Assembly (NCBI RefSeq): GCF_026914285.1
Contig: NZ_CP113864.1
Coordinates: 2,356,501 to 2,420,500, forward strand
Reading direction: 5' to 3'
From: Caldicellulosiruptor naganoensis
Lineage (GTDB): Bacteria > Bacillota > Thermoanaerobacteria > Caldicellulosiruptorales > Caldicellulosiruptoraceae
Length of the DNA: 64,000 nucleotides
Shown: positions 1 to 64,000 of the stretch, piece after piece
Numbering within the stretch: the stretch's first letter is position 1
Layout: every line of letters begins with the position of its first letter
Made by a program: the position numbers and the translations under genes
The notes under the pieces: model-generated
The model's input: only the letters and a program-made list of their open reading frames with translations
Told to the model about the DNA's origin: nothing
Database searches by the model: none

Positions 1-83
1 AGCCTTAAAAATAATTATAGACCTCGCTGCAAAGTGGTTTTGTTTGGAAATGTATGTTCATCATTGGTATCCTTTAAAAATAT
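1..83 (-). other. Left-edge noncoding DNA; possible start of another CRISPR leader
   Basis: This short AT-rich stretch lies downstream of cas2. On the minus strand it holds TATAAT at 19-14, preceded by TTTGCAGCGAGG. The leader of the large array (around 20980-21130) also has TATAATTAT and a TTTGCAGCGAA motif on the minus strand. The resemblance is short and I see no good -35 hexamer here. It could be the leader of another array lying left of the window, or chance. Confidence 0.2.
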
Positions 84-347
84 TCAAATTATAATAGAAT
101 CATAGTTCTTTTCTTGACCCAAAACTTTTTTATTGCACACAAGTTTATATTCCATCTCATAAAAATATACCGAATCTTCATCCTTTTCTATGACCGATAA
201 AAGCTCCCGTTTGCACTTTTCAAGCTTGCCAAGTGTGATTTCTCCTTCAAACACTGAATTTTGAACCCATGTGAAGTATTTTTTTAAAATCTTTCTTACC
301 TTGTTGACCCTCTTTTCATTTATGTCGTATGTGACTATAACAAAGAT
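84..347 (-). CDS. cas2: Cas2 adaptation nuclease-fold protein with a non-AUG (ATC) start
   Basis: This 87-codon frame encodes the small ferredoxin-fold partner of Cas1 in the spacer-integration complex. The start region reads IFVIVTYDINEKRVNKVRK, the classic Cas2 first strand with Asp in VTYD, followed by a W-x-Q-x-S-V-F-E-G segment also typical of Cas2. Length matches the family (about 85-95 aa). The frame has no ATG, GTG or TTG at its expected start. An in-frame TGA lies three codons upstream, and the first sense codon at the right distance from AGGAG (9 bases) is ATC at 347-345. The ATG and GTG just upstream are in another frame that ends after a few codons. Either ATC is used, or the start was mutated from ATG. 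It is the last gene of the cas operon. Confidence 0.85.
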   Translation of the reverse strand: MFVIVTYDINEKRVNKVRKILKKYFTWVQNSVFEGEITLGKLEKCKRELLSVIEKDEDSVYFYEMEYKLVCNKKVLGQEKNYDSIII

Positions 348-439
348 GCTCTCTCACTCCTTTTAGCATAAATTCTTATGAAAGACTAACTCCCTAATCA
401 ATAAAAAATATATTGTCATCCGTTACGTTCAAACTAATT

Positions 440-1420
440 CTACCACCATGCTTTGAGTGGAGAGTAAACCTGATCACCTATAAAATGTTTTATCAGCTTG
501 TAACACTCGAGTCTTATAAACCCCTTATAGGAAACATTTCTATTTAGCTGTCTGTGACGAACTGTAGTCTCAAGCTTGCTTTGGAGCTCTTTTATGAATA
601 TCTTTCTTCCCTCTTGGTTCAGATAACAATAATTCAAATCCTCATCAAAATGTTCAAGGCTAAGTTGATGGTTGTTGAGAAGTTTGAATATTACAGTGTC
701 AACAACCAACGGCTTGAAGATCTCAGAGATGTCAAGGCTTAGTGAAAATCTTTTTTCACTTGGTTCATGCAAAAAACTTATGCTCGGGTCAAGCTGTGTG
801 TGGTAAATCTCTGTTAAAACTGTGCTGTAAATTAGGCTGTTCCCAAACGAAATCAAAGCATTTATCGGATTTGTTGGTGGTCTTTTCTCACGCTTTTCCA
901 TATAGAAATCTTCTGGCAAAAATTGATTGAAGGAGGAATAGTAAATGTTCCTCACCCTTCCCTCAAGTCCCATAAGTTCTGATATGCTTGAAATGTTAAA
1001 CTTGCCATTCTCCCATTCATCGTCAATTGCGTTCAAAAAAGCCTCTGCTTCTTTTCTTTCTCTCAAATTTCTCATCATATGATAAACTGCTGATTCAACA
1101 AAGCAATATGCCAAGAAAATTCTCTTTTCTCTATCAAGATAATGGAGAGCCTGCCGAACAACAACATCTCCAGAAACGTTTTTTTTGCGTGGCATAAAGC
1201 TTCCTGCATAAAAGCCATAATAGTTGTAAAAGTGAAGAATTATGCCGTATTGAGAGATATAATTCAAAGCCTTGGTATTCAAGTCAACCTCTCCAAAGAT
1301 GTGTATCTGTTCAACATTTTCAATATCAATTGACCTCTTTTCATTTTCTGTCTCAAAGTAAAGTGTGTTGTCTTTTCTGCGAAGTCTTCCGTTCGAGGTT
1401 ATGTAAAGTGTTTTTTGCAT
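440..1420 (-). CDS. cas1: Cas1 CRISPR integrase
   Basis: Cas1 is the metal-dependent integrase that inserts new spacers at the leader end of the array, as a complex with Cas2. Numbering from the upstream in-frame start at 1438, the expected metal ligands are visible: E159 in MGLEGRVR, H224 in SFLHEPSEKR and D236 in LSLDISEI. The C-terminus ends SPLKAWW. The ATG at 1420 is preferred because it falls just after the cas4 stop (1426) and gives the usual N-terminus MQKTLYITSNGRL, about 326 aa. The frame stays open to 1438. It is translationally close to cas4, and cas2 follows about 90 bases downstream. Confidence 0.95.
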   Translation of the reverse strand: MQKTLYITSNGRLRRKDNTLYFETENEKRSIDIENVEQIHIFGEVDLNTKALNYISQYGIILHFYNYYGFYAGSFMPRKKNVSGDVVVRQALHYLDREKRIFLAYCFVESAVYHMMRNLRERKEAEAFLNAIDDEWENGKFNISSISELMGLEGRVRNIYYSSFNQFLPEDFYMEKREKRPPTNPINALISFGNSLIYSTVLTEIYHTQLDPSISFLHEPSEKRFSLSLDISEIFKPLVVDTVIFKLLNNHQLSLEHFDEDLNYCYLNQEGRKIFIKELQSKLETTVRHRQLNRNVSYKGFIRLECYKLIKHFIGDQVYSPLKAWW

Positions 1421-1425
1421 TAGAC

Positions 1426-1941
1426 TTACCCCCAGCAAAATTCAAAGTATGCACAGGACTTGCATATCTTTTGTTTTGTAGCCGGCGGTGGAGCTATCTG
1501 AGAGGTTATTTTTTCTATCTCGCTCAGTGCCTGTTTTACTTTTTGCTCATATTCAGGTGTAAGCTGTAAGATTTCTTTCCTGCGTTCTTTCGGATAGTTA
1601 ATTATACCCTGCTTTTCTATCCCTTTTTGTTTTAGATAGTAGAGATAATACATAACCTGCATTATATCTGCCTCTTTCATTTTGCTGCTGTACTTTACCT
1701 CTCTCACTGCCCCATCTGAGACAATGTCAATCATTATAAGATTGTCTATTAAAACTTCTTTTGCATCTTCCTTAGGATAAGAATACTCATGCAAAACCTT
1801 GCCAATCAGGACCTTGTCAGACTGATTTTCAAATGTGATGTTTTTGCTAAAAAGCCAGAGCTTTCTTTTGCAAACATAAAGGTAGTTGATTTTAATACCC
1901 TGGAATTTGAGGTCTTGCAGTTCTTGAAGTTCTTCTGACAT
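1426..1941 (-). CDS. cas4: Cas4 iron-sulfur RecB-like nuclease
   Basis: This 171-aa protein is Cas4, which processes prespacer ends and helps select PAM-adjacent fragments. The RecB nuclease core is visible: H51 in LHEYS, D66 in LIDNLIM, E81-V-K83 in REVKYSSK and Q95 in IMQVMYY. Four cysteines expected to bind a 4Fe-4S cluster are present, C24 near the N-terminus and C160, C163 and C169 at the C-terminus. Length is normal for small Cas4. It sits between cas3 and cas1 in the minus-strand operon, the usual position in type I-B loci. Confidence 0.94.
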   Translation of the reverse strand: MSEELQELQDLKFQGIKINYLYVCKRKLWLFSKNITFENQSDKVLIGKVLHEYSYPKEDAKEVLIDNLIMIDIVSDGAVREVKYSSKMKEADIMQVMYYLYYLKQKGIEKQGIINYPKERRKEILQLTPEYEQKVKQALSEIEKITSQIAPPPATKQKICKSCAYFEFCWG

Positions 1942-1987
1942 TTTGAAAGATCACTCTCTTTTTATCAAAATATCATATTAACCTTTT

Positions 1988-4171
1988 TTACATCAGCTCA
2001 GATGAAATTACCCTGTCATACTTGATGCCTGTGTTGCAGTCATAGTCCAGATTTAAAATATAGATATCTTTCATATAACTGCATGAAGAAATGTAGTTTT
2101 TTACTTTATAATACGGAACTTCCACAATGTATTTTGAAATCTTATCATATATCTTTGCTTTTGCAATTAGATTTTTTTCGTTTGTGTACATTTCAAAAAG
2201 TTTCTCTTTTTTTCTGTAGTACCTTATAGGAATTGCCTTTACATTAAAAATATCTCTCAAATTAGAATGAACTTCATACTTATTGAATTCTCCATCTATA
2301 ATGCTGTCTAATAAAGCCAACGTTTCCTTAAATTCTTTATAGTACTTCGTATCCCTAATATTATCTATTGAATACAACCTCTTTACAAGGTCCATTTTTT
2401 GTTGTTCGAGTATAACATTGCCATCAAACTCTTTAATCATTTCAAAACTGGAAAGATGTATCTCTCTATCATAAACCCTTCCAATCCCCGAAACATTTTC
2501 AGTATAAACAAACACATTTGGTTCCTCACTCCTATATTCTCTTTTTCTGAAACACCTTCCCATTCTCTGAAAAAGACTATCCAATGTAGAAAGTTCCGTA
2601 AAAAGAAAATCAAAGTCAATGTCAAGTGAAGCTTCTACAATTTGTGTAGATATCCAGATTCCTTTATCATATCTTTCTTCAAACCTTTTTATCATCCTTT
2701 CTTTTATCTGTCTGTGTTTTTGGATAAACTGGGAGTGGATAACCCCAACTTTCATTTCTGTTCTTTCTCTTAGACTCTCAAAAAGCTCAAGTGCTTTGCT
2801 GATAGTGTTTGTAATTATCAAAACCTTACCTTTCTGGGCATGACTAATAATGTTTTCCACATCACTACTTATATCCTTTTCTACAATCTTTATTCTGTGT
2901 CTTACTACAGGTGAAAAAAAGACCGCTTTTTCAAAACTTATTCCTTTTTGAAGAAGATAATCCTCGTAAATCTGCGGTAAAGTTGCAGTCATAATCAAAA
3001 ATTTTGTCCCGAAACAGTTCAACATCTCAAGCCCTTTGAGAATAACAGCTCCAATTGATGGGGAATAACCTTGGATTTCATCTACTATAACCTTGGAATA
3101 TGCAAGAGTTGCCAATATCTTTTCATATCCCTTATATTTAAATGGAAAACCAAAAATCTGATCAATGGTTGTTAAAAGAAGCTGTTTTGAAAAATACCGC
3201 GATCCTTGATATATTGAAAAAGCAAGATTTTCATCATCTTCTTCGCTCACTATATAGTGAAAACTGGTTGAATGTAAAAGTCCAATGTTTGATATCTCTA
3301 TGTTATCTTTAAGTCTTTTAAACATTGCATTCAAAGCAGCTCTCATTGGGAGAGTAAAGAACACTTTTTTATCCCCTGCCCATATCAACGCTGCCTCAGT
3401 TTTTCCACTCCCTGTCGAAGCAACAATTATTAAATTTTTATCACCCTTATCCAAAACATACTTTTGAAGCTCTCTCAGATTATTGAAAGATTTAAGAAGA
3501 TATCTGGTTGTGATTTCCTTTAAGTTTTGTCTTTTCATGTCTTCAATCTCTATATGTGCAGAGGCACAATGGTCAAGCCTGACCAGCAACCCTTTTAAAA
3601 TTACATAAATCAATAATTCTTCTTTATCTTTATCTTTCCACCATGACAACATATTCGACGGAGCAATATATGAATAGTACCTTTTATTGAGATTTTCGAC
3701 TTTAATGCTTAATTCCTTTTCTACAAGTTCTCTTTTTTCATCCAAATCTTCCTTGATAGCCTGAAGAATATACTCATAAAGTGTTGCGTCAAGCACTACA
3801 TTTCTTTCATGATGAAAAGCTATCGCTTGTATAAAAGCTTTTTTATAATCTCTATACTTTTCTAAAACTTCTTTTGAAACAAAAGCCGGTGAAAGGTAAG
3901 AATGAGGTATGTCATTTTTGAAACTCGTCTTTAAAACTTCCTTTCCAACGCTTTTTCTTATGACATTTTGAAAAGGTGTATATGCTTTCCCACAATCGTG
4001 ATAGATACACACATCTTTCAACATCTCCCAAAATACATTTTTTGCTTTATTTGGAACAATATTTTCGATTTGCTCCCCATAGACTTGCCTTAGTATTTCT
4101 AAATTATGTAGCAACCTCTCGGTATGTTCTTTTAAGGTTTCTTCAGGTCTTGATTTTGCGTATATTCTCAC
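1988..4171 (-). CDS. cas3: Cas3 HD nuclease-helicase
   Basis: Cas3 is the effector nuclease-helicase recruited by the Cascade complex to degrade target DNA. The 727-aa protein has an N-terminal HD domain (H16, then H58-D59 in IYHDCGKAY, and HH at 120-121), followed by a superfamily 2 helicase: Walker A ASTGSGKTEAA (251-261), the DExH-type box DEIQGY (364-369), motif III MTATLP (394-399) and motif VI QRMGRCFRKR. HD and helicase are fused, as in most type I systems. The GTG start at 4171 follows GAGGTGAT, 8 bases after the cas5 stop. Length and domain order are normal, so it looks functional. Confidence 0.95.
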   Translation of the reverse strand: MRIYAKSRPEETLKEHTERLLHNLEILRQVYGEQIENIVPNKAKNVFWEMLKDVCIYHDCGKAYTPFQNVIRKSVGKEVLKTSFKNDIPHSYLSPAFVSKEVLEKYRDYKKAFIQAIAFHHERNVVLDATLYEYILQAIKEDLDEKRELVEKELSIKVENLNKRYYSYIAPSNMLSWWKDKDKEELLIYVILKGLLVRLDHCASAHIEIEDMKRQNLKEITTRYLLKSFNNLRELQKYVLDKGDKNLIIVASTGSGKTEAALIWAGDKKVFFTLPMRAALNAMFKRLKDNIEISNIGLLHSTSFHYIVSEEDDENLAFSIYQGSRYFSKQLLLTTIDQIFGFPFKYKGYEKILATLAYSKVIVDEIQGYSPSIGAVILKGLEMLNCFGTKFLIMTATLPQIYEDYLLQKGISFEKAVFFSPVVRHRIKIVEKDISSDVENIISHAQKGKVLIITNTISKALELFESLRERTEMKVGVIHSQFIQKHRQIKERMIKRFEERYDKGIWISTQIVEASLDIDFDFLFTELSTLDSLFQRMGRCFRKREYRSEEPNVFVYTENVSGIGRVYDREIHLSSFEMIKEFDGNVILEQQKMDLVKRLYSIDNIRDTKYYKEFKETLALLDSIIDGEFNKYEVHSNLRDIFNVKAIPIRYYRKKEKLFEMYTNEKNLIAKAKIYDKISKYIVEVPYYKVKNYISSCSYMKDIYILNLDYDCNTGIKYDRVISSELM

Positions 4172-4178
4172 CTTTTTA

Positions 4179-4862
4179 TCACCTCATAAGTGGATAAAAT
4201 ACAGCAATATCGCCTTCTTCATCTAAGTAAAATTTACCTGATTCAAAAATCCTCCCCTTTTCTACATATTTTACTAAAGCTTTATTCCATTTTCTTTTTC
4301 CATTCTCCAATTCATAGCTGTAATTGACAATGTAGTTGATACCACTTACCTCAAGATCTTCCAAATAACTTGATGGCATATAGATGTTGTTCTTTAGAAT
4401 ATACGGTTCATCTAAGTCTTCAAAATCAACAAGTTTTAGCTCAACAAACTTTAAATCGGTCACTATTGCCAAATCCTCTCTCCTGCCAAGACTGAGATAT
4501 TCATTTGGGGCAGTTAAACGATTATAAAGATTTGTTAAAACTTTTTCATCAGGATAAAATACATGAATAATTAAATTAACATTGTAAAGCAAATTAACGT
4601 TTAGGGGCATTGTAGTAGCATTCAGATCATCTTTGTAAAATAGCATTGTTTGATAGTTATTCACTATACATTCATAGGTACCCTGAACAGAAATATGAAA
4701 GGGAAAAAATTCTTTTGCATCTATCAATTTGTGAAACAATCCTTTTACTGTTGAATAAGGTGGCAGAGGATAAGTTTCTGCCACCTTTAAAGCAAAAGGC
4801 TTTTTATAGCATGCTGTTTCTTGAAATATTTTTATCTTTAAGACATTGCTTAATGTCTTCAT
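4179..4862 (-). CDS. cas5: Cas5 Cascade subunit, type I-B
   Basis: Cas5 caps the 5' handle of the crRNA in Cascade. The protein (about 227 aa) has a RAMP-type N-terminus with the typical early segment YPLPPYSTVKGLFHKLI, which matches the Cas5 family pattern (P-P-x-S-T-x-x-G). The start at 4862 is preferred over the longer frame at 4880 because GAGGTGG lies just upstream of it and because the longer start would overlap cas7. The order cas8-cas7-cas5-cas3 supports the assignment. Confidence 0.9.
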   Translation of the reverse strand: MKTLSNVLKIKIFQETACYKKPFALKVAETYPLPPYSTVKGLFHKLIDAKEFFPFHISVQGTYECIVNNYQTMLFYKDDLNATTMPLNVNLLYNVNLIIHVFYPDEKVLTNLYNRLTAPNEYLSLGRREDLAIVTDLKFVELKLVDFEDLDEPYILKNNIYMPSSYLEDLEVSGINYIVNYSYELENGKRKWNKALVKYVEKGRIFESGKFYLDEEGDIAVFYPLMR

Positions 4863-4866
4863 TTTT

Positions 4867-5835
4867 TTAGTCCACCTCATAAAACTCTTTTATTTTCTTT
4901 TTTATAATATCAAAATACTCTTCAATAGACAAAATACCATTTGGAACCAATGTATCAAACTCATCTATATTTTCAAATGTTCCTGCAACCGCTCCTATCA
5001 AAGTGTTCTCTCTAACAACCTTGCCCTGTGGCAGTTTCAAATTGAGCATCTCTTCAATTGGTCTTTTGTCAAGGTAGTATTTCCCCTTTTGAGCGTTTAG
5101 TTTGATTCTGCTAAGGAAAAACGGATGAACAATGTCATAAACTCCTCCAATGATAAACAGGGGAGATAAATTCTCTAATCTGCCGCGTATATTTCTGTTG
5201 AGTAGTTTTACTATATCCAAAAGCTGGACCACCCTTTGGTAGCGTTCTTTATTGTCAATTACCTGCGGTGGTTTTTCGTTTTCATCAACCCCTACCCTTG
5301 ATAAATCAATAGTAATTGTGTAAGTATAAAAAGAGGTGTGATGCTCAATATTAGCAATATTTGCGTTTTCTCCTATTCTATCAGCAAGACCTTTATTGGT
5401 CAAAAACTCTAAATCGCTTTTATAGGGCTCAAGCGAAATTGCATGTGAAAGTCTTACAACTGCTGGTCTTGAAATGCTTCTCTGTGTTTGATTTTCAGCA
5501 CTTTCATTATTTTCCTCACCCTTCTTCTTTTTGGTAGATTTCTTAGTTTTCATGTACCCAAACAAATCCATCTCAACCGAATCCTTTATAGAAACATCAC
5601 TTCTAAACTGCACTGTCCCTTGGGTTTTGTCAACAGTTTGTAAGTTCCATCCATACCATTCATGACCTAATCTGACTATATCATATCTCAAGCACTGCCT
5701 TGAAGCAAAAGTATATACAGTACCATCTCCTCTTGTAAATTTTTTGAGCTCTGAAAAATTTGCAAAACCTTCTCCATAATTTAAACTGCTTGCTTTAAAG
5801 ACTATCGTTGACGTAAAACCTTTTGTGTTATTCAT
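4867..5835 (-). CDS. cas7: Cas7 backbone protein, Cst2/DevR type
   Basis: Cas7 forms the helical backbone that coats the crRNA spacer in Cascade. The 322-aa protein begins GFTSTIVFKASSLNYGEG and has R-Q-C-L-R-Y-D-I shortly after, consistent with the Cst2/DevR branch of Cas7. The segment around residues 100-125 is rich in Lys and Glu and is probably a disordered loop. The start ATG at 5835 overlaps the cas8 end by 8 bases and has GAGGAGG upstream, indicating translational coupling. The family assignment comes from sequence pattern and gene order. Confidence 0.9.
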   Translation of the reverse strand: MNNTKGFTSTIVFKASSLNYGEGFANFSELKKFTRGDGTVYTFASRQCLRYDIVRLGHEWYGWNLQTVDKTQGTVQFRSDVSIKDSVEMDLFGYMKTKKSTKKKKGEENNESAENQTQRSISRPAVVRLSHAISLEPYKSDLEFLTNKGLADRIGENANIANIEHHTSFYTYTITIDLSRVGVDENEKPPQVIDNKERYQRVVQLLDIVKLLNRNIRGRLENLSPLFIIGGVYDIVHPFFLSRIKLNAQKGKYYLDKRPIEEMLNLKLPQGKVVRENTLIGAVAGTFENIDEFDTLVPNGILSIEEYFDIIKKKIKEFYEVD

Positions 5836-7384
5836 CGCTCACTTCCTCCTCATTTATCTTTTCTTGGATTTTGCCCTCTTTAGAGATCAAGCCTGCTACA
5901 AACGCCTGAACTATAGAATCTGGGTCGACATTAAATGGATTGAATATCTCAAGAAAAACAGGCGGTATAGGTTTTTCGGCGTTCATAAAAACTCTTATTA
6001 TAGTGTCCATTACTAATTTATAATCACCTGTTTTTGATGCATTAAGTAACTTATAAGCCACAGAAGGTAACTTATTTGCCTGTTCTTTTCCCTCATAATA
6101 ACTTGCTATCTCGACACCACAGTTATATACCTCTTTTAACTTTCCATAAATCATCATTTCATCTCCTTTTTTTGGAAAGGATTTTTCATTTAAGCCTTTA
6201 TAATCCTCAAGAATGCACTTAATCTTAACAGCCAAAAAAACGTCTTTCATCAGCTGAATATCATCTTTTCCTCTGACAATTCGAAACAATTTTTCATAAA
6301 TGAGCTCATCTAAGTTTTGATTTTTTAAAATTCTGTCAACAATACAATCCCTGAAATTGAAATCATCGAATTTTCTCAAATCACTGCTAAAAGGAGATTT
6401 TGTGAAAAACTCTGCTAAATATCTTGGAAACCCAAAGTAATAAACTTTGCTTTTTTTGGTAATAGCATTTTTCTCTCTATATACTGCATTGAACTCCACC
6501 ACTAATATGCTTTGCAATGTCCACACTGCTTTGTTTTTCAAGTATCGTGAAATATCTACAACAAGACTTCTAAAAAGATTATCTCGTGATAACCTTTTAT
6601 TTTTCAGTGAATCATTAATTGATAACAATTCACCAACTGTTGTATCCAAATTGATAAATACCTTTAACTTCTCCTCTCTTTTGTCTCCACTCGGCAAGTA
6701 CCATTGGTAACTTATCTCAGACACACCAGCTGGAGCAAATAAAAAGAGAAGAGAACAAAGTTTACAAATAGGCATACTCTTCTGCCCATTCCAAGAAAAG
6801 TTAAATGCCACATCATGGCTCAAAGCTAACGGCAAAAAACTTGTTTCATCAAATTGCTCACCGATTGCAGGCATCCCACAAAAAATACAAAAGTCAAAAT
6901 TCTTAGCATCTTTGAAAGTTTTTATAGTTTTAGAATTTAACTTATAGTTTTTGTGCTGCTGGTAAGCACTGAAAATTAAATCAATGTCATTTTTGTTTTT
7001 AAGGTTAAAGCCATTTTGCCAAGCAAACAAAAGAACTTTAAGAGGCTCAATGTGAACGTTTTTAAAGTATTCTACATGGTCCTGAAGCGTTATACAGCGG
7101 GCAGAAACATTAGCAAAGGAAGCCTGCCCAATAAAGTTGTTGCTTAAATCTCTTTTAAAATCTTTCAAAAAGTCTTCTTCTGAAGTCCACTTATAGTCCG
7201 GTCGTGTTTGATAATCATTTTTAAAATAATCAAAATAACCTTGAGGTAGATCGTCAAGATACTTTTCGTCAAACTCAACATAGTTATCTTTAATGTTTAT
7301 TGGAAGATTTAAAAACTTAAAAACTCTTATTAACCCAATAATCCCTATGTTATAAAACCAGTCATTTAAGTAAATTTTTATCAA
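5828..7384 (-). CDS. cas8: Cas8 large subunit, Cst1 (CXXC-CXXC) type
   Basis: This is the large Cascade subunit that recognises the PAM in type I-B systems. Two zinc-finger-like pairs are visible, FCIFCG and PICKLC, the hallmark of the Cst1 (CXXC-CXXC) group. I place the start at the TTG at 7384 (about 518 aa) because GAGGTGAC lies just upstream of it and the resulting N-terminus MIKIYLNDWFYNIGIIGLIR suits the family. The longer frame starting at 7432 lacks a good ribosome binding site. It overlaps cas7 and lies about 60 bases after cas6. Confidence 0.88.
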   Translation of the reverse strand: MIKIYLNDWFYNIGIIGLIRVFKFLNLPINIKDNYVEFDEKYLDDLPQGYFDYFKNDYQTRPDYKWTSEEDFLKDFKRDLSNNFIGQASFANVSARCITLQDHVEYFKNVHIEPLKVLLFAWQNGFNLKNKNDIDLIFSAYQQHKNYKLNSKTIKTFKDAKNFDFCIFCGMPAIGEQFDETSFLPLALSHDVAFNFSWNGQKSMPICKLCSLLFLFAPAGVSEISYQWYLPSGDKREEKLKVFINLDTTVGELLSINDSLKNKRLSRDNLFRSLVVDISRYLKNKAVWTLQSILVVEFNAVYREKNAITKKSKVYYFGFPRYLAEFFTKSPFSSDLRKFDDFNFRDCIVDRILKNQNLDELIYEKLFRIVRGKDDIQLMKDVFLAVKIKCILEDYKGLNEKSFPKKGDEMMIYGKLKEVYNCGVEIASYYEGKEQANKLPSVAYKLLNASKTGDYKLVMDTIIRVFMNAEKPIPPVFLEIFNPFNVDPDSIVQAFVAGLISKEGKIQEKINEEEVSDE

Positions 7385-7447
7385 TATATTGTCACCTCGT
7401 TTACAAAGCATTTTAAAGGTTTTATTTCTCACTTACATTCCTGTAAC

Positions 7448-8236
7448 TTACTTTGCCACCTCAATAAAACCAAATCCTTGTCCACGCCTAAAGCCAAGAC
7501 CGTTTAGATAAATCTCTTTTAAATCATCTGGATGTCCTGATAGTTCAAATATACCAGAAAAACCTGTAAGATACATAATCTCTTTGCCAGTATTCTTCTT
7601 AAACTCTGAAATCTTGTGCTTTACTACAGTTTTTTTAATATTTATTGGTTTAAAACTAATTTTCTTATGAAGCCCCATATTTTGTCCGCGTAAAATTCTT
7701 ATATTTCTTATTTGGAAATCAATTACATCATTTAGAATCTCTTCAAACCCTTTATCATAAGGCAAAACGGGAACTTTGTCATCCCCCTCTTTTTTTTCAA
7801 TCAGTACTGGGGAAAATGTCTCAAAAGTCATGGTTGAAGAAAACTGCTCAGGTTCTCTGACAAGATACATTTTTTTGAGAGTTATTTCAAGACAACTATC
7901 AGAAAGTTTATGAGGATACAATTTGTGGTTAACAAGACTATTGTAGATATTTACAAAAAACTCATAATCTGAAGTCGAAATATTCAAAACTATATCGCCT
8001 TTGAACAGCACTTTATCGTTTAAAAAATTCATATTTGGTAAATTTACTGCAAAAACAAAAGGCTTCTGCCATTTATTCTTCTTATCCTCCCAACAGTAAA
8101 GCTTATTGAAATAATCTTCATTGTACAAAGATAATGCTTTCTTTAAAAAACCCATAAAAAGTGTTCTGTAATAAACAGGAAGTTCCTTGGTCTCCTGCTG
8201 GATATTGTGAACTTCAAAAATAAATTTTGCTCTCAT
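7448..8236 (-). CDS. cas6: Cas6 crRNA-processing endoribonuclease
   Basis: Cas6 cuts the long pre-crRNA inside each repeat. The 262-aa protein starts MRAKFIFEV, a RAMP first strand, and ends with the glycine-rich loop GLGFRRGQGFGFIEV that is diagnostic for Cas6. The frame also runs to a TTG at 8245, but that is only 3 bases from AAAGGAG, so the ATG at 8236 is preferred. No histidine is seen between residues 20 and 50, where many Cas6 proteins keep the catalytic one, so cleavage chemistry may depend on another residue. It is the first gene of the operon. Confidence 0.88.
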   Translation of the reverse strand: MRAKFIFEVHNIQQETKELPVYYRTLFMGFLKKALSLYNEDYFNKLYCWEDKKNKWQKPFVFAVNLPNMNFLNDKVLFKGDIVLNISTSDYEFFVNIYNSLVNHKLYPHKLSDSCLEITLKKMYLVREPEQFSSTMTFETFSPVLIEKKEGDDKVPVLPYDKGFEEILNDVIDFQIRNIRILRGQNMGLHKKISFKPINIKKTVVKHKISEFKKNTGKEIMYLTGFSGIFELSGHPDDLKEIYLNGLGFRRGQGFGFIEVAK

Positions 8237-8434
8237 CTCAAACAATCTCTCCTTTTTTAAGTAATTCTTACATCAATCTGCACTGATTATTATATTTCGA
8301 CATTAACTGTAAAAATCCTTCTTCTCAAAATAAATTTTTTACCCAATGCTGGAACTGTAAAAGGATTATTCACATTATTGATAGATAAGATAAAATGATG
8401 TTTATAAAGAGATTAAAGGAACTGCCTTAACAAA
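8237..8434 (-). promoter_or_regulatory. cas operon upstream region with a possible -10 box
   Basis: This AT-rich gap separates the array's left end from cas6. On the minus strand, TATAAT lies at 8294-8289, about 50-60 bases before the cas6 start, but the -35 region has no clear hexamer at the usual distance. Transcription of the cas genes could start here, or come through from the array, which reads in the same direction. Confidence 0.35.
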
Positions 8435-8729
8435 GCTTATATTCCTAATAGTTCAGATAAAACGAATACTTATGTAAGGCTTTGCCCAGAAGAACTTTGT
8501 GCTTACATCCCTAAATAGTTCAGATAAAACTGGACAGCAAGAATGAAATATGCACTGAAGAAAGTTGTTTACATCACTAATAGCTCAGATAAAACCTTTA
8601 CCATTAACAGTAACAACATCTGTTGCTGCCAGATTTATATCCCCCTAATGGTTCAGATAAAACTTGACCTTGCTGGCGACCTCACAGCTGGCATTGTGCG
8701 TTTTACATCCCTAATAGTTCAGATAAAAC
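8435..8729 (-). repeat. Degenerate trailer-end repeats of the CRISPR array
   Basis: The repeats at 8435-8463, 8501-8530, 8567-8595 and about 8633-8663 carry substitutions and single-base insertions, while the repeat at 8701-8729 differs only at its first base. From there on repeats are canonical. Degeneration is normally found at the oldest, leader-distal end, so this marks 8435 as the trailer and supports minus-strand transcription of the array. Confidence 0.9.
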
Positions 8730-11700
8730 TTTATTTTCTAATTCTTCATTGAGTTCTTTTATAATTGTTTACATCCCTAATAGTTCAGATAAAACTGAAA
8801 GCAAACCACAACTTATTAACGCTGAACAACTTAGTTTACATCCCTAATAGTTCAGATAAAACACAAGTTAGCAAAGAAGAACTTGCTGTATTTTGCGTGT
8901 TTACATCCCTAATAGTTCAGATAAAACATTATATCCTTTTGCATGTGCACCGATAGTATCAATGTTTACATCCCTAATAGTTCAGATAAAACAAGAAAAG
9001 AATGAGAAAATCTTACATTGAATACGTCTATGTTTACATCCCTAATAGTTCAGATAAAACTCGCCAGCCATTGCAAAGTCCACTCTTTTGCGCACGTGTT
9101 TACATCCCTAATAGTTCAGATAAAACCTTTTGACAAAAGAAGCGTGCTTCCTCTTCTAAGCGTTTACATCCCTAATAGTTCAGATAAAACCCAAGGTATC
9201 ATCTTCATGTCAAAACAGTTTGGTGTGTTTACATCCCTAATAGTTCAGATAAAACCTCTTAGAGCTACCAATTTTCCTACCGCAAGCTCAAACGTTTACA
9301 TCCCTAATAGTTCAGATAAAACAAGACAAGAAGGTACAAAAATAACAATCTTTGTTAAGTATTTACATCCCTAATAGTTCAGATAAAACAGTGTTCGCTG
9401 CAACGAATCCTGATAGTCCATATCACGTTTACATCCCTAATAGTTCAGATAAAACCGTTCACAGATGGCATTTACAAAAGGGCTGGGCTGGAATGTTTAC
9501 ATCCCTAATAGTTCAGATAAAACGATGAATAACGAATTGGGGCAACGGTGTTGCGCTGTTGTTTACATCCCTAATAGTTCAGATAAAACTTACACCTCAA
9601 AAAAACAAAGCACCCCAGCTCAGCGCGTTTACATCCCTAATAGTTCAGATAAAACGGTTTTCGCTGACTTCGATAAAAGCCAAGCACTGCTGTTTACATC
9701 CCTAATAGTTCAGATAAAACTACTCTGCAGCTTCTGCGTTTGCTCTGTTAACATCCTGTTTACATCCCTAATAGTTCAGATAAAACCCCATTTAGGGTTG
9801 GCAGTGTGGTTGCTGCCATGAAGTTTACATCCCTAATAGTTCAGATAAAACATGTTCGTCGGCACTTTTGGAACAGGAAAAACTCATCGTTTACATCCCT
9901 AATAGTTCAGATAAAACTACAAGCTGTAGCCCGTGCCTGTTGTAGCCTACCTTTGTTTACATCCCTAATAGTTCAGATAAAACATGAATGAGCGAGATAG
10001 AAGAAATCAAAGATGCAGCGTTTACATCCCTAATAGTTCAGATAAAACTCCAGTTGCACCCTGATACGCTGTCTTGTTCGCAGCGTTTACATCCCTAATA
10101 GTTCAGATAAAACTTTCATTTTACTGTAACAAGCACGCTTCAACACATTCAAGTTTACATCCCTAATAGTTCAGATAAAACTGATACAAACAACACTACC
10201 AGCTGATACAAAAATTAGACGTTTACATCCCTAATAGTTCAGATAAAACGCTTCTGAGGGTTATCACGATGATACCGTAATGGCCTGTTTACATCCCTAA
10301 TAGTTCAGATAAAACTTGAAAAACAGTTGCAAAGGGACAACGAGAAAGATAGTTTACATCCCTAATAGTTCAGATAAAACCCCAAAGGGAAGGCTACAAA
10401 GGGTAGGTGTGGAGTGTTTACATCCCTAATAGTTCAGATAAAACTTGCAGCATGTTCCCAAACTCCTTCTCTATCATCGTTGTTTACATCCCTAATAGTT
10501 CAGATAAAACGGTTTTTGTAACGACAAACCCAGATAGCCCTTACCACGTTTACATCCCTAATAGTTCAGATAAAACTACCAGTTGTTACAGCAAGCAAAA
10601 ATGGAATATAAATGTTTACATCCCTAATAGTTCAGATAAAACTTAGGCAAACCGTTCCCCAAACCGTTACCCAAACCGTTGTTTACATCCCTAATAGTTC
10701 AGATAAAACTCATACTTGTTCGCATCAAATAACACCAGCGGGGCACGTTTACATCCCTAATAGTTCAGATAAAACAAAGTAAGCTCAAAACTTTTCAATG
10801 GAGAGATAAGCGAGTTTACATCCCTAATAGTTCAGATAAAACCCAGAGTTTTAGAGTGCAAGTGATTTAGAACAATGCGTTTACATCCCTAATAGTTCAG
10901 ATAAAACTTTCCCAATCAAACTTCGCCACATCATCTCACCACCTGTTTACATCCCTAATAGTTCAGATAAAACCCCCCTTAAACGTTGAATTTTTGTTTA
11001 AATTCCTGCAGGTTTACATCCCTAATAGTTCAGATAAAACCAGGGGAAATCACAAAGACAAGCACCAGTTGACACGTTTACATCCCTAATAGTTCAGATA
11101 AAACCAAGCATACTTAAAACGTCAGCCAGTTTTTGTACCATGTTTACATCCCTAATAGTTCAGATAAAACATAGCTCAGGGGGTACCTGAGGGCTACCGA
11201 AATATGTGTTTACATCCCTAATAGTTCAGATAAAACTACAAGATAGACAAAAATAAAGACCAGCCCTATTGTTTACATCCCTAATAGTTCAGATAAAACT
11301 TCTATCATAGCCAGCAGTAGTAATTGCAATAATCAGGTTTACATCCCTAATAGTTCAGATAAAACCAAGTATCCGCTGCGTCAGTGTAAACTTGAAAGCT
11401 TACGTTTACATCCCTAATAGTTCAGATAAAACCTGAATAGTGCAGTTTACTCGCAATTAGCATAAATTTGTTTACATCCCTAATAGTTCAGATAAAACCT
11501 GGTCGTAACGCTGTAACCTCTCTAATTCACTGTCGTTTACATCCCTAATAGTTCAGATAAAACTTTCTTGAAAGAACCACCGATAACCAGCTTAAATCCG
11601 TGTCGTTTACATCCCTAATAGTTCAGATAAAACGGCTGGTTTGATGTGTAGCCTCTTTTTTACATACCAGGTTTACATCCCTAATAGTTCAGATAAAACT

Positions 11701-14700
11701 GTTGGCCAAATACGATACCCAAGGAAGTCAATTCCCGTTTACATCCCTAATAGTTCAGATAAAACAGTGAAAGGTTAGGCCATAGCAGTATTTCAATAAC
11801 GAGTTTACATCCCTAATAGTTCAGATAAAACGAGGTCTCCCTATCGGGAATTTGACTTCCCAGCTATGTTTACATCCCTAATAGTTCAGATAAAACGAAC
11901 GCTCAGGGGCAAAGCGACGGCAGCCCGGGCATGTTTACATCCCTAATAGTTCAGATAAAACGTATAATAGTAAGTGAAAAGAGCAGGAAAATAAAAAGTT
12001 TACATCCCTAATAGTTCAGATAAAACGGAATAGTCAGTACTGGGTTAAAGAGATGCAGGAATTGTTTACATCCCTAATAGTTCAGATAAAACTTTTTAGG
12101 ATAATAAGAGACCTAAAATCAAAAGGTGTTTGGTTTACATCCCTAATAGTTCAGATAAAACTGGGTACACCCAAATATACTGCCAAGGTTTGTAATAACT
12201 GTTTACATCCCTAATAGTTCAGATAAAACTTCCAATTGTGCTTTCAGCCTGTTCAATAATCTTTGGTTTACATCCCTAATAGTTCAGATAAAACTATAAT
12301 CCAGAGCGAACAAGGCAATATGAGCAATTAGTGTTTACATCCCTAATAGTTCAGATAAAACTGAAAAAACGGCAAAAAACGCTGAAAAAGCAAAAGAAGT
12401 TTACATCCCTAATAGTTCAGATAAAACTTTTTAAGCTTATCAATCAACTTTTCAATAATCTGAGTTTACATCCCTAATAGTTCAGATAAAACTGCGGATT
12501 ATAGCAACATTCAACACAGTTTAAATCGTTTACATCCCTAATAGTTCAGATAAAACGTGGTTTTAAACCTGCATAACGATATAAGCTTTCTGGGTTTACA
12601 TCCCTAATAGTTCAGATAAAACCCCCATTCTCGTTCAAAGTTCCGTCTGGTTCACGAATGTTTACATCCCTAATAGTTCAGATAAAACACTGAATGGTTT
12701 TACCGACAACAAATGAAACAGGTTTGTTTACATCCCTAATAGTTCAGATAAAACTACAAACTGTCGATGATAAATACGCTTCATGGCATTGGTTTACATC
12801 CCTAATAGTTCAGATAAAACAAAGAAGGAGGTATCAAAATGATTAAATGTACCTGGTTTACATCCCTAATAGTTCAGATAAAACTCCAAATAGCACAAAG
12901 CAGAAAGAAAAACCCAGAAAAAGTTTACATCCCTAATAGTTCAGATAAAACGGGCGTCGTGCCCCGCTTTTTTTGTTGCTGTTCTTGGTTTACATCCCTA
13001 ATAGTTCAGATAAAACTAAAGCTTGACGAAATGCTAAAAGCGGCAATGAAAGTTTACATCCCTAATAGTTCAGATAAAACTAGCAAAGAACGAAGGAAAA
13101 ACAGTCAAGTTTAGAAAGTTTACATCCCTAATAGTTCAGATAAAACTATATACCTATGCAATCTCTTTCTGCGCCCACCAATGTTTACATCCCTAATAGT
13201 TCAGATAAAACAATCAGACCAGAAGCCTTGGTAGTAATTACAGCTAACGTTTACATCCCTAATAGTTCAGATAAAACGTTTTCTCTACCCCTACATAAGC
13301 CAAGCGTCAATGCTGTTTACATCCCTAATAGTTCAGATAAAACTTATTAATTCATCAACTGTTTCTTCAAACCAACTATTTGTTTACATCCCTAATAGTT
13401 CAGATAAAACGCCTGCTGCCTGTCCAACTTGCCCAGCTTTCAAAACCGTTTACATCCCTAATAGTTCAGATAAAACTCAGCGTTATTATGATGACTTAAA
13501 CAACCTCATAAAAGGTTTACATCCCTAATAGTTCAGATAAAACTGATATAGAGCAAAGCTAATTTTTTTATAAGCGTTTTCGTTTACATCCCTAATAGTT
13601 CAGATAAAACAAGAATCGTAAAACAATGAATTACACTTTTTTCTCCGTTTACATCCCTAATAGTTCAGATAAAACAGGAGACGATACAGAACATGACCCA
13701 TATGCTGAAATGTTTACATCCCTAATAGTTCAGATAAAACTAGAGCACAAAAAAGATTACTTCAAACTTCAAGCAGCAAGTTTACATCCCTAATAGTTCA
13801 GATAAAACTAAAGAGTGTGAAATAAGTCCCAGGACTTTCTATTATGTTTACATCCCTAATAGTTCAGATAAAACAAGAAATTGATGAGCCTTTGTCAATC
13901 CTCAGGCACGTGTTTACATCCCTAATAGTTCAGATAAAACGCCAAGAATAAAGCGTTTATAAAACAAGCCTGTGTGTTTACATCCCTAATAGTTCAGATA
14001 AAACAATTTGAACCGCTTGCAAGTGAAAGTCACAGTCTCGAGTTTACATCCCTAATAGTTCAGATAAAACGTAGCTTGCTATGAGATAAGCTAAAATTGC
14101 AAAGACAAAGTTTACATCCCTAATAGTTCAGATAAAACTCGCTATGTTTAAGCTGAATGTAGTCTTTCCCATAGCGTTTACATCCCTAATAGTTCAGATA
14201 AAACAATCGCTTAATGTCTTTTTGAAATCTTTTAGTGATATGTTTACATCCCTAATAGTTCAGATAAAACCGCCCCGCCCACGCCAACTGGGTTTGCTGT
14301 ATACTGCGTTTACATCCCTAATAGTTCAGATAAAACCTTATAATGATTAACATTACCAGACGTTACGGGATTTGTTTACATCCCTAATAGTTCAGATAAA
14401 ACAGGGTTGGAAAAAGAGGAAAAATTTGAAGTAAGACAGGTTTACATCCCTAATAGTTCAGATAAAACACGATGTTTATTTCAATTTACATGACACAGGT
14501 TGGGCATGTTTACATCCCTAATAGTTCAGATAAAACTTGCGGACTCATAGGGATAGACGAGAAAACATTAATTGTTTACATCCCTAATAGTTCAGATAAA
14601 ACTTAACTTTGTCACAGACTCCCTGTTGTCAATGAAAATGTTTACATCCCTAATAGTTCAGATAAAACTAATATATGAGATAACCGAAGATGGAGGTTTA

Positions 14701-17700
14701 ACACGTTTACATCCCTAATAGTTCAGATAAAACCATACAACTTTAAAAACATTACAGCAGATGCGATTACAGTTTACATCCCTAATAGTTCAGATAAAAC
14801 GAAGGTGCAACGATACAGTTTTTCCTTGTTCGCATCAAGTTTACATCCCTAATAGTTCAGATAAAACTTACCTTTTTCATTCGACAGAATACGAATTCCG
14901 ACTGGGTTTACATCCCTGATAGTTCAGATAAAACGCAAATCAAAGTATCTAAATCTTTGAGAATAAGATAGTTTACATCCCTAATAGTTCAGATAAAACT
15001 ACAATCTGCTGTGTCGCAAAATTGATTAGCCCTTCAGTTTACATCCCTAATAGTTCAGATAAAACTATATATAGCAACAGGTTTTGCTGAGTTCGATATA
15101 GTTTACATCCCTAATAGTTCAGATAAAACTTGGAGCTCATGTATACGGTCATAATGCGTACAGTGTGTTTACATCCCTAATAGTTCAGATAAAACTTTAA
15201 ACGTTCATAAATGCCTCGTATTTTAACGAAAAAGTTTACATCCCTAATAGTTCAGATAAAACCTGTTCCCAATCGTCAGGTACCGGATTATCAAATTTCG
15301 TTTACATCCCTAATAGTTCAGATAAAACATATAGCCTTGCAGTCGATTCTTTCGGCGATAAGATGTTTACATCCCTAATAGTTCAGATAAAACAGCAGAT
15401 TAGGAGTGGAAAGCTGCAATTAATACCGTAGTTTACATCCCTAATAGTTCAGATAAAACCCAGCCATATGTTTTCTTTTTGGACCAATGTGAGCCGTGTT
15501 TACATCCCTAATAGTTCAGATAAAACTATATATTGCCTTTCTGCCCCTGCAACAAAAATACAGTGTTTACATCCCTAATAGTTCAGATAAAACTAATCTA
15601 TGAATGCTAAAAACTCTTTTTCTCGAAATTCGTTTACATCCCTAATAGTTCAGATAAAACTTTGTGAAAAATTAAGTGTTGACAAAAGAATCTATGGTTT
15701 ACATCCCTAATAGTTCAGATAAAACTAGAAGCGCATAAAAGCCTTTAGAAGAGCAAAAAAGAAGGTTTACATCCCTAATAGTTCAGATAAAACGTTTGTA
15801 GAGGCGACGCAGGACGAGGTTTTATTTGGGTTTACATCCCTAATAGTTCAGATAAAACTAATAATTACTATCACTGATACAAAAAAGTAAAAGAAGTTTA
15901 CATCCCTAATAGTTCAGATAAAACTATAAACCACCAGAAAAAAATGTTTTAGAGGTTAGCCGTTTACATCCCTAATAGTTCAGATAAAACTATGACCTGC
16001 CGTATGCGATTGTACAGCATGAACGTGTTTACATCCCTAATAGTTCAGATAAAACCATTGTCTTTTGTCATTGCAACAATACCTGCTTGAAAGTTTACAT
16101 CCCTAATAGTTCAGATAAAACTTCAGGAAGCAGTTTTGAAAGCGTTGAAACTATCTTTGTTTACATCCCTAATAGTTCAGATAAAACAAGATTGCGATAT
16201 ACGTAATAACGAGTGACACACACGTTTACATCCCTAATAGTTCAGATAAAACCAAAGCCGATGAGTTAGCGACCATTATAGTTGAAGAGGTTTACATCCC
16301 TAATAGTTCAGATAAAACATACGATTGCGGTCCAAGTGGGCAGCTAATTTTGCTTGGTTTACATCCCTAATAGTTCAGATAAAACGTTTTGGATTTTCCA
16401 CTTGCTTTTTTCTACAAACCAAGGTTTACATCCCTAATAGTTCAGATAAAACTGAACTATATAAAACAACTCAACGCCTTCTGTGATTGGTGTTTACATC
16501 CCTAATAGTTCAGATAAAACGTATATGGACAACTATAAGTGTAGGTGGGTTAAATATAGTTTACATCCCTAATAGTTCAGATAAAACTGGCGTATATTCC
16601 CATTCAACGTCCTGCCAATAAAAATGTTTACATCCCTAATAGTTCAGATAAAACATTATCTACCCAAATTTGAACTTTATTCGAATCTAAGTTTACATCC
16701 CTAATAGTTCAGATAAAACTCCTCAGGGGCACAAGTTAGTGTACTTTTCAGCAATGTTTACATCCCTAATAGTTCAGATAAAACCAGACGCTGCAGACCA
16801 GTATATTGCAAGTTTGTATGTGTTTACATCCCTAATAGTTCAGATAAAACCATTTGAAGAAAACAAGGGGTTGTATGAGCAGTATATGTTTACATCCCTA
16901 ATAGTTCAGATAAAACAAGGTCTTTCATAAGCAATGCATTGCAGTTTACTGTGTTTACATCCCTAATAGTTCAGATAAAACTCATTCTTCATTACCTGCC
17001 TGTGTAAAATTCTGTGTGTTTACATCCCTAATAGTTCAGATAAAACCTGCTTGTGGCGTGCAGGATATAAGTCAGAACTGTCGTTTACATCCCTAATAGT
17101 TCAGATAAAACAACCTCTATATAGTTAGCAATTTGCCCCCAGCGAACGTTTACATCCCTAATAGTTCAGATAAAACGAAATTGACTGTGGTCCGAGCGGA
17201 GAAATAGTTTTGCGTTTACATCCCTAATAGTTCAGATAAAACGTCAAAGAGTTAAACAGGTTGGTAAGACAAAGGATTTGTTTACATCCCTAATAGTTCA
17301 GATAAAACTCGGAGTTGGACGGCCAGCTGGCCGTCTGGTCAGGTTTCACGTTTACATCCCTAATAGTTCAGATAAAACTAGGCGAATTCAGTAAGAACTA
17401 TATACTCTTTAACAACGTTTACATCCCTAATAGTTCAGATAAAACAAGGTTTTCTCAAACCCTATAAAAGCCAAGCACTGCTGTTTACATCCCTAATAGT
17501 TCAGATAAAACATGGTACTAGCAAAGTTAAAAATCATAAAGTAGTAAGTTTACATCCCTAATAGTTCAGATAAAACAGATAATGCAGAAAACGAAAGGAG
17601 ACCAGCGAGCATTGTTTACATCCCTAATAGTTCAGATAAAACAAGCTTACAGGCTTAGGGCTATGGATAAAGGACATGGGTTTACATCCCTAATAGTTCA

Positions 17701-20700
17701 GATAAAACAAAGGAACTTGTTGTACGAAAAAGTTACATGACTATAGTTTACATCCCTAATAGTTCAGATAAAACGTAACACAGAAATATACTACCAGGGC
17801 GGTGTGTTCCGTTTACATCCCTAATAGTTCAGATAAAACCCGGCACTAAACCGGTGAAACCTGACCAGACGGCCCACGTTTACATCCCTAATAGTTCAGA
17901 TAAAACATACAAATCTCCAATTCGTATACGATATGCTGCGAACGTTTACATCCCTAATAGTTCAGATAAAACCAACGTTTGGCAGTTCTGCATTGCTAAA
18001 CACAACAACGTTTACATCCCTAATAGTTCAGATAAAACAAAAGAAACACATGCTACTTATCATGAGGTATTTTAGGTTTACATCCCTAATAGTTCAGATA
18101 AAACCTTGTCCAAATTCTTCATTTTTGAAATCCAACACCTTGTTTACATCCCTAATAGTTCAGATAAAACTTGTTCCTTGCCTGCCAAAACATTAGATAT
18201 CGGATTTGTTTACATCCCTAATAGTTCAGATAAAACCAGCTATTTTGCGTTTGACCGCTTCCTTGTCTTTTTCGTTTACATCCCTAATAGTTCAGATAAA
18301 ACTCAAGAACACTTAAAAATGTTTTGAACTAAAAATAATGTTTACATCCCTAATAGTTCAGATAAAACTCAGGTACTCGACAATGCTCAGTTCGCAAACG
18401 CTAAGTTTACATCCCTAATAGTTCAGATAAAACCAAGAATAATGAAACTTAAGAACACAGAGATAATAACGTTTACATCCCTAATAGTTCAGATAAAACA
18501 CTTGCCCGTTTACAGCAAACGGCTCGTTTAACCTCGTTTACATCCCTAATAGTTCAGATAAAACCTTTTTTGTCTCTTTTGGGTGCTTCTATGCTTTCAA
18601 AGTTTACATCCCTAATAGTTCAGATAAAACTCTTTGTGTCTTTTAATTGAATATGACCGGGTGCTAAGTTTACATCCCTAATAGTTCAGATAAAACCAAC
18701 ACACACCCGGCAACATAGTGGCCGAGTGATGTAAGTTTACATCCCTAATAGTTCAGATAAAACTACGGAGGTAGCGAACGGCAGGAACACAAAGGCGAGT
18801 TTACATCCCTAATAGTTCAGATAAAACAAAAATTAATAGAAATAGGTGCAATATTTTACTCAGCGTTTACATCCCTAATAGTTCAGATAAAACAATGCAA
18901 CAATTTAAATGCGTTTTATGTACACAAATATGTTTACATCCCTAATAGTTCAGATAAAACTAGGGCAAAATAGATTGTTTCAATGGCTAAGAGATAAGTT
19001 TACATCCCTAATAGTTCAGATAAAACCAAAGACTGCAAAGATTTTGTAGCGACACTAATGTTGTTTACATCCCTAATAGTTCAGATAAAACTCACGCAGG
19101 AGTTAGGTAGACAATACGAACAGGTTATAGTTTACATCCCTAATAGTTCAGATAAAACTGATGACAGAAGGAATAACTGCAGGTACAATTCAAACGTTTA
19201 CATCCCTAATAGTTCAGATAAAACCAGAGTCACAGTATACATTTTTCTTACAGCTTCTTGGTTTACATCCCTAATAGTTCAGATAAAACCTGTAACAGGG
19301 CTCACAGACCTGTATGCGGTAAGAATGTTTACATCCCTAATAGTTCAGATAAAACCTTCAAGCTACTATCAGCTATCATCTGCAAAAAAGCGTTTACATC
19401 CCTAATAGTTCAGATAAAACCAAGACGACGGTTGTATATATTTCATGAAATATATCGTTTACATCCCTAATAGTTCAGATAAAACCATTGCAAATAAAGC
19501 AATTAAGGCAGCTTTAGTAAAAAGTTTACATCCCTAATAGTTCAGATAAAACAATGAAAAGACATCATTGTTTAACATAGATTTAAGCAGTTTACATCCC
19601 TAATAGTTCAGATAAAACCAGACAACGTTAAAGACGTACAGGCTCATATCATAGCTGTTTACATCCCTAATAGTTCAGATAAAACTGCATACAAACTTAC
19701 GCTGACAGCGAGCGGTTAATCGCGTTTACATCCCTAATAGTTCAGATAAAACTTTCCTCAACCATTTGATACTCACCTCCTTACAAGAGTTTACATCCCT
19801 AATAGTTCAGATAAAACTGTTTTAATCTTTCTTCGATGTATTGTTTAATTGTGTTTACATCCCTAATAGTTCAGATAAAACTCTTTTGTTAGTTTAATAC
19901 TTAGTTTAATACATCCCAGTTTACATCCCTAATAGTTCAGATAAAACTTTCAAGCTTAAACATATTAAATCACCTCATTATTAGGTTTACATCCCTAATA
20001 GTTCAGATAAAACCCCTCGATAACCCCGTCATGAGTTGAAGCGTTTGATGTTTACATCCCTAATAGTTCAGATAAAACTTCTGTAATGAAAGATTCTCAA
20101 AAGTTTGCTCAGAAGTTTACATCCCTAATAGTTCAGATAAAACGAATACAGCTAATATCCTCATCCTCGAAATGATATGTCGTTTACATCCCTAATAGTT
20201 CAGATAAAACTCATTGGTGCAGACAACGTTTTAGCACCCATAATCACGTTTACATCCCTAATAGTTCAGATAAAACATTTTGTTGTACAAGATACAACAA
20301 CAACGTTACCTCTGTTTACATCCCTAATAGTTCAGATAAAACAATATTTTTGCCTGTTTGGCTCAGTGCGATATTAGTTGTTTACATCCCTAATAGTTCA
20401 GATAAAACTAGAATTTACACGGAAAATATTTTCAGCTAAAGAAATGTTTACATCCCTAATAGTTCAGATAAAACAAGAAACAAAACACTTGAATTGATTC
20501 CTGATGAGAAGTTTACATCCCTAATAGTTCAGATAAAACATGGATAAAATTGAAATTGCTAATAATCTGCAATTAGGGTTTACATCCCTAATAGTTCAGA
20601 TAAAACTTTGAGTGGTGCAGCTGCAGCAGAAATAATTCTTGCGTTTACATCCCTAATAGTTCAGATAAAACTCGTCAACTTCTTCATACCAGATAAATTT

Positions 20701-20938
20701 GACATAACCAGTTTACATCCCTAATAGTTCAGATAAAACTAACATCATAATAACGCTTAACTATCAAATCACAAAATTGTTTACATCCCTAATAGTTCAG
20801 ATAAAACTTGGATGTATTGAGGAGGCGTTGTATTTCTATTGCAGTTTACATCCCTAATAGTTCAGATAAAACTAGGTACACCCGTTGGTGGATTCAACGA
20901 AACATCCGAGTTTACATCCCTAATAGTTCAGATAAAAC
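8435..20938 (-). CRISPR. Type I-B CRISPR array, about 190 repeats
   Basis: A continuous array of 29-bp repeats with spacers of mostly 36-38 bases (range seen 35-41). I counted 190 repeats by hand, which agrees with 12.5 kb divided by a 66-bp unit. In the inferred crRNA orientation (minus strand) the repeat begins GTTTTATCTGAACTATTAGG and ends GATGTAAAC, resembling other clostridial I-B repeats that begin GTTTT and end AAAC. Nearly all internal repeats are identical; one at about 14908-14936 has CTGAT for CTAAT. The left four or five repeats are degenerate. A promoter lies beyond the right end. The short reading frames visible across the array are repeat artefacts. Confidence 0.99.
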
Positions 20939-21130
20939 CCACATTTTTAAAAAAACTCATAAACCAGCTACTGTCTATAATTATACCCTTTTGTAATTCG
21001 ATATGCAACTAATTTTATTTGCAGCAAAGGTCAAGTTGGGTTTTGGATGTAAATGACAAATTAGCTTCTTTTGCAGGATTGACAAAATATTTACCTTCAG
21101 CATTTATTTTTAGGTTCGCTGCAAAATAAC
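20939..21130 (-). promoter_or_regulatory. CRISPR leader with promoter
   Basis: The leader adjoins the last (youngest) repeat at 20938. On the minus strand it carries TTGCAT at 21008-21003 and TATAAT at 20985-20980, separated by exactly 17 bases. Predicted transcription would start about 35-40 bases before the first repeat. Further upstream are AT-rich sequences, a TTTGCAGCGAA motif and an ATTTACATCC segment (about 21054-21045) that matches 9-10 bases of the repeat in inverted orientation. The leader boundary at 21130 is arbitrary. Confidence 0.75.
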
Positions 21131-21420
21131 TAAAATTTCCAAATAGTATTTATTTAACTGTCATTGTATTTTTTGCAACTTGCTTTGTTTTTATTTTGCT
21201 TTTTGTTATTAAGAATTCCTACAAATTCTTTTCTGAAAATTGCTTCTTCGTTTTTATCGTCGTAGTCCTCTCTATTCGAACCATACTTTTCATCTTCCTC
21301 TTGCAAATTGCTCAAATCACTCTCCTGTGTTTTCTTTCAGAGCCATGATAAATAACTTTTATGAGGTCCTTTGGATAGACTTTGCCATTTCATGCCTTAA
21401 GATGGTCTTTAAAAACCCTA
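21131..21420. other. Noncoding gap between CRISPR leader and GntR operon
   Basis: I see no supported gene here. The plus-strand frame at 21240-21479 has no ribosome binding site and no recognisable content, and it runs through the promoter of the next gene. Confidence 0.5.
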
Positions 21421-21464
21421 TTGACAACTTAACCTCTACTGTATATACTGTATATATACAGTAT
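21421..21464 (+). promoter_or_regulatory. Promoter and palindromic operator of the YtrA-type regulator
   Basis: A near-consensus promoter, TTGACA at 21421-21426 and TATACT at 21444-21449 with 17-bp spacing, is followed by AAAGGAG and the GTG start of the GntR gene. A perfect 20-bp palindrome, ATACTGTATATATACAGTAT (21445-21464), covers the -10 box and start site, with an extra CTGTATATA half-site just upstream. YtrA-family GntR proteins bind such palindromes and repress their own operon, so autoregulation is likely. Confidence 0.8.
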
Positions 21465-21483
21465 CAAAAGGAGCAATGACAAT

Positions 21484-21873
21484 GTGATAAACATAGTTAT
21501 ATCGCAGACATCTAACCAGCCAATATATGAGCAGATAAAAAATCAGATAAAACAGGAAATTTTAAGAGGAAACCTAAAAAAAGGTGATAGTCTTCCGTCA
21601 ATCAGAGTTTTGGCAAAAGAGCTGAATGTAAGTGTTATCACAACAAAAAGAGCGTACGAAGAGCTTGAAAAAGAGGGTTTTATAATTACCGTTCCTGCAA
21701 GAGGCACATTTGTTGCTGATATTGACAAAGAAAAACTTTCTCTTTTCGGTCTTCAAGAAATTGAAAATGATTTAAAACATATTGTCAAGAAGGCAAAAAT
21801 TTTTGGAGTTGATCTTAAAAATCTTTTAGAAATAATTGAAAGACTGTACAGAAGAGAGGAAGATAAAGTATGA
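21484..21873 (+). CDS. YtrA-subfamily GntR transcriptional repressor
   Basis: This 129-aa protein has an N-terminal winged helix (QPIYEQIKNQIKQEILRG, then the recognition region SIRVLAKELNVSVITTKRAY) and only a short helical C-terminal tail. That small size without a ligand-binding domain defines the YtrA subfamily, whose members usually repress a linked ABC transporter operon. The GTG start at 21484 is 10 bases after AAAGGAG. Its stop overlaps the next gene's ATG by 4 bases. The palindrome over its own promoter is the likely binding site. The inducing signal is unknown; cell-envelope stress or peptide antibiotics are known cues for relatives. Confidence 0.88.
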   Translation: MINIVISQTSNQPIYEQIKNQIKQEILRGNLKKGDSLPSIRVLAKELNVSVITTKRAYEELEKEGFIITVPARGTFVADIDKEKLSLFGLQEIENDLKHIVKKAKIFGVDLKNLLEIIERLYRREEDKV

Positions 21874-22748
21874 TTGCTCTGATGGTTAAAAACCTTACAA
21901 AATCGTATAAAAACTTTCGTCTTGAAATACCAGAACTTACCTTAGAAAGCGGCTATATCATGGGACTTCTGGGAAAAAACGGTGCCGGAAAAACCACTTT
22001 GATAAAGTGTATACTTGACCTTGCAAAAAAGGAAAGTGGAGAGGTTTTCATATTCGAAAAGCCTTTTAATTGTGATGAAATTGAGATAAAACAAAGGCTT
22101 GGAGTTGTATTAGAAACTCCAATTTTGCCGGGTCAGTTAAAACCGAAAGATGTAAAAGAGATAATGAAGTCATTTTACAAAAATTGGGATGATAGGCTTT
22201 ACAACAAGCTCTGTGACCTTTTTGAAATTGACCAGAACAAAAAGATAATTCATCTCTCAAAAGGAACTGTGATGAAACTGTCTATCGCTCTAGCTCTATC
22301 TATAAGACCTGACTTTTTGATTTTAGATGAACCAACATCTGGGCTTGACCCTGTTGCAAGGAATCAGTTTGTTGAGATTCTGCAGAGTTTTGTCCAGTCT
22401 GAAGAAAAGGCTGTCTTCTACTCAACTCATATAGTCTCTGATATTGAGAATGTTGCAGACTTTGTGACAATCATAGATAATGGCAAAATCATCTTTTCAT
22501 CATCGCATGAAAGCATTGAAGAGGATTATTGTATAGTAAAAGGACCTGCTTCAGAGAGTAACAAAATCCCACAAAGTATAGTTTTATCTTGTAAAAAAGG
22601 TTCATTTTCGTTTGAAGCTCTTTGCAAAAAGAATGAAATTGAAAAGTTTATTGAGCCAGGCTTTGTTGTTGAAAAACCATCAATTGAAAAGTTCTATGTA
22701 ATGCTTGTGAGAAGGGATGAAAAGGATGAAGTTTTGGAAACTCTATAG
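21870..22748 (+). CDS. ABC transporter ATP-binding protein (YtrB-like)
   Basis: This 292-aa ATPase has Walker A GLLGKNGAGKTTLIK (about 30-45), a signature region HLSKGTVMKLSIALAL, Walker B FLILDEPTSGLDP and the switch His in STHIVSDIE. The signature is LSKGT instead of LSGGQ, common among ABC-2 exporter ATPases. It overlaps the repressor gene by 4 bases and the next permease by about 20-30, so it is the first effector of a regulated operon. Substrate is unknown. Confidence 0.9.
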   Translation: MIALMVKNLTKSYKNFRLEIPELTLESGYIMGLLGKNGAGKTTLIKCILDLAKKESGEVFIFEKPFNCDEIEIKQRLGVVLETPILPGQLKPKDVKEIMKSFYKNWDDRLYNKLCDLFEIDQNKKIIHLSKGTVMKLSIALALSIRPDFLILDEPTSGLDPVARNQFVEILQSFVQSEEKAVFYSTHIVSDIENVADFVTIIDNGKIIFSSSHESIEEDYCIVKGPASESNKIPQSIVLSCKKGSFSFEALCKKNEIEKFIEPGFVVEKPSIEKFYVMLVRRDEKDEVLETL

Positions 22749-23406
22749 AAAAAGTATATATACATCTATTTTGTATTTCTTTCTATACATTATTATTCTT
22801 TGGATAGTTGGTAGCCTATTAAATCCACCAGCATCTGCTACTATATTCTGGGAAGAATATTTATCTTACTTTTTTGTAGCTATTTTTCTTACATTTACCA
22901 TGTTAAATAACCCTTTTACGTCAAATAGTTTTTCGTATGAAATATCTTTGAGTTTGCTTTTGCCTATTAAAAAATGGTAAATTATAATTAGTCGATTTTT
23001 AAAAGATGGATTTTTATTGCTAATATTTCAATTTATTAGTCTGATTGGATATTTATTTATAGTTAATATTGATTCTTCTTACCTTATACATGAGTTTAAC
23101 AGCAAACTTTTGTCATATATATTTACAGAATTTGTTATGATAACAGTTCTTCAGCCTGTTTTTATTGCATTTAGAAAATCAGCTCAAAAAAACTTGTATA
23201 CAATATTTCTTCTGTTTTGTTTTTACTTTGGAGTACCTTTTGTTTTTGCTGAACCTTTGCAAATTTTGTATCATAAAATTAAAATTTTTGAGTCAATATG
23301 GATACTGACAACTTTTTCGCTTGCATATATTGCTGTATTAATGGTTATTTCATATATTATTTCATACAGAATTCTTTCAAACAGTGATTTTCAAAATAAA
23401 TCCTAA
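22726..23406 (+). pseudogene. ABC-2 membrane permease broken by an in-frame TAA
   Basis: The frame from 22717 or 22726 encodes hydrophobic segments up to LLLPIKKW, then meets TAA at 22978-22980, and continues without interruption to 23406 with more membrane helices. The two following permeases share the same landmark, LLPIRRNK and LLPVKRKT, so the stop falls where they have a basic or polar residue; AAA to TAA would explain it. Read through, the product would be about 226 aa, close to its 236-aa and 245-aa paralogues. The downstream half might restart at the TTG at 23017 but lacks an evident ribosome binding site. A sequencing error cannot be excluded. Confidence 0.75.
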
Positions 23407-23422
23407 AGGAGCGAGGTTAAAA

Positions 23423-24130
23423 ATGCTTGTTTACTTTAAATTATTCAAAAAGAATAAGATTATTCCAGGTATTGTTTTTCTTATTTTTCTTTTGTTTATT
23501 GCCCTGCTTATTAATAAAACAGGTAAAATTGATACTTTTATATTTTTTGCAACTATTTATAGCATGTTCGTTTTAGTAATGCTGCTTACAATAAAATCAA
23601 GTTTTTTTGCTCAAAATACAAAACTCCGTGAAATGTATGGCAGTATATCTTATTCTTCTCTGCTTTTTTTACTGCCTATTAGAAGAAATAAGATTGTTAC
23701 TTTGGAGCTTATTTCAGATGTTATTCTAATCTTAATATATATTCTCTTTCTTAACACCGGAATGCTAATCTTAAAAGTGTTTAATTATTCTTATTCATAC
23801 AACTTCAATTTGTTTTTTGTTGGGATTTTTTCTTTTGTACTTATATGGTATTCTATCTATACTATTTTATATTCACTGCTTTACTTTATCAAAAATTCGG
23901 CTTTCCAAACAATCTATAATACTATTATAAACATTGCAGTAATATTATTTGCTTACATACCTTTCTGGTTTGGTCTTCGTCTTTCAGAAATTCATAAAAG
24001 AGAGGAAAAATTTATTACAAATTTATATACAAACCATAAAAGTGCTTTAATAGTCTTATTTGTATCAATAATACTGTTTTTAATTTCATTTATTGTAAAC
24101 AAAGCTGCAATTTACAGGCGAGAAATCTAA
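23423..24130 (+). CDS. ABC-2 type membrane permease
   Basis: About 236 aa with roughly six hydrophobic segments, starting MLVYFKLFKKNKIIPGIV. The upstream in-frame start at 23384 overlaps the previous gene; the ATG at 23423 is preferred because AAAGGAG lies about 11 bases before it. The central LLFLLPIRRNKIV motif is shared with the permeases on both sides, indicating tandem duplication. It probably forms a transmembrane pair with a neighbouring permease and the ATPase at 21870. Substrate is unknown. Confidence 0.8.
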   Translation: MLVYFKLFKKNKIIPGIVFLIFLLFIALLINKTGKIDTFIFFATIYSMFVLVMLLTIKSSFFAQNTKLREMYGSISYSSLLFLLPIRRNKIVTLELISDVILILIYILFLNTGMLILKVFNYSYSYNFNLFFVGIFSFVLIWYSIYTILYSLLYFIKNSAFQTIYNTIINIAVILFAYIPFWFGLRLSEIHKREEKFITNLYTNHKSALIVLFVSIILFLISFIVNKAAIYRREI

Positions 24131-24186
24131 ACTGCATTTTTATAAATTTACAGCGGAAAAGTTATGTATAACGTGAGGTGAAATAA

Positions 24187-24924
24187 ATGCATAAATTTAT
24201 GCCTCATCCCAGTGAGATTAAAATACATCTTTTAATTATCGGATTTTTTACAGTCCTCTGGTTTTGTTTAAATTTCTTTCTGTTAAATGATAATAGCAAT
24301 AATTTTGATAGAAATGCATATTCTGCATTTGTAATTGCATTCTCTCTTCTTATTCCAGTAGTTTTTGTAACTTTTAAAATAGCTTTATTTTTTGATAAAA
24401 GTTATGTAAAATCTAACTATATATTGGATTCTGTTTTAAAATTTTACTTTTTGTTGCCTGTAAAAAGAAAAACAATTGCTTTTTGGATATTTACCAATGA
24501 TATTATTTTTTCATTCTTATACTGCTCTGCCTTTTTTATCTCAAACTTGTTTGCAATTTTTAGCAAACCAAATAGTATTGAATTTAATGTATTTTTGTTC
24601 TTAGTTTCACCACTTGCCACTAACTTATTATTTATTTCTTTGTTTTCATTACTTTATTCTTTTCCGCATTTTGTTAAAAACAAAATGTTAAAATCATTAT
24701 CAGAATTGTTGTATGGGCTATTACCTTTCTTTCTCTTGATTATTCTTATAACAGTATTAGCTTTAGCAGAAACTGCAACAGCATCAAACGACAATTTAAT
24801 AGCATCTATTGTGAATCTGTACAAAAATAGTCTCTGGTCACCAATATATTTGCTGATTTCGATAATTTTGCTCATTAGTTCATACATCGCTGTTTCTGCT
24901 TCATTCTACAGACAGGAGGGGTGA
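24187..24924 (+). CDS. ABC-2 type membrane permease
   Basis: A 245-aa polytopic membrane protein with about six hydrophobic stretches. It shares FLLPVKRKTIAFW with the preceding permeases, so it belongs to the same duplicated family. GTGAGGTG lies before its ATG. With the previous permease broken upstream, this one and the gene at 23423 could form the remaining heterodimeric channel for the ATPase at 21870. Confidence 0.8.
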   Translation: MHKFMPHPSEIKIHLLIIGFFTVLWFCLNFFLLNDNSNNFDRNAYSAFVIAFSLLIPVVFVTFKIALFFDKSYVKSNYILDSVLKFYFLLPVKRKTIAFWIFTNDIIFSFLYCSAFFISNLFAIFSKPNSIEFNVFLFLVSPLATNLLFISLFSLLYSFPHFVKNKMLKSLSELLYGLLPFFLLIILITVLALAETATASNDNLIASIVNLYKNSLWSPIYLLISIILLISSYIAVSASFYRQEG

Positions 24925-24992
24925 TATACAAAAATAGGTGCTTTAAAAATTATAAATAGTGCCTATCAAAAATATGTAAAAAGGAGGCTACT

Positions 24993-25724
24993 TTGTGTAT
25001 GATTCAACTCATTGAACTTACCAAAGACTTTGGAAAAGTCAGGGCGGTTGACAGGCTATCTTTTACCATCAACAAGGGTGAAATCTTTGGGCTTCTTGGC
25101 GAAAACGGTGCTGGCAAGACAACAACTCTCAGGATGCTTGCTACAATGATAAAACCCACACATGGCACTGCTATAATTGACGGGCTTGACATCACAAAAG
25201 AACCTGAAAAGGTAAGAAGAAAGATAGGAATTCTTTTTGGAAGTGAGAGCGGACTATATAGTAGGCTAACTGCCCGGGAGAACATTGAATATTTTGGGCT
25301 CTTACACGATATGAAAAAGAATGAGATTAAAAAGAGGATTGATGAGCTATCTGAAAGCTTTGGAATGCAGGACTATATCGACAAACCTGCCGGAACATTT
25401 TCAAAAGGTATGAAGCAGAAGGTGTGCTTTTTAAGGTCAATAATTCACAATCCAGAAGTGATGCTTTTTGATGAGCCGACAAACTCTTTGGATGTATCAA
25501 GTGCAAAAGAGGTGCATGACTTTATAAGGCTTTGCAAACAAGAAGGAAGGACTATCATTTTTTCAAGCCACACAATGAGTGAGGTCGAAAAGCTTTGTGA
25601 CAGGGTTGCAATAATACACAAAGGAAAGCTTGTTGCAATTGGCACAATTGATGAGATAAAGCAAAGATTTTCTGGTGCAAGCTTTGAAGATGTATTTATT
25701 AGATTGGTAGGTGATAACAGATGA
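24993..25724 (+). CDS. natA: NatA-like ABC transporter ATP-binding protein
   Basis: A 243-aa ATPase with Walker A GLLGENGAGKTTTLR, signature TFSKGMKQKV, Walker B VMLFDEPTNSLDV and switch SSHTMSEVE. The sequence is close to NatA, the ATPase of a sodium exporter first described in Bacillus. AAGGAGG at 24981-24987 serves either the TTG at 24993 or the ATG at 24999. It overlaps natB by 4 bases. The sodium substrate is inferred by family only; many NatAB-like pairs have other cargo. Confidence 0.85.
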   Translation: MCMIQLIELTKDFGKVRAVDRLSFTINKGEIFGLLGENGAGKTTTLRMLATMIKPTHGTAIIDGLDITKEPEKVRRKIGILFGSESGLYSRLTARENIEYFGLLHDMKKNEIKKRIDELSESFGMQDYIDKPAGTFSKGMKQKVCFLRSIIHNPEVMLFDEPTNSLDVSSAKEVHDFIRLCKQEGRTIIFSSHTMSEVEKLCDRVAIIHKGKLVAIGTIDEIKQRFSGASFEDVFIRLVGDNR

Positions 25725-26926
25725 GAATAAATATGAAGCATGTGTGGATTGTGTTTAAAAAAGAGCTCAAAGATGCGTTCAGGGATAGAAAGGCTTTGCT
25801 GGTTGGCATAGTTTTGCCAATGCTGTTTATTCCTGTGATATTTATAATTTCCACAGTCGCTGCAAAATCTGCGTATGAAGTAAAACTGCAGAAAACTCCC
25901 ATTGCGGTACTTGGAAAAGAAAACTCAAAAATGCTAACCCAGATGATTCAAAAATCTGAGTTTCAGATGGTAGATTCCAAAAATCCAAAAAAGGATCTAC
26001 AAGATGGTAATATAAAAGCAGTGCTAATAATCCCAAAAGATTTCGAAAAGCTAATTCTCCAGGAAAAACAGGTTCAGGTGAAGATTTTGACAAATGACGC
26101 TGACATGAAATTTTCAAATGTGGGAAGTATGTTAACTGAAATGATTAACAATCTCTCAAAAGAAATAACAAAAAGAAGACTCATTCAAAAGAATTTAGAC
26201 CCATCAATCATTGAGCCAATTGTGATAAAGAAAGAAAATGTTGCACCGCCGCAAAAACAGTCTGCAACATTTCTATCTTTTCTGCTACCGATGTTTTTAA
26301 CACTGTGGGTTGCTGTTGGTGGTATGAACGCTGCAATTGATATCACAGCCGGCGAAAAAGAAAGAGGAACTTTAGAGCCGCTTCTGACAACAGCTGCAAC
26401 AAGGACATCACTTGTCACAGGAAAGTATTTAGCAGTGAGTTTCATGGCACTTTTGGCCGGTTTTTCTTCTCTTGTAGGAGTAATTGTGTCATTCATTGCG
26501 TTACCAAATGTCCTTGGTAGTGCTCTTAAAAACGGTCCTATACTGGATTACAAAGTATCTCCACTCACAATATTGATTATGCTAATTGTGGTAATCTTGA
26601 CAGCAATAATTTTTGCTGCAATTGAGGTTGCAATTGCAGCATACGCAAGGTCTTTCAAAGAAGGACAGACTTACCTTTCACCTATTAGCATCATTGTTGT
26701 AATCCCACCATACCTTACAATGTACAAGATGCCAAATGAGCTTACAAGTACCTATTTTGTCTTGCCACTTGTGAATGCTATTTCCATACTGAAGGAGCTA
26801 ATTTACGACATTATAAACTTGCAGCACCTTGCACTTTTTGTAGTGTCATCTTTGGTCTACATTGCTATTTCAATAAGTTTTGCATCAAAGATGTTTGAAA
26901 ATGAAAAGGTGCTGTTTAGAAGCTAA
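25721..26926 (+). CDS. natB: NatB-like ABC-2 permease
   Basis: The 401-aa permease has an N-terminal cytoplasmic segment KELKDAFRDRKALL, a first membrane helix (about 27-47), a large extracytoplasmic domain to about residue 180, then five to six helices, with the cytoplasmic motif GEKERGTLEPLL in between. That motif and layout are typical of NatB and related ABC-2 exporters. It follows natA with a 4-base overlap, so the two are coupled, and is closed by a hairpin terminator shared with the converging sugar permease gene. Confidence 0.87.
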   Translation: MRINMKHVWIVFKKELKDAFRDRKALLVGIVLPMLFIPVIFIISTVAAKSAYEVKLQKTPIAVLGKENSKMLTQMIQKSEFQMVDSKNPKKDLQDGNIKAVLIIPKDFEKLILQEKQVQVKILTNDADMKFSNVGSMLTEMINNLSKEITKRRLIQKNLDPSIIEPIVIKKENVAPPQKQSATFLSFLLPMFLTLWVAVGGMNAAIDITAGEKERGTLEPLLTTAATRTSLVTGKYLAVSFMALLAGFSSLVGVIVSFIALPNVLGSALKNGPILDYKVSPLTILIMLIVVILTAIIFAAIEVAIAAYARSFKEGQTYLSPISIIVVIPPYLTMYKMPNELTSTYFVLPLVNAISILKELIYDIINLQHLALFVVSSLVYIAISISFASKMFENEKVLFRS

Positions 26927-26934
26927 AAAAAAAC

Positions 26935-26967
26935 GAGGCTTGTGCAAACTTGTTTAGCACAAGCCTC
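26935..26967. terminator. Bidirectional hairpin terminator between natB and mglC
   Basis: An 11-bp perfect stem, GAGGCTTGTGC (26935-26945) with GCACAAGCCTC (26957-26967), has an 11-base loop. On the minus strand it is followed by a run of nine T's, so it is a strong terminator for the mgl genes. The plus-strand side, ending natB, has a weaker T-rich tail. Confidence 0.9.
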
Positions 26968-26975
26968 TGTTATCT

Positions 26976-27989
26976 TTATCTCCTTGCCAAATACTTTCTT
27001 ATATCAAGAGCAACAGCAACAACTATGATAAGACCTTTTATAATCAGTTGCCAGTATGGATCAACACCAATAAATGTAAGACCATAGTTTATAACACTAA
27101 ATATCAAAACACCTGCCAAAACACCAGGCACTGTTCCAATTCCACCTGTTGTTGAAACGCCACCAACAACGCAGGCTGCGATAGCATCAAGCTCATACAT
27201 GTTACCATAGTTGTTTGTTGCACCACCAGTTCTCGCAGCTTCTAAAACACCTGCCAAGCCATATAAAAGCCCTGCAAACGCATATACAAATATTAATACC
27301 TTTGCAACATTTATACCAGAAACCCTTGCAGCATTGATATTACCACCAACTGCATAGATGCTCTTCCCCATACTTGTTTTGTTTAGTATTACCCACACAA
27401 CTACTGCTACAATTAAAGCGATTATAACAATATACGGGATTGAATACTCACCAGAAATTCCAATATAACCTGTACCTAAGTTTGTAAAGTCAGACCTCAA
27501 ACCACCTATTGGCTGTGAGTTGTTCGGTGGAAGGTTAAAGTACAGTGAGTTTGCGCCATAGATGATTACCATTGAACCTAAAGTTGCAATAAACGGTGGT
27601 AAACTCAAACGCGAAATTACTATACCATTTAAAAGCCCAAACAATAAGGTAATTACAATTGCAATTAATATAGGAACTATCAGTGGAAGCTGTGGAAGGT
27701 TTGGGAAGAACTTTCTTGCATAGTCAGCAGTTTGTAGCATCGACGCTGACACAACAGCAGCTAAACCAACAGCTCTTCCTGCTGACAAATCAACACCACC
27801 GGTAATCAACACTAAGCTCATACCAAGGGCAATTATCGCCCTTGTCGAAGATTGAAGTAATATATCTCTAAAAGACCTCCATGACAGAAACTCAGGATTT
27901 ATAAACGCAATCATAATTATGAGTGCAAGAAGAATAAAGTAAATTGCATTTTGTGACAATATTTGCCTTATTCTCTTTGCCGATGTCAT
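26976..27989 (-). CDS. mglC: Sugar ABC transporter permease, MglC/RbsC type
   Basis: A 337-aa permease of the RbsC/MglC family with about nine hydrophobic helices and the conserved family segments ALGMSLVLITGGVDLSAG (about 56-73) and GGVSTTGGIGT near residue 277. It would form the channel of a monosaccharide importer with mglA and mglB. It is now separated from mglA by a 2.2-kb IS element whose target duplication includes the mglC ribosome binding site (GAGGAGG) and first 12 codons, so the gene itself is intact but its supply of operon transcript must pass through the element. Confidence 0.88.
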   Translation of the reverse strand: MTSAKRIRQILSQNAIYFILLALIIMIAFINPEFLSWRSFRDILLQSSTRAIIALGMSLVLITGGVDLSAGRAVGLAAVVSASMLQTADYARKFFPNLPQLPLIVPILIAIVITLLFGLLNGIVISRLSLPPFIATLGSMVIIYGANSLYFNLPPNNSQPIGGLRSDFTNLGTGYIGISGEYSIPYIVIIALIVAVVVWVILNKTSMGKSIYAVGGNINAARVSGINVAKVLIFVYAFAGLLYGLAGVLEAARTGGATNNYGNMYELDAIAACVVGGVSTTGGIGTVPGVLAGVLIFSVINYGLTFIGVDPYWQLIIKGLIIVVAVALDIRKYLARR

Positions 27990-28006
27990 CTTGAAGTTAA
28001 CCTCCT
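27954..28006. repeat. 53-bp target-site duplication, left copy (IS copy A)
   Basis: The 53 bases immediately left of the IS are repeated exactly at 30202-30254 immediately right of it. Edges are ambiguous by one base on each side. The segment contains the mglC ribosome binding site and start, which shows the ancestral mglA-mglC junction. Long, variable duplications are known for the IS1634 family. Confidence 0.92.
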
Positions 28007-28086
28007 CTTGACTTTGTCAGTTTGAAGCTCAAAAAGCTTGGGAGGACTGGGATTGACAAAATATGGACCTCAATTTTGTCACTACA

Positions 28087-29790
28087 TCATTTGCTAATAC
28101 CAATAAATTCTAAGCCTTCCTCATATGTCATGAAGTTTTTTGGACCCTTTATCTTCATTACATTCAGTATATCTCCAGCTTCTCCCTCAATTTTTTGCTT
28201 TATCAAATATTTCTTCCCTTTTATCTCTATTTCAAAAAAGTTCATTGAATATATTGCTTCCATTATCCTTTCACTACTTATTCCTTTACCTTTTCTCCTC
28301 AAAATATATTCCAATGTCCTTTGCAGTAAAAATGCCAAAAAACATATCACAAAATGTCCTTTTATTCTGCTTTCTGTAAAGTGATATATCGGTCGCACTT
28401 CTAAACAGCTTTTCATTACTCTGAATGACTGTTCTATCTTCCATAAATCGTGATATGCTCCTAAAACCTCTTCTACATCCATATCCTTTTTGCTCGTTTG
28501 AATTGCATAATAACCGTCAAATTTCTCATCTCGTTTTATCGCTTCCTCATCCAATACATATTCTTCTGATTTTGATTTCTTCTTCAAATATTTCCTTGCA
28601 CCTTTCTTTTCTAAGGCTGTTATGCTTCCTTTGTTCTCTAAAAGCTCTTTGGCTTTTCTTACCAATCTCTCTCTGTCTTCTTTGTCTTTCTTGGCTCTCT
28701 TGCTTGAATACGTTATTATCAAATTCTCTTCTATTTTGAACTCTTTACCCTCTTCATCCTTGACAATATTTGTTCTTTCCAATACCTTATATTTGAATTC
28801 ATCACCATAAATTTCTTCAGCATTCAAACATCTTTTGCCATCAAGTCTTTTATATCCTTCTTCATTAAAAACTTCATCTAAAATTTCTTTACTTGCATTC
28901 TTTAATCTGCTTGCTACTATATAGTCGTACCCAGCTTCTTTTATCATCTTTAAATTTATTCTGCTGTTAAGCCCTTTGTCTGCTACTATTATTATCTTAT
29001 CTATACTAAATTTTTCCTTCAGCTTCCTCAGTATCTTTACCATCGTCTTGCTATCTATCGTATTACCAGGAAAAAGTTCATACCCTATCGGTCTGCCTTC
29101 TTTGTCCACCAAAAGCCCTAATACAACTTGCACTTCATTTACCTTGTTGTCTTTGCTAAACCCAAAATTTTTAAGTTCATCCGCTCTACAACTCTCAAAG
29201 TATATTGTCGTCACATCATAAAACACTACATCAACTACCATCTTAAATAAGTCTTTATTTCTCTGATACAGGTATGTCTCTAAATCTTCTTTTACACTGT
29301 CAAGAAAATCTAAACACCTGTACAATTGATTCAAATCTATATCCTCTTCAAATCCAAAATATTTGCTTCTCTGATGATAAGTTCTTAGTTTGCTCATTGG
29401 CTCTATCAATCTCTGTATGGTCATTAAAAAACTTACTTTGTCTACATCAAATTTTATCTTTCTCTCTTTTGCTGCTTTCCCTTTTAAAAACTTATCAATT
29501 TCAAGCTCCTGCCATAACTTTCTGTATACAATGTATCCCCAGTTTTTTACAACTGCATCCGAAATATCTTCTTCAGATTCAATAGTAACAGCTTTTGCAT
29601 TCTCAGTAGTTGTTTCAGCGACAATATCAGATAGTTTTTTTACAATGTTTTTAAAAGCGGGGTCATCTTTGAGAATATCAAGTCTACCAAAGTTAAATAG
29701 TACTCTTTGCTTTACTTTACCATTTTCACGGTAATTTTCGACTAACCTAACATACTGATAACCGCCAGCATTAGTAATTTTGACAAACAT
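28087..29790 (-). CDS. IS1634-family DDE transposase (copy A)
   Basis: The product, about 567 aa from the ATG at 29790 (MFVKITNAGGYQYVRLVENY), matches the IS1634 family of IS4-like transposases. The catalytic triad is visible as D in FYDVTTIYFES, D in IVADKGLNSR and E in KIEQSFRVMK, with the family landmark YELFPGNTIDSKT between. The frame is open to 29829, but 29790 fits the family N-terminus. It differs from copy B at three clustered bases near the C-terminal end (28156, 28181, 28193). The reading frame is intact, so the element may still be active. Confidence 0.93.
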   Translation of the reverse strand: MFVKITNAGGYQYVRLVENYRENGKVKQRVLFNFGRLDILKDDPAFKNIVKKLSDIVAETTTENAKAVTIESEEDISDAVVKNWGYIVYRKLWQELEIDKFLKGKAAKERKIKFDVDKVSFLMTIQRLIEPMSKLRTYHQRSKYFGFEEDIDLNQLYRCLDFLDSVKEDLETYLYQRNKDLFKMVVDVVFYDVTTIYFESCRADELKNFGFSKDNKVNEVQVVLGLLVDKEGRPIGYELFPGNTIDSKTMVKILRKLKEKFSIDKIIIVADKGLNSRINLKMIKEAGYDYIVASRLKNASKEILDEVFNEEGYKRLDGKRCLNAEEIYGDEFKYKVLERTNIVKDEEGKEFKIEENLIITYSSKRAKKDKEDRERLVRKAKELLENKGSITALEKKGARKYLKKKSKSEEYVLDEEAIKRDEKFDGYYAIQTSKKDMDVEEVLGAYHDLWKIEQSFRVMKSCLEVRPIYHFTESRIKGHFVICFLAFLLQRTLEYILRRKGKGISSERIMEAIYSMNFFEIEIKGKKYLIKQKIEGEAGDILNVMKIKGPKNFMTYEEGLEFIGISK

Positions 29791-30201
29791 ATGGCAACTC
29801 CTTGAAGATAGTTTGTTATATTGTACCACAAAATATTTAAAAAGTCAAGCAAATTCAGTATATATTAAGCTAAAATTTGTCCCTACATTTTTTAAAATTT
29901 TTTATTTTTCTCTTCTTGAAACCCGCATAAATTAAGACTTTGTTATTTTTTGTTAGCTCAAAAACACCTCTTAACTGACAAAGTCAAGAATTTTGACAAA
30001 CATATGGCAACTCCTTGAAGATAGTTTGTTATATTGTACCACAAAATATTTAAAAAGTCAAGCAAATTCAGTATATATTAAGCTAAAATTTGTCCCTACA
30101 TTTTTTAAAATTTTTTATTTTTCTCTTCTTGAAACCCGCATAAATTAAGACTTTGTTATTTTTTGTTAGCTCAAAAACACCTCTTAACTGACAAAGTCAA
30201 G
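29776..30201. repeat. Tandem 213-bp duplication of the IS right end
   Basis: Bases 29776-29988 are repeated directly at 29989-30201. The unit begins just inside the transposase gene (including its start codon) and ends with the terminal inverted repeat. Copy B has only one such unit. The second unit therefore gives copy A two right ends in the same orientation and two copies of the transposase promoter region. Confidence 0.93.
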
Positions 30202-30237
30202 TGACAATATTTGCCTTATTCTCTTTGCCGATGTCAT
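30184..30237 (-). pseudogene. Orphan mglC start fused to the IS end
   Basis: The right target duplication keeps the mglC ribosome binding site, ATG and first 12 codons directly after mglA. The frame runs five codons into the IS inverted repeat and stops, giving a 17-codon peptide. It is a scar of the insertion and not expected to have a function, though ribosomes may still initiate here after mglA. Confidence 0.7.
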
Positions 30238-30254
30238 CTTGAAGTTAACCTCCT
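30202..30254. repeat. 53-bp target-site duplication, right copy (IS copy A)
   Basis: Exact copy of 27954-28006 on the other side of the element, ending 10 bases before the mglA stop codon at 30265. See the left copy. Confidence 0.92.
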
Positions 30255-30264
30255 CAGAAATAAT

Positions 30265-31782
30265 TTACGCTGAGAATTTTGTTGCAAGTCGCATGATTTC
30301 TTCTTCTGTTGCATCCTTTCGATCCAAGATACCAGAAACTCTACCTTCGCACATGACAAGGATTCTGTCAGACATTCCTAAAAGTTCTGGCATCTCAGAA
30401 GAAATCATGATAATGCTCTTTCCCTCTGTTGCAAGCTGGTTTATGAGATTGTAAATCTCATACTTTGCTCCAACGTCAATTCCCCTTGTTGGTTCATCTA
30501 AAAGAAGAATTTCTGGTTCTGTCAAAAGCCAACGTGCAATCAATACTTTTTGCTGGTTTCCACCAGAAAGATTCTTTATCTGTGTTTTATATGAAGGAGT
30601 TTTTATTTTCAAAACCTTAATAAAGTTTTCTGTGTCAATCACTCTTCTTTTGTCATTCAAAAGTCTAAAACCATTTAGATATTTCCTGAGACTTGCTAAT
30701 GTTGTATTTTCTAATATGTTAAGTTCTGGAATAATTCCTGTGAGTTTTCTATCCTCTGTTAAAAGCGCAATCTTGTTTTTAATTGCATCCTGTGGACTTT
30801 TTATAGTCACTTCTTTTCCTTTTATATATATCTTGCCCTCCTTGATACTTCTTAGCCCAAATATAGCCTCAACCAGCTCTGTCCTCTGAGATCCAACAAG
30901 ACCACCAATTCCTAAAATTTCGCCTTTTCGAAGTTCAAATGAAACATTCTTAAACGACCTTGGATGAATAGATGTCAAATTCTCAACTCTTAAAATGACC
31001 TCTGAGGGCTTATTTGTCTTTTGTGGGAACCTGTCTGACATCTGACGCCCAACCATGTTTGCAATCATCATATCAGGTGTGAGCTCAGATATATTCCATG
31101 AACCAACCACTTTACCATCACGCATGATTGTCACTTCGTCTGCTATCTCAAATATTTCTTCAAGCTTGTGAGAGATATATATGATTGAAACACCTTTTGA
31201 TTTTAGGTCTCTTATTATCCTAAAAAGGTGCTCAACTTCATTTTCTGTCAAAGACGATGTTGGCTCATCCATCACAATAACTTTTGAGTTGTAAGATACA
31301 GCCTTTGCAATCTCAATAAGCTGAATTTTGGAAACAGAAAGCTGGCCGACAATCGCTCTTGGGTCAACATCTATCTCAAGCTTTTGCAAAAGTGCTTTTG
31401 TATCTTCGTACATTTTCCTGTGGTCAACAAACTTAAAAGGCCCCGCATTTATGTGAGGAAATCTCCCAAGCCATATATTCTCCATCACACTTCTCTGAGG
31501 GACCGGCTGAAGTTCTTGGTGGATCATTGAAATACCAAGTCTTATAGCGTCAATCGGACTTTGGATGTTAACATGCTGACCATCTAATATGATCTCACCA
31601 CTGTCAGGCTTGTAAATTCCAAATAGACACTTCATTAAGGTGGACTTTCCCGCACCGTTTTCGCCCAAAAGTGCATGGACAGTTCCTTTTTTTACCTTTA
31701 CTGTGACATTGTCAAGTGCTTTAACACCTGGAAATTCCTTTGTAATGTTATTCATCTCTAAAATATACTCTGGTCTTCCCAT
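30265..31782 (-). CDS. mglA: Sugar ABC transporter ATP-binding protein, MglA/RbsA type
   Basis: The 505-aa protein carries two ABC domains in tandem, the architecture of monosaccharide-import ATPases of the RbsA/MglA group. The first has Walker A LLGENGAGKST (about 37-47) and Walker B VIVMDEPTSSL; the second has a degenerate Walker A, GGLVGSQRTE, but a good signature LSGGNQQKVLIARWL and Walker B LLLDEPTRGID. A one-sided degenerate site is normal for this family. It lies between mglB (about 115 bases upstream) and the IS that splits off mglC. Confidence 0.93.
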   Translation of the reverse strand: MGRPEYILEMNNITKEFPGVKALDNVTVKVKKGTVHALLGENGAGKSTLMKCLFGIYKPDSGEIILDGQHVNIQSPIDAIRLGISMIHQELQPVPQRSVMENIWLGRFPHINAGPFKFVDHRKMYEDTKALLQKLEIDVDPRAIVGQLSVSKIQLIEIAKAVSYNSKVIVMDEPTSSLTENEVEHLFRIIRDLKSKGVSIIYISHKLEEIFEIADEVTIMRDGKVVGSWNISELTPDMMIANMVGRQMSDRFPQKTNKPSEVILRVENLTSIHPRSFKNVSFELRKGEILGIGGLVGSQRTELVEAIFGLRSIKEGKIYIKGKEVTIKSPQDAIKNKIALLTEDRKLTGIIPELNILENTTLASLRKYLNGFRLLNDKRRVIDTENFIKVLKIKTPSYKTQIKNLSGGNQQKVLIARWLLTEPEILLLDEPTRGIDVGAKYEIYNLINQLATEGKSIIMISSEMPELLGMSDRILVMCEGRVSGILDRKDATEEEIMRLATKFSA

Positions 31783-31845
31783 AGCATTACACCTCTTAAA
31801 ACAATTTTTTCGTCAAAAACAGCAATTCAAAATTACCGCCACCCT

Positions 31846-31881
31846 GCCATCTTTTAAATATGCTTTATGACAAGGTGGCGG
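31846..31881 (-). terminator. Intercistronic hairpin between mglB and mglA
   Basis: An 8-bp stem, CCGCCACC (31846-31853) with GGTGGCGG (31874-31881), lies just after the mglB stop. On the minus strand the 3' side continues into TAATTTTG, a weak T tract. Such hairpins after binding-protein genes commonly give partial termination or protect the upstream mRNA, so that binding protein is made in excess over the ATPase. Confidence 0.65.
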
Positions 31882-31897
31882 CTTTATGGTTTATACT

Positions 31898-32974
31898 TTA
31901 TTGTTCATTTACATATTTCTTCATTTCTTCTAAGTTCTCTTTTGTAACTTTTTGATATGGTATCCAGATGTATTTTCCATCTGTAATGTCAAAGCCAACA
32001 TTTTCTTTTGTTGGTTTTTCTCCTTTTGCAAGTACATATGCCAAGTTGAAAACAGCTTTCCCTTGTGCTTTTGCGTCATTCAAAACTGTACCCAACATTG
32101 TTCCTTCTTCAACTGCTTGAAGCCCTGGGGTTGTTGCGTCAACACCTACAACAGGAATATATTTTCCATTCTTAAAATACCCTGCAGCTTTCAATGCCTC
32201 AATTGCGCCAAGTGCCATATCGTCATTGTTAGCAAAAACTGCTTCAATCTTATCACCAAATGATGCTAAAAACGCCTGCATCTTTTCCTGACCTTTTACT
32301 CTGTCCCACATTGCAGTATCCTGTGCTAAGCATTTAGTTTTGATTCCAGCTGCCTCAACTGCTTTTATTGAATACTCTGTTCTCAAGATTGCATCCTGAT
32401 GCCCAGGCTCACCAGTAATCATAACATATTCCATAATGCCATTATGGTTTTTGTCAGCTTCTGGATGAGACTTCCAATATTCTGCCATAATCTCACCCTG
32501 AAGTGTACCAGACTGTTCAGCCTTTGCACCTACATAGTAAACTTTGTCCCATTTTTTCATATCCTCTGGAAGTGGTTCTCTGTTGAAGAATACAACTGGG
32601 ATGTTTGCCTGCTTTGCCTTGTCGATTAAAACGCCTGCAGCGGTTCTGTCAACAGGGTTGATTGCAAGCACATCAACTTTTTTAGTGATGAATAAGTCAA
32701 TCTTGTCATTTTGTGTTGACTGAGAGTTTTGGCTGTCAACAAAGTCAAGTTTAGCTTTGCCCTCACCAGCTTTTGCTATCGCGTTTCTGACACCTGTCAT
32801 GAATGTGTCGTCAAACTTGTAGATCGCAACACCAATATAGGGCTTTTTCTCTTCTGATGTTGTACCAGATGAGTTTTCTCCACCGCTACTTTTCTTCCCA
32901 CAGCCAGTCAAAACAAGAGAAATTGCCAATACCAAAGATACTACAGCTATCCAGAATTTCTTTTTGTTAAACAC
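31898..32974 (-). CDS. mglB: Sugar-binding lipoprotein, MglB type
   Basis: The 358-aa protein starts with a lipoprotein signal peptide: a charged N-terminus, a hydrophobic stretch and lipobox LVLTGC with Cys25, followed by a Ser/Gly-rich linker. The mature part is a type I periplasmic-binding fold: YIGVAIYKFDDTFM, AINPVDRTAAGVLIDKA, FANNDDMALGAIEALKAAG and VVGVDATTPGLQAV, patterns shared with galactose/glucose-binding MglB. The GTG start at 32974 follows GGGAGG by 9 bases. It would capture sugar outside the membrane for MglA/MglC. The exact sugar is inferred from family only. Confidence 0.9.
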   Translation of the reverse strand: MFNKKKFWIAVVSLVLAISLVLTGCGKKSSGGENSSGTTSEEKKPYIGVAIYKFDDTFMTGVRNAIAKAGEGKAKLDFVDSQNSQSTQNDKIDLFITKKVDVLAINPVDRTAAGVLIDKAKQANIPVVFFNREPLPEDMKKWDKVYYVGAKAEQSGTLQGEIMAEYWKSHPEADKNHNGIMEYVMITGEPGHQDAILRTEYSIKAVEAAGIKTKCLAQDTAMWDRVKGQEKMQAFLASFGDKIEAVFANNDDMALGAIEALKAAGYFKNGKYIPVVGVDATTPGLQAVEEGTMLGTVLNDAKAQGKAVFNLAYVLAKGEKPTKENVGFDITDGKYIWIPYQKVTKENLEEMKKYVNEQ

Positions 32975-33208
32975 TTACCAAAACCTCCCTATAATATTTA
33001 ATTTTGATTATGAGATTTAATTTCACCAATAAATTTAAACTAAAATCTATAATATTTCACTGTGTTTTTTTGTTCATTTTTTTATTCATATGTACAAATA
33101 ATTTCTAAGCTGTACTGCAATTTTTTGTGCTCATTTTTTTACTATTTATTGTTGTTTAATTCTTAAAACATAGATGATAAAATAGTTTGTAAAGGAGAGT
33201 GTAAAAAA
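32975..33208. promoter_or_regulatory. Divergent intergenic region, mglB versus sensor operon
   Basis: This AT-rich region carries the promoters of both the mgl operon (minus) and the sensor/two-component operon (plus). I see TATTAT-like -10 candidates on the minus side and TAAAAT before the plus gene, but no confident -35 pairing. It is the natural place for binding sites of the AraC-type regulator encoded at 35684. Confidence 0.45.
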
Positions 33209-34174
33209 ATGACCTTTGCAAAAAAGTCCATATTCAGATACTTGCTTTTGACAGCTGCAGCTGCGCTTGCTTTGATTTTGTTGTGGCTTTCTATAAGTGA
33301 TATTTTGCTTCTTAAGAGAATCAGCAATATAAATAATTTTTCACAGAATAATTATACAAGTTGTGCAGTTATACTGCCTAAAAATGAAATGTATTGGAAA
33401 GAATTTTTAGAGGAATTTGACCAATTCGCTCAATCACAGAAGGTGCTAACAGAGACCATCTTCTATGCAACAGAATCTGAGGAAGCGTTTGGGCTAAAGC
33501 TTGCTCTTTTTTCTAAGTTTGACTTTGTAATCATTTGCGATCTTTTTAACTCACCTGAAATCAAAAGGCTTATAGATGATCTTCAAAATCAAGGGATAAA
33601 AATAATTTCTATTTTAAATAGAAATCTTAAGGACTATTTTGACATTACAATTGGATTTGACTATTTTCAAAAAGGTAAGATTGTTGCTCAGAATATAAAA
33701 AAGCTTGCTGAGCAAAAGGGAATTCATGAGCTGAGAATTGCACTTATAACAAATACAATAAACCAGAAAGTTGCTGACAATTTCGAAGAAGAAAGAATAA
33801 AGAGTTACTTAAAGCAATATGGTATTCGGTTTTCAATAGACTCATTTGTGATAGAGTATGGAAATGCAAAGTCTGAAAAGCTTCTTCAGGAAATAATAAG
33901 AAATCCTAAATATAACTGCTATTACACAACAGAAGAACTTGAAACCCTTGCTTTTATAGACAGTCTTGTTAAAAACCCAAAAGACACAAGCTTTCTCTTT
34001 ATTGGCACAGGCGATGATTCAAGACTTCTAAGATACAGAGATGAAGGGCTTATAGATTGCCTTATCATGCCAAACTATGATGAGCTTGCGATAAGGTCTG
34101 TTTTAACAATAAAAGATTTCGAAAAGGTTCATTTTAAAAAGCAGTTTATACCAACTTCAATAATAGTGAAATAG
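33209..34174 (+). CDS. Membrane-anchored sugar-binding-like sensor protein
   Basis: The 321-aa protein has one N-terminal membrane helix (about 10-33) without a lipobox Cys, then a type I periplasmic-binding fold: CAVILPKNEMYWKEF, DFVIICDLFNSPEIKRLI, ITIGFDYFQKGKIVAQNI and FLFIGTGDD. It starts at an ATG 8 bases after GGAGAG. Its stop is 4 bases before the histidine kinase frame. A binding protein held in the membrane and co-transcribed with a kinase is more likely a sensory partner than a transport component. The known parallel is XylFII with LytS/YesN in Clostridium beijerinckii; ligand here is unknown. Confidence 0.8.
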   Translation: MTFAKKSIFRYLLLTAAAALALILLWLSISDILLLKRISNINNFSQNNYTSCAVILPKNEMYWKEFLEEFDQFAQSQKVLTETIFYATESEEAFGLKLALFSKFDFVIICDLFNSPEIKRLIDDLQNQGIKIISILNRNLKDYFDITIGFDYFQKGKIVAQNIKKLAEQKGIHELRIALITNTINQKVADNFEEERIKSYLKQYGIRFSIDSFVIEYGNAKSEKLLQEIIRNPKYNCYYTTEELETLAFIDSLVKNPKDTSFLFIGTGDDSRLLRYRDEGLIDCLIMPNYDELAIRSVLTIKDFEKVHFKKQFIPTSIIVK

Positions 34175-34178
34175 GCTG

Positions 34179-35645
34179 GTGAGCAAAACTATGTTCTTTT
34201 TACCATTTAAAACCTACAGAGCAAAGCTAATGTTTTTTATTGTAACATTTATTTTCACAACAGTAGCTATAAACCTTCTCATTCAATTGAACGTAAATTT
34301 TATCCATAACTACTTTGACAAAACATATCATAACATTGAGAGTATAAATACAATAACAAACAACTTCAATACAGTAAGCAAGAGTATACAAACCTATGTA
34401 ATTTCTGGTGATTCAGATTCAATATTAAATGTGTACGATAGTCTGAACTCAATTGCCCATGAGCTAAATCAAATAACATGCCAAAATGAAGATGAAATTA
34501 TATTTAAAAGAAGTATTGCGAATATATATACAACAATTAGCAACAATATCGACATGGTAATTCTTTTTAAAAAACAGGGAAAAGATTATACACAAAAGCT
34601 TGCTGATACAATTGAAAGTTTAGAATATGCAAACTATTTTTTGCAAAAACTTACACAAAGTAAGATAAACTACAGTGTTGAGTACTACAATAGCCTAAAA
34701 GACTCTATAAGGAAGATCACAAATACAAACTATGTTGTTATAATTTTGTGGTTTATATCCTCAATCTTTATAAGCCTTGCGTTCACAAAAGAGCTGACAG
34801 ATCCTATTTCGAAACTTGCAAAATTTGCCAATAGGGTTGCAAAAGGCGAGTTAAATTTTACCATACCCAAAGTTGAACCAACTGATGAGGTTGGAATCTT
34901 GAACAACTCATTTTCTGACATGCTTGAAAATATAAAAGATATGCTAAAAAAGCTTGAAGACAAGGCTGAGCTTGAAAAAGAGCTTGCACAAAAAGAGATT
35001 GAAACAGTAAAATACCAGCAAGCTCTGCAAGAAGCAGAACTAAAAACTCTTCAGGCTCAGATAAATCCTCATTTTTTGTTCAACACATTAAATACAATTA
35101 CTCAAATTGCCATGTTTGAAAATGCCCAAAAGACATATGATATGTTAATTAAAACTTCAAATTACCTAAGATATTGTGTGCAGAATATAAATAAGCTTGT
35201 GACTATCGGTGATGAAATTGAAAATGTTAAAAACTATCTCTTTATTCACAACATAAGATTTGGAAACAAAATTAGCTTAGAAGTAGATGTCGAAAAAGAT
35301 GTTGAAAGTGCGAAGATTCCAAGTATGATATTCCAGCCAATTGTTGAAAATTCTATCGTCCATGGTTTTGCTAAGAAAACTGAAGGTTTGATTAAGATTG
35401 TGGCAAAGAAAGAAAACCAGAGCTATATAAAAATTCACATAATAGACAATGGAAGTGGAATTGAACCACATGTTTTAGAAGAGATTACCAAAAAGTCTTA
35501 CGTATCCAAAACATCAACAGGCATTGGACTTGAAAATATCACAAAAAGGCTTGAATTTTTCTTTGCTATTAAAAACCCCATAAGTATTGAGTCTCAGCTA
35601 AATGTTGGAACTACTGTGACAATTGTTATTCCTTATGTAAAATAG
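34179..35645 (+). CDS. YesM/LytS-type sensor histidine kinase
   Basis: The 488-aa kinase has membrane helices at about 17-37 and 184-204 enclosing a roughly 145-residue extracytoplasmic domain, then a HAMP linker (205-255), a coiled coil, and a His_kinase domain of the YesM/LytS group with the phosphoacceptor H298 in LQAQINPHFLFNTLNTI. ATPase boxes are PIVENSIVHG and DNGSGI, then TGIGLENI. The start may be the GTG at 34179 or the ATG at 34191, which has GGTGAG upstream. The partner regulator follows 38 bases later. A flanking pair of anchored sugar-binding proteins suggests it reads sugar occupancy outside the cell. Confidence 0.92.
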   Translation: MSKTMFFLPFKTYRAKLMFFIVTFIFTTVAINLLIQLNVNFIHNYFDKTYHNIESINTITNNFNTVSKSIQTYVISGDSDSILNVYDSLNSIAHELNQITCQNEDEIIFKRSIANIYTTISNNIDMVILFKKQGKDYTQKLADTIESLEYANYFLQKLTQSKINYSVEYYNSLKDSIRKITNTNYVVIILWFISSIFISLAFTKELTDPISKLAKFANRVAKGELNFTIPKVEPTDEVGILNNSFSDMLENIKDMLKKLEDKAELEKELAQKEIETVKYQQALQEAELKTLQAQINPHFLFNTLNTITQIAMFENAQKTYDMLIKTSNYLRYCVQNINKLVTIGDEIENVKNYLFIHNIRFGNKISLEVDVEKDVESAKIPSMIFQPIVENSIVHGFAKKTEGLIKIVAKKENQSYIKIHIIDNGSGIEPHVLEEITKKSYVSKTSTGIGLENITKRLEFFFAIKNPISIESQLNVGTTVTIVIPYVK

Positions 35646-35683
35646 TTTACCAGTAATTAAAACGAAAGGGCGATGATTTTGAT

Positions 35684-37213
35684 ATGATGAAAATCCTAAT
35701 ATGTGATGATGAGGCAATTGTAATTGAGTCAATCAAATATATATTGCAAAAGAATTTTTCAAATATCGAGATAGAGACAGCATCAACAGGAGTTGAAGCT
35801 CTGCAAAAGTTAATATTTCAGAATTTTCACCTTGCTTTCATAGATATTCAAATGCCGGATATGAGCGGCATTGAGGTAATGGAGGAATATAGAAAAATAA
35901 GGAAAGAGAATTTGCCATTTTTTGTTATAATATCTGCACATGACAAGTTTGAATATGCCAGAAAATCTGTGGAACTTGGAGCATATTCTTATATTCTAAA
36001 GCCTTATTCAATTGCTGATATTGTGGATGTGACAAGAAAAGCATTTGACGAAATAGATAAGATTCTTTCAAAGCAGTTAGAAGAAATAGAGAGGAAAAAA
36101 AAGATAAAAGCTATGCAAAGCATAATTGAAAACGGGTTTGCTTTTTTGCTGCTCAATGGCAAGCTTTTTTCGGATTTCAGTATAAAACAGCTTGAACAAA
36201 TCCTCGATGTTCAAAGTCTTAAAAGTGGATTTGTTGCAATTGTTAAAATATCCCAACAGAATGCAATAAACAGTATTGATTTGTTGAATGATATAAAAAA
36301 CGAACTAAAATCAGCATTTTCGCACAGATGCGTTATCTCGTTTTTATCTGCAAACTCTCTCCTGTGCATTTTTACGTCAGAAGACCCAGACTATAAAAAT
36401 GCTCTAAAAGACAGAATACTCAAAATTGCTAAGGCTAAGGTAGATAGCGATATAGAAGTTGGAATTAGCAGCCTTTCCAACCTATATGAAGACTTTGAAG
36501 ACGCGTTTTATGAAAGCTACAGCAATCTTATCAGCGAAAGTGACGATGAGGTTACAGACCTTTATTTAGATTTAGAGCTTCTTGAAAAGAAAATCTTGAA
36601 TGTACTTCTAAAAACTTCAGGTTTTTCTCAGGTTCAAGACCAGATTTGCGAGCTTATTAAAAAGTATATTGAAGCTTATGGTTCAAATCAAGCAAAATAC
36701 AAAGTCATTTTGTTTGTAATCCAACTTTTGATTGAGGCCAATGTCAAAGAGAATCCGCGGCTTATGTCAGTAGTTGAGAAGTTTATAAAAGAAATAACCG
36801 CGGAAGATGCCCAAAAGGATATAGTTCAAAAATCTCTTGATGTGATTGCAGCAATTGTAAGTGAAGCTGCTCTGCAAAAAAGATCACTTAGTTCAAACAG
36901 CATAATTTCTCAAGCGGTTGAGTATATAAATAATAACTTTACCAAAAATATTTCCTTAGAGGAGATGAGCAAATTTTTAAATGTGAGCCCATATTATTTT
37001 AGCAAGATATTTAAAAAGTCGATGGGAATAAACTTTAAAAAATATCTCATAAAGCTAAAAATTGAGCATGCTCAAAAGCTTCTTAAAGAGACAAATATGC
37101 CAATAAAAGAGATAGCATATGAGGTAGGATTTGATGACCCAAACTATTTTATAAAAGCGTTTAAAAAGTACACAGGCACAACTCCTGCAACTTTGAGATC
37201 TTCCCAAAAATAA
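35684..37213 (+). CDS. AraC-type response regulator (YesN-like)
   Basis: The 509-aa protein has a receiver domain with acidic pocket CDDE (7-10), phosphoacceptor D54 in AFIDIQMPDMSG and Lys in ILKPYS, a middle region of about 260 residues, and a C-terminal AraC double helix-turn-helix (about 405-509) with LEEMSKFLNVSPYYFSKIFK and IKEIAYEVGFDDPNYFIKAFK. This is the YesN pattern, partner of YesM-type kinases. The likely target is the divergent mglBAC operon, judged from proximity. Confidence 0.92.
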   Translation: MMKILICDDEAIVIESIKYILQKNFSNIEIETASTGVEALQKLIFQNFHLAFIDIQMPDMSGIEVMEEYRKIRKENLPFFVIISAHDKFEYARKSVELGAYSYILKPYSIADIVDVTRKAFDEIDKILSKQLEEIERKKKIKAMQSIIENGFAFLLLNGKLFSDFSIKQLEQILDVQSLKSGFVAIVKISQQNAINSIDLLNDIKNELKSAFSHRCVISFLSANSLLCIFTSEDPDYKNALKDRILKIAKAKVDSDIEVGISSLSNLYEDFEDAFYESYSNLISESDDEVTDLYLDLELLEKKILNVLLKTSGFSQVQDQICELIKKYIEAYGSNQAKYKVILFVIQLLIEANVKENPRLMSVVEKFIKEITAEDAQKDIVQKSLDVIAAIVSEAALQKRSLSSNSIISQAVEYINNNFTKNISLEEMSKFLNVSPYYFSKIFKKSMGINFKKYLIKLKIEHAQKLLKETNMPIKEIAYEVGFDDPNYFIKAFKKYTGTTPATLRSSQK

Positions 37214-37235
37214 ATAAAAGTGAGGCAAAAGAAAA

Positions 37236-38297
37236 ATGAAAATTCTTTCGAGAGACAAAAGGTTGATTTTTGTCATATTAATAGTTTTACTGATTGTAGT
37301 ATCAATCGGGGTTATTTGGGTTTTAGCAAGGCATGTATATTCTTATAAATCTAAAAAGCAGCAAAGACCGCCCATCAAAATTGGGTTTGCTATGAGTACT
37401 CTAAAAGAAGAGAGATGGTTTTTTGATAGAAAATATCTAATAGATGCTGCAAAGAAGAAGGGATTTGAAGTTGAGTGGACAAATGCAAATGAAAATGATT
37501 CCACTCAATTCCAGCAGGTAAAATACCTTCTTACCAAAGATATAGATGTGCTTATAATTGTACCAAGCAGTTTTGATGGCGCAAAAAAGTCAATAGAGCT
37601 TGCAAAACAAAAAAATATTCCTGTTATTTGCTACGATAGAATTGCCATGAATGCTGATATTGATGCATACGTAAGTTTTGACAACGTAGAGGTAGGTAGA
37701 ATAATGGCAAAACATCTTTTAAAAAAGGTATCTCAAGGGAATTACGTATTCATTTTGGGAAATCCCAAGGACTACAACACTTTTTTGATTAGACAAGGGT
37801 ATAAAAGTGTATTAGACCCCTATATTCAAAAAGGGAAAATCCACATTCTTCTCGAGGATTACTGCTATAAATGGAAAAAAGAGTATGCATATGAGTATAT
37901 TGCAAAGCTTCTTCAGGCTGGTAAGAAAATTGATGCTATCTTAGCTGAAAATGATTCTCTTGCCGAGGGGGCTATCTCTGCACTTGCTGAGAAAAAATTA
38001 GCTGGTAAAATTCCAGTGGTTGGACAGGATGCAGAACTTCCTGCTTGTAAAAGGGTAGTCAGCGGTCTTCAGTCCATGACAGTTTACAAACCTGTCAAAA
38101 GGCTTGCTGATTTGACAGTAAAGATTGTGGAGCAACTGGTCAAAAACGGTACTTTACCTTATACTAAAACCTATTTTAATAATGGCTATAAAATGGTCCC
38201 TGCTTATTATATTAAGCCAATTGAAGTTACACGAGAAAATATAATTGCAACTATTGTAAAAGATAAATATCATACTTATGAGGAAATATTTAAATAA
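37236..38297 (+). CDS. Membrane-anchored sugar-binding protein, XylF-like
   Basis: The 353-aa protein has an uncleaved-looking signal anchor (about 10-33, no lipobox Cys) and then a sugar-binding fold close to xylose-binding XylF: KIGFAMSTLKEERWFFD, VLIIVPSSFDGAKKSI, YDRIAMNADIDAYVSFDN and ILAENDSLAEGAISAL. It follows the response regulator by 22 bases with GTGAGG before the ATG. Because no permease or ATPase accompanies it, a sensory role with the kinase fits better than import. It may be the direct XylFII counterpart, with the 33209 product as a second sensor. Confidence 0.82.
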   Translation: MKILSRDKRLIFVILIVLLIVVSIGVIWVLARHVYSYKSKKQQRPPIKIGFAMSTLKEERWFFDRKYLIDAAKKKGFEVEWTNANENDSTQFQQVKYLLTKDIDVLIIVPSSFDGAKKSIELAKQKNIPVICYDRIAMNADIDAYVSFDNVEVGRIMAKHLLKKVSQGNYVFILGNPKDYNTFLIRQGYKSVLDPYIQKGKIHILLEDYCYKWKKEYAYEYIAKLLQAGKKIDAILAENDSLAEGAISALAEKKLAGKIPVVGQDAELPACKRVVSGLQSMTVYKPVKRLADLTVKIVEQLVKNGTLPYTKTYFNNGYKMVPAYYIKPIEVTRENIIATIVKDKYHTYEEIFK

Positions 38298-38334
38298 AAT
38301 CTTTTTGCATTAACGTATATCGAGGGGATAGCAA

Positions 38335-39075
38335 ATGCATAAAAAACTTTTTATAGGAACATCTGGTTGGTCATACTCTCATTGGAAAGAAATTTTTTAT
38401 CCTGCCACCCTGCCTTATGAAAAAAGGCTGGAGTTTTACTCAAAACACTTTGCGACTTCCGAAGTAAACTCATCCTTTTACCACCTGCCACAGGAAAAAA
38501 CTATAATAAACTGGTACAGCTGTACTCCAGAAGGTTTTATATTCTCCATTAAGGCTCCACGGTCCATAACACATTTAAAGAGGCTCTCTGCAGTAGATGA
38601 AGAATGGGAAAAGTTTAAAAATAGGATAGACCTGCTTAAAGAAAAACTCGGTCCTATTCTTTTACAATTTCCTCCAAGCTTTAAGAAAGATGAAGAAAAT
38701 TTACAAAAACTAATAAACTTTTTAAGAGGAAAAGAAAAGTACAGATTTGCTTTGGAATTCAGGCATAAAAGCTGGTGCGATGAAGAAGTTTATGAGATTT
38801 TGAAAAGTTTGAATGCAGCTTGGACAATAGCGGACTCATCACGCTACCCCAAGGCAAAAGTTGTAACAGCAGATTTTTGTTACATTAGAATGCACGGGCC
38901 ACAGAGTCTTTACAGTTCAAGCTATTCAGATCAGCAGCTAAAAGACTTAGCAAACGAAATAATGCAATATGCGAAAGTTTGTAATGAGATTTACGTATAT
39001 TTTAACAACGATGTTAATGGCTGTGCAGTGAAGAATGCCAAGACTTTAATTGAACTCACTGCACATATGTTTTGA
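38335..39075 (+). CDS. DUF72 (YecE-family) protein
   Basis: A 246-aa DUF72 protein with the family start IGTSGWSYSHWKEIFYP and the motifs SEVNSSFYHLP, FSIKAPRSITH, LEFRHKSW and YFNNDVNGCAVKNA. DUF72 proteins have a TIM-barrel fold and no firmly established reaction. It is preceded by GAGGGG and follows the XylF-like gene by 37 bases, so it may be the last gene of the sensor operon. Confidence 0.88.
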   Translation: MHKKLFIGTSGWSYSHWKEIFYPATLPYEKRLEFYSKHFATSEVNSSFYHLPQEKTIINWYSCTPEGFIFSIKAPRSITHLKRLSAVDEEWEKFKNRIDLLKEKLGPILLQFPPSFKKDEENLQKLINFLRGKEKYRFALEFRHKSWCDEEVYEILKSLNAAWTIADSSRYPKAKVVTADFCYIRMHGPQSLYSSSYSDQQLKDLANEIMQYAKVCNEIYVYFNNDVNGCAVKNAKTLIELTAHMF

Positions 39076-39206
39076 AAATCTTTTTATTTTCAAGTCTTCA
39101 TTTTGCCTTTTTTATCCTATGTTTATACATCTATGTCCTATTATATTGAACAATCTATAACTTTTACCAACAAAGTACAGAATCCCTTATAGCTCTCAAA
39201 ACTAAA

Positions 39207-39227
39207 GGTGGGCTTTCAACACCCACC
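39207..39227 (-). terminator. Terminator after the GH30 gene
   Basis: A short 6-bp GC stem, GGTGGG with CCCACC, lies 12 bases past the GH30 stop and is followed on the minus strand by TTTAGTTTTG. The same hairpin could end transcription from the DUF72 gene on the plus strand, where AAATTTTATTTTT follows. Confidence 0.65.
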
Positions 39228-39238
39228 CACTTTAAATT

Positions 39239-40579
39239 TTATTTTTCCAGAACAATAGTTGATATAGACCTTGCTGGGGAGTTTCCACAGAATATTTTAT
39301 CTTCAATGACCATATTAAACTCTATTTCCTCTGGGTTTTTATTTAACACAACCACCGCCAAAGTATCATCCCCATTCTTTGCTGCCAAAACCTCAAGTCT
39401 TGAATTATTGCAGCTACTTTTGACTACTTTAGCTCCCGGTTTTATGAATTTAGAAAAATGCCCTATATAATAATATGCATTTTGATAGTAAATCGTTTTC
39501 TGGTCTTTATCAACTATTATTGGAGCGTCGCAAAAGTTCCCTACATGATTGGGGCCTCCAACTGTGTCAAGAACAATATTCCAGTCCATAAATCCAATTG
39601 TGTAGCTGTTAAAATCACCAATTATTTCATGAGCATACCTTTCACCAAGCTCCCAGGAACCAAGCTTTACTCCACCTTCCTGACAACCTTCGGTAAACAC
39701 CAAATTGACATCAGGAAACTCTTCTTTTATTTTTTTGAGCTGGTCAAAATGGTCTCCTCCATACCAGTGAAATGCAACTCCCCACACATACTTAGCAGCG
39801 TCTTTGTCACTCAAAATTGTTTTTACCCTGTCATATATGATGTCTTTGTTGTGGTCCCATATAAGTATTTTTATATGGGAAAGCCCTTCTTCTTCAAGAG
39901 TTGGTCCTAAGTAATCTTTCACAAAATCCCTTTCTTCTTCAGCTGTGTATATGCACGACTCCCACACTTGAGTTGCCATCGGCTCATTTTGAACTGTCAC
40001 AGCCCATATCTCAATCCCTTCTTCTTGATAAGCCTTTATAAACTTACAGAAAAATTTTGCCCATGTTTTTTTGTACTCATCCTTTAGCTTTCCACCATGG
40101 CACATATCACCGTTTGTTTTCATCCATGCAGGCGGACTCCATGGCGAAACGAGGATTTTGAGGTCTTTGCAATACTCCTTTATCCTTTTTAAAAGAGGAA
40201 TTACCATCTTTTTGTCTCGTTCAATGTTAAAGTGTTTTAGCTCTATATCACCTTCAACATCATCACAGCTGTAGGTACTTATACAAAAATCACAGCTGTT
40301 CATGTGGATTCTACAGAGTTTGTAGCCAAGCCCCTTTTCAGGGTCAAAGTAACCTCTTAAAATCTCATCTTGCTGGTGTGGCAAAAGTGACATTATATTT
40401 ACCGCAGCAGCTTCAGTCAGTGCCCCACCAAAGCCTATTACCTCTTGAAATGTAGTGGATGGTTCAATTGTTATAACAGTTTTCTCTTTTATTTTCTCAC
40501 ATTCTTTTATATTATCTACCTGCTGCATTAGAATGTCCTGATACTTCGCTGTTATGTAACATGCAATTGTTTTGTGCAT
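39239..40579 (-). CDS. Glycoside hydrolase family 30 enzyme
   Basis: The 446-aa protein matches GH30: QEVIGFGGALTEAAA near residue 45, the SPWSPPAWMKTNG segment, the acid/base glutamate E199 in VTVQNEP and the nucleophile E297 in LVFTEGCQ, then a C-terminal beta-sandwich. There is no signal peptide, so it acts on sugars inside the cell. GH30 members include beta-glucosidases, beta-xylosidases, glucan 1,6-beta-glucosidases and glucosylceramidases; the subfamily cannot be fixed from reading alone. Its place beside sugar import and sensing genes suggests use of an imported beta-linked oligosaccharide. Confidence 0.9.
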   Translation of the reverse strand: MHKTIACYITAKYQDILMQQVDNIKECEKIKEKTVITIEPSTTFQEVIGFGGALTEAAAVNIMSLLPHQQDEILRGYFDPEKGLGYKLCRIHMNSCDFCISTYSCDDVEGDIELKHFNIERDKKMVIPLLKRIKEYCKDLKILVSPWSPPAWMKTNGDMCHGGKLKDEYKKTWAKFFCKFIKAYQEEGIEIWAVTVQNEPMATQVWESCIYTAEEERDFVKDYLGPTLEEEGLSHIKILIWDHNKDIIYDRVKTILSDKDAAKYVWGVAFHWYGGDHFDQLKKIKEEFPDVNLVFTEGCQEGGVKLGSWELGERYAHEIIGDFNSYTIGFMDWNIVLDTVGGPNHVGNFCDAPIIVDKDQKTIYYQNAYYYIGHFSKFIKPGAKVVKSSCNNSRLEVLAAKNGDDTLAVVVLNKNPEEIEFNMVIEDKIFCGNSPARSISTIVLEK

Positions 40580-40727
40580 TTTTTAACTTTTCTCCTTTTG
40601 CTTTTCAAATATTTTTATATTTATTTTATCTGACTGCAATATTATATGTAAATACTCTAAATTTTAGGGAAGGTTTCTATTTTGGAGAATGGTAAATCTA
40701 AAGTAAGAATACACACAAAAAAACCAA

Positions 40728-41150
40728 CTATATAGCCTTATACACAAGCTCTCCCCTATCATATACTTCTTTTACATTTAAATCCTCATCCATCAATACA
40801 AAATCTGCCCTAAAGCCTTCTTTTATCGCAGCGCACTCAAGTGAAAAAAGTTTTGATGGATTGTAAGTTGCTGCCATGAAAGCATCTTCTAATCTAATTC
40901 CAATCTTTATTAGGTTCTTTACTGCCTTATCAATTGTCAAGGTACTGCCAGCAATGGTGCCATCAGTTAATCTACAAATTCCATTTTCAACTTTTACTCT
41001 TAGGCTTCCTAAACTGTATTCACCATCACAAAGGTCTGTTGCAGCAATAGAATCACTGATTAGTATAATGTTTTCTGCACCTTTTAGCTTGTATATAAGT
41101 TTAACAACCTCAGGTGACAGGTGAATAAGGTCGCAAATAAGCTCCACTTT
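40728..41150 (-). pseudogene. Truncated nagA (C-terminal third only)
   Basis: This 139-codon frame reproduces the C-terminal third of the nagA product at 43348 (LICDLIHLSPE, ISDSIAATDL, ATYNPSKLFSL) at roughly 92% DNA identity by eye. The match ends abruptly at about 41150. It lacks the N-terminal metal ligands and much of the barrel, so it is a nonfunctional remnant of a second nagA. Together with the intact copy it brackets the PIN/XRE-ImmA block as a diverged direct repeat. Confidence 0.85.
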
Positions 41151-41242
41151 AAAATATTGTTTTATTTTCTTTTTTACAAACTTAATTCGATTTTTTTAAA
41201 TCATACGTCAAAGTATTTTTAGTACTGAGAATGATTATTTCG

Positions 41243-41761
41243 TTATAGGTGATATATTCTTATTATTTCATTTATTATGTCTTTGTTTATATATGCACCG
41301 CTATTGCTTTGATATTTATCTATTAACTCTTTTAATTCTTTTTTGCTAATTATTCCCTTCTCAAAAGCAGCACATAAAATACCCAACGTGCCAGTCGAGT
41401 TTATTCCATACTTTTTACAGATTTTTCGTACTGGTTTATCATTTGAAACACAAATAATTTTTTCTTGGAGTGCTATTGAAATTACGAGTCTATCATAAAC
41501 TGAAAGAGCTTTGAACTTTTTTAGCTCCTGAAAAAACCTATATCCCTCTTCTGTTTCAAGATTTGCAATATCATATCCTAAATCCTTGAGTTTCTTAACA
41601 ACCTCAGCTGGTAGCTCTTTTGATACAACGAAACCGGACACAGAGACTTTTGAAAAAACTTGAAGAGGAATTTCAAGATAGCTTAGCCTTTGAAAATCTA
41701 TTATCACATTTGTATCAAGTATTGCTACTTTATCTATGAGTTTCTTAATCTTCTCTGTCAT
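41243..41761 (-). CDS. PIN-domain putative ribonuclease
   Basis: The 172-aa protein has the acidic pattern of a PIN nuclease: D16 and D22 in ILDTNVIIDF, D90 in LSVYDRLVISIA and D108 in CVSNDKPVRK, with E49 as a possible further ligand. PIN proteins usually cleave RNA and often act as toxins. It overlaps the XRE-ImmA gene by 17 bases, so the two are translated together. The C-terminal helices resemble DUF3368-type PIN proteins. Confidence 0.8.
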   Translation of the reverse strand: MTEKIKKLIDKVAILDTNVIIDFQRLSYLEIPLQVFSKVSVSGFVVSKELPAEVVKKLKDLGYDIANLETEEGYRFFQELKKFKALSVYDRLVISIALQEKIICVSNDKPVRKICKKYGINSTGTLGILCAAFEKGIISKKELKELIDKYQSNSGAYINKDIINEIIRIYHL

Positions 41762-42866
41762 CCATCATCCACTTCTTTGCGTTCTCTCTTGCTTCTTCAA
41801 CACTAATCCCAAGAAGTTCTGCCACCTTGTTAATTCCTATTTGTTCCTTCATAAAAAGCATTCTTACTATCTTCTCATGTGCAGTATTTTTTTTGAAGTA
41901 AGGCATTGGATCAGGTTCTTTTTTAGAGTAACCTTTCATGTTCAAGTATTTCAGCCATTTTTGATATTCTTTATCACTGATATATTCATAGTCGTTTAAA
42001 ACATGCAAAAGAGCTTTTAAACTTACTCGCAAATCTTTTTTGATGTATATGAGATCATTCCATGATAACTGACTTTTGAGTAAGACAGAATACTTAGCAA
42101 GACTTTTCCGCGGAATCAAAAAATATCCTGCAAATTTGTCAGCAATTTTTTCGTAAATATTCCTGCGAGTAGACTGTAGAATAACTTGTCTGTATTGGTT
42201 TCTGTCAAATAAAATGTGAGCATACTCATGAACAATACTAAATATCTTTCTCTCTTCTGGAATGTTCTCATCATCGTTAATAACTATAAAACAACCCTTT
42301 TGGTCATGCAAAGCAGACACTCCAAACATGTCTGGCATATCAAATTTTTCAAAAATTATTCTTATTCCCTTATTTTCAAAACATTCAATGATTTCCTCTC
42401 CTCTGCTTTCACCAATGTTTAACCATTCTCTTTCTTCTAGTGCTATCTGTTCTATTTGAAGTTTTATCTCCTTTGATATTTGCTTTTCCTTAGAATCTAT
42501 TTTGAGATTATACTGCTGTGGAAGATAGGAAATCTTTTCACCAGCAAGTTCATAAATCTCATACACCCTGTTTATCAAATCACAGACTTTGTACTGAACG
42601 GTTGAAATAGATTCTTTATTTAAAACATGAGCCCTGAATAAAAAAGCCATTTCTTCATGTTTGTTGTCAAGAAAATAATCTAACGGCTTTCCAAAAAATT
42701 CAGCTATTTTGAAAAGCTTCTCGCTATCAATAATCACTTCACCTTCAAGGTATTTAGTCATAGTCTGCCTGGTAACTCCAATTAAATCTGCAAGTTGCTT
42801 TATCTTTACATTCTGTTTTTTCATTAAAGCGTGTATGTTATTCCCAATTACCTTTGCTAATGACAT
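41745..42866 (-). CDS. XRE regulator fused to ImmA/IrrE metalloprotease
   Basis: The 373-aa protein joins an N-terminal XRE helix-turn-helix (about 8-62, IKQLADLIGVTRQTMTKYLEGE) to a COG2856 ImmA/IrrE peptidase-like domain with the zinc motif H213-E-Y-A-H217 and a downstream EKIADKFAGYFLIP that supplies the third ligand. Such proteins cleave or inactivate repressors or serve as antitoxins. The PIN gene follows with a 17-base overlap and the same orientation, so a toxin-antitoxin-like or stress-switch pair is likely. Which member is the antitoxin is inferred. Confidence 0.88.
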   Translation of the reverse strand: MSLAKVIGNNIHALMKKQNVKIKQLADLIGVTRQTMTKYLEGEVIIDSEKLFKIAEFFGKPLDYFLDNKHEEMAFLFRAHVLNKESISTVQYKVCDLINRVYEIYELAGEKISYLPQQYNLKIDSKEKQISKEIKLQIEQIALEEREWLNIGESRGEEIIECFENKGIRIIFEKFDMPDMFGVSALHDQKGCFIVINDDENIPEERKIFSIVHEYAHILFDRNQYRQVILQSTRRNIYEKIADKFAGYFLIPRKSLAKYSVLLKSQLSWNDLIYIKKDLRVSLKALLHVLNDYEYISDKEYQKWLKYLNMKGYSKKEPDPMPYFKKNTAHEKIVRMLFMKEQIGINKVAELLGISVEEARENAKKWMMDDRED

Positions 42867-42960
42867 ACTAACTCACTCTCATCAATTTTTTTGTTATAAA
42901 TATTTTACACTATTTGAACTATCGTTGCAATAAAAATGTTAATTTTATTTAACATTCTAA

Positions 42961-43340
42961 TTTGCATCGCTACTTAGCTTTTTAAATGCAGCAGCAGACA
43001 AAATTGAGCAGATCGAAAATAAAAATCTAATCGTTAAAGCAGCTATTAGCTTTATTGGAAAAAACTATAACAAGAATATTACATTAGAAAGTGTTGCAAA
43101 AGAGGTATATGTAACACCCGCGTATTTGATCATTCTATTTAAAAGGGAACTGAAGACTAATTTTGTTGATTACCTGCATAAAATCAGAATTCAAAAGCCC
43201 AGGAACTTTTGAAAAACCAAAATTTAAAGACATATCAGGTTGCAAATATGGTTGGCTTTTCTGATGAGAAGTATTTTTCTCAAGTTTTCAAAAAGTATAC
43301 TGGACTTACACCAAGCCAGTTCAGGGAGAGCCTGCTTTGA
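42961..43340 (+). pseudogene. C-terminal remnant of an AraC-type response regulator
   Basis: Reading the plus strand gives an AraC double helix-turn-helix: IGKNYNKNITLESVAKEVYV, then, after a one-base frameshift at about 43198, LLKNQNLKTYQVANMVGFSD and FSQVFKKYTGLTPSQF, ending at TGA 43338-43340. The receiver and middle domains are missing. It resembles the C-terminus of YesN-type regulators like the intact one at 35684 and is probably the remains of the regulator that once controlled the neighbouring nagA or GH20 genes. Confidence 0.8.
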
Positions 43341-43347
43341 AATTTAT

Positions 43348-44502
43348 TCAAGTCTTATACACAAGCTCTCCCTTAGCATATACCTCTTTTACATTTAAAT
43401 CCTCATCCATCAATACAAAATCTGCTGAAAATCCTTCTTTTATCGCACCGCCCTTAAGTGAAAAAAGTTTTGATGGATTGTAAGTTGCTGCCATGAGAGC
43501 ATCTTCTAATCTAATTCCGATTTTTACAAGGTTCTTTATTGCCTTATCCATTGTCAATATGCTACCAGCAATGGTGTTATCTGCTAATTTACAAATTCCA
43601 TTTTCAACTTTTACTCTTAGGCTTCCTAAACTGTATTCACCATCACTGAGGTCTGTTGCAGCAATAGAATCACTGATTAGTATAATGTTCTCTGCACCTT
43701 TTAGTTTGTATACAAGTTTAATAATCTCAGGTGACAGGTGAATAAGGTCGCAAATTATCTCCACTTTTATATCGCTCAAAAGCGCATAAGTTGTAATAGA
43801 ATTCTGTCTGTGATGTAGCTGTGGCATTGCGTTGAAAAGGTGAACAATATTTTTTGCACCAAGCATGTGTGCTTGCGCTGCCTCATCAAAACTGCTATTT
43901 GTGTGACCAAGCGAAATGTTAATATCTTTCTCCGCTGCTTTTGAAAAAAACTCAACCGGATTTTCAAGCAGCTCTGGAGCAATCGCAATGTCAATAATTT
44001 TCTCTTCACAGTTAGAAATCAATTCTTCTAACTTCTCAGCTGTTGGCCTTTGCAAAAATCTTCTATCGTGTGCACCTTTTTTGGCAGGGTTTATAAATGG
44101 TCCTTCTAAGAATATTCCGGGGATGTTTAGCTTAAAGTTTGGGTCTTTCTTTGCTTCTTTGATAGCTCTTGCAAGCTTGTATATGTTCTCAAACGGAGCT
44201 GATACAATTGTTGGCAGAACAGTTGTAACACCATGTTTAAAATAGTAATTTTGGATAGTTTTTAAATCATTCTCTGTAGTATCAAAAAAATCAACTCCAC
44301 CAATACCATGTGTGTGTTTGTCAACAAATCCAGGTGATAAAATAAAATCTCTTCTGTCTATAATCTCATCTTTTCCAGTGTCAATTCCTTTTTGCGTTCC
44401 CAAAACTTTCCCATCTTCTACAACCAAGACATTGTCCCTGATGAACGAATATCCATTAAAAATCTTTTTGACCAAAAACTTTTTTCTCACTTTTAAAACC
44501 AC
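43348..44502 (-). CDS. nagA: N-acetylglucosamine-6-phosphate deacetylase
   Basis: The 384-aa enzyme removes acetate from GlcNAc-6-phosphate, feeding GlcN-6-P into glycolysis or wall synthesis. The amidohydrolase barrel is visible: H63-T-H65-G in PGFVDKHTHGIGG, E in IFLEGPFINPAKKGAH, H in SLGHTNSSFDEA, HLFNAM, H in DLIHLSPE, and the catalytic D in LISDSIAATD. Length is normal. It lies just downstream of the GH20 gene, whose product would release GlcNAc, so the two formed a chitobiose or wall-amino-sugar pathway before GH20 was disrupted. Confidence 0.93.
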   Translation of the reverse strand: MVLKVRKKFLVKKIFNGYSFIRDNVLVVEDGKVLGTQKGIDTGKDEIIDRRDFILSPGFVDKHTHGIGGVDFFDTTENDLKTIQNYYFKHGVTTVLPTIVSAPFENIYKLARAIKEAKKDPNFKLNIPGIFLEGPFINPAKKGAHDRRFLQRPTAEKLEELISNCEEKIIDIAIAPELLENPVEFFSKAAEKDINISLGHTNSSFDEAAQAHMLGAKNIVHLFNAMPQLHHRQNSITTYALLSDIKVEIICDLIHLSPEIIKLVYKLKGAENIILISDSIAATDLSDGEYSLGSLRVKVENGICKLADNTIAGSILTMDKAIKNLVKIGIRLEDALMAATYNPSKLFSLKGGAIKEGFSADFVLMDEDLNVKEVYAKGELVYKT

Positions 44503-44516
44503 CTCAAAATATATCT

Positions 44517-46187
44517 TTAATTTCTTTCCTGTTCTAAGCTAACTCTGCCAGCTGCTGCCCAAAATCTTCCAACAATCCTATCAAGCCCTTCCTTTTTCCT
44601 CTCTTTACGCCACAGCCTGCAGTAATAACTTCCAAGCTCAATTAAATCACTTGCTGTCACTGTATTCTCAAGCCTTTTTTTCGCTACTCTTATAGCCTGC
44701 CGGATAAATGCTAAATCTTCAGGAAGATTTGCATCAATAGCTTTTTGCAAAGCTTCTTCAAAACACCTTTTTAACTCTCGTTTCTCAGAAGTCCCCATTT
44801 GCACAACCTCTTTGCTTCCATACAACAGACCTTTTATATTATTTGCAATTTTCGACATACCAAAGAATTTTCGTACATCAAGCAGCTTTTCGCTTTCACC
44901 AGAAAGAACAATATAACTTTTTTCCCAATCCCCATCACCTTCAGCAAGCTCAATTGTAGCAACAAAAAGCGGATATAAAAAACTAAACAAACACTCCTGC
45001 CCATCATCACCCCAGGCTGTCACCAGAAAGCCTTGAATACCTTTTGTCTTAGCAGCCTCAATAAAATTTTTTATGTTCTCAATTGCTACTTCAAAGTCAG
45101 GATAAAACCTGTCCCAATTAGAAAAACCCGGACACACTATCTGATTTGATTGGTGATTATTTCCAATACTCTCAATTCTGTTTATAAAATGCTCCTTGGG
45201 CATTGCTGCATAGTCCCAGTTGGCTAAAATTGTCCTTTGCCATATATCGCTTTGCAAAAGTTTCTCCCATACCTTCCTTTCATCAGGCCTTAAAAACATA
45301 CCTGTTAGCATATCTGCCCACATGATAGGAATCTTTCTATATTTTTTTACCATATCTATCATGTTTTTGTGATGCTCTTCATATAGCTTTGGCCCTTCAA
45401 ATATCCAATTCTTTTCCAAGCTTTTTCCCCTTCCAAGTGCCCATGTCTCATCCCCGCCGATGTGAACGTACTTAGATGGGAAAAACTCTAATACTTCTTC
45501 TAAAAGTTCATAAGCGAATTTTTTTGCTTCTTCACTCGACAAGTCAAGGCATCCTTCTCTTGGCAAATACCATTCACTGTATTTGGAGTACTCTGGAATT
45601 GATAAAATATTCTCCATGTGACCTGTTAACTCTAAGGATGGAAATACTTCTACTCCAAGATTTTTGCCGTACTCTATAATTTCTTTTAACTCTTCTTTTG
45701 TTAATCTTCCTCTACCTGCCCCTATCTTAGGATGTTTTTCCCATGGAAAAAGGTCTTCAAAGTATATTGCAAAGTAGTTAATTTTAAGCAAAAATAGCCA
45801 TCTCAATATGTTTTTAAAAGTTGATACACTGGGCACTCCACCCCTTGCAATATCAAGATGAAAGCCTCTAAAAGAAAATCTAAATTCCTCTTCTACTGTG
45901 ACTTGCGGCAGTGCATCTTTTCTTTGAATTAAGAGCTGAACTAAGGTGGCATAAGCAACATTAACATTTCCCCAGACCTTTACTTTTTTGTCCTCTATTT
46001 AAATACCTGTTCCAGGTCTTTCGACAATCTCTATCTTCCATGTGCCTTTTGGTATTGAAAACTCCCTTGAAATGAAATCTGGAAAGTTTTCAAAACCATC
46101 AAAGTCAAACCATTTCCCTGTGAAATCAAGTTTTTTAGGCTTTGGAACAATTTTAAACATTTTTTGATATCTCCCTTCTGCAAGCAA
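44517..46187 (-). pseudogene. GH20 beta-N-acetylhexosaminidase broken by an in-frame TAA
   Basis: The minus-strand frame from 46187 encodes a GH20 N-terminal domain (FKIVPKPKKLDFTGKWF), reaches TAA at 46001-45999 after PGTGI, and continues in the same frame without further stops for 494 codons. The continuation has the GH20 barrel with FRGFHLDIARGG and the catalytic D-E pair in HIGGDETW. A single base change, such as GAA to TAA, explains the break. The long part could restart at the GTG at 45836, but that would lose the first barrel strand. No signal peptide is seen, so it was intracellular. A sequencing error is possible. Confidence 0.8.
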
Positions 46188-46200
46188 TTTTTATGCCTTG

Positions 46201-46818
46201 TTAAAAATTATCAGTACCCCAAAACACAAATTTATTTGGCTCTCTTGCCAGGATACTTATCAGTTTTTCAGTTGAATCAACAAGCAGGCCTTCCAGCTTG
46301 AAAGGAGTAATAAGATTTAACATCAAACTATTGTCTTTAAACTCAGTACACCCAGTAAGCTCAAGACCAATTGCCTTTGGATATTTAATTGCTTCTGCAT
46401 TTTCATTGTTTATAATAAATTTTATAAACTCCATCAAAGGTATCTCTTTGTTTGATAAGTCAGAGCAGCCATATTCCAGTATAATTATTTCTTTGCCATT
46501 TTTTCTATAAAACAAATATGCAGCCAATCTCCTCTCAACAAAGTATCCTAAACTTGTTTTGGGTTCAAACTTAACCCATCCAAGCCAATATTCCCTGTTT
46601 CTAACAACAGGGCCATTAAAATTAGTTGAGTATAGCTTGTAGATTTCATCTATAATTTCGACATTATTGTCTGACAAATTTATTTCTTTTATTTCCCCTG
46701 TTTGAGTAGTCTTAGATTCATGACATTTTTGAAAGGCATCTCTGTCAACCAAACAAAATTCGCGCGGCAGTACTTTATAGCCAAACCTGCCATAAAAATT
46801 ATGTAAGGATACAAACAA
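46201..46818 (-). pseudogene. N-terminally truncated GNAT-type acetyltransferase
   Basis: The 205-codon frame begins inside what looks like the end of an acetyltransferase fold (HNFYGRFGYKVLPRE, resembling the FYxxxGF motif of GNAT proteins) and continues into a C-terminal domain with GYFVERRLAAYLFYRK. The AcCoA-binding part is missing. It abuts the truncated regulator at 46851, so a deletion probably fused two gene remnants. A shortened functional protein is possible but I see no ribosome binding site of note. Confidence 0.6.
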
Positions 46819-46850
46819 AATAGAAATGCAAAGAAGCTTTGATGCAAGAT

Positions 46851-47491
46851 TTATTCCTCTATACTTGAAGTATTTTGAGATTTTGTGCTGATTATTGCTA
46901 TATTTGTATGATTACAACTTATCAAATATCTTGTTAAATCTTTCATCGCTTTTTTATGATCAATCGAAATTACAGGAACATTTATTCCTTTAAAAAATTT
47001 ATCAACAAGTACGACTGGGAAACCATCCAATACTAATTTTAAAATTTTGGGATTGTAATACTCACCATGCACAGGGTTTATAATCAATCCTTTAACATCT
47101 GCCTCCATTAATTCATCTATTGCCCTATTTTCTGCTTCAATGTCACCAAAAGTATATTTTACAATAACATTATAATTCATTGCTGAAGCATTATACACTA
47201 AACTCTTTAAAAGAGTACTACCATATGAAGCATTTTCTCTTTATTTCTAGGAGTATCTCGACCCACGTTTCTGTAAAATATTCCCTTTCCTTTCATACGA
47301 TATATTATGCCATCATTTTCAAGCATATCCAATGCCTTTTTTATAGTTATCCTGCTTACGCTATATTTTTTGCACAGCTGTTCTTCGGTTCCTATTTTTT
47401 CGCCATGTTGAAGTGTGGCGTTCTCTATCCACTCACGAAGATCTTTGTAGATAGTGATGTATTTTGGCAGAATTTTTTCTACATCATTCAT
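46851..47491 (-). pseudogene. GntR-LacI (AraR-like) sugar repressor, frameshifted and truncated
   Basis: The frame from 47491 encodes a GntR winged helix (KYITIYKDLREWIENATLQ, EEQLCKKYSVSRITIKKALD) that ends at 47207. A one-base shift restores a second frame, continuing through STLLKSLVYNASAMNYNV into a LacI-type sugar-binding domain (VKGLIINPVHGEYY, FPVVLVDKF, ISIDHKKAM). The domain stops after about 115 codons, roughly half its normal length. The architecture is that of AraR-type repressors. It has both a frameshift and a 3' truncation and is unlikely to work. Confidence 0.8.
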
Positions 47492-48537
47492 CTATTTTCC
47501 CATCTCCTTATTATTTTTTTTTGCAAGATCTCTTAAATAAGTGATTTCAAATAGTTGTAAAAACCAAGATCACTTTAGTATTAATGTTGCTTAATTTTTT
47601 CACTCTATAAAAGTTCAATGATACGATATTGCTATAGCAATAATAGTATAATATTATATCATTCTTAAGGACTTTTCATGCACAATTATAAATACAATAA
47701 ACTACAAAAATCAGTTTTAACCTGTTCTCCCCTCTTGAGCTAAACTCCAAAAATATCGTTTCCTCTCCAATTTAGCATATTTCTAAACTTCAGCATTAGC
47801 AAGCACATAATATATTTCTCTTCGAGGTCTTAATGTTGCTATTAAGTTCTGCTCTTGTAGCATTGCTCATTGTTGGTGCGTCAAATAAAAATTTTTTTCC
47901 TCCAAACTTGTTTCTTCAAAAATTCGTATACACTTTTTGAAATTCTTTTATTTATTCCACTCACTTGTTCTATCTCTATTCACTTCTATATTTTTCGTTC
48001 AGTTTAATTACTTATTTGAAATATATTGTTAAAATCTCTATTAACCTTATGTGCTCTTTTTAACCTCGACTCATTCAACATGTAATTTCTTAATTTTTTC
48101 CCACTTTGCAGCTCAACTTATCACTTTTTCATCAATCTCAATTTTTTTGGTTTTCAAGGCAAGCTCTTCTTTGAACCCCTTTTTGAACTTTCTTGTGTAA
48201 TATTTTCTACTGTGCTGTATACCGTATTCCACAATGTGAGAACAATAATTAAGAGGGTTGGATAAAATCACCTTCCAACCCTCTTTTCTTAAATAGTTTA
48301 ATATCAACATCTGATAGCGCAAAATATTAATTTTAGTTATCAAAAATCATCGTTTAGGGTCAAGTCCAAATTTTTGTGTAAAATACCCTCTGGTTAGAAT
48401 ATAAGCTTTTTGGTATATTTTAATCAGTCAAATAAAATTCCGTATAATTTTTTGCAAATTATTGTTTACCATTTATTACCCGAAAGCCTTAAAAATACCT
48501 TCTGCGCCCATTTACAAACTAACAGCCTTAAAAAAGC
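47492..48537. other. AT-rich region without supported genes
   Basis: About 1 kb with no convincing gene. A minus-strand frame at 48113-48343 and adjoining fragments toward 47740 look like decayed coding sequence broken by many stops, but I cannot name a family. The left part (47492-47740) may hold the promoter of the truncated AraR-like gene. Confidence 0.5.
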
Positions 48538-49705
48538 TCATTTCATCAAAACAATTTCTTTTCTAACACCTTCCTTCACCTTTTCCTGCCACTCAAAATA
48601 CTCTCTCATCTGTAAGTACTTCCTCGTAGATAGCCATCTTTCATCCTGTTCCATTAATAAAGCACCTATTAAGTAAATATACGACTCTCGGCTAACAAAT
48701 ACCTTATCACCCTTTCTCGTCGACGAATTTCTCCATTCAGTCGCTCTAACATATCAGCCTACGCGCAGCCTCCTTCGGTATGGCTCTGGAAGTTCTAAAA
48801 CTTCCATTGCTTTTGGGGCTTTATTTTTGTACTCTTCCAACACTTGATTCAGAAGCACCCTTGCTGTCTTTGCATCGGGAGCTTCAAATATAGCTTTTAT
48901 CTTAGCATGTAGTTCCTTTTGTAAAGCCTTAGGTGTCTTGTCATAAATAGCTCTCATAAAATGAGTTTGACACCTTTGCCAGGTCGCACCTTGAAAATGT
49001 CGATAAATCACTTGTACAAGCCCTTTGTGATGAACTGAAACAACCAAATCGACTCCATTGAGCCCTCTTTCCTTTAACCATGAGAAAAATTCTCCCCAGC
49101 TTTCTTCTGATTCGCTGTTTCCTATCATAACCCCCAAAACTTCTCTGTAACCTTCTTCATTTACACCTACACCAATTAGAAGACTTCTCTGTCGAACCCG
49201 ACCTTCTTTTCTTATCTTTACAACCATCGCATAGGCTTACCCAAAAGGAAACTTCTTTTTTTCCAAAGACCTCGAATTCCACTGCGCAATTACAGGGTCA
49301 AGATTTTTGCAAAGCTCTGAAATGGTGGATTTTGAAAACTCAGTCCCACATAACTCATAAGTAATTTCTTCAATCTTTCGTGTGGATACCCCATTTACCA
49401 CCATCTCACTAAATAGCCAATAAAAGCGCTTGTTCACTTCGCTGATAGCGTTCAAAAAGGTCGCAAGTCAAAGTCTCTACTCTGGTAATTAAATTCACAG
49501 AAATAATAACCGTTACGATAATCTTGTCTTTCCTCTGTCCTCTCGATAGGCTTAAGCCTTAATTTGTTCAGTAGCAAGATACGCTAAAATTTGATTAAGT
49601 ATTGATTCTAATAACTTGGCTAATTTCTCGTCTTTTGTGCCTGTTGTAAAAAGGTAATGCAAAATTTCAGAATCTATGGTAATATTGTATTGAGCTATTC
49701 CTCAT
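48538..49705 (-). pseudogene. Decayed IS256-family transposase
   Basis: Fragments of one IS256 (mutator-type) transposase lie in order on the minus strand: an N-terminal part (ITIDSEILHYLFTTGTKDEK), EERQDYRNGYYF, then NAISEVNKRFYWLFSEMVVN and GVSTRKIEEITYELCGTEF, the DDE core (REVLGVMIGNSESEESWGEF; GATWQRCQTHFMRAIYDKTP) and the C-terminus (LIGALLMEQDERW), ending at TGA 48540-48538. Several stops and frameshifts separate them. In VVSVHHKGL the usual catalytic Asp of VVSDAHKGL is Val. It is an old, dead element. Confidence 0.85.
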
Positions 49706-49960
49706 CCCGCCTGAAAGAATTTGGTTTTTGGTTCTTCTTAATTTCTATTCTAACCAGAGGGTGAGGGGTGCCTCAATCCCTTTTTATACAATTATATAGA
49801 CTCAACTTTGCTAATGAAAAGAAAAAATCATTTCAATTTTGCAATTTATACAATTTTGAGAATAACAATAAATAAAAATTTGTTTATTAATTTGTGTTTA
49901 TAAGTCTTTTTACAATGGTATTAATAAATTAGACAAAAAAGTTTTAAAGGAGTGGTTATA

Positions 49961-50623
49961 GTGGAAAATACAATCAGAATTCCATTGCTTGGAGAGAAGT
50001 TCCCGAGCATGACGGTAAAAACAACTCACGGTGTAAAGAAGCTTCCTGATGACTATGCGGGCAAATGGTTTGTGCTCTTTTCGCATCCTGGGGACTTTAC
50101 ACCAGTGTGCACAACAGAGTTTGTAGCATTTGCAAAGAAGGCAGAGGAGTTTAAAAAACTTAACGCTGAGCTGATTGGACTTTCGGTTGACCAAGTTTTT
50201 GCTCATATAAAGTGGATTGAGTGGATTGAAGAAAAGCTTGGTGTAAAAATTCCGTTCCCTGTTATTGCAGATGAGCTTGGCAAAGTGGCAACCACTTTGG
50301 GAATGCTTCATGAAGCAAAAGGGACAAACACAGTCAGAGCTGTTTTCATAGTAGATGACAAGGGAATTTTAAGGCTTATGATGTACTATCCTCAAGAAGT
50401 TGGAAGAAACATTGATGAGATATTAAGAGCGCTAAAGGCACTACAAACATCAGACCAAAACGGTGTTGCTACTCCTGAGAACTGGCCAAACAACGGGTTG
50501 ATTGGCGATAAAGTAATAATTCCACCTGCAGCAACAGAAGATTTGGCAAAAGAAAGACTTCAAAAAGCCAAGGCCGGCGAGATTGAGTGTTTTGATTGGT
50601 GGTTTTGTTATAAGAAGCTGTAA
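49961..50623 (+). CDS. Peroxiredoxin, Prx6/archaeal-type with three cysteines
   Basis: The 220-aa protein reduces hydrogen peroxide and organic peroxides. The peroxidatic Cys is C50 in [12 protein letters not shown], with the catalytic Thr and the distal Arg ([11 protein letters not shown]) visible. Two more cysteines, C210 and C216 ([10 protein letters not shown]), sit near the C-terminus with the spacing known from archaeal Prx6-type enzymes, where one resolves the sulfenate. The GTG at 49961 is preferred over the GTG at 49952 because AAAGGAG at 49946-49952 overlaps the latter. It stands alone between IS remnants and has its own terminator. Confidence 0.93.
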
Positions 50624-50637
50624 AATAAATAGCTTTG

Positions 50638-50685
50638 AGAGAGACTATCCAAAAGGAGAGTGGATGGTCTCTCTAATTTTGTGTT
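50638..50685 (+). terminator. Terminator after the peroxiredoxin gene
   Basis: A 13-bp stem with one T-G pair, AGAGAGACTATCC (50638-50650) with GGATGGTCTCTCT (50662-50674), has an 11-base loop and is followed by AATTTTGTGTTTTT. It lies 15 bases after the stop codon. Confidence 0.9.
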
Positions 50686-50967
50686 TTTGGAATGTGAATT
50701 TTTCATTAAAAGTCAGGATTAGATTACTAGCCAAGTATTTAAAATTTTAAAAGGAAAAAATATTTATAGAATTTAAGATAAAACCTTACTCTTGGTAAAA
50801 GTAAAAAAATGATATAAAATAATAAGTAAAAAATTAGCCTTTTGCAGAAACGCTCAAAATGAGCGTTATCAAGCTTTATGCAATCTTCAAAAAAGTATTC
50901 CTTCCTCCTTATAGATAGTGTAAAATATAACTGTATAAAACATATTTTCTATGAGGAGGAGGATAAA
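50686..50967. other. Noncoding gap before a transposase remnant
   Basis: AT-rich DNA without a supported gene. The right end carries the ribosome binding site (GAGGAGG, about 50953-50962) of the following transposase remnant. Confidence 0.5.
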
Positions 50968-51345
50968 ATGTTTAAAAATCATAATAAACAACTCCCTTTT
51001 TTAGAACTTTATGAGGACGTTTAAAACCTCGCTCTCAATAACCCTCATAACCTTCTTGGCTTCTTCAATAAATACATCAATATCAATAGCTTCATCCCTC
51101 AATCCTTCTTTAAAGCCTACTATAAATACTTCGGTAAACATAGATGCTTCTCTTTGCAATCTATGTTATGTGCTTTCTTCATCCAAAAAATCTTCAAATT
51201 CTCTACCTTAACTCAACTCCGTGCTGTCTTGCTCAACTCTTACCAGCTTAAATCCTTCTGCAACTTCGATACTATACCCTCTATCTCTACATTCTCAAGA
51301 TTTAGAAAGGGAGTTAAAATAAAATTGTGTCCACTGTATAATTAG
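50968..51345 (+). pseudogene. N-terminal fragment of a DUF772/InsH-type transposase
   Basis: From the ATG at 50968 the frame reads KQLPFLELYEDV, stops at TAA 51022-51024, and resumes in the same frame with NNPHNLLGFFNKYI, HRCFSLQSMLCAFFIQKI and LRAVLLNSYQLKSFC, to SRFRKG, the N-terminal domain of IS5/IS1182-like transposases. It then runs into foreign sequence and ends at 51345. The catalytic domain is absent. The junction at about 51310-51320 probably marks the insertion point of the next element. Confidence 0.75.
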
Positions 51346-51379
51346 TATTGAAATAATTATCAAAGGAGGTTACTGAGGT

Positions 51380-51706
51380 CGAATAAAAACGAAATTTACG
51401 AAACTGCTAAAAACATGGCCCAAGAAGCAAGTATTAAATATGTATTGCTTCCTGTGATGGTCCTAACCGCCCGGTTCTAAAGCAACTACAGGCAAAACTT
51501 GCTCGATTGCTTTATGTTATCGGAAAGAAAAGTCTTCCTTGCTGAAAAATGACAATGACAAAGGCAATGGTTTTTATTCAAGTAAAACTTGCAACACCTA
51601 CCTAACGTCTCGAAATTTCTGTCCCTCGTACACGCCCTTAGAATTTCCCACCTTATATCTTCTTCTTTCCGCTACAAAAAATTGAAAGTTCGTACACCGA
51701 TCTTCT
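51380..51706 (+). pseudogene. 5' part of a second IS256-like transposase, cut by IS copy B
   Basis: Weak coding remnants on the plus strand include a DKGNGFYSS segment, comparable to the RNGYY motif of IS256 transposases, and FPLQKIESSYTDLL, which is continued exactly on the other side of IS copy B. Several stops and frameshifts are present, so the gene was probably dead before the insertion. An AAAGGAGGT ribosome binding site lies at about 51363. Confidence 0.6.
51677..51706. repeat. 30-bp target-site duplication, left copy (IS copy B)
   Basis: The 30 bases left of the element recur exactly at 53689-53718. The duplication is shorter than the 53 bp at copy A, showing the variable length typical of the IS1634 family. 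Confidence 0.92.
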
Positions 51707-53688
51707 CTTGACTTTGTCAGTTTGAAGCTCAAAAAGCTTGGGAGGACTGGGATTGACAAAATATGGACCTCAATTTTGTCACTACATCATTTGCTAATAC
51801 CAATAAATTCTAAGCCTTCCTCATATGTCATGAAGTTTTTTGGACCCTTTATCTTTATTACATTCAGTATATCTCCAGCTCCTCCCTCAATTCTTTGCTT
51901 TATCAAATATTTCTTCCCTTTTATCTCTATTTCAAAAAAGTTCATTGAATATATTGCTTCCATTATCCTTTCACTACTTATTCCTTTACCTTTTCTCCTC
52001 AAAATATATTCCAATGTCCTTTGCAGTAAAAATGCCAAAAAACATATCACAAAATGTCCTTTTATTCTGCTTTCTGTAAAGTGATATATCGGTCGCACTT
52101 CTAAACAGCTTTTCATTACTCTGAATGACTGTTCTATCTTCCATAAATCGTGATATGCTCCTAAAACCTCTTCTACATCCATATCCTTTTTGCTCGTTTG
52201 AATTGCATAATAACCGTCAAATTTCTCATCTCGTTTTATCGCTTCCTCATCCAATACATATTCTTCTGATTTTGATTTCTTCTTCAAATATTTCCTTGCA
52301 CCTTTCTTTTCTAAGGCTGTTATGCTTCCTTTGTTCTCTAAAAGCTCTTTGGCTTTTCTTACCAATCTCTCTCTGTCTTCTTTGTCTTTCTTGGCTCTCT
52401 TGCTTGAATACGTTATTATCAAATTCTCTTCTATTTTGAACTCTTTACCCTCTTCATCCTTGACAATATTTGTTCTTTCCAATACCTTATATTTGAATTC
52501 ATCACCATAAATTTCTTCAGCATTCAAACATCTTTTGCCATCAAGTCTTTTATATCCTTCTTCATTAAAAACTTCATCTAAAATTTCTTTACTTGCATTC
52601 TTTAATCTGCTTGCTACTATATAGTCGTACCCAGCTTCTTTTATCATCTTTAAATTTATTCTGCTGTTAAGCCCTTTGTCTGCTACTATTATTATCTTAT
52701 CTATACTAAATTTTTCCTTCAGCTTCCTCAGTATCTTTACCATCGTCTTGCTATCTATCGTATTACCAGGAAAAAGTTCATACCCTATCGGTCTGCCTTC
52801 TTTGTCCACCAAAAGCCCTAATACAACTTGCACTTCATTTACCTTGTTGTCTTTGCTAAACCCAAAATTTTTAAGTTCATCCGCTCTACAACTCTCAAAG
52901 TATATTGTCGTCACATCATAAAACACTACATCAACTACCATCTTAAATAAGTCTTTATTTCTCTGATACAGGTATGTCTCTAAATCTTCTTTTACACTGT
53001 CAAGAAAATCTAAACACCTGTACAATTGATTCAAATCTATATCCTCTTCAAATCCAAAATATTTGCTTCTCTGATGATAAGTTCTTAGTTTGCTCATTGG
53101 CTCTATCAATCTCTGTATGGTCATTAAAAAACTTACTTTGTCTACATCAAATTTTATCTTTCTCTCTTTTGCTGCTTTCCCTTTTAAAAACTTATCAATT
53201 TCAAGCTCCTGCCATAACTTTCTGTATACAATGTATCCCCAGTTTTTTACAACTGCATCCGAAATATCTTCTTCAGATTCAATAGTAACAGCTTTTGCAT
53301 TCTCAGTAGTTGTTTCAGCGACAATATCAGATAGTTTTTTTACAATGTTTTTAAAAGCGGGGTCATCTTTGAGAATATCAAGTCTACCAAAGTTAAATAG
53401 TACTCTTTGCTTTACTTTACCATTTTCACGGTAATTTTCGACTAACCTAACATACTGATAACCGCCAGCATTAGTAATTTTGACAAACATATGGCAACTC
53501 CTTGAAGATAGTTTGTTATATTGTACCACAAAATATTTAAAAAGTCAAGCAAATTCAGTATATATTAAGCTAAAATTTGTCCCTACATTTTTTAAAATTT
53601 TTTATTTTTCTCTTCTTGAAACCCGCATAAATTAAGACTTTGTTATTTTTTGTTAGCTCAAAAACACCTCTTAACTGACAAAGTCAAG
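51707..53688 (-). mobile_element. IS1634-family insertion sequence, copy B
   Basis: A complete 1982-bp element with perfect 16-bp inverted repeats (CTTGACTTTGTCAGTT and its complement) and one intact transposase gene. It interrupts an older IS256-like transposase. By eye it matches copy A except at 51856, 51881 and 51893, so the two are recent copies. Confidence 0.94.
51787..53490 (-). CDS. IS1634-family DDE transposase (copy B)
   Basis: About 567 aa from the ATG at 53490, identical to the copy A transposase except for three residues in the C-terminal region (K to R, E to G and M to I, around IEGEAGDILNVMK). The D, D and E catalytic motifs (FYDVTT, IVADKG, KIEQSF) are intact. It lies within its own inverted repeats, with the usual 5' region that is duplicated only at copy A. 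Confidence 0.93.
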   Translation of the reverse strand: MFVKITNAGGYQYVRLVENYRENGKVKQRVLFNFGRLDILKDDPAFKNIVKKLSDIVAETTTENAKAVTIESEEDISDAVVKNWGYIVYRKLWQELEIDKFLKGKAAKERKIKFDVDKVSFLMTIQRLIEPMSKLRTYHQRSKYFGFEEDIDLNQLYRCLDFLDSVKEDLETYLYQRNKDLFKMVVDVVFYDVTTIYFESCRADELKNFGFSKDNKVNEVQVVLGLLVDKEGRPIGYELFPGNTIDSKTMVKILRKLKEKFSIDKIIIVADKGLNSRINLKMIKEAGYDYIVASRLKNASKEILDEVFNEEGYKRLDGKRCLNAEEIYGDEFKYKVLERTNIVKDEEGKEFKIEENLIITYSSKRAKKDKEDRERLVRKAKELLENKGSITALEKKGARKYLKKKSKSEEYVLDEEAIKRDEKFDGYYAIQTSKKDMDVEEVLGAYHDLWKIEQSFRVMKSCLEVRPIYHFTESRIKGHFVICFLAFLLQRTLEYILRRKGKGISSERIMEAIYSMNFFEIEIKGKKYLIKQRIEGGAGDILNVIKIKGPKNFMTYEEGLEFIGISK

Positions 53689-53718
53689 AAAAATTGAAAG
53701 TTCGTACACCGATCTTCT
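53689..53718. repeat. 30-bp target-site duplication, right copy (IS copy B)
   Basis: Exact copy of 51677-51706. The interrupted transposase frame runs through it (KIESSYTDLL) into the downstream part, so the insertion point within the older gene is unambiguous. Confidence 0.92.
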
Positions 53719-54630
53719 TATGTCGCAAGTATGTCAATGGTTATTTTTGATCGCTTCTTCATTCGGACTTTTGAAAAATTTAAATCTCCCTTATTCCGAA
53801 AACGAAATCCTAAAAATCAAAGAAGACCTCAAAAATGAACTTCAATTATTCAAACAAAAAGAATTACCCACAAGTGCTTTTGCTCTTATCATCGATGGTT
53901 ATCACTACGAAGTTAAGGACAATTCTAATGTTAAACAAACTACTTGCAATGCCAGCCTTAGTATCGATCTGGAAGATAAAAAAGATATCTTTGGTATTTA
54001 CACTTTCTTCGGCAAAGAAAATAAGGCTGATTGGATGAAAGCTTTTGACGACTTAATTACTAGAGGTATTAAAGAAGTTTTAATTGTTATAAGCGATAAT
54101 TTTCCTGGTATTATAGATGCTGTCAAACTTGCCTACCCTCTTGCTGACCTTGAGCTTGTTTTTGTCCACCTCAAACGAAATAGCTGAAAACATATCACAA
54201 AATTATAGAACTTTCAGCTTTTAACAAAAGTTTGGACAAAATAAAATCTCTTCTCCTGATTTCGGTGAAGCTGTATTGAAATTTAAAGAACTTTGTGGTG
54301 AATACCTTCTAAAGTATCCTCGATTTGTTAAAACAATATCAGAAAAAGCAGAGTTTTATCTTGCCTATATGAAATACCCTGAGGAATTAAGAAAGCACAT
54401 ATATACCACAAATGCCGTTGAAAGTGTAAACAGCATGATTGAAAAGTAAAGAAGTAAATTCAGGTGGATACTTTCAGACTGCCAAAGTCTTAGAAATTAA
54501 TATTTACTTACAGCGAGAGAACTTACGCCGTACAAAATGGAAAAATGGAGTTTCCAGTCTTAGAAAATGCATCAATAACATAACCCAACTTTACAACTTA
54601 CGTTATAAATTGGAAACACAAAATTCTTGA
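53719..54630 (+). pseudogene. 3' part of the IS256-like transposase cut by IS copy B
   Basis: The main surviving frame (from about 53720 to 54187) holds the first catalytic Asp in FALIIDGYHYEVKD and the second in LIVISDNFPGIIDA, ending after VFVHLKRN. After a TGA and further shifts the last part follows: FKELCGEYLLKYPRFVKT and HIYTTNAVESVNSMIEK, which carries the catalytic Glu. Beyond that the C-terminus is broken by stops. The motifs place it with mutator-type (IS256) elements but in a different branch from the remnant at 48538. Confidence 0.8.
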
Positions 54631-55020
54631 CAAGTCTTCTCGTTTCCCCCTTCGGTCAATTAACCCATCTATTCCATATTCTTTGTATTTGACTGTCCAG
54701 TTTCTAATCTGTTGATATGAAACATTGCACATCTGGGCTGTCTCTTTGTAATCCCTGCCATGTTCAATACAATATTCGACTATCTCGACTCTTTCTTCAA
54801 ATATGGTGGCACGTCCTTTAGTCATGAAAAGTTTTCTTCCTGTACTTGAAGATTTTATTCTCTCATGACTATTATACTTCAATAAACTGAAATCCACTCA
54901 AGTATTGTGGCTTTTGAAACATTATATGCTCACTTGCTAACTGCTTTTGGCGTTTCTTGGCCTCAAGATATTCCTTTACTGCTTTTAATTTCTCTTCAAA
55001 TGTTGCTTTCACTTTTTTCC
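54598..55020 (-). pseudogene. Remnant of an IS3-family OrfA (IS150-like)
   Basis: Minus-strand fragments encode two helix-turn-helix segments of an IS3/IS150 OrfA: KATFEEKLKAVKEYLEAKKR, then, after a frameshift, VSKATILEWISVY, and ATIFEERVEIVEYCIEHGRD with AQMCNVSYQQIRNWTVKY. The sequence stops after RRGKRE, where it meets the end of the IS256-like element. No OrfB is present. It marks another element truncated by a later insertion. Confidence 0.75.
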
Positions 55021-55118
55021 ATAAAAAATCATGCTCCCCTCTTAATAAACAGTTTTATTTTTTCAACTGTCTACTATATGGGGAGCATATCACTCCCATA
55101 CCAAGTAGCTCACTTTTT

Positions 55119-55847
55119 CTATTCCAACATCCCCGTAAACCCATTTATATAATAAACCTCACCATCTGCAACAATTCGCCAAACTGGTACTGCCTGACCC
55201 TGGATGACATTGAAGTCTTTTAGATAAAAGCCAAACTTAATGTTCTGTATCTCTTTTACATTCTTTTGCTGGTTCAAAAGATTGAATATAGCCTCTAAGG
55301 CTGAAATTGCCCTGTTTCTTTTGATTTCAAAGCCTTGCGGAATGACCTTTGTGAAGATATAAAGTATTTTGTCATTTTGTTTTTGGATTTTCAGTTTGCT
55401 ATCAAATATCGGATAGCCTTTGTAAACCTGAATGTAGCTGCCATCATAGTCTTTTATATAATCGCTTTTGTTCAAATCAAAAAGTTCAAACGGGTCCTGG
55501 TTGTACTTTGACTCTAAAAAAAGTGTTTGGTTTATTATCTTTAAATGATAGATACTACTTTCAAACTCATTTTGATACTTGTCTACTCTCTTTCCAAAAA
55601 GCTTGGTTAAAATACTGTCATATGCAGATTCAGTTTTCACATTGAGTTTGGAGACATAGTAAATTCTCTTGTCAATTGCGCAAGAAAGTTTTATTGAATT
55701 TTGAGCAAGTATATTTTGTGCTGTTTGGATTTGCTTGTCTGAAAGAAATTCTTCTTTTGGAAGTAAATTTAAGTACTTTACAACAAGAAAAAGGACCAAA
55801 ACTGAAAACACACCAATTGCTATTGTTTTGACTTTTGACCAGTTCAT
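55119..55847 (-). CDS. yycI: YycI-like regulator of WalK
   Basis: The 242-aa protein has one N-terminal membrane helix (about 8-25) and an extracytoplasmic domain that ends in VPVWRIVADGEVYYINGFTG. With YycH it is expected to bind the WalK extracytoplasmic or membrane region and tune kinase activity, as in Bacillus and Staphylococcus. It is the last gene of the minus-strand walRK operon, 21 bases after yycH. Sequence is weakly conserved, so the name rests on domain layout and position. Confidence 0.82.
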   Translation of the reverse strand: MNWSKVKTIAIGVFSVLVLFLVVKYLNLLPKEEFLSDKQIQTAQNILAQNSIKLSCAIDKRIYYVSKLNVKTESAYDSILTKLFGKRVDKYQNEFESSIYHLKIINQTLFLESKYNQDPFELFDLNKSDYIKDYDGSYIQVYKGYPIFDSKLKIQKQNDKILYIFTKVIPQGFEIKRNRAISALEAIFNLLNQQKNVKEIQNIKFGFYLKDFNVIQGQAVPVWRIVADGEVYYINGFTGMLE

Positions 55848-55868
55848 TTTTAAAACAAAACTCCTTTT

Positions 55869-57164
55869 TTATTTAATTGCTTCCACATACACAGTTCCGC
55901 TGTCTGTGCTAACTTCCCAATAAGGATAAGACGGCTTTTCGCTTGCAACGTATTTTAAGTTCAAATCTCTTATAAAAATATCACCTTTTCTTTCTTTTAT
56001 AGTGTCAATAGCAGTAATCCCATCAACCCTTATTTTGGATGTCCTCACTGCAACTGCATCAAAAATATGCCCTGCTATCTTTTTCAGTTTCCCGTTTGAA
56101 ATTTCTATATAAACGCACCAATCTCCATCTTGTGGCAAAAGGTCAACCCCATCAATCCTGCTTATGAGGTAAATCTTGATATTACTTTGAGTGTTTTCGA
56201 TTTTGCGTACTCTTACATCTTCATTTGTGTAAAAATTTCTCATATAATTCATCAATGCTTCTGTAATTGATTCTATTTTGTCACAAAATATGTCTTTTGT
56301 AAACTTAAAAATATAGCTGCCATCAGGTTTTATTACAAACTCTCGCCTTTCATCTGTTATCATAATCTCTCCACTTTTGAGTACATTTTTTTTGGTAAGT
56401 ATTGTATCGGGAAAAAGCCGCCTAATTATGAGGTCTTTTTTATAATCACTTTCCTTTATCTTGACTTCTGAAAACTGAACATTTGAGAATTCAACAGGAA
56501 TTAGAGTATCTTTGCTTACAAGCTCTGTAAAACCAAGTCCGTCTGACCAAGAAAATATAAGATAAGAACTTTGTTCAATTCTATCCTCAAGCTGAGAAAA
56601 TCCATATTTTGGACATTGTAAAACCACTGCTTTTTCAGTCTTTGAGTTGAAAAAGTAGATTTCAGTATTTAAATTTGACTCCTTTATAAAAACCTTATCA
56701 AACTTAAAATCCTTTTTAGCAGGCAAAATGCTTCTTTTTGTAAGCTCATAAACAAATGTATAAAAATCTATAAAGTAGCCATAGTTGAAAAATAAAACCT
56801 TGCTTGATTTGAATTCATCAATTTTTTTCTTCTTGAAATTCAAACTGTAACTCTTTTTTACTATGCTTTCTTTTACTTTGCTTACAAACTTCGAGACTAC
56901 ATCAAAGTATTCCTTCTGTGTACTCAAAACTCCAATAACCACATTTTTAGATACATTCAAGTACATATCCTTTGGCGTTGCAAGGATAATATGAGCCTTT
57001 TCTAAAAGTTCACCCTCTGAAAGTCTATTTTCGCTAATGTTCAGAACATTTGCAAAATCTTCTAGATCGTAATTAAAATACACCTTATAATACAAATAAA
57101 TGCTGAGTATAACAAGTATACCCAGCACTATGCTCTTTATAACTTCTTTTTTGATTTTGTTCAT
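55869..57164 (-). CDS. yycH: YycH-like regulator of WalK
   Basis: The 431-aa protein has a single N-terminal helix (about 10-28) followed by a large extracytoplasmic part with GSYIFKFTKDIFCDKIESI and a C-terminal SYPYWEVSTDSGTVYVEAI. Length, topology and position after walK match YycH, which modulates WalK with YycI. It follows the small exported protein gene by 15 bases. Confidence 0.82.
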   Translation of the reverse strand: MNKIKKEVIKSIVLGILVILSIYLYYKVYFNYDLEDFANVLNISENRLSEGELLEKAHIILATPKDMYLNVSKNVVIGVLSTQKEYFDVVSKFVSKVKESIVKKSYSLNFKKKKIDEFKSSKVLFFNYGYFIDFYTFVYELTKRSILPAKKDFKFDKVFIKESNLNTEIYFFNSKTEKAVVLQCPKYGFSQLEDRIEQSSYLIFSWSDGLGFTELVSKDTLIPVEFSNVQFSEVKIKESDYKKDLIIRRLFPDTILTKKNVLKSGEIMITDERREFVIKPDGSYIFKFTKDIFCDKIESITEALMNYMRNFYTNEDVRVRKIENTQSNIKIYLISRIDGVDLLPQDGDWCVYIEISNGKLKKIAGHIFDAVAVRTSKIRVDGITAIDTIKERKGDIFIRDLNLKYVASEKPSYPYWEVSTDSGTVYVEAIK

Positions 57165-57179
57165 AAACCTACCCTCTTT

Positions 57180-57668
57180 TTATTTTGTGATTGAGTTTAT
57201 CAAATTTGAAATAGCCTTTTCTACCTTTGTCAGAAAACTTTCTTTCTTTTCGTAGTAAACTCTCAGTATAGCAAGCTGTGTATCTTTATCTTTGGTAGCA
57301 ACAACTAAGATATAAGTATTGCCCTCAGAAACATCTATCTTTTTTGCAAAATAACCAGACTTTCCCACTGTGATTTTGTCAACTAAATTATCTTGCCCAA
57401 AGGGTTCTTTTTTATTCTTTTTTGTATATATACTAATCTCAGTACTTTCGCTACCCTTGCCAGAAAGCACAAATGTAGAGGTATTTAGATTCTGATTATA
57501 TTCTGTAATCTCTATAAGAGTCTTTGTAGTTGAGCTTATCTTATTCCCATCTATCTCAATTGAATCTATATATCTTGCCTTCTGAAGACTTTTACCTTCA
57601 GCAAATGCAACACTTATGTTAAATAATAGAAAAATTGCTGTCAGCAAAAACACCATCGCTCGTTTCAT
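57180..57668 (-). CDS. Small exported protein within the walRK operon
   Basis: About 162 aa from the ATG at 57668 (MKRAMVFLLTAIFLLFNISVAFAEG), which gives a clear cleavable signal peptide ending AFA-E. The mature part resembles a single beta-sandwich domain: TLIEITEYNQNLNTSTFVLSG, then ISIYTKKNKKEPFGQ and KITVGKSGYFAKKIDVSEGN, a pattern seen in surface beta-domains that handle repeated extracellular loads. I do not recognise a family. It sits between walK and yycH, a place usually empty, so it could be an envelope sensor or accessory of the Wal system. Confidence 0.7.
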   Translation of the reverse strand: MKRAMVFLLTAIFLLFNISVAFAEGKSLQKARYIDSIEIDGNKISSTTKTLIEITEYNQNLNTSTFVLSGKGSESTEISIYTKKNKKEPFGQDNLVDKITVGKSGYFAKKIDVSEGNTYILVVATKDKDTQLAILRVYYEKKESFLTKVEKAISNLINSITK

Positions 57669-57755
57669 TTTTCTCACCAGCAAAAATATATTTCTCCTAT
57701 TTACCATTATACAATTAAATTATTACAAAAGTGTTACAAAGCCATTAAGAGCACA

Positions 57756-59465
57756 TTACAAAAGGTTTTCTACTTCTTTTGCTGGAAGAACAACTGTAAA
57801 CGTAGTGCCACTTCCTACTTTGCTCTCAACCAAAATTCTGCCGCCGTGAGCTTTTACAATCTCATCGGCTATTGAAAGCCCTAAGCCAGACTTTCCAAGT
57901 TCTCGTGAACGTGCCTTGTCCACTCTGTAGAATCTTTCGAATATCCGTGGCAGGTCCTCTTCTGGAATACCAGGTCCGTTGTCCTGTACAATTATTTTTA
58001 TGCTATCCTCTTCTTTTTGCAAAACAACGTTTATCTTGCCACCTTCTTGGACATAGGTAATTGCATTGCTAACTAAGTTTATTAAAACCTGTTCTATCTT
58101 ATCTCTGTCGACCATTGCAACAACATCTTGCAAGATACTGCAGCTCAAGGTTTGGTTCTTCTTCTTGGCATGAATTTTGAGCTTTTCGCAGACAAACCTG
58201 ACAAGCTCGCTCAAATTAACCTCTTCTAAATTCAAAATGTTCTCACCACTGTCAAGTCGCGACAAGTACAAAAGATCACTTACAAGCCGTGTCATTCTAT
58301 CACACTCTTTTATGATAACACTCAAAAAATGCCTTTTTGTCTCCTCATCGTCAACATCCAAAAGCGTCTCAGAATATGTCTTTATAGTTGTAATTGGGGT
58401 TCTGAGCTCATGTGAGACATTTGCAACAAACTGTTTTCTCATATTGTCAAGTTTTGCCTGCTGGGTTATATCATGAATTATGAAGATGAATCCCTGATTC
58501 AAGTATGAATCAATAAAAGTTGCTCTGCTGACCTCTAAGGTAAGGTTCCCACTTGTATAGATTGTGATATCTGAATCCGAATGGCTTTCCTGTTCCATTT
58601 TGTTTATAAAATCCTCTATGTTGCCGTTTAAAAACTTCTTGGCACTTTCATTTATGTGAATTATTTCATTTTTTGAATTTACTGCAACAACCCCATCAGA
58701 CATGTTCTGAAGGATTCTTTCCAGCTTTTGTTTTTCAAACTCAAGCTCTGATATATACATTTTGATATTTCTTGCCATCTTTGCAAATGCATCTGCAAGC
58801 TTTCCTATTTCATCTCTGGAATTTACATCTATATTGACATCAAGATTGCCATCTGCCATCTTGAGCGCTTGGTTTGTGAGCTTCCTCAGCGGATTTGAAA
58901 GCGTCTTTGCAAACAAAAGACCTATCAAAAGCGAAAACGTTATTGACACCAAATATGCCATAAGAAGGATGTTCTTGATGTCTCTTACTGTACCGGGGAC
59001 ATTTTGGCTGGATACCTCTAAATAAAGTGCTCTTTGGACAACTTTGCCATCCTTGATAGGGTATGAAAAAATCAAAATTTGCCTCTCACCATCTTGTTTT
59101 ATAACTTTATAACCTGATAAGCTATTTAAAATCTCATCAGATGGAAAAAAACTAATGCTTAGTCTTGGAAATGAAGCAATTACCTTGCCTTGTGAGTCTG
59201 TGACAATCAGCTTATTTATCATGAATCCATACTGGCTTTCTTTCATCGTCTGGTCAATTATATTCTGAAGTTCTGATCTTTTCAAATCTTTGTCTTGCAA
59301 AAGCTGCACCAAAGAAGAGTTGACCATAAAATCTATCTTCTTTTGCATATCTTCATAAAAGTAATTTTTTACCCTGTCTATGATGAAAAAGCTTGATATA
59401 AACATCACAATCAATATCAAAAGTCCAAAAACAATGATAAGCCTACTTTCTATACTTTTTGTCAT
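57756..59465 (-). CDS. walK: WalK (VicK/YycG) sensor histidine kinase
   Basis: The 569-aa kinase controls cell-wall metabolism genes with WalR. Visible parts are membrane helix 1 (about 9-29), an extracytoplasmic domain (30-165), membrane helix 2 (166-186), HAMP (187-240), a PAS domain (about 245-335), the phosphoacceptor H352 in ANVSHELRTPITTIK, and the ATPase N, G1 and G2 boxes (NLVSNAITYV, DNGPGIP, GLGLSIADEI). This is the full WalK layout. It lies about 50 bases downstream of walR. Confidence 0.94.
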   Translation of the reverse strand: MTKSIESRLIIVFGLLILIVMFISSFFIIDRVKNYFYEDMQKKIDFMVNSSLVQLLQDKDLKRSELQNIIDQTMKESQYGFMINKLIVTDSQGKVIASFPRLSISFFPSDEILNSLSGYKVIKQDGERQILIFSYPIKDGKVVQRALYLEVSSQNVPGTVRDIKNILLMAYLVSITFSLLIGLLFAKTLSNPLRKLTNQALKMADGNLDVNIDVNSRDEIGKLADAFAKMARNIKMYISELEFEKQKLERILQNMSDGVVAVNSKNEIIHINESAKKFLNGNIEDFINKMEQESHSDSDITIYTSGNLTLEVSRATFIDSYLNQGFIFIIHDITQQAKLDNMRKQFVANVSHELRTPITTIKTYSETLLDVDDEETKRHFLSVIIKECDRMTRLVSDLLYLSRLDSGENILNLEEVNLSELVRFVCEKLKIHAKKKNQTLSCSILQDVVAMVDRDKIEQVLINLVSNAITYVQEGGKINVVLQKEEDSIKIIVQDNGPGIPEEDLPRIFERFYRVDKARSRELGKSGLGLSIADEIVKAHGGRILVESKVGSGTTFTVVLPAKEVENLL

Positions 59466-59517
59466 CTTTTTTTATATTCCCCTTTGATCTTATTGATTTA
59501 GAACTGCTGTAGTTATT

Positions 59518-60210
59518 TCAGATATTTGGATTGAAATAGTATCCAATTCCTCTTTTTGTAAGAATGAAAACTGGCTCAGAAGGATTGTCTTCTATCTTCT
59601 CGCGTAGTCTTCGCACCGTCACATCAACTGTTCTGACATCGCCATAGTATTCATAATCCCAAACTTTTTCTAAAAGCTCTTCTCTTGAAAAAACCTGACC
59701 TTTTTGAGACATCAAAAACTTTAAAAGCTCATATTCACGAACAGTGAGATTAATTACCTGACCATCTTTTTTAACCTCGAATGTCTCAGAATTTAAAGTG
59801 AGCTTTCCTGCTTTTAACACCTTGCCATTACTGTTTGACTGCTGAGAAGTTCTTCTCAAATTTGCTCTGATTCTCGCAATCAGCTCTCTTACACCAAATG
59901 GCTTTGTTATGTAATCATCAGCTCCAAGCTCAAGACCCAAAACCTTGTCAACCTCGTCTGCTTTGGCTGTTATCATTATAATTGGCACTTCTGAAAATTC
60001 TCTGACCTTTTTGCACACTGTAAAGCCGTCTATTTTGGGCAGCATCACATCAAGCAAGACCATGTCAAAGTTCTCATTTTTGATTTTATTTAGCGCATCT
60101 TCTCCGTCATATGAGGTTGTAACCTTATATCCTTCCTTTTCTAAATTGAACTTGATTATGTCAACAATCGGCTTTTCATCATCAACAACCAAAATATGTG
60201 CTTTAGACAT
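59518..60210 (-). CDS. walR: WalR (VicR/YycF) response regulator
   Basis: The 230-aa OmpR-type regulator has acidic residues VDDE (9-12), phosphoacceptor D54 in MVLLDVMLPKIDG, Lys in DYITKPFG, and a winged-helix DNA-binding domain with VREYELLKFLMS and WDYEYYGDVRTVDVTVRRLR. It is essential in most Firmicutes and governs autolysin genes. It is the first gene of the operon. Confidence 0.95.
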   Translation of the reverse strand: MSKAHILVVDDEKPIVDIIKFNLEKEGYKVTTSYDGEDALNKIKNENFDMVLLDVMLPKIDGFTVCKKVREFSEVPIIMITAKADEVDKVLGLELGADDYITKPFGVRELIARIRANLRRTSQQSNSNGKVLKAGKLTLNSETFEVKKDGQVINLTVREYELLKFLMSQKGQVFSREELLEKVWDYEYYGDVRTVDVTVRRLREKIEDNPSEPVFILTKRGIGYYFNPNI

Positions 60211-60253
60211 TTTTTTATAAAATCCCCCTTTGATTATTCCCCTTTGTTAATTT

Positions 60254-60288
60254 AATTATACAACAATCAAACTTTTTATTGTATAATT
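60254..60288. promoter_or_regulatory. Inverted repeat with opposed -10 boxes between walR and a membrane gene
   Basis: A 10-bp inverted repeat, AATTATACAA (60254-60263) and TTGTATAATT (60279-60288), contains TATAAT reading outward on each strand. This suggests divergent promoters for walR (minus) and the small membrane protein (plus). The -35 hexamers are not clear. Confidence 0.4.
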
Positions 60289-60381
60289 GTTTTGGATGAC
60301 ATCTCTTGTGCTGTGAAACAAAAGGGCAAAAAGGGGGGAAAAAGGCTCTTAAAAACACAAATTTTAAGAGCACAATAGGCT

Positions 60382-60879
60382 ATGGAGAATAGAAATGTAG
60401 CTTTAGAAGTCTTTCTGTGGCTTGTCATATACCTTTGCTTTTTTGCTGGTGTGAACCTATTTTCGTCTGACAAAGTTCTTCTTTTTATCTGGTCAGTTGT
60501 GTGTACACTGGCAATCTTCTTAATTACCATTGCTTTTCGATTTTACATAACATCAACACTTTTAGTTTTGCCAGGTTTCCTAATCTCATGCCTTCTTGCA
60601 ATCTTTTTTATGTTCAATGTCCGGTATTCACCATTGTACAATTTATTGTTGCAGATTTTTTCTATTCACCTGATGGGGTTTGTTGAGTATGTAAGAGAAG
60701 CTTTTCCAAGGATGGTCATGCAAAGGCCAGTGTACGTTTATGTGCATGTTGGGCTAAACCTTGTACTTTTTTTGATACACATTGTTGTTCTATATCTTCT
60801 TTCAGAGAGTTCACGTCCAAAAGGTTCATATTTACGCAAACTTGATCTTACATACACACCTCGGCGAAAAAGGTATTAG
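60382..60879 (+). CDS. Small four-helix membrane protein of unknown function
   Basis: The 165-aa protein has about four hydrophobic helices (about 8-27, 31-50, 58-78 and 122-142) and a basic tail ending RRKRY. I do not recognise a family. It lies between walR and pyrG on the opposite strand, converges with pyrG and shares its hairpin terminator. Possible divergent co-regulation with walR is suggested by the inverted promoter repeat upstream. Confidence 0.65.
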   Translation: MENRNVALEVFLWLVIYLCFFAGVNLFSSDKVLLFIWSVVCTLAIFLITIAFRFYITSTLLVLPGFLISCLLAIFFMFNVRYSPLYNLLLQIFSIHLMGFVEYVREAFPRMVMQRPVYVYVHVGLNLVLFLIHIVVLYLLSESSRPKGSYLRKLDLTYTPRRKRY

Positions 60880-60901
60880 CCTGATGCGATTTTAGAAAAA
60901 A

Positions 60902-62579
<1,678 letters not shown>

Positions 62580-62676
62580 TTAATTTATTTTTTCTACCAT
62601 ACACGTTAACTTTAATATTTTAATTTATTTACATCAGGTTATCAATGGGGTTATTTTGTTTGAAATACAAAAATAA

Positions 62677-62709
62677 GGCTATCCTCTTTAGCTTGCTCCG
62701 AGGATAGCC
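62677..62709 (-). terminator. Terminator of the right-edge gene
   Basis: A 10-bp perfect stem, GGCTATCCTC (62677-62686) with GAGGATAGCC (62700-62709), has a 13-base loop and is followed on the minus strand by TTATTTTTG. It lies 10 bases past the stop codon of the gene at 62719. Confidence 0.88.
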
Positions 62710-62718
62710 ATTTTTCAG

Positions 62719-64000
62719 TTATTTTTTATTCTCTTTTTTGATAAGCTGCGTGTTGATTATTTGATTGTAAATCTTAGCCTTTTGAATATATGACTCTTTT
62801 CGCGAACCACCTGAACCCACAGAAAGCGGGTAAATTGTAATTTCCTTGTCGATAATAACATCAATGTCATACGGTGATAATGGCAGTACTATTCTTAATA
62901 CTGAATTCAGATCGCCTACTACATCAAGTACAATTATACGCCAGCTATTAGTATCGTCAACAAGACCATGGTGTTCTGTAAACAGCTCATATGGCGTATT
63001 ATTTGAAATAGTATACGTTCTGATTGGATAAATGCCAGCAATACCTACCCACATAATACGTACATCTCCGTCATCTTCGATAAACTGCTGAGGTACAGTA
63101 TCCCCGCCCACAACGTAGTTCTGACTATTGGTTGCAATATAAATATCAATTATAAGGTCATCCTTTTCATATACCATATCAAGCGTTGTTGGAATAAAAT
63201 CCCAGCTTCCTTCTGGTCGGCGTTCACAGTTCAAGACTATTTTGCTTCTGTCAACTCTCAAATCAACAGTATATTGCTGAGATGCACTTTCTGGAATAAT
63301 CAGTCTTTGTAAAGGTTTGTACACTAATGATGCTGCAACATCATCTTCTATGTCATATGGGTTATGGGCTAAAATCTATACCCAACCATAATCACCCGGT
63401 GCAAAATAAGCCTTTCTTGAGTGCCCGATCGATGACACAACAAATTTTCCATCATAGTCAAAGTCGAAACCAAGTAACAGCTTGTCTCCCATTTCAACGC
63501 CGCCTTCGGTAAATCCCGGTATATATTGAATCTGATTAAACTGAGATAAATCAATTGAAGTTACACTATTTTGTGTTACCTGTAAAATCGAATAGTAAAA
63601 ATCTTGAGAATTTGTTTCTGAATTATAATTAGCAACTTTTACAATGTATTTTCCGTTTGTAAGAACAAGTGGAATCTTTCCTTCTGAGTCTGTGCTGCCT
63701 ACAAAAAGCTCCTTAAAAGTATCTTTGTCAATCACATAAACCTCCGCACTGACAACTGCATAAGCACCGTTATATACACTTAAAAGTACGTAAGAATCGT
63801 ATACATCGTTACAAACTGTAAGGTGCGTCGGATCATAGCTGTCAAATGTTAAACTTTTCTTTATTACAAAACCTAAACCATAGAAAATTAGATTATTCTC
63901 GCGCCACCTGCTAAGTTCAACCTGCCGCTGACCACCTGTGACTTTCAAGAAGTTCAAACCATCTGAGATATAAAATTCATTAATTGGTTGATTGTTAATA
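62719..64000 (-). pseudogene. Unknown protein, 3' part only, with an in-frame TAG
   Basis: The minus-strand frame enters from the right edge (no start is visible; codons are open up to 64000), reads through FYISDGLNFLKVTGGQRQVE and beta-rich sequence, meets TAG at 63378-63376 after GDYGWV, and continues in frame through ILAHNPYDIEDDVAASL to the stop at 62719. CAG to TAG would explain it. The sequence looks like repeated beta-sandwich domains (VYVIDKDTFKELFVGSTDSE resembles a carboxypeptidase-regulatory-like fold), and ends KKENKK. I do not recognise the family; a phage or surface structural protein is possible. Two shorter proteins made by reinitiation at the GTG at 63324 is an alternative. 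Confidence 0.6.

What the first reader, a model, noticed from the sequence alone, without database searches (positions are those of the whole stretch)
8435..20938. Exceptionally long CRISPR array of about 190 repeats
A single uninterrupted array of about 12.5 kb with near-identical 29-bp repeats and about 189 spacers was counted directly. Most arrays are an order of magnitude shorter. Near-identity of repeats over that distance indicates continual adaptation and little loss, and it is a large record of mobile elements met by this lineage.
Basis: seen in the sequence. Interest (0 to 1): 0.75.

Follow-up and report, generated by a model that had tools for sequence, protein, structure and literature searches.

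The report
Long, ordinary type I-B CRISPR array
The bacterium, a Caldicellulosiruptor heat-lover, really does keep 189 virus fragments in one CRISPR memory bank, but its close relatives have banks just as long, so the length is normal for this group; the more unusual thing is that its cas2 gene, needed to add memories, has no standard start codon.

Summary
Window 8435-20938 is one uninterrupted CRISPR array of 190 repeats and 189 unique spacers; 183 repeats are identical, and a decayed 191st lies at 8368-8396. It belongs to the intact type I-B cas operon on its left (cas6-8b1-7-5-3-4-1-2) and is read leftwards from a leader at 20939-21100.

The genome is a Caldicellulosiruptor. All 11 congeners searched carry the same repeat in 47-290 copies, one in a single 249-repeat array, so 190 is ordinary for this genus. 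Thirty-nine spacers match prophages or virus contigs of the genus (controls 0-2), with a 5'-CCN PAM, so it is a real phage record. 'Little loss' is not supported: no ancestral spacer block is shared with any congener, and the array that abuts cas2 in 10 of 11 congeners is gone here, leaving part of its leader.

By-products: a self-targeting spacer with the wrong PAM; a spacer copied from another CRISPR array; phages carrying solitary copies of this repeat (Racr-like). Most notable, cas2 across the genus has ATC/ATA/ATT where sister genera have ATG, testable as a brake on adaptation.

The parts
8435..20938 (-). CRISPR array: 190 repeats of 29 bp and 189 spacers (written on + as GTTTACATCCCTAATAGTTCAGATAAAAC; the transcribed strand gives GTTTTATCTGAACTATTAGGGATGTAAAC)
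   Evidence: orientation from degenerate end, leader and PAM
8368..8663 (-). trailer end: four degenerate repeats (8435, 8502, 8567, 8635) plus one decayed repeat remnant at 8368-8396, the oldest end
20939..21100 (-). leader, with TATAAT at 20980-20985 on the minus strand, 47 nt from the first repeat, and a conserved GCTGCAAA motif; conserved in congeners
7448..8245 (-). cas6
   Evidence: TIGR01877
5828..7432 (-). cas8b1/cst1, type I-B large subunit
   Evidence: TIGR01908, PF09706
4867..5835 (-). cas7/cst2/devR
   Evidence: TIGR02585
4179..4880 (-). cas5b
   Evidence: TIGR01895
1988..4171 (-). cas3 with HD nuclease and helicase
   Evidence: TIGR01587, TIGR01596
1426..1941 (-). cas4
   Evidence: TIGR00372, PF01930
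440..1438 (-). cas1b
   Evidence: TIGR03641 full length
84..347 (-). cas2; first codon is ATC, no ATG/GTG/TTG in frame before codon 32; preceded by AAAGGAG
   Evidence: TIGR01573
1..83 (-). part of the leader-distal region that in congeners links cas2 to another array; here the promoter-proximal part and that array are missing (breakpoint about 100 bp left of the window)
12093..12132 (-). spacer 56, self-targeting
   Evidence: 39 of 40 nt identical to window 31187-31226; flank ATT instead of CCN
31187..31226 (+). chromosomal target of spacer 56, inside a sugar ABC-transporter ATPase gene (30265-31782, minus strand)
10381..10415 (-). spacer 30: 20 of its 35 nt are the repeat of the genome's other CRISPR family (GGGAAGG variant), so it was taken from a CRISPR array
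13809..13845 (-). spacer 82: same target, 4 mismatches, as a spacer present twice in the genome's other CRISPR family

Best explanation
This is the array of an intact type I-B (Cst1/Cst2 variant) CRISPR-Cas system of a Caldicellulosiruptor. New spacers enter at the right-hand leader, next to 20938. The precursor RNA starts from a TATAAT promoter in that leader and runs leftwards through all 189 spacers. Cas6 cuts it in each repeat. Cas5-Cas7-Cas8b1 with one guide RNA binds phage DNA that carries a 5'-CCN PAM, and Cas3 degrades it. Cas4-Cas1-Cas2 insert new spacers. Shown here: anatomy, gene content, polarity, promoter conservation, PAM, phage origin of about one fifth of the spacers, and genus-wide presence of equally long arrays. 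Inferred from established type I-B biology: RNA processing, interference and spacer insertion. The length is a genus trait, and the array is the survivor of a locus that has also lost an array.
For: Count and uniqueness. Complete cas6-8b1-7-5-3-4-1-2 operon with subtype-specific models. Polarity: degenerate repeats at the left end; conserved right flank with TATAAT 46-48 nt from the first repeat in nine leaders including the window's. PAM: 14 of 14 non-self protospacers with at most 3 mismatches are preceded by CCN. Phage targets: 22 spacers at E<1e-5 in prophage loci against 0 in reversed or shuffled controls; 39 of 189 after adding 56 virus contigs, against 0-2 in controls. Targets carry tail sheath, tape measure, portal and minor head genes. 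Mismatches fall toward the leader (Spearman -0.35, p 0.03), as expected if the leader end is younger. Genus-wide long arrays. G009 has exactly the 2,970,275 bp of C. saccharolyticus.
Against: No expression, interference or adaptation data. The cas2 gene has no canonical start codon, so adaptation may be weak or off at present. 150 of 189 spacers have no known target. Named phage and plasmid collections gave no credible match, presumably because phages of this genus are not in them.
Confidence: 0.95

Rival explanations
1. The array is an archive: expression and interference work, but it no longer grows, because Cas2 is made poorly or not at all from an ATC codon.
For: No in-frame ATG/GTG/TTG before codon 32 of cas2. 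The related G005 has a truncated cas2. Only one spacer within the last ten (186) has a clear virus match.
Against: Cas2 is 90-100% conserved across nearly every species that has the codon, so it is under selection and probably made. Recent spacers, such as 177, match sequenced prophages exactly.
Confidence: 0.12
2. The array length is an assembly artefact (expanded or collapsed repeats).
For: Long repeat arrays are known trouble spots, and no reads were available.
Against: All 189 spacers differ from one another. The genome is one contig. Congeners with separate assemblies have arrays of similar length.
Confidence: 0.03
3. The array is exceptional because this lineage has unusually high acquisition or unusually low loss.
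For: It is the fourth largest repeat total in 12 genomes and is unbroken, whereas several congeners' arrays are split.
Against: Congeners reach 249 in one array. No shared old spacers remain. The cas2-side array was lost.
Confidence: 0.07

Closest known systems
Type I-B CRISPR-Cas of other Caldicellulosiruptor species (CRISPRCasdb, PMC7145573)
   Same: Same repeat (one or two bases apart), same leader, same cas4-1-2 (82-100%) and cas6 (71-88%), arrays of tens to hundreds of repeats.
   Different: Here the only array lies on the cas6 side; 10 of 11 congeners have one abutting cas2. Effector genes cas3/5/7/8b of congeners are only 23-59% identical to those in the window.
Type I-B system of Clostridioides difficile
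   Same: Subtype I-B and 5' CCA/CCT PAM preference (PMC6079278).
   Different: Different repeat; C. difficile spreads spacers over many shorter arrays (general knowledge).
Haliangium ochraceum array of 587 spacers
   Same: Very long single bacterial array.
   Different: Three times longer; unrelated host.
RNA anti-CRISPRs / solitary repeat units (PMC10651486)
   Same: Phage contigs of this genus carry single copies of this I-B repeat, as solitary repeat units do.
   Different: These are in the phages, not in the window; expression and inhibition untested.
Genes held down by a non-standard start codon: infC, and sigR of Streptomyces (PMC5472188)
   Same: Conserved non-ATG/GTG/TTG first codon behind a good ribosome-binding site.
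   Different: cas2 is a CRISPR adaptation gene; no regulation by IF3 has been shown.

Membership tests
Type I-B CRISPR-Cas | Cas8b signature subunit with Cas7, Cas5, Cas3 | tested here: met
   TIGR01908, TIGR02585, TIGR01895, TIGR01587/TIGR01596 above cut-off
Type I-B CRISPR-Cas | Adaptation module Cas1b-Cas2-Cas4 and processing enzyme Cas6 | tested here: met
   cas2 start codon non-standard
Type I-B CRISPR-Cas | Array of near-identical repeats (28-30 bp) with unique spacers and a leader | tested here: met
Type I-B CRISPR-Cas | Spacers match mobile elements with a consistent 5' PAM | tested here: met
   CCN in 14 of 14 non-self matches with at most 3 mismatches; 39 spacers matched
Type I-B CRISPR-Cas | Guide RNA processing by Cas6 and DNA interference | not testable with these tools
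   needs RNA and plasmid assays
Exceptionally long array | Length well beyond that of related genomes | tested here: not met
   47-290 copies in 11 congeners; one array of 249
Racr / solitary repeat unit (phage side finding) | Single intergenic repeat in a virus matching the host's subtype | tested here: met
   L109, L153, L160, L200 carry single copies; L154 carries one solitary copy plus a separate 2-3-repeat mini-array; intergenic position inspected for L109 only
Racr / solitary repeat unit (phage side finding) | Expressed RNA that blocks the effector complex | not testable with these tools
   no RNA data

The most novel reading that the evidence does not exclude
Spacer acquisition in Caldicellulosiruptor is throttled at translation: cas2 of this locus starts at AUC, AUA or AUU behind a strong ribosome-binding site, so Cas2 output depends on initiation-factor (IF3) stringency, as for infC. 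Arrays of hundreds of spacers are then built under a brake on adaptation rather than by unrestrained acquisition.
Probability: 0.4. Interest if true: 0.62.

Novelty: new member of a known kind. Interest (0 to 1): 0.33.

Why it matters
The array itself adds one well-resolved I-B memory of 189 spacers with a deduced CCN PAM, useful for genome editing with the native system in a lignocellulose-degrading thermophile and for assigning hot-spring viruses to this host. The surroundings matter more. If a whole genus starts cas2 at AUH codons, the rate of immune-memory formation may be set at translation, which a simple start-codon swap could test. Phages of the same genus that carry lone copies of this repeat are candidate RNA anti-CRISPRs for a thermophilic I-B system.

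Tried and rejected
Spacers against 50,697 phage records and 72,556 plasmids: only weak chance-level hits (E 0.5-0.6) in phages and none in plasmids. Two scans of genome contigs for organism names found nothing usable; the genus was identified instead from the exact length of G009. The second CRISPR family's repeat was not found in viral contigs, so the source of spacer 30 stays open. Spacers of the L154 mini-array had no target among the fetched loci. Rfam found nothing in the window. The standard promoter scan missed the leader promoter because its -35 box is weak; it was found by comparing leaders. A frameshift or upstream start for cas2 was considered: the upstream ATG and GTG frames are not conserved, and most loci have a TGA or TAG within one to three codons. 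Three loci (L126, L128, L129) do have an in-frame TTG or GTG 2-3 codons upstream, which weakens the claim for those species.

Full report
WHAT IS THERE. Counting by Hamming distance to GTTTACATCCCTAATAGTTCAGATAAAAC gives 190 repeats and 189 spacers, 183 repeats perfect, spacers 34-41 nt, no exact duplicate spacer. Four repeats at the left end are degenerate, and a decayed 191st sits in register at 8368-8396. It has 9 mismatches, and no place in 43 kb of non-array window is closer than 11. The repeat is found nowhere else in the single-contig genome of 2,494,610 bp.

WHOSE IT IS. Left of the array, on the minus strand, lies a complete operon: cas6, cas8b1/cst1, cas7/cst2, cas5, cas3, cas4, cas1, cas2. 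The subtype-specific models make it type I-B. The genome has a second CRISPR family (repeat GTTTCAATCCCCAAAGGGNAGGCTACAAAC, about 150 copies) and a second cas1. One congener, G009, has a contig of exactly 2,970,275 bp, the published size of the Caldicellulosiruptor saccharolyticus chromosome (PMC4510573), so the window comes from a Caldicellulosiruptor. The species was not determined.

POLARITY. The degenerate end is next to cas6, and the right flank is the leader. Across congeners the flank keeps a TATAAT on the minus strand 46-48 nt before the first repeat (nine leaders, the window's included) and a GCTGCAAA motif further out. Internal array pieces in G002 and G007 lack the TATAAT. Transcription therefore runs leftwards, with the repeat read as GTTTTATCTGAACTATTAGGGATGTAAAC.

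WHAT IT TARGETS. Named phage and plasmid records gave nothing credible. Genomes of the genus did: two prophages, in G006 and G010, and several smaller loci hold protospacers. In these loci 22 spacers match at E<1e-5, against none for reversed or shuffled spacers. Prophage proteins then led to 56 virus loci. Together, 39 of 189 spacers have a protospacer, against 0-2 in controls. The targets carry portal, minor head, tail sheath and tape-measure genes. The base triplet before the protospacer is CCN in 14 of 14 non-self matches with at most 3 mismatches, like C. difficile I-B (PMC6079278). Mismatches become fewer toward the leader (rho -0.35, p 0.03), which fits younger spacers there; this is a weak trend.

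IS THE LENGTH EXCEPTIONAL? Against bacteria in general it is long: typical arrays have fewer than 50 spacers and the record is 587 (PMC8047081, PMC7145573). Against its genus it is not. All 12 genomes carry the repeat, with 47-290 copies; this one is fourth by total, and G002 has one array of 249 repeats. PMC7145573 already singles out this genus for many, some very long, CRISPRs.

IS THERE LITTLE LOSS? No. Comparison with 1,261 spacers of nine congeners found only scattered single matches (spacers 168 and 187 exact over nearly full length), no ordered shared block and nothing conserved at the old end. In 10 of 11 congeners an array and its leader abut cas2. Here and in G005 that array is missing, and here about 180 bp of the leader-distal sequence remain beside cas2, cut off before the promoter. 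G001 has arrays on both sides (37 and 54 repeats). The identical repeats reflect how new repeats are copied from the leader-end one (established knowledge), not low loss.

ODD SPACERS. Spacer 56 matches the cell's own sugar-transport ATPase gene (31187-31226) over 39 of 40 nt. The flank in guide orientation is ATT, not CCN, and a CC lies on the opposite side one base off. That looks like an insertion in the wrong orientation, which would make it harmless (inference). Spacer 30 contains 20 nt of the other family's repeat (GGGAAGG variant), so it was taken from a CRISPR array, in a cell or on a virus. Spacer 82 and a twice-present spacer of the other family target the same site with 4 differences: two systems in one cell learnt from the same kind of element.

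PHAGES THAT CARRY THE REPEAT. A scan of IMG/VR for the repeat core found five contigs. Four related phages have the same solitary copy, CTTTATATCCCTTATAGTTCAGATAAAAC, at the same site. A different phage has CTTTACATCCCTCATAGTTCAGATAAAAC. One of the four (L154) also has a two- to three-repeat mini-array at its contig end. Reversed-repeat controls gave none. Several of these phages are targeted by window spacers 170 and 172. They fit the description of solitary repeat units, some of which act as RNA anti-CRISPRs (PMC10651486). Function here is untested.

CAS2 WITHOUT A NORMAL START. In the window, the Cas2 frame (87-347) opens with ATC, two codons after an in-frame TGA, behind AAAGGAG; the first in-frame ATG/GTG/TTG is codon 32. 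In 13 Cas2 loci of this type (12 Caldicellulosiruptor genomes plus G036) the codon is ATC (4), ATA (7) or ATT (2), never ATG. In the 17 closest loci outside the genus it is always ATG. The other Cas2 of the same genome has TTG. Three of the 13 have an in-frame TTG or GTG 2-3 codons upstream that could serve. The simplest reading is initiation at an AUH codon, known for infC (general knowledge) and analogous to the GTC start of sigR, which is repressed by IF3 (PMC5472188). Regulation is a hypothesis. A search of the paper library found no mention of it for cas2, which is not proof of novelty.

MODULES. Compared with the window, congeners' cas4-1-2 and cas6 are 71-100% identical, while cas3/5/7/8b are only 23-59%. 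The effector cassette has been exchanged while repeat, leader and adaptation genes stayed.

VERDICT. A true, long, well-formed type I-B array, ordinary for its genus, with a useful phage record. The interest lies in the by-products, above all the cas2 start codon.

Noticed in passing
window 84-347 (minus strand): cas2 starts at ATC with no canonical start before codon 32; ATC/ATA/ATT at this codon in 13 of 13 loci of the genus-type Cas2, ATG in 17 of 17 loci outside the genus.
   Followed up: partly
L109:4338-4366, L153:5872, L154:8525, L160:3775, L200:2326 (minus): IMG/VR phage contigs of this genus carry solitary copies of the host I-B repeat, possible RNA anti-CRISPRs.
   Followed up: partly
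L154:10605-10751: A virus contig ends in a mini-array of two full and one cut I-B repeats with two spacers that match nothing fetched.
   Followed up: partly
window 10381-10415: Spacer 30 includes 20 nt of another CRISPR family's repeat, so it was captured from a CRISPR array.
   Followed up: partly
window 12093-12132 and 31187-31226: Self-targeting spacer against a sugar ABC-transporter ATPase gene, with a non-CCN flank; looks flipped and slipped by one base.
   Followed up: yes
window 13809-13845 and G000:C1:12627-12661, 13893-13927: The two CRISPR families of one genome hold near-identical spacers against the same target; in the second family the spacer and its neighbours occur twice.
   Followed up: partly
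cas operons of G000-G011: Effector genes (cas3/5/7/8b) are swapped among congeners, 23-59% identity to the window, while cas4-1-2, cas6, leader and repeat stay conserved.
   Followed up: partly
window 28087-29829 and 51787-53529: Two frames of the same length (580 aa) with the same nested frames on the minus strand; the first is a DDE transposase.
   Followed up: no
window 21484-22748: GntR-type regulator and ABC ATPase resembling PmtR/PmtA lie just right of the leader.
   Followed up: no
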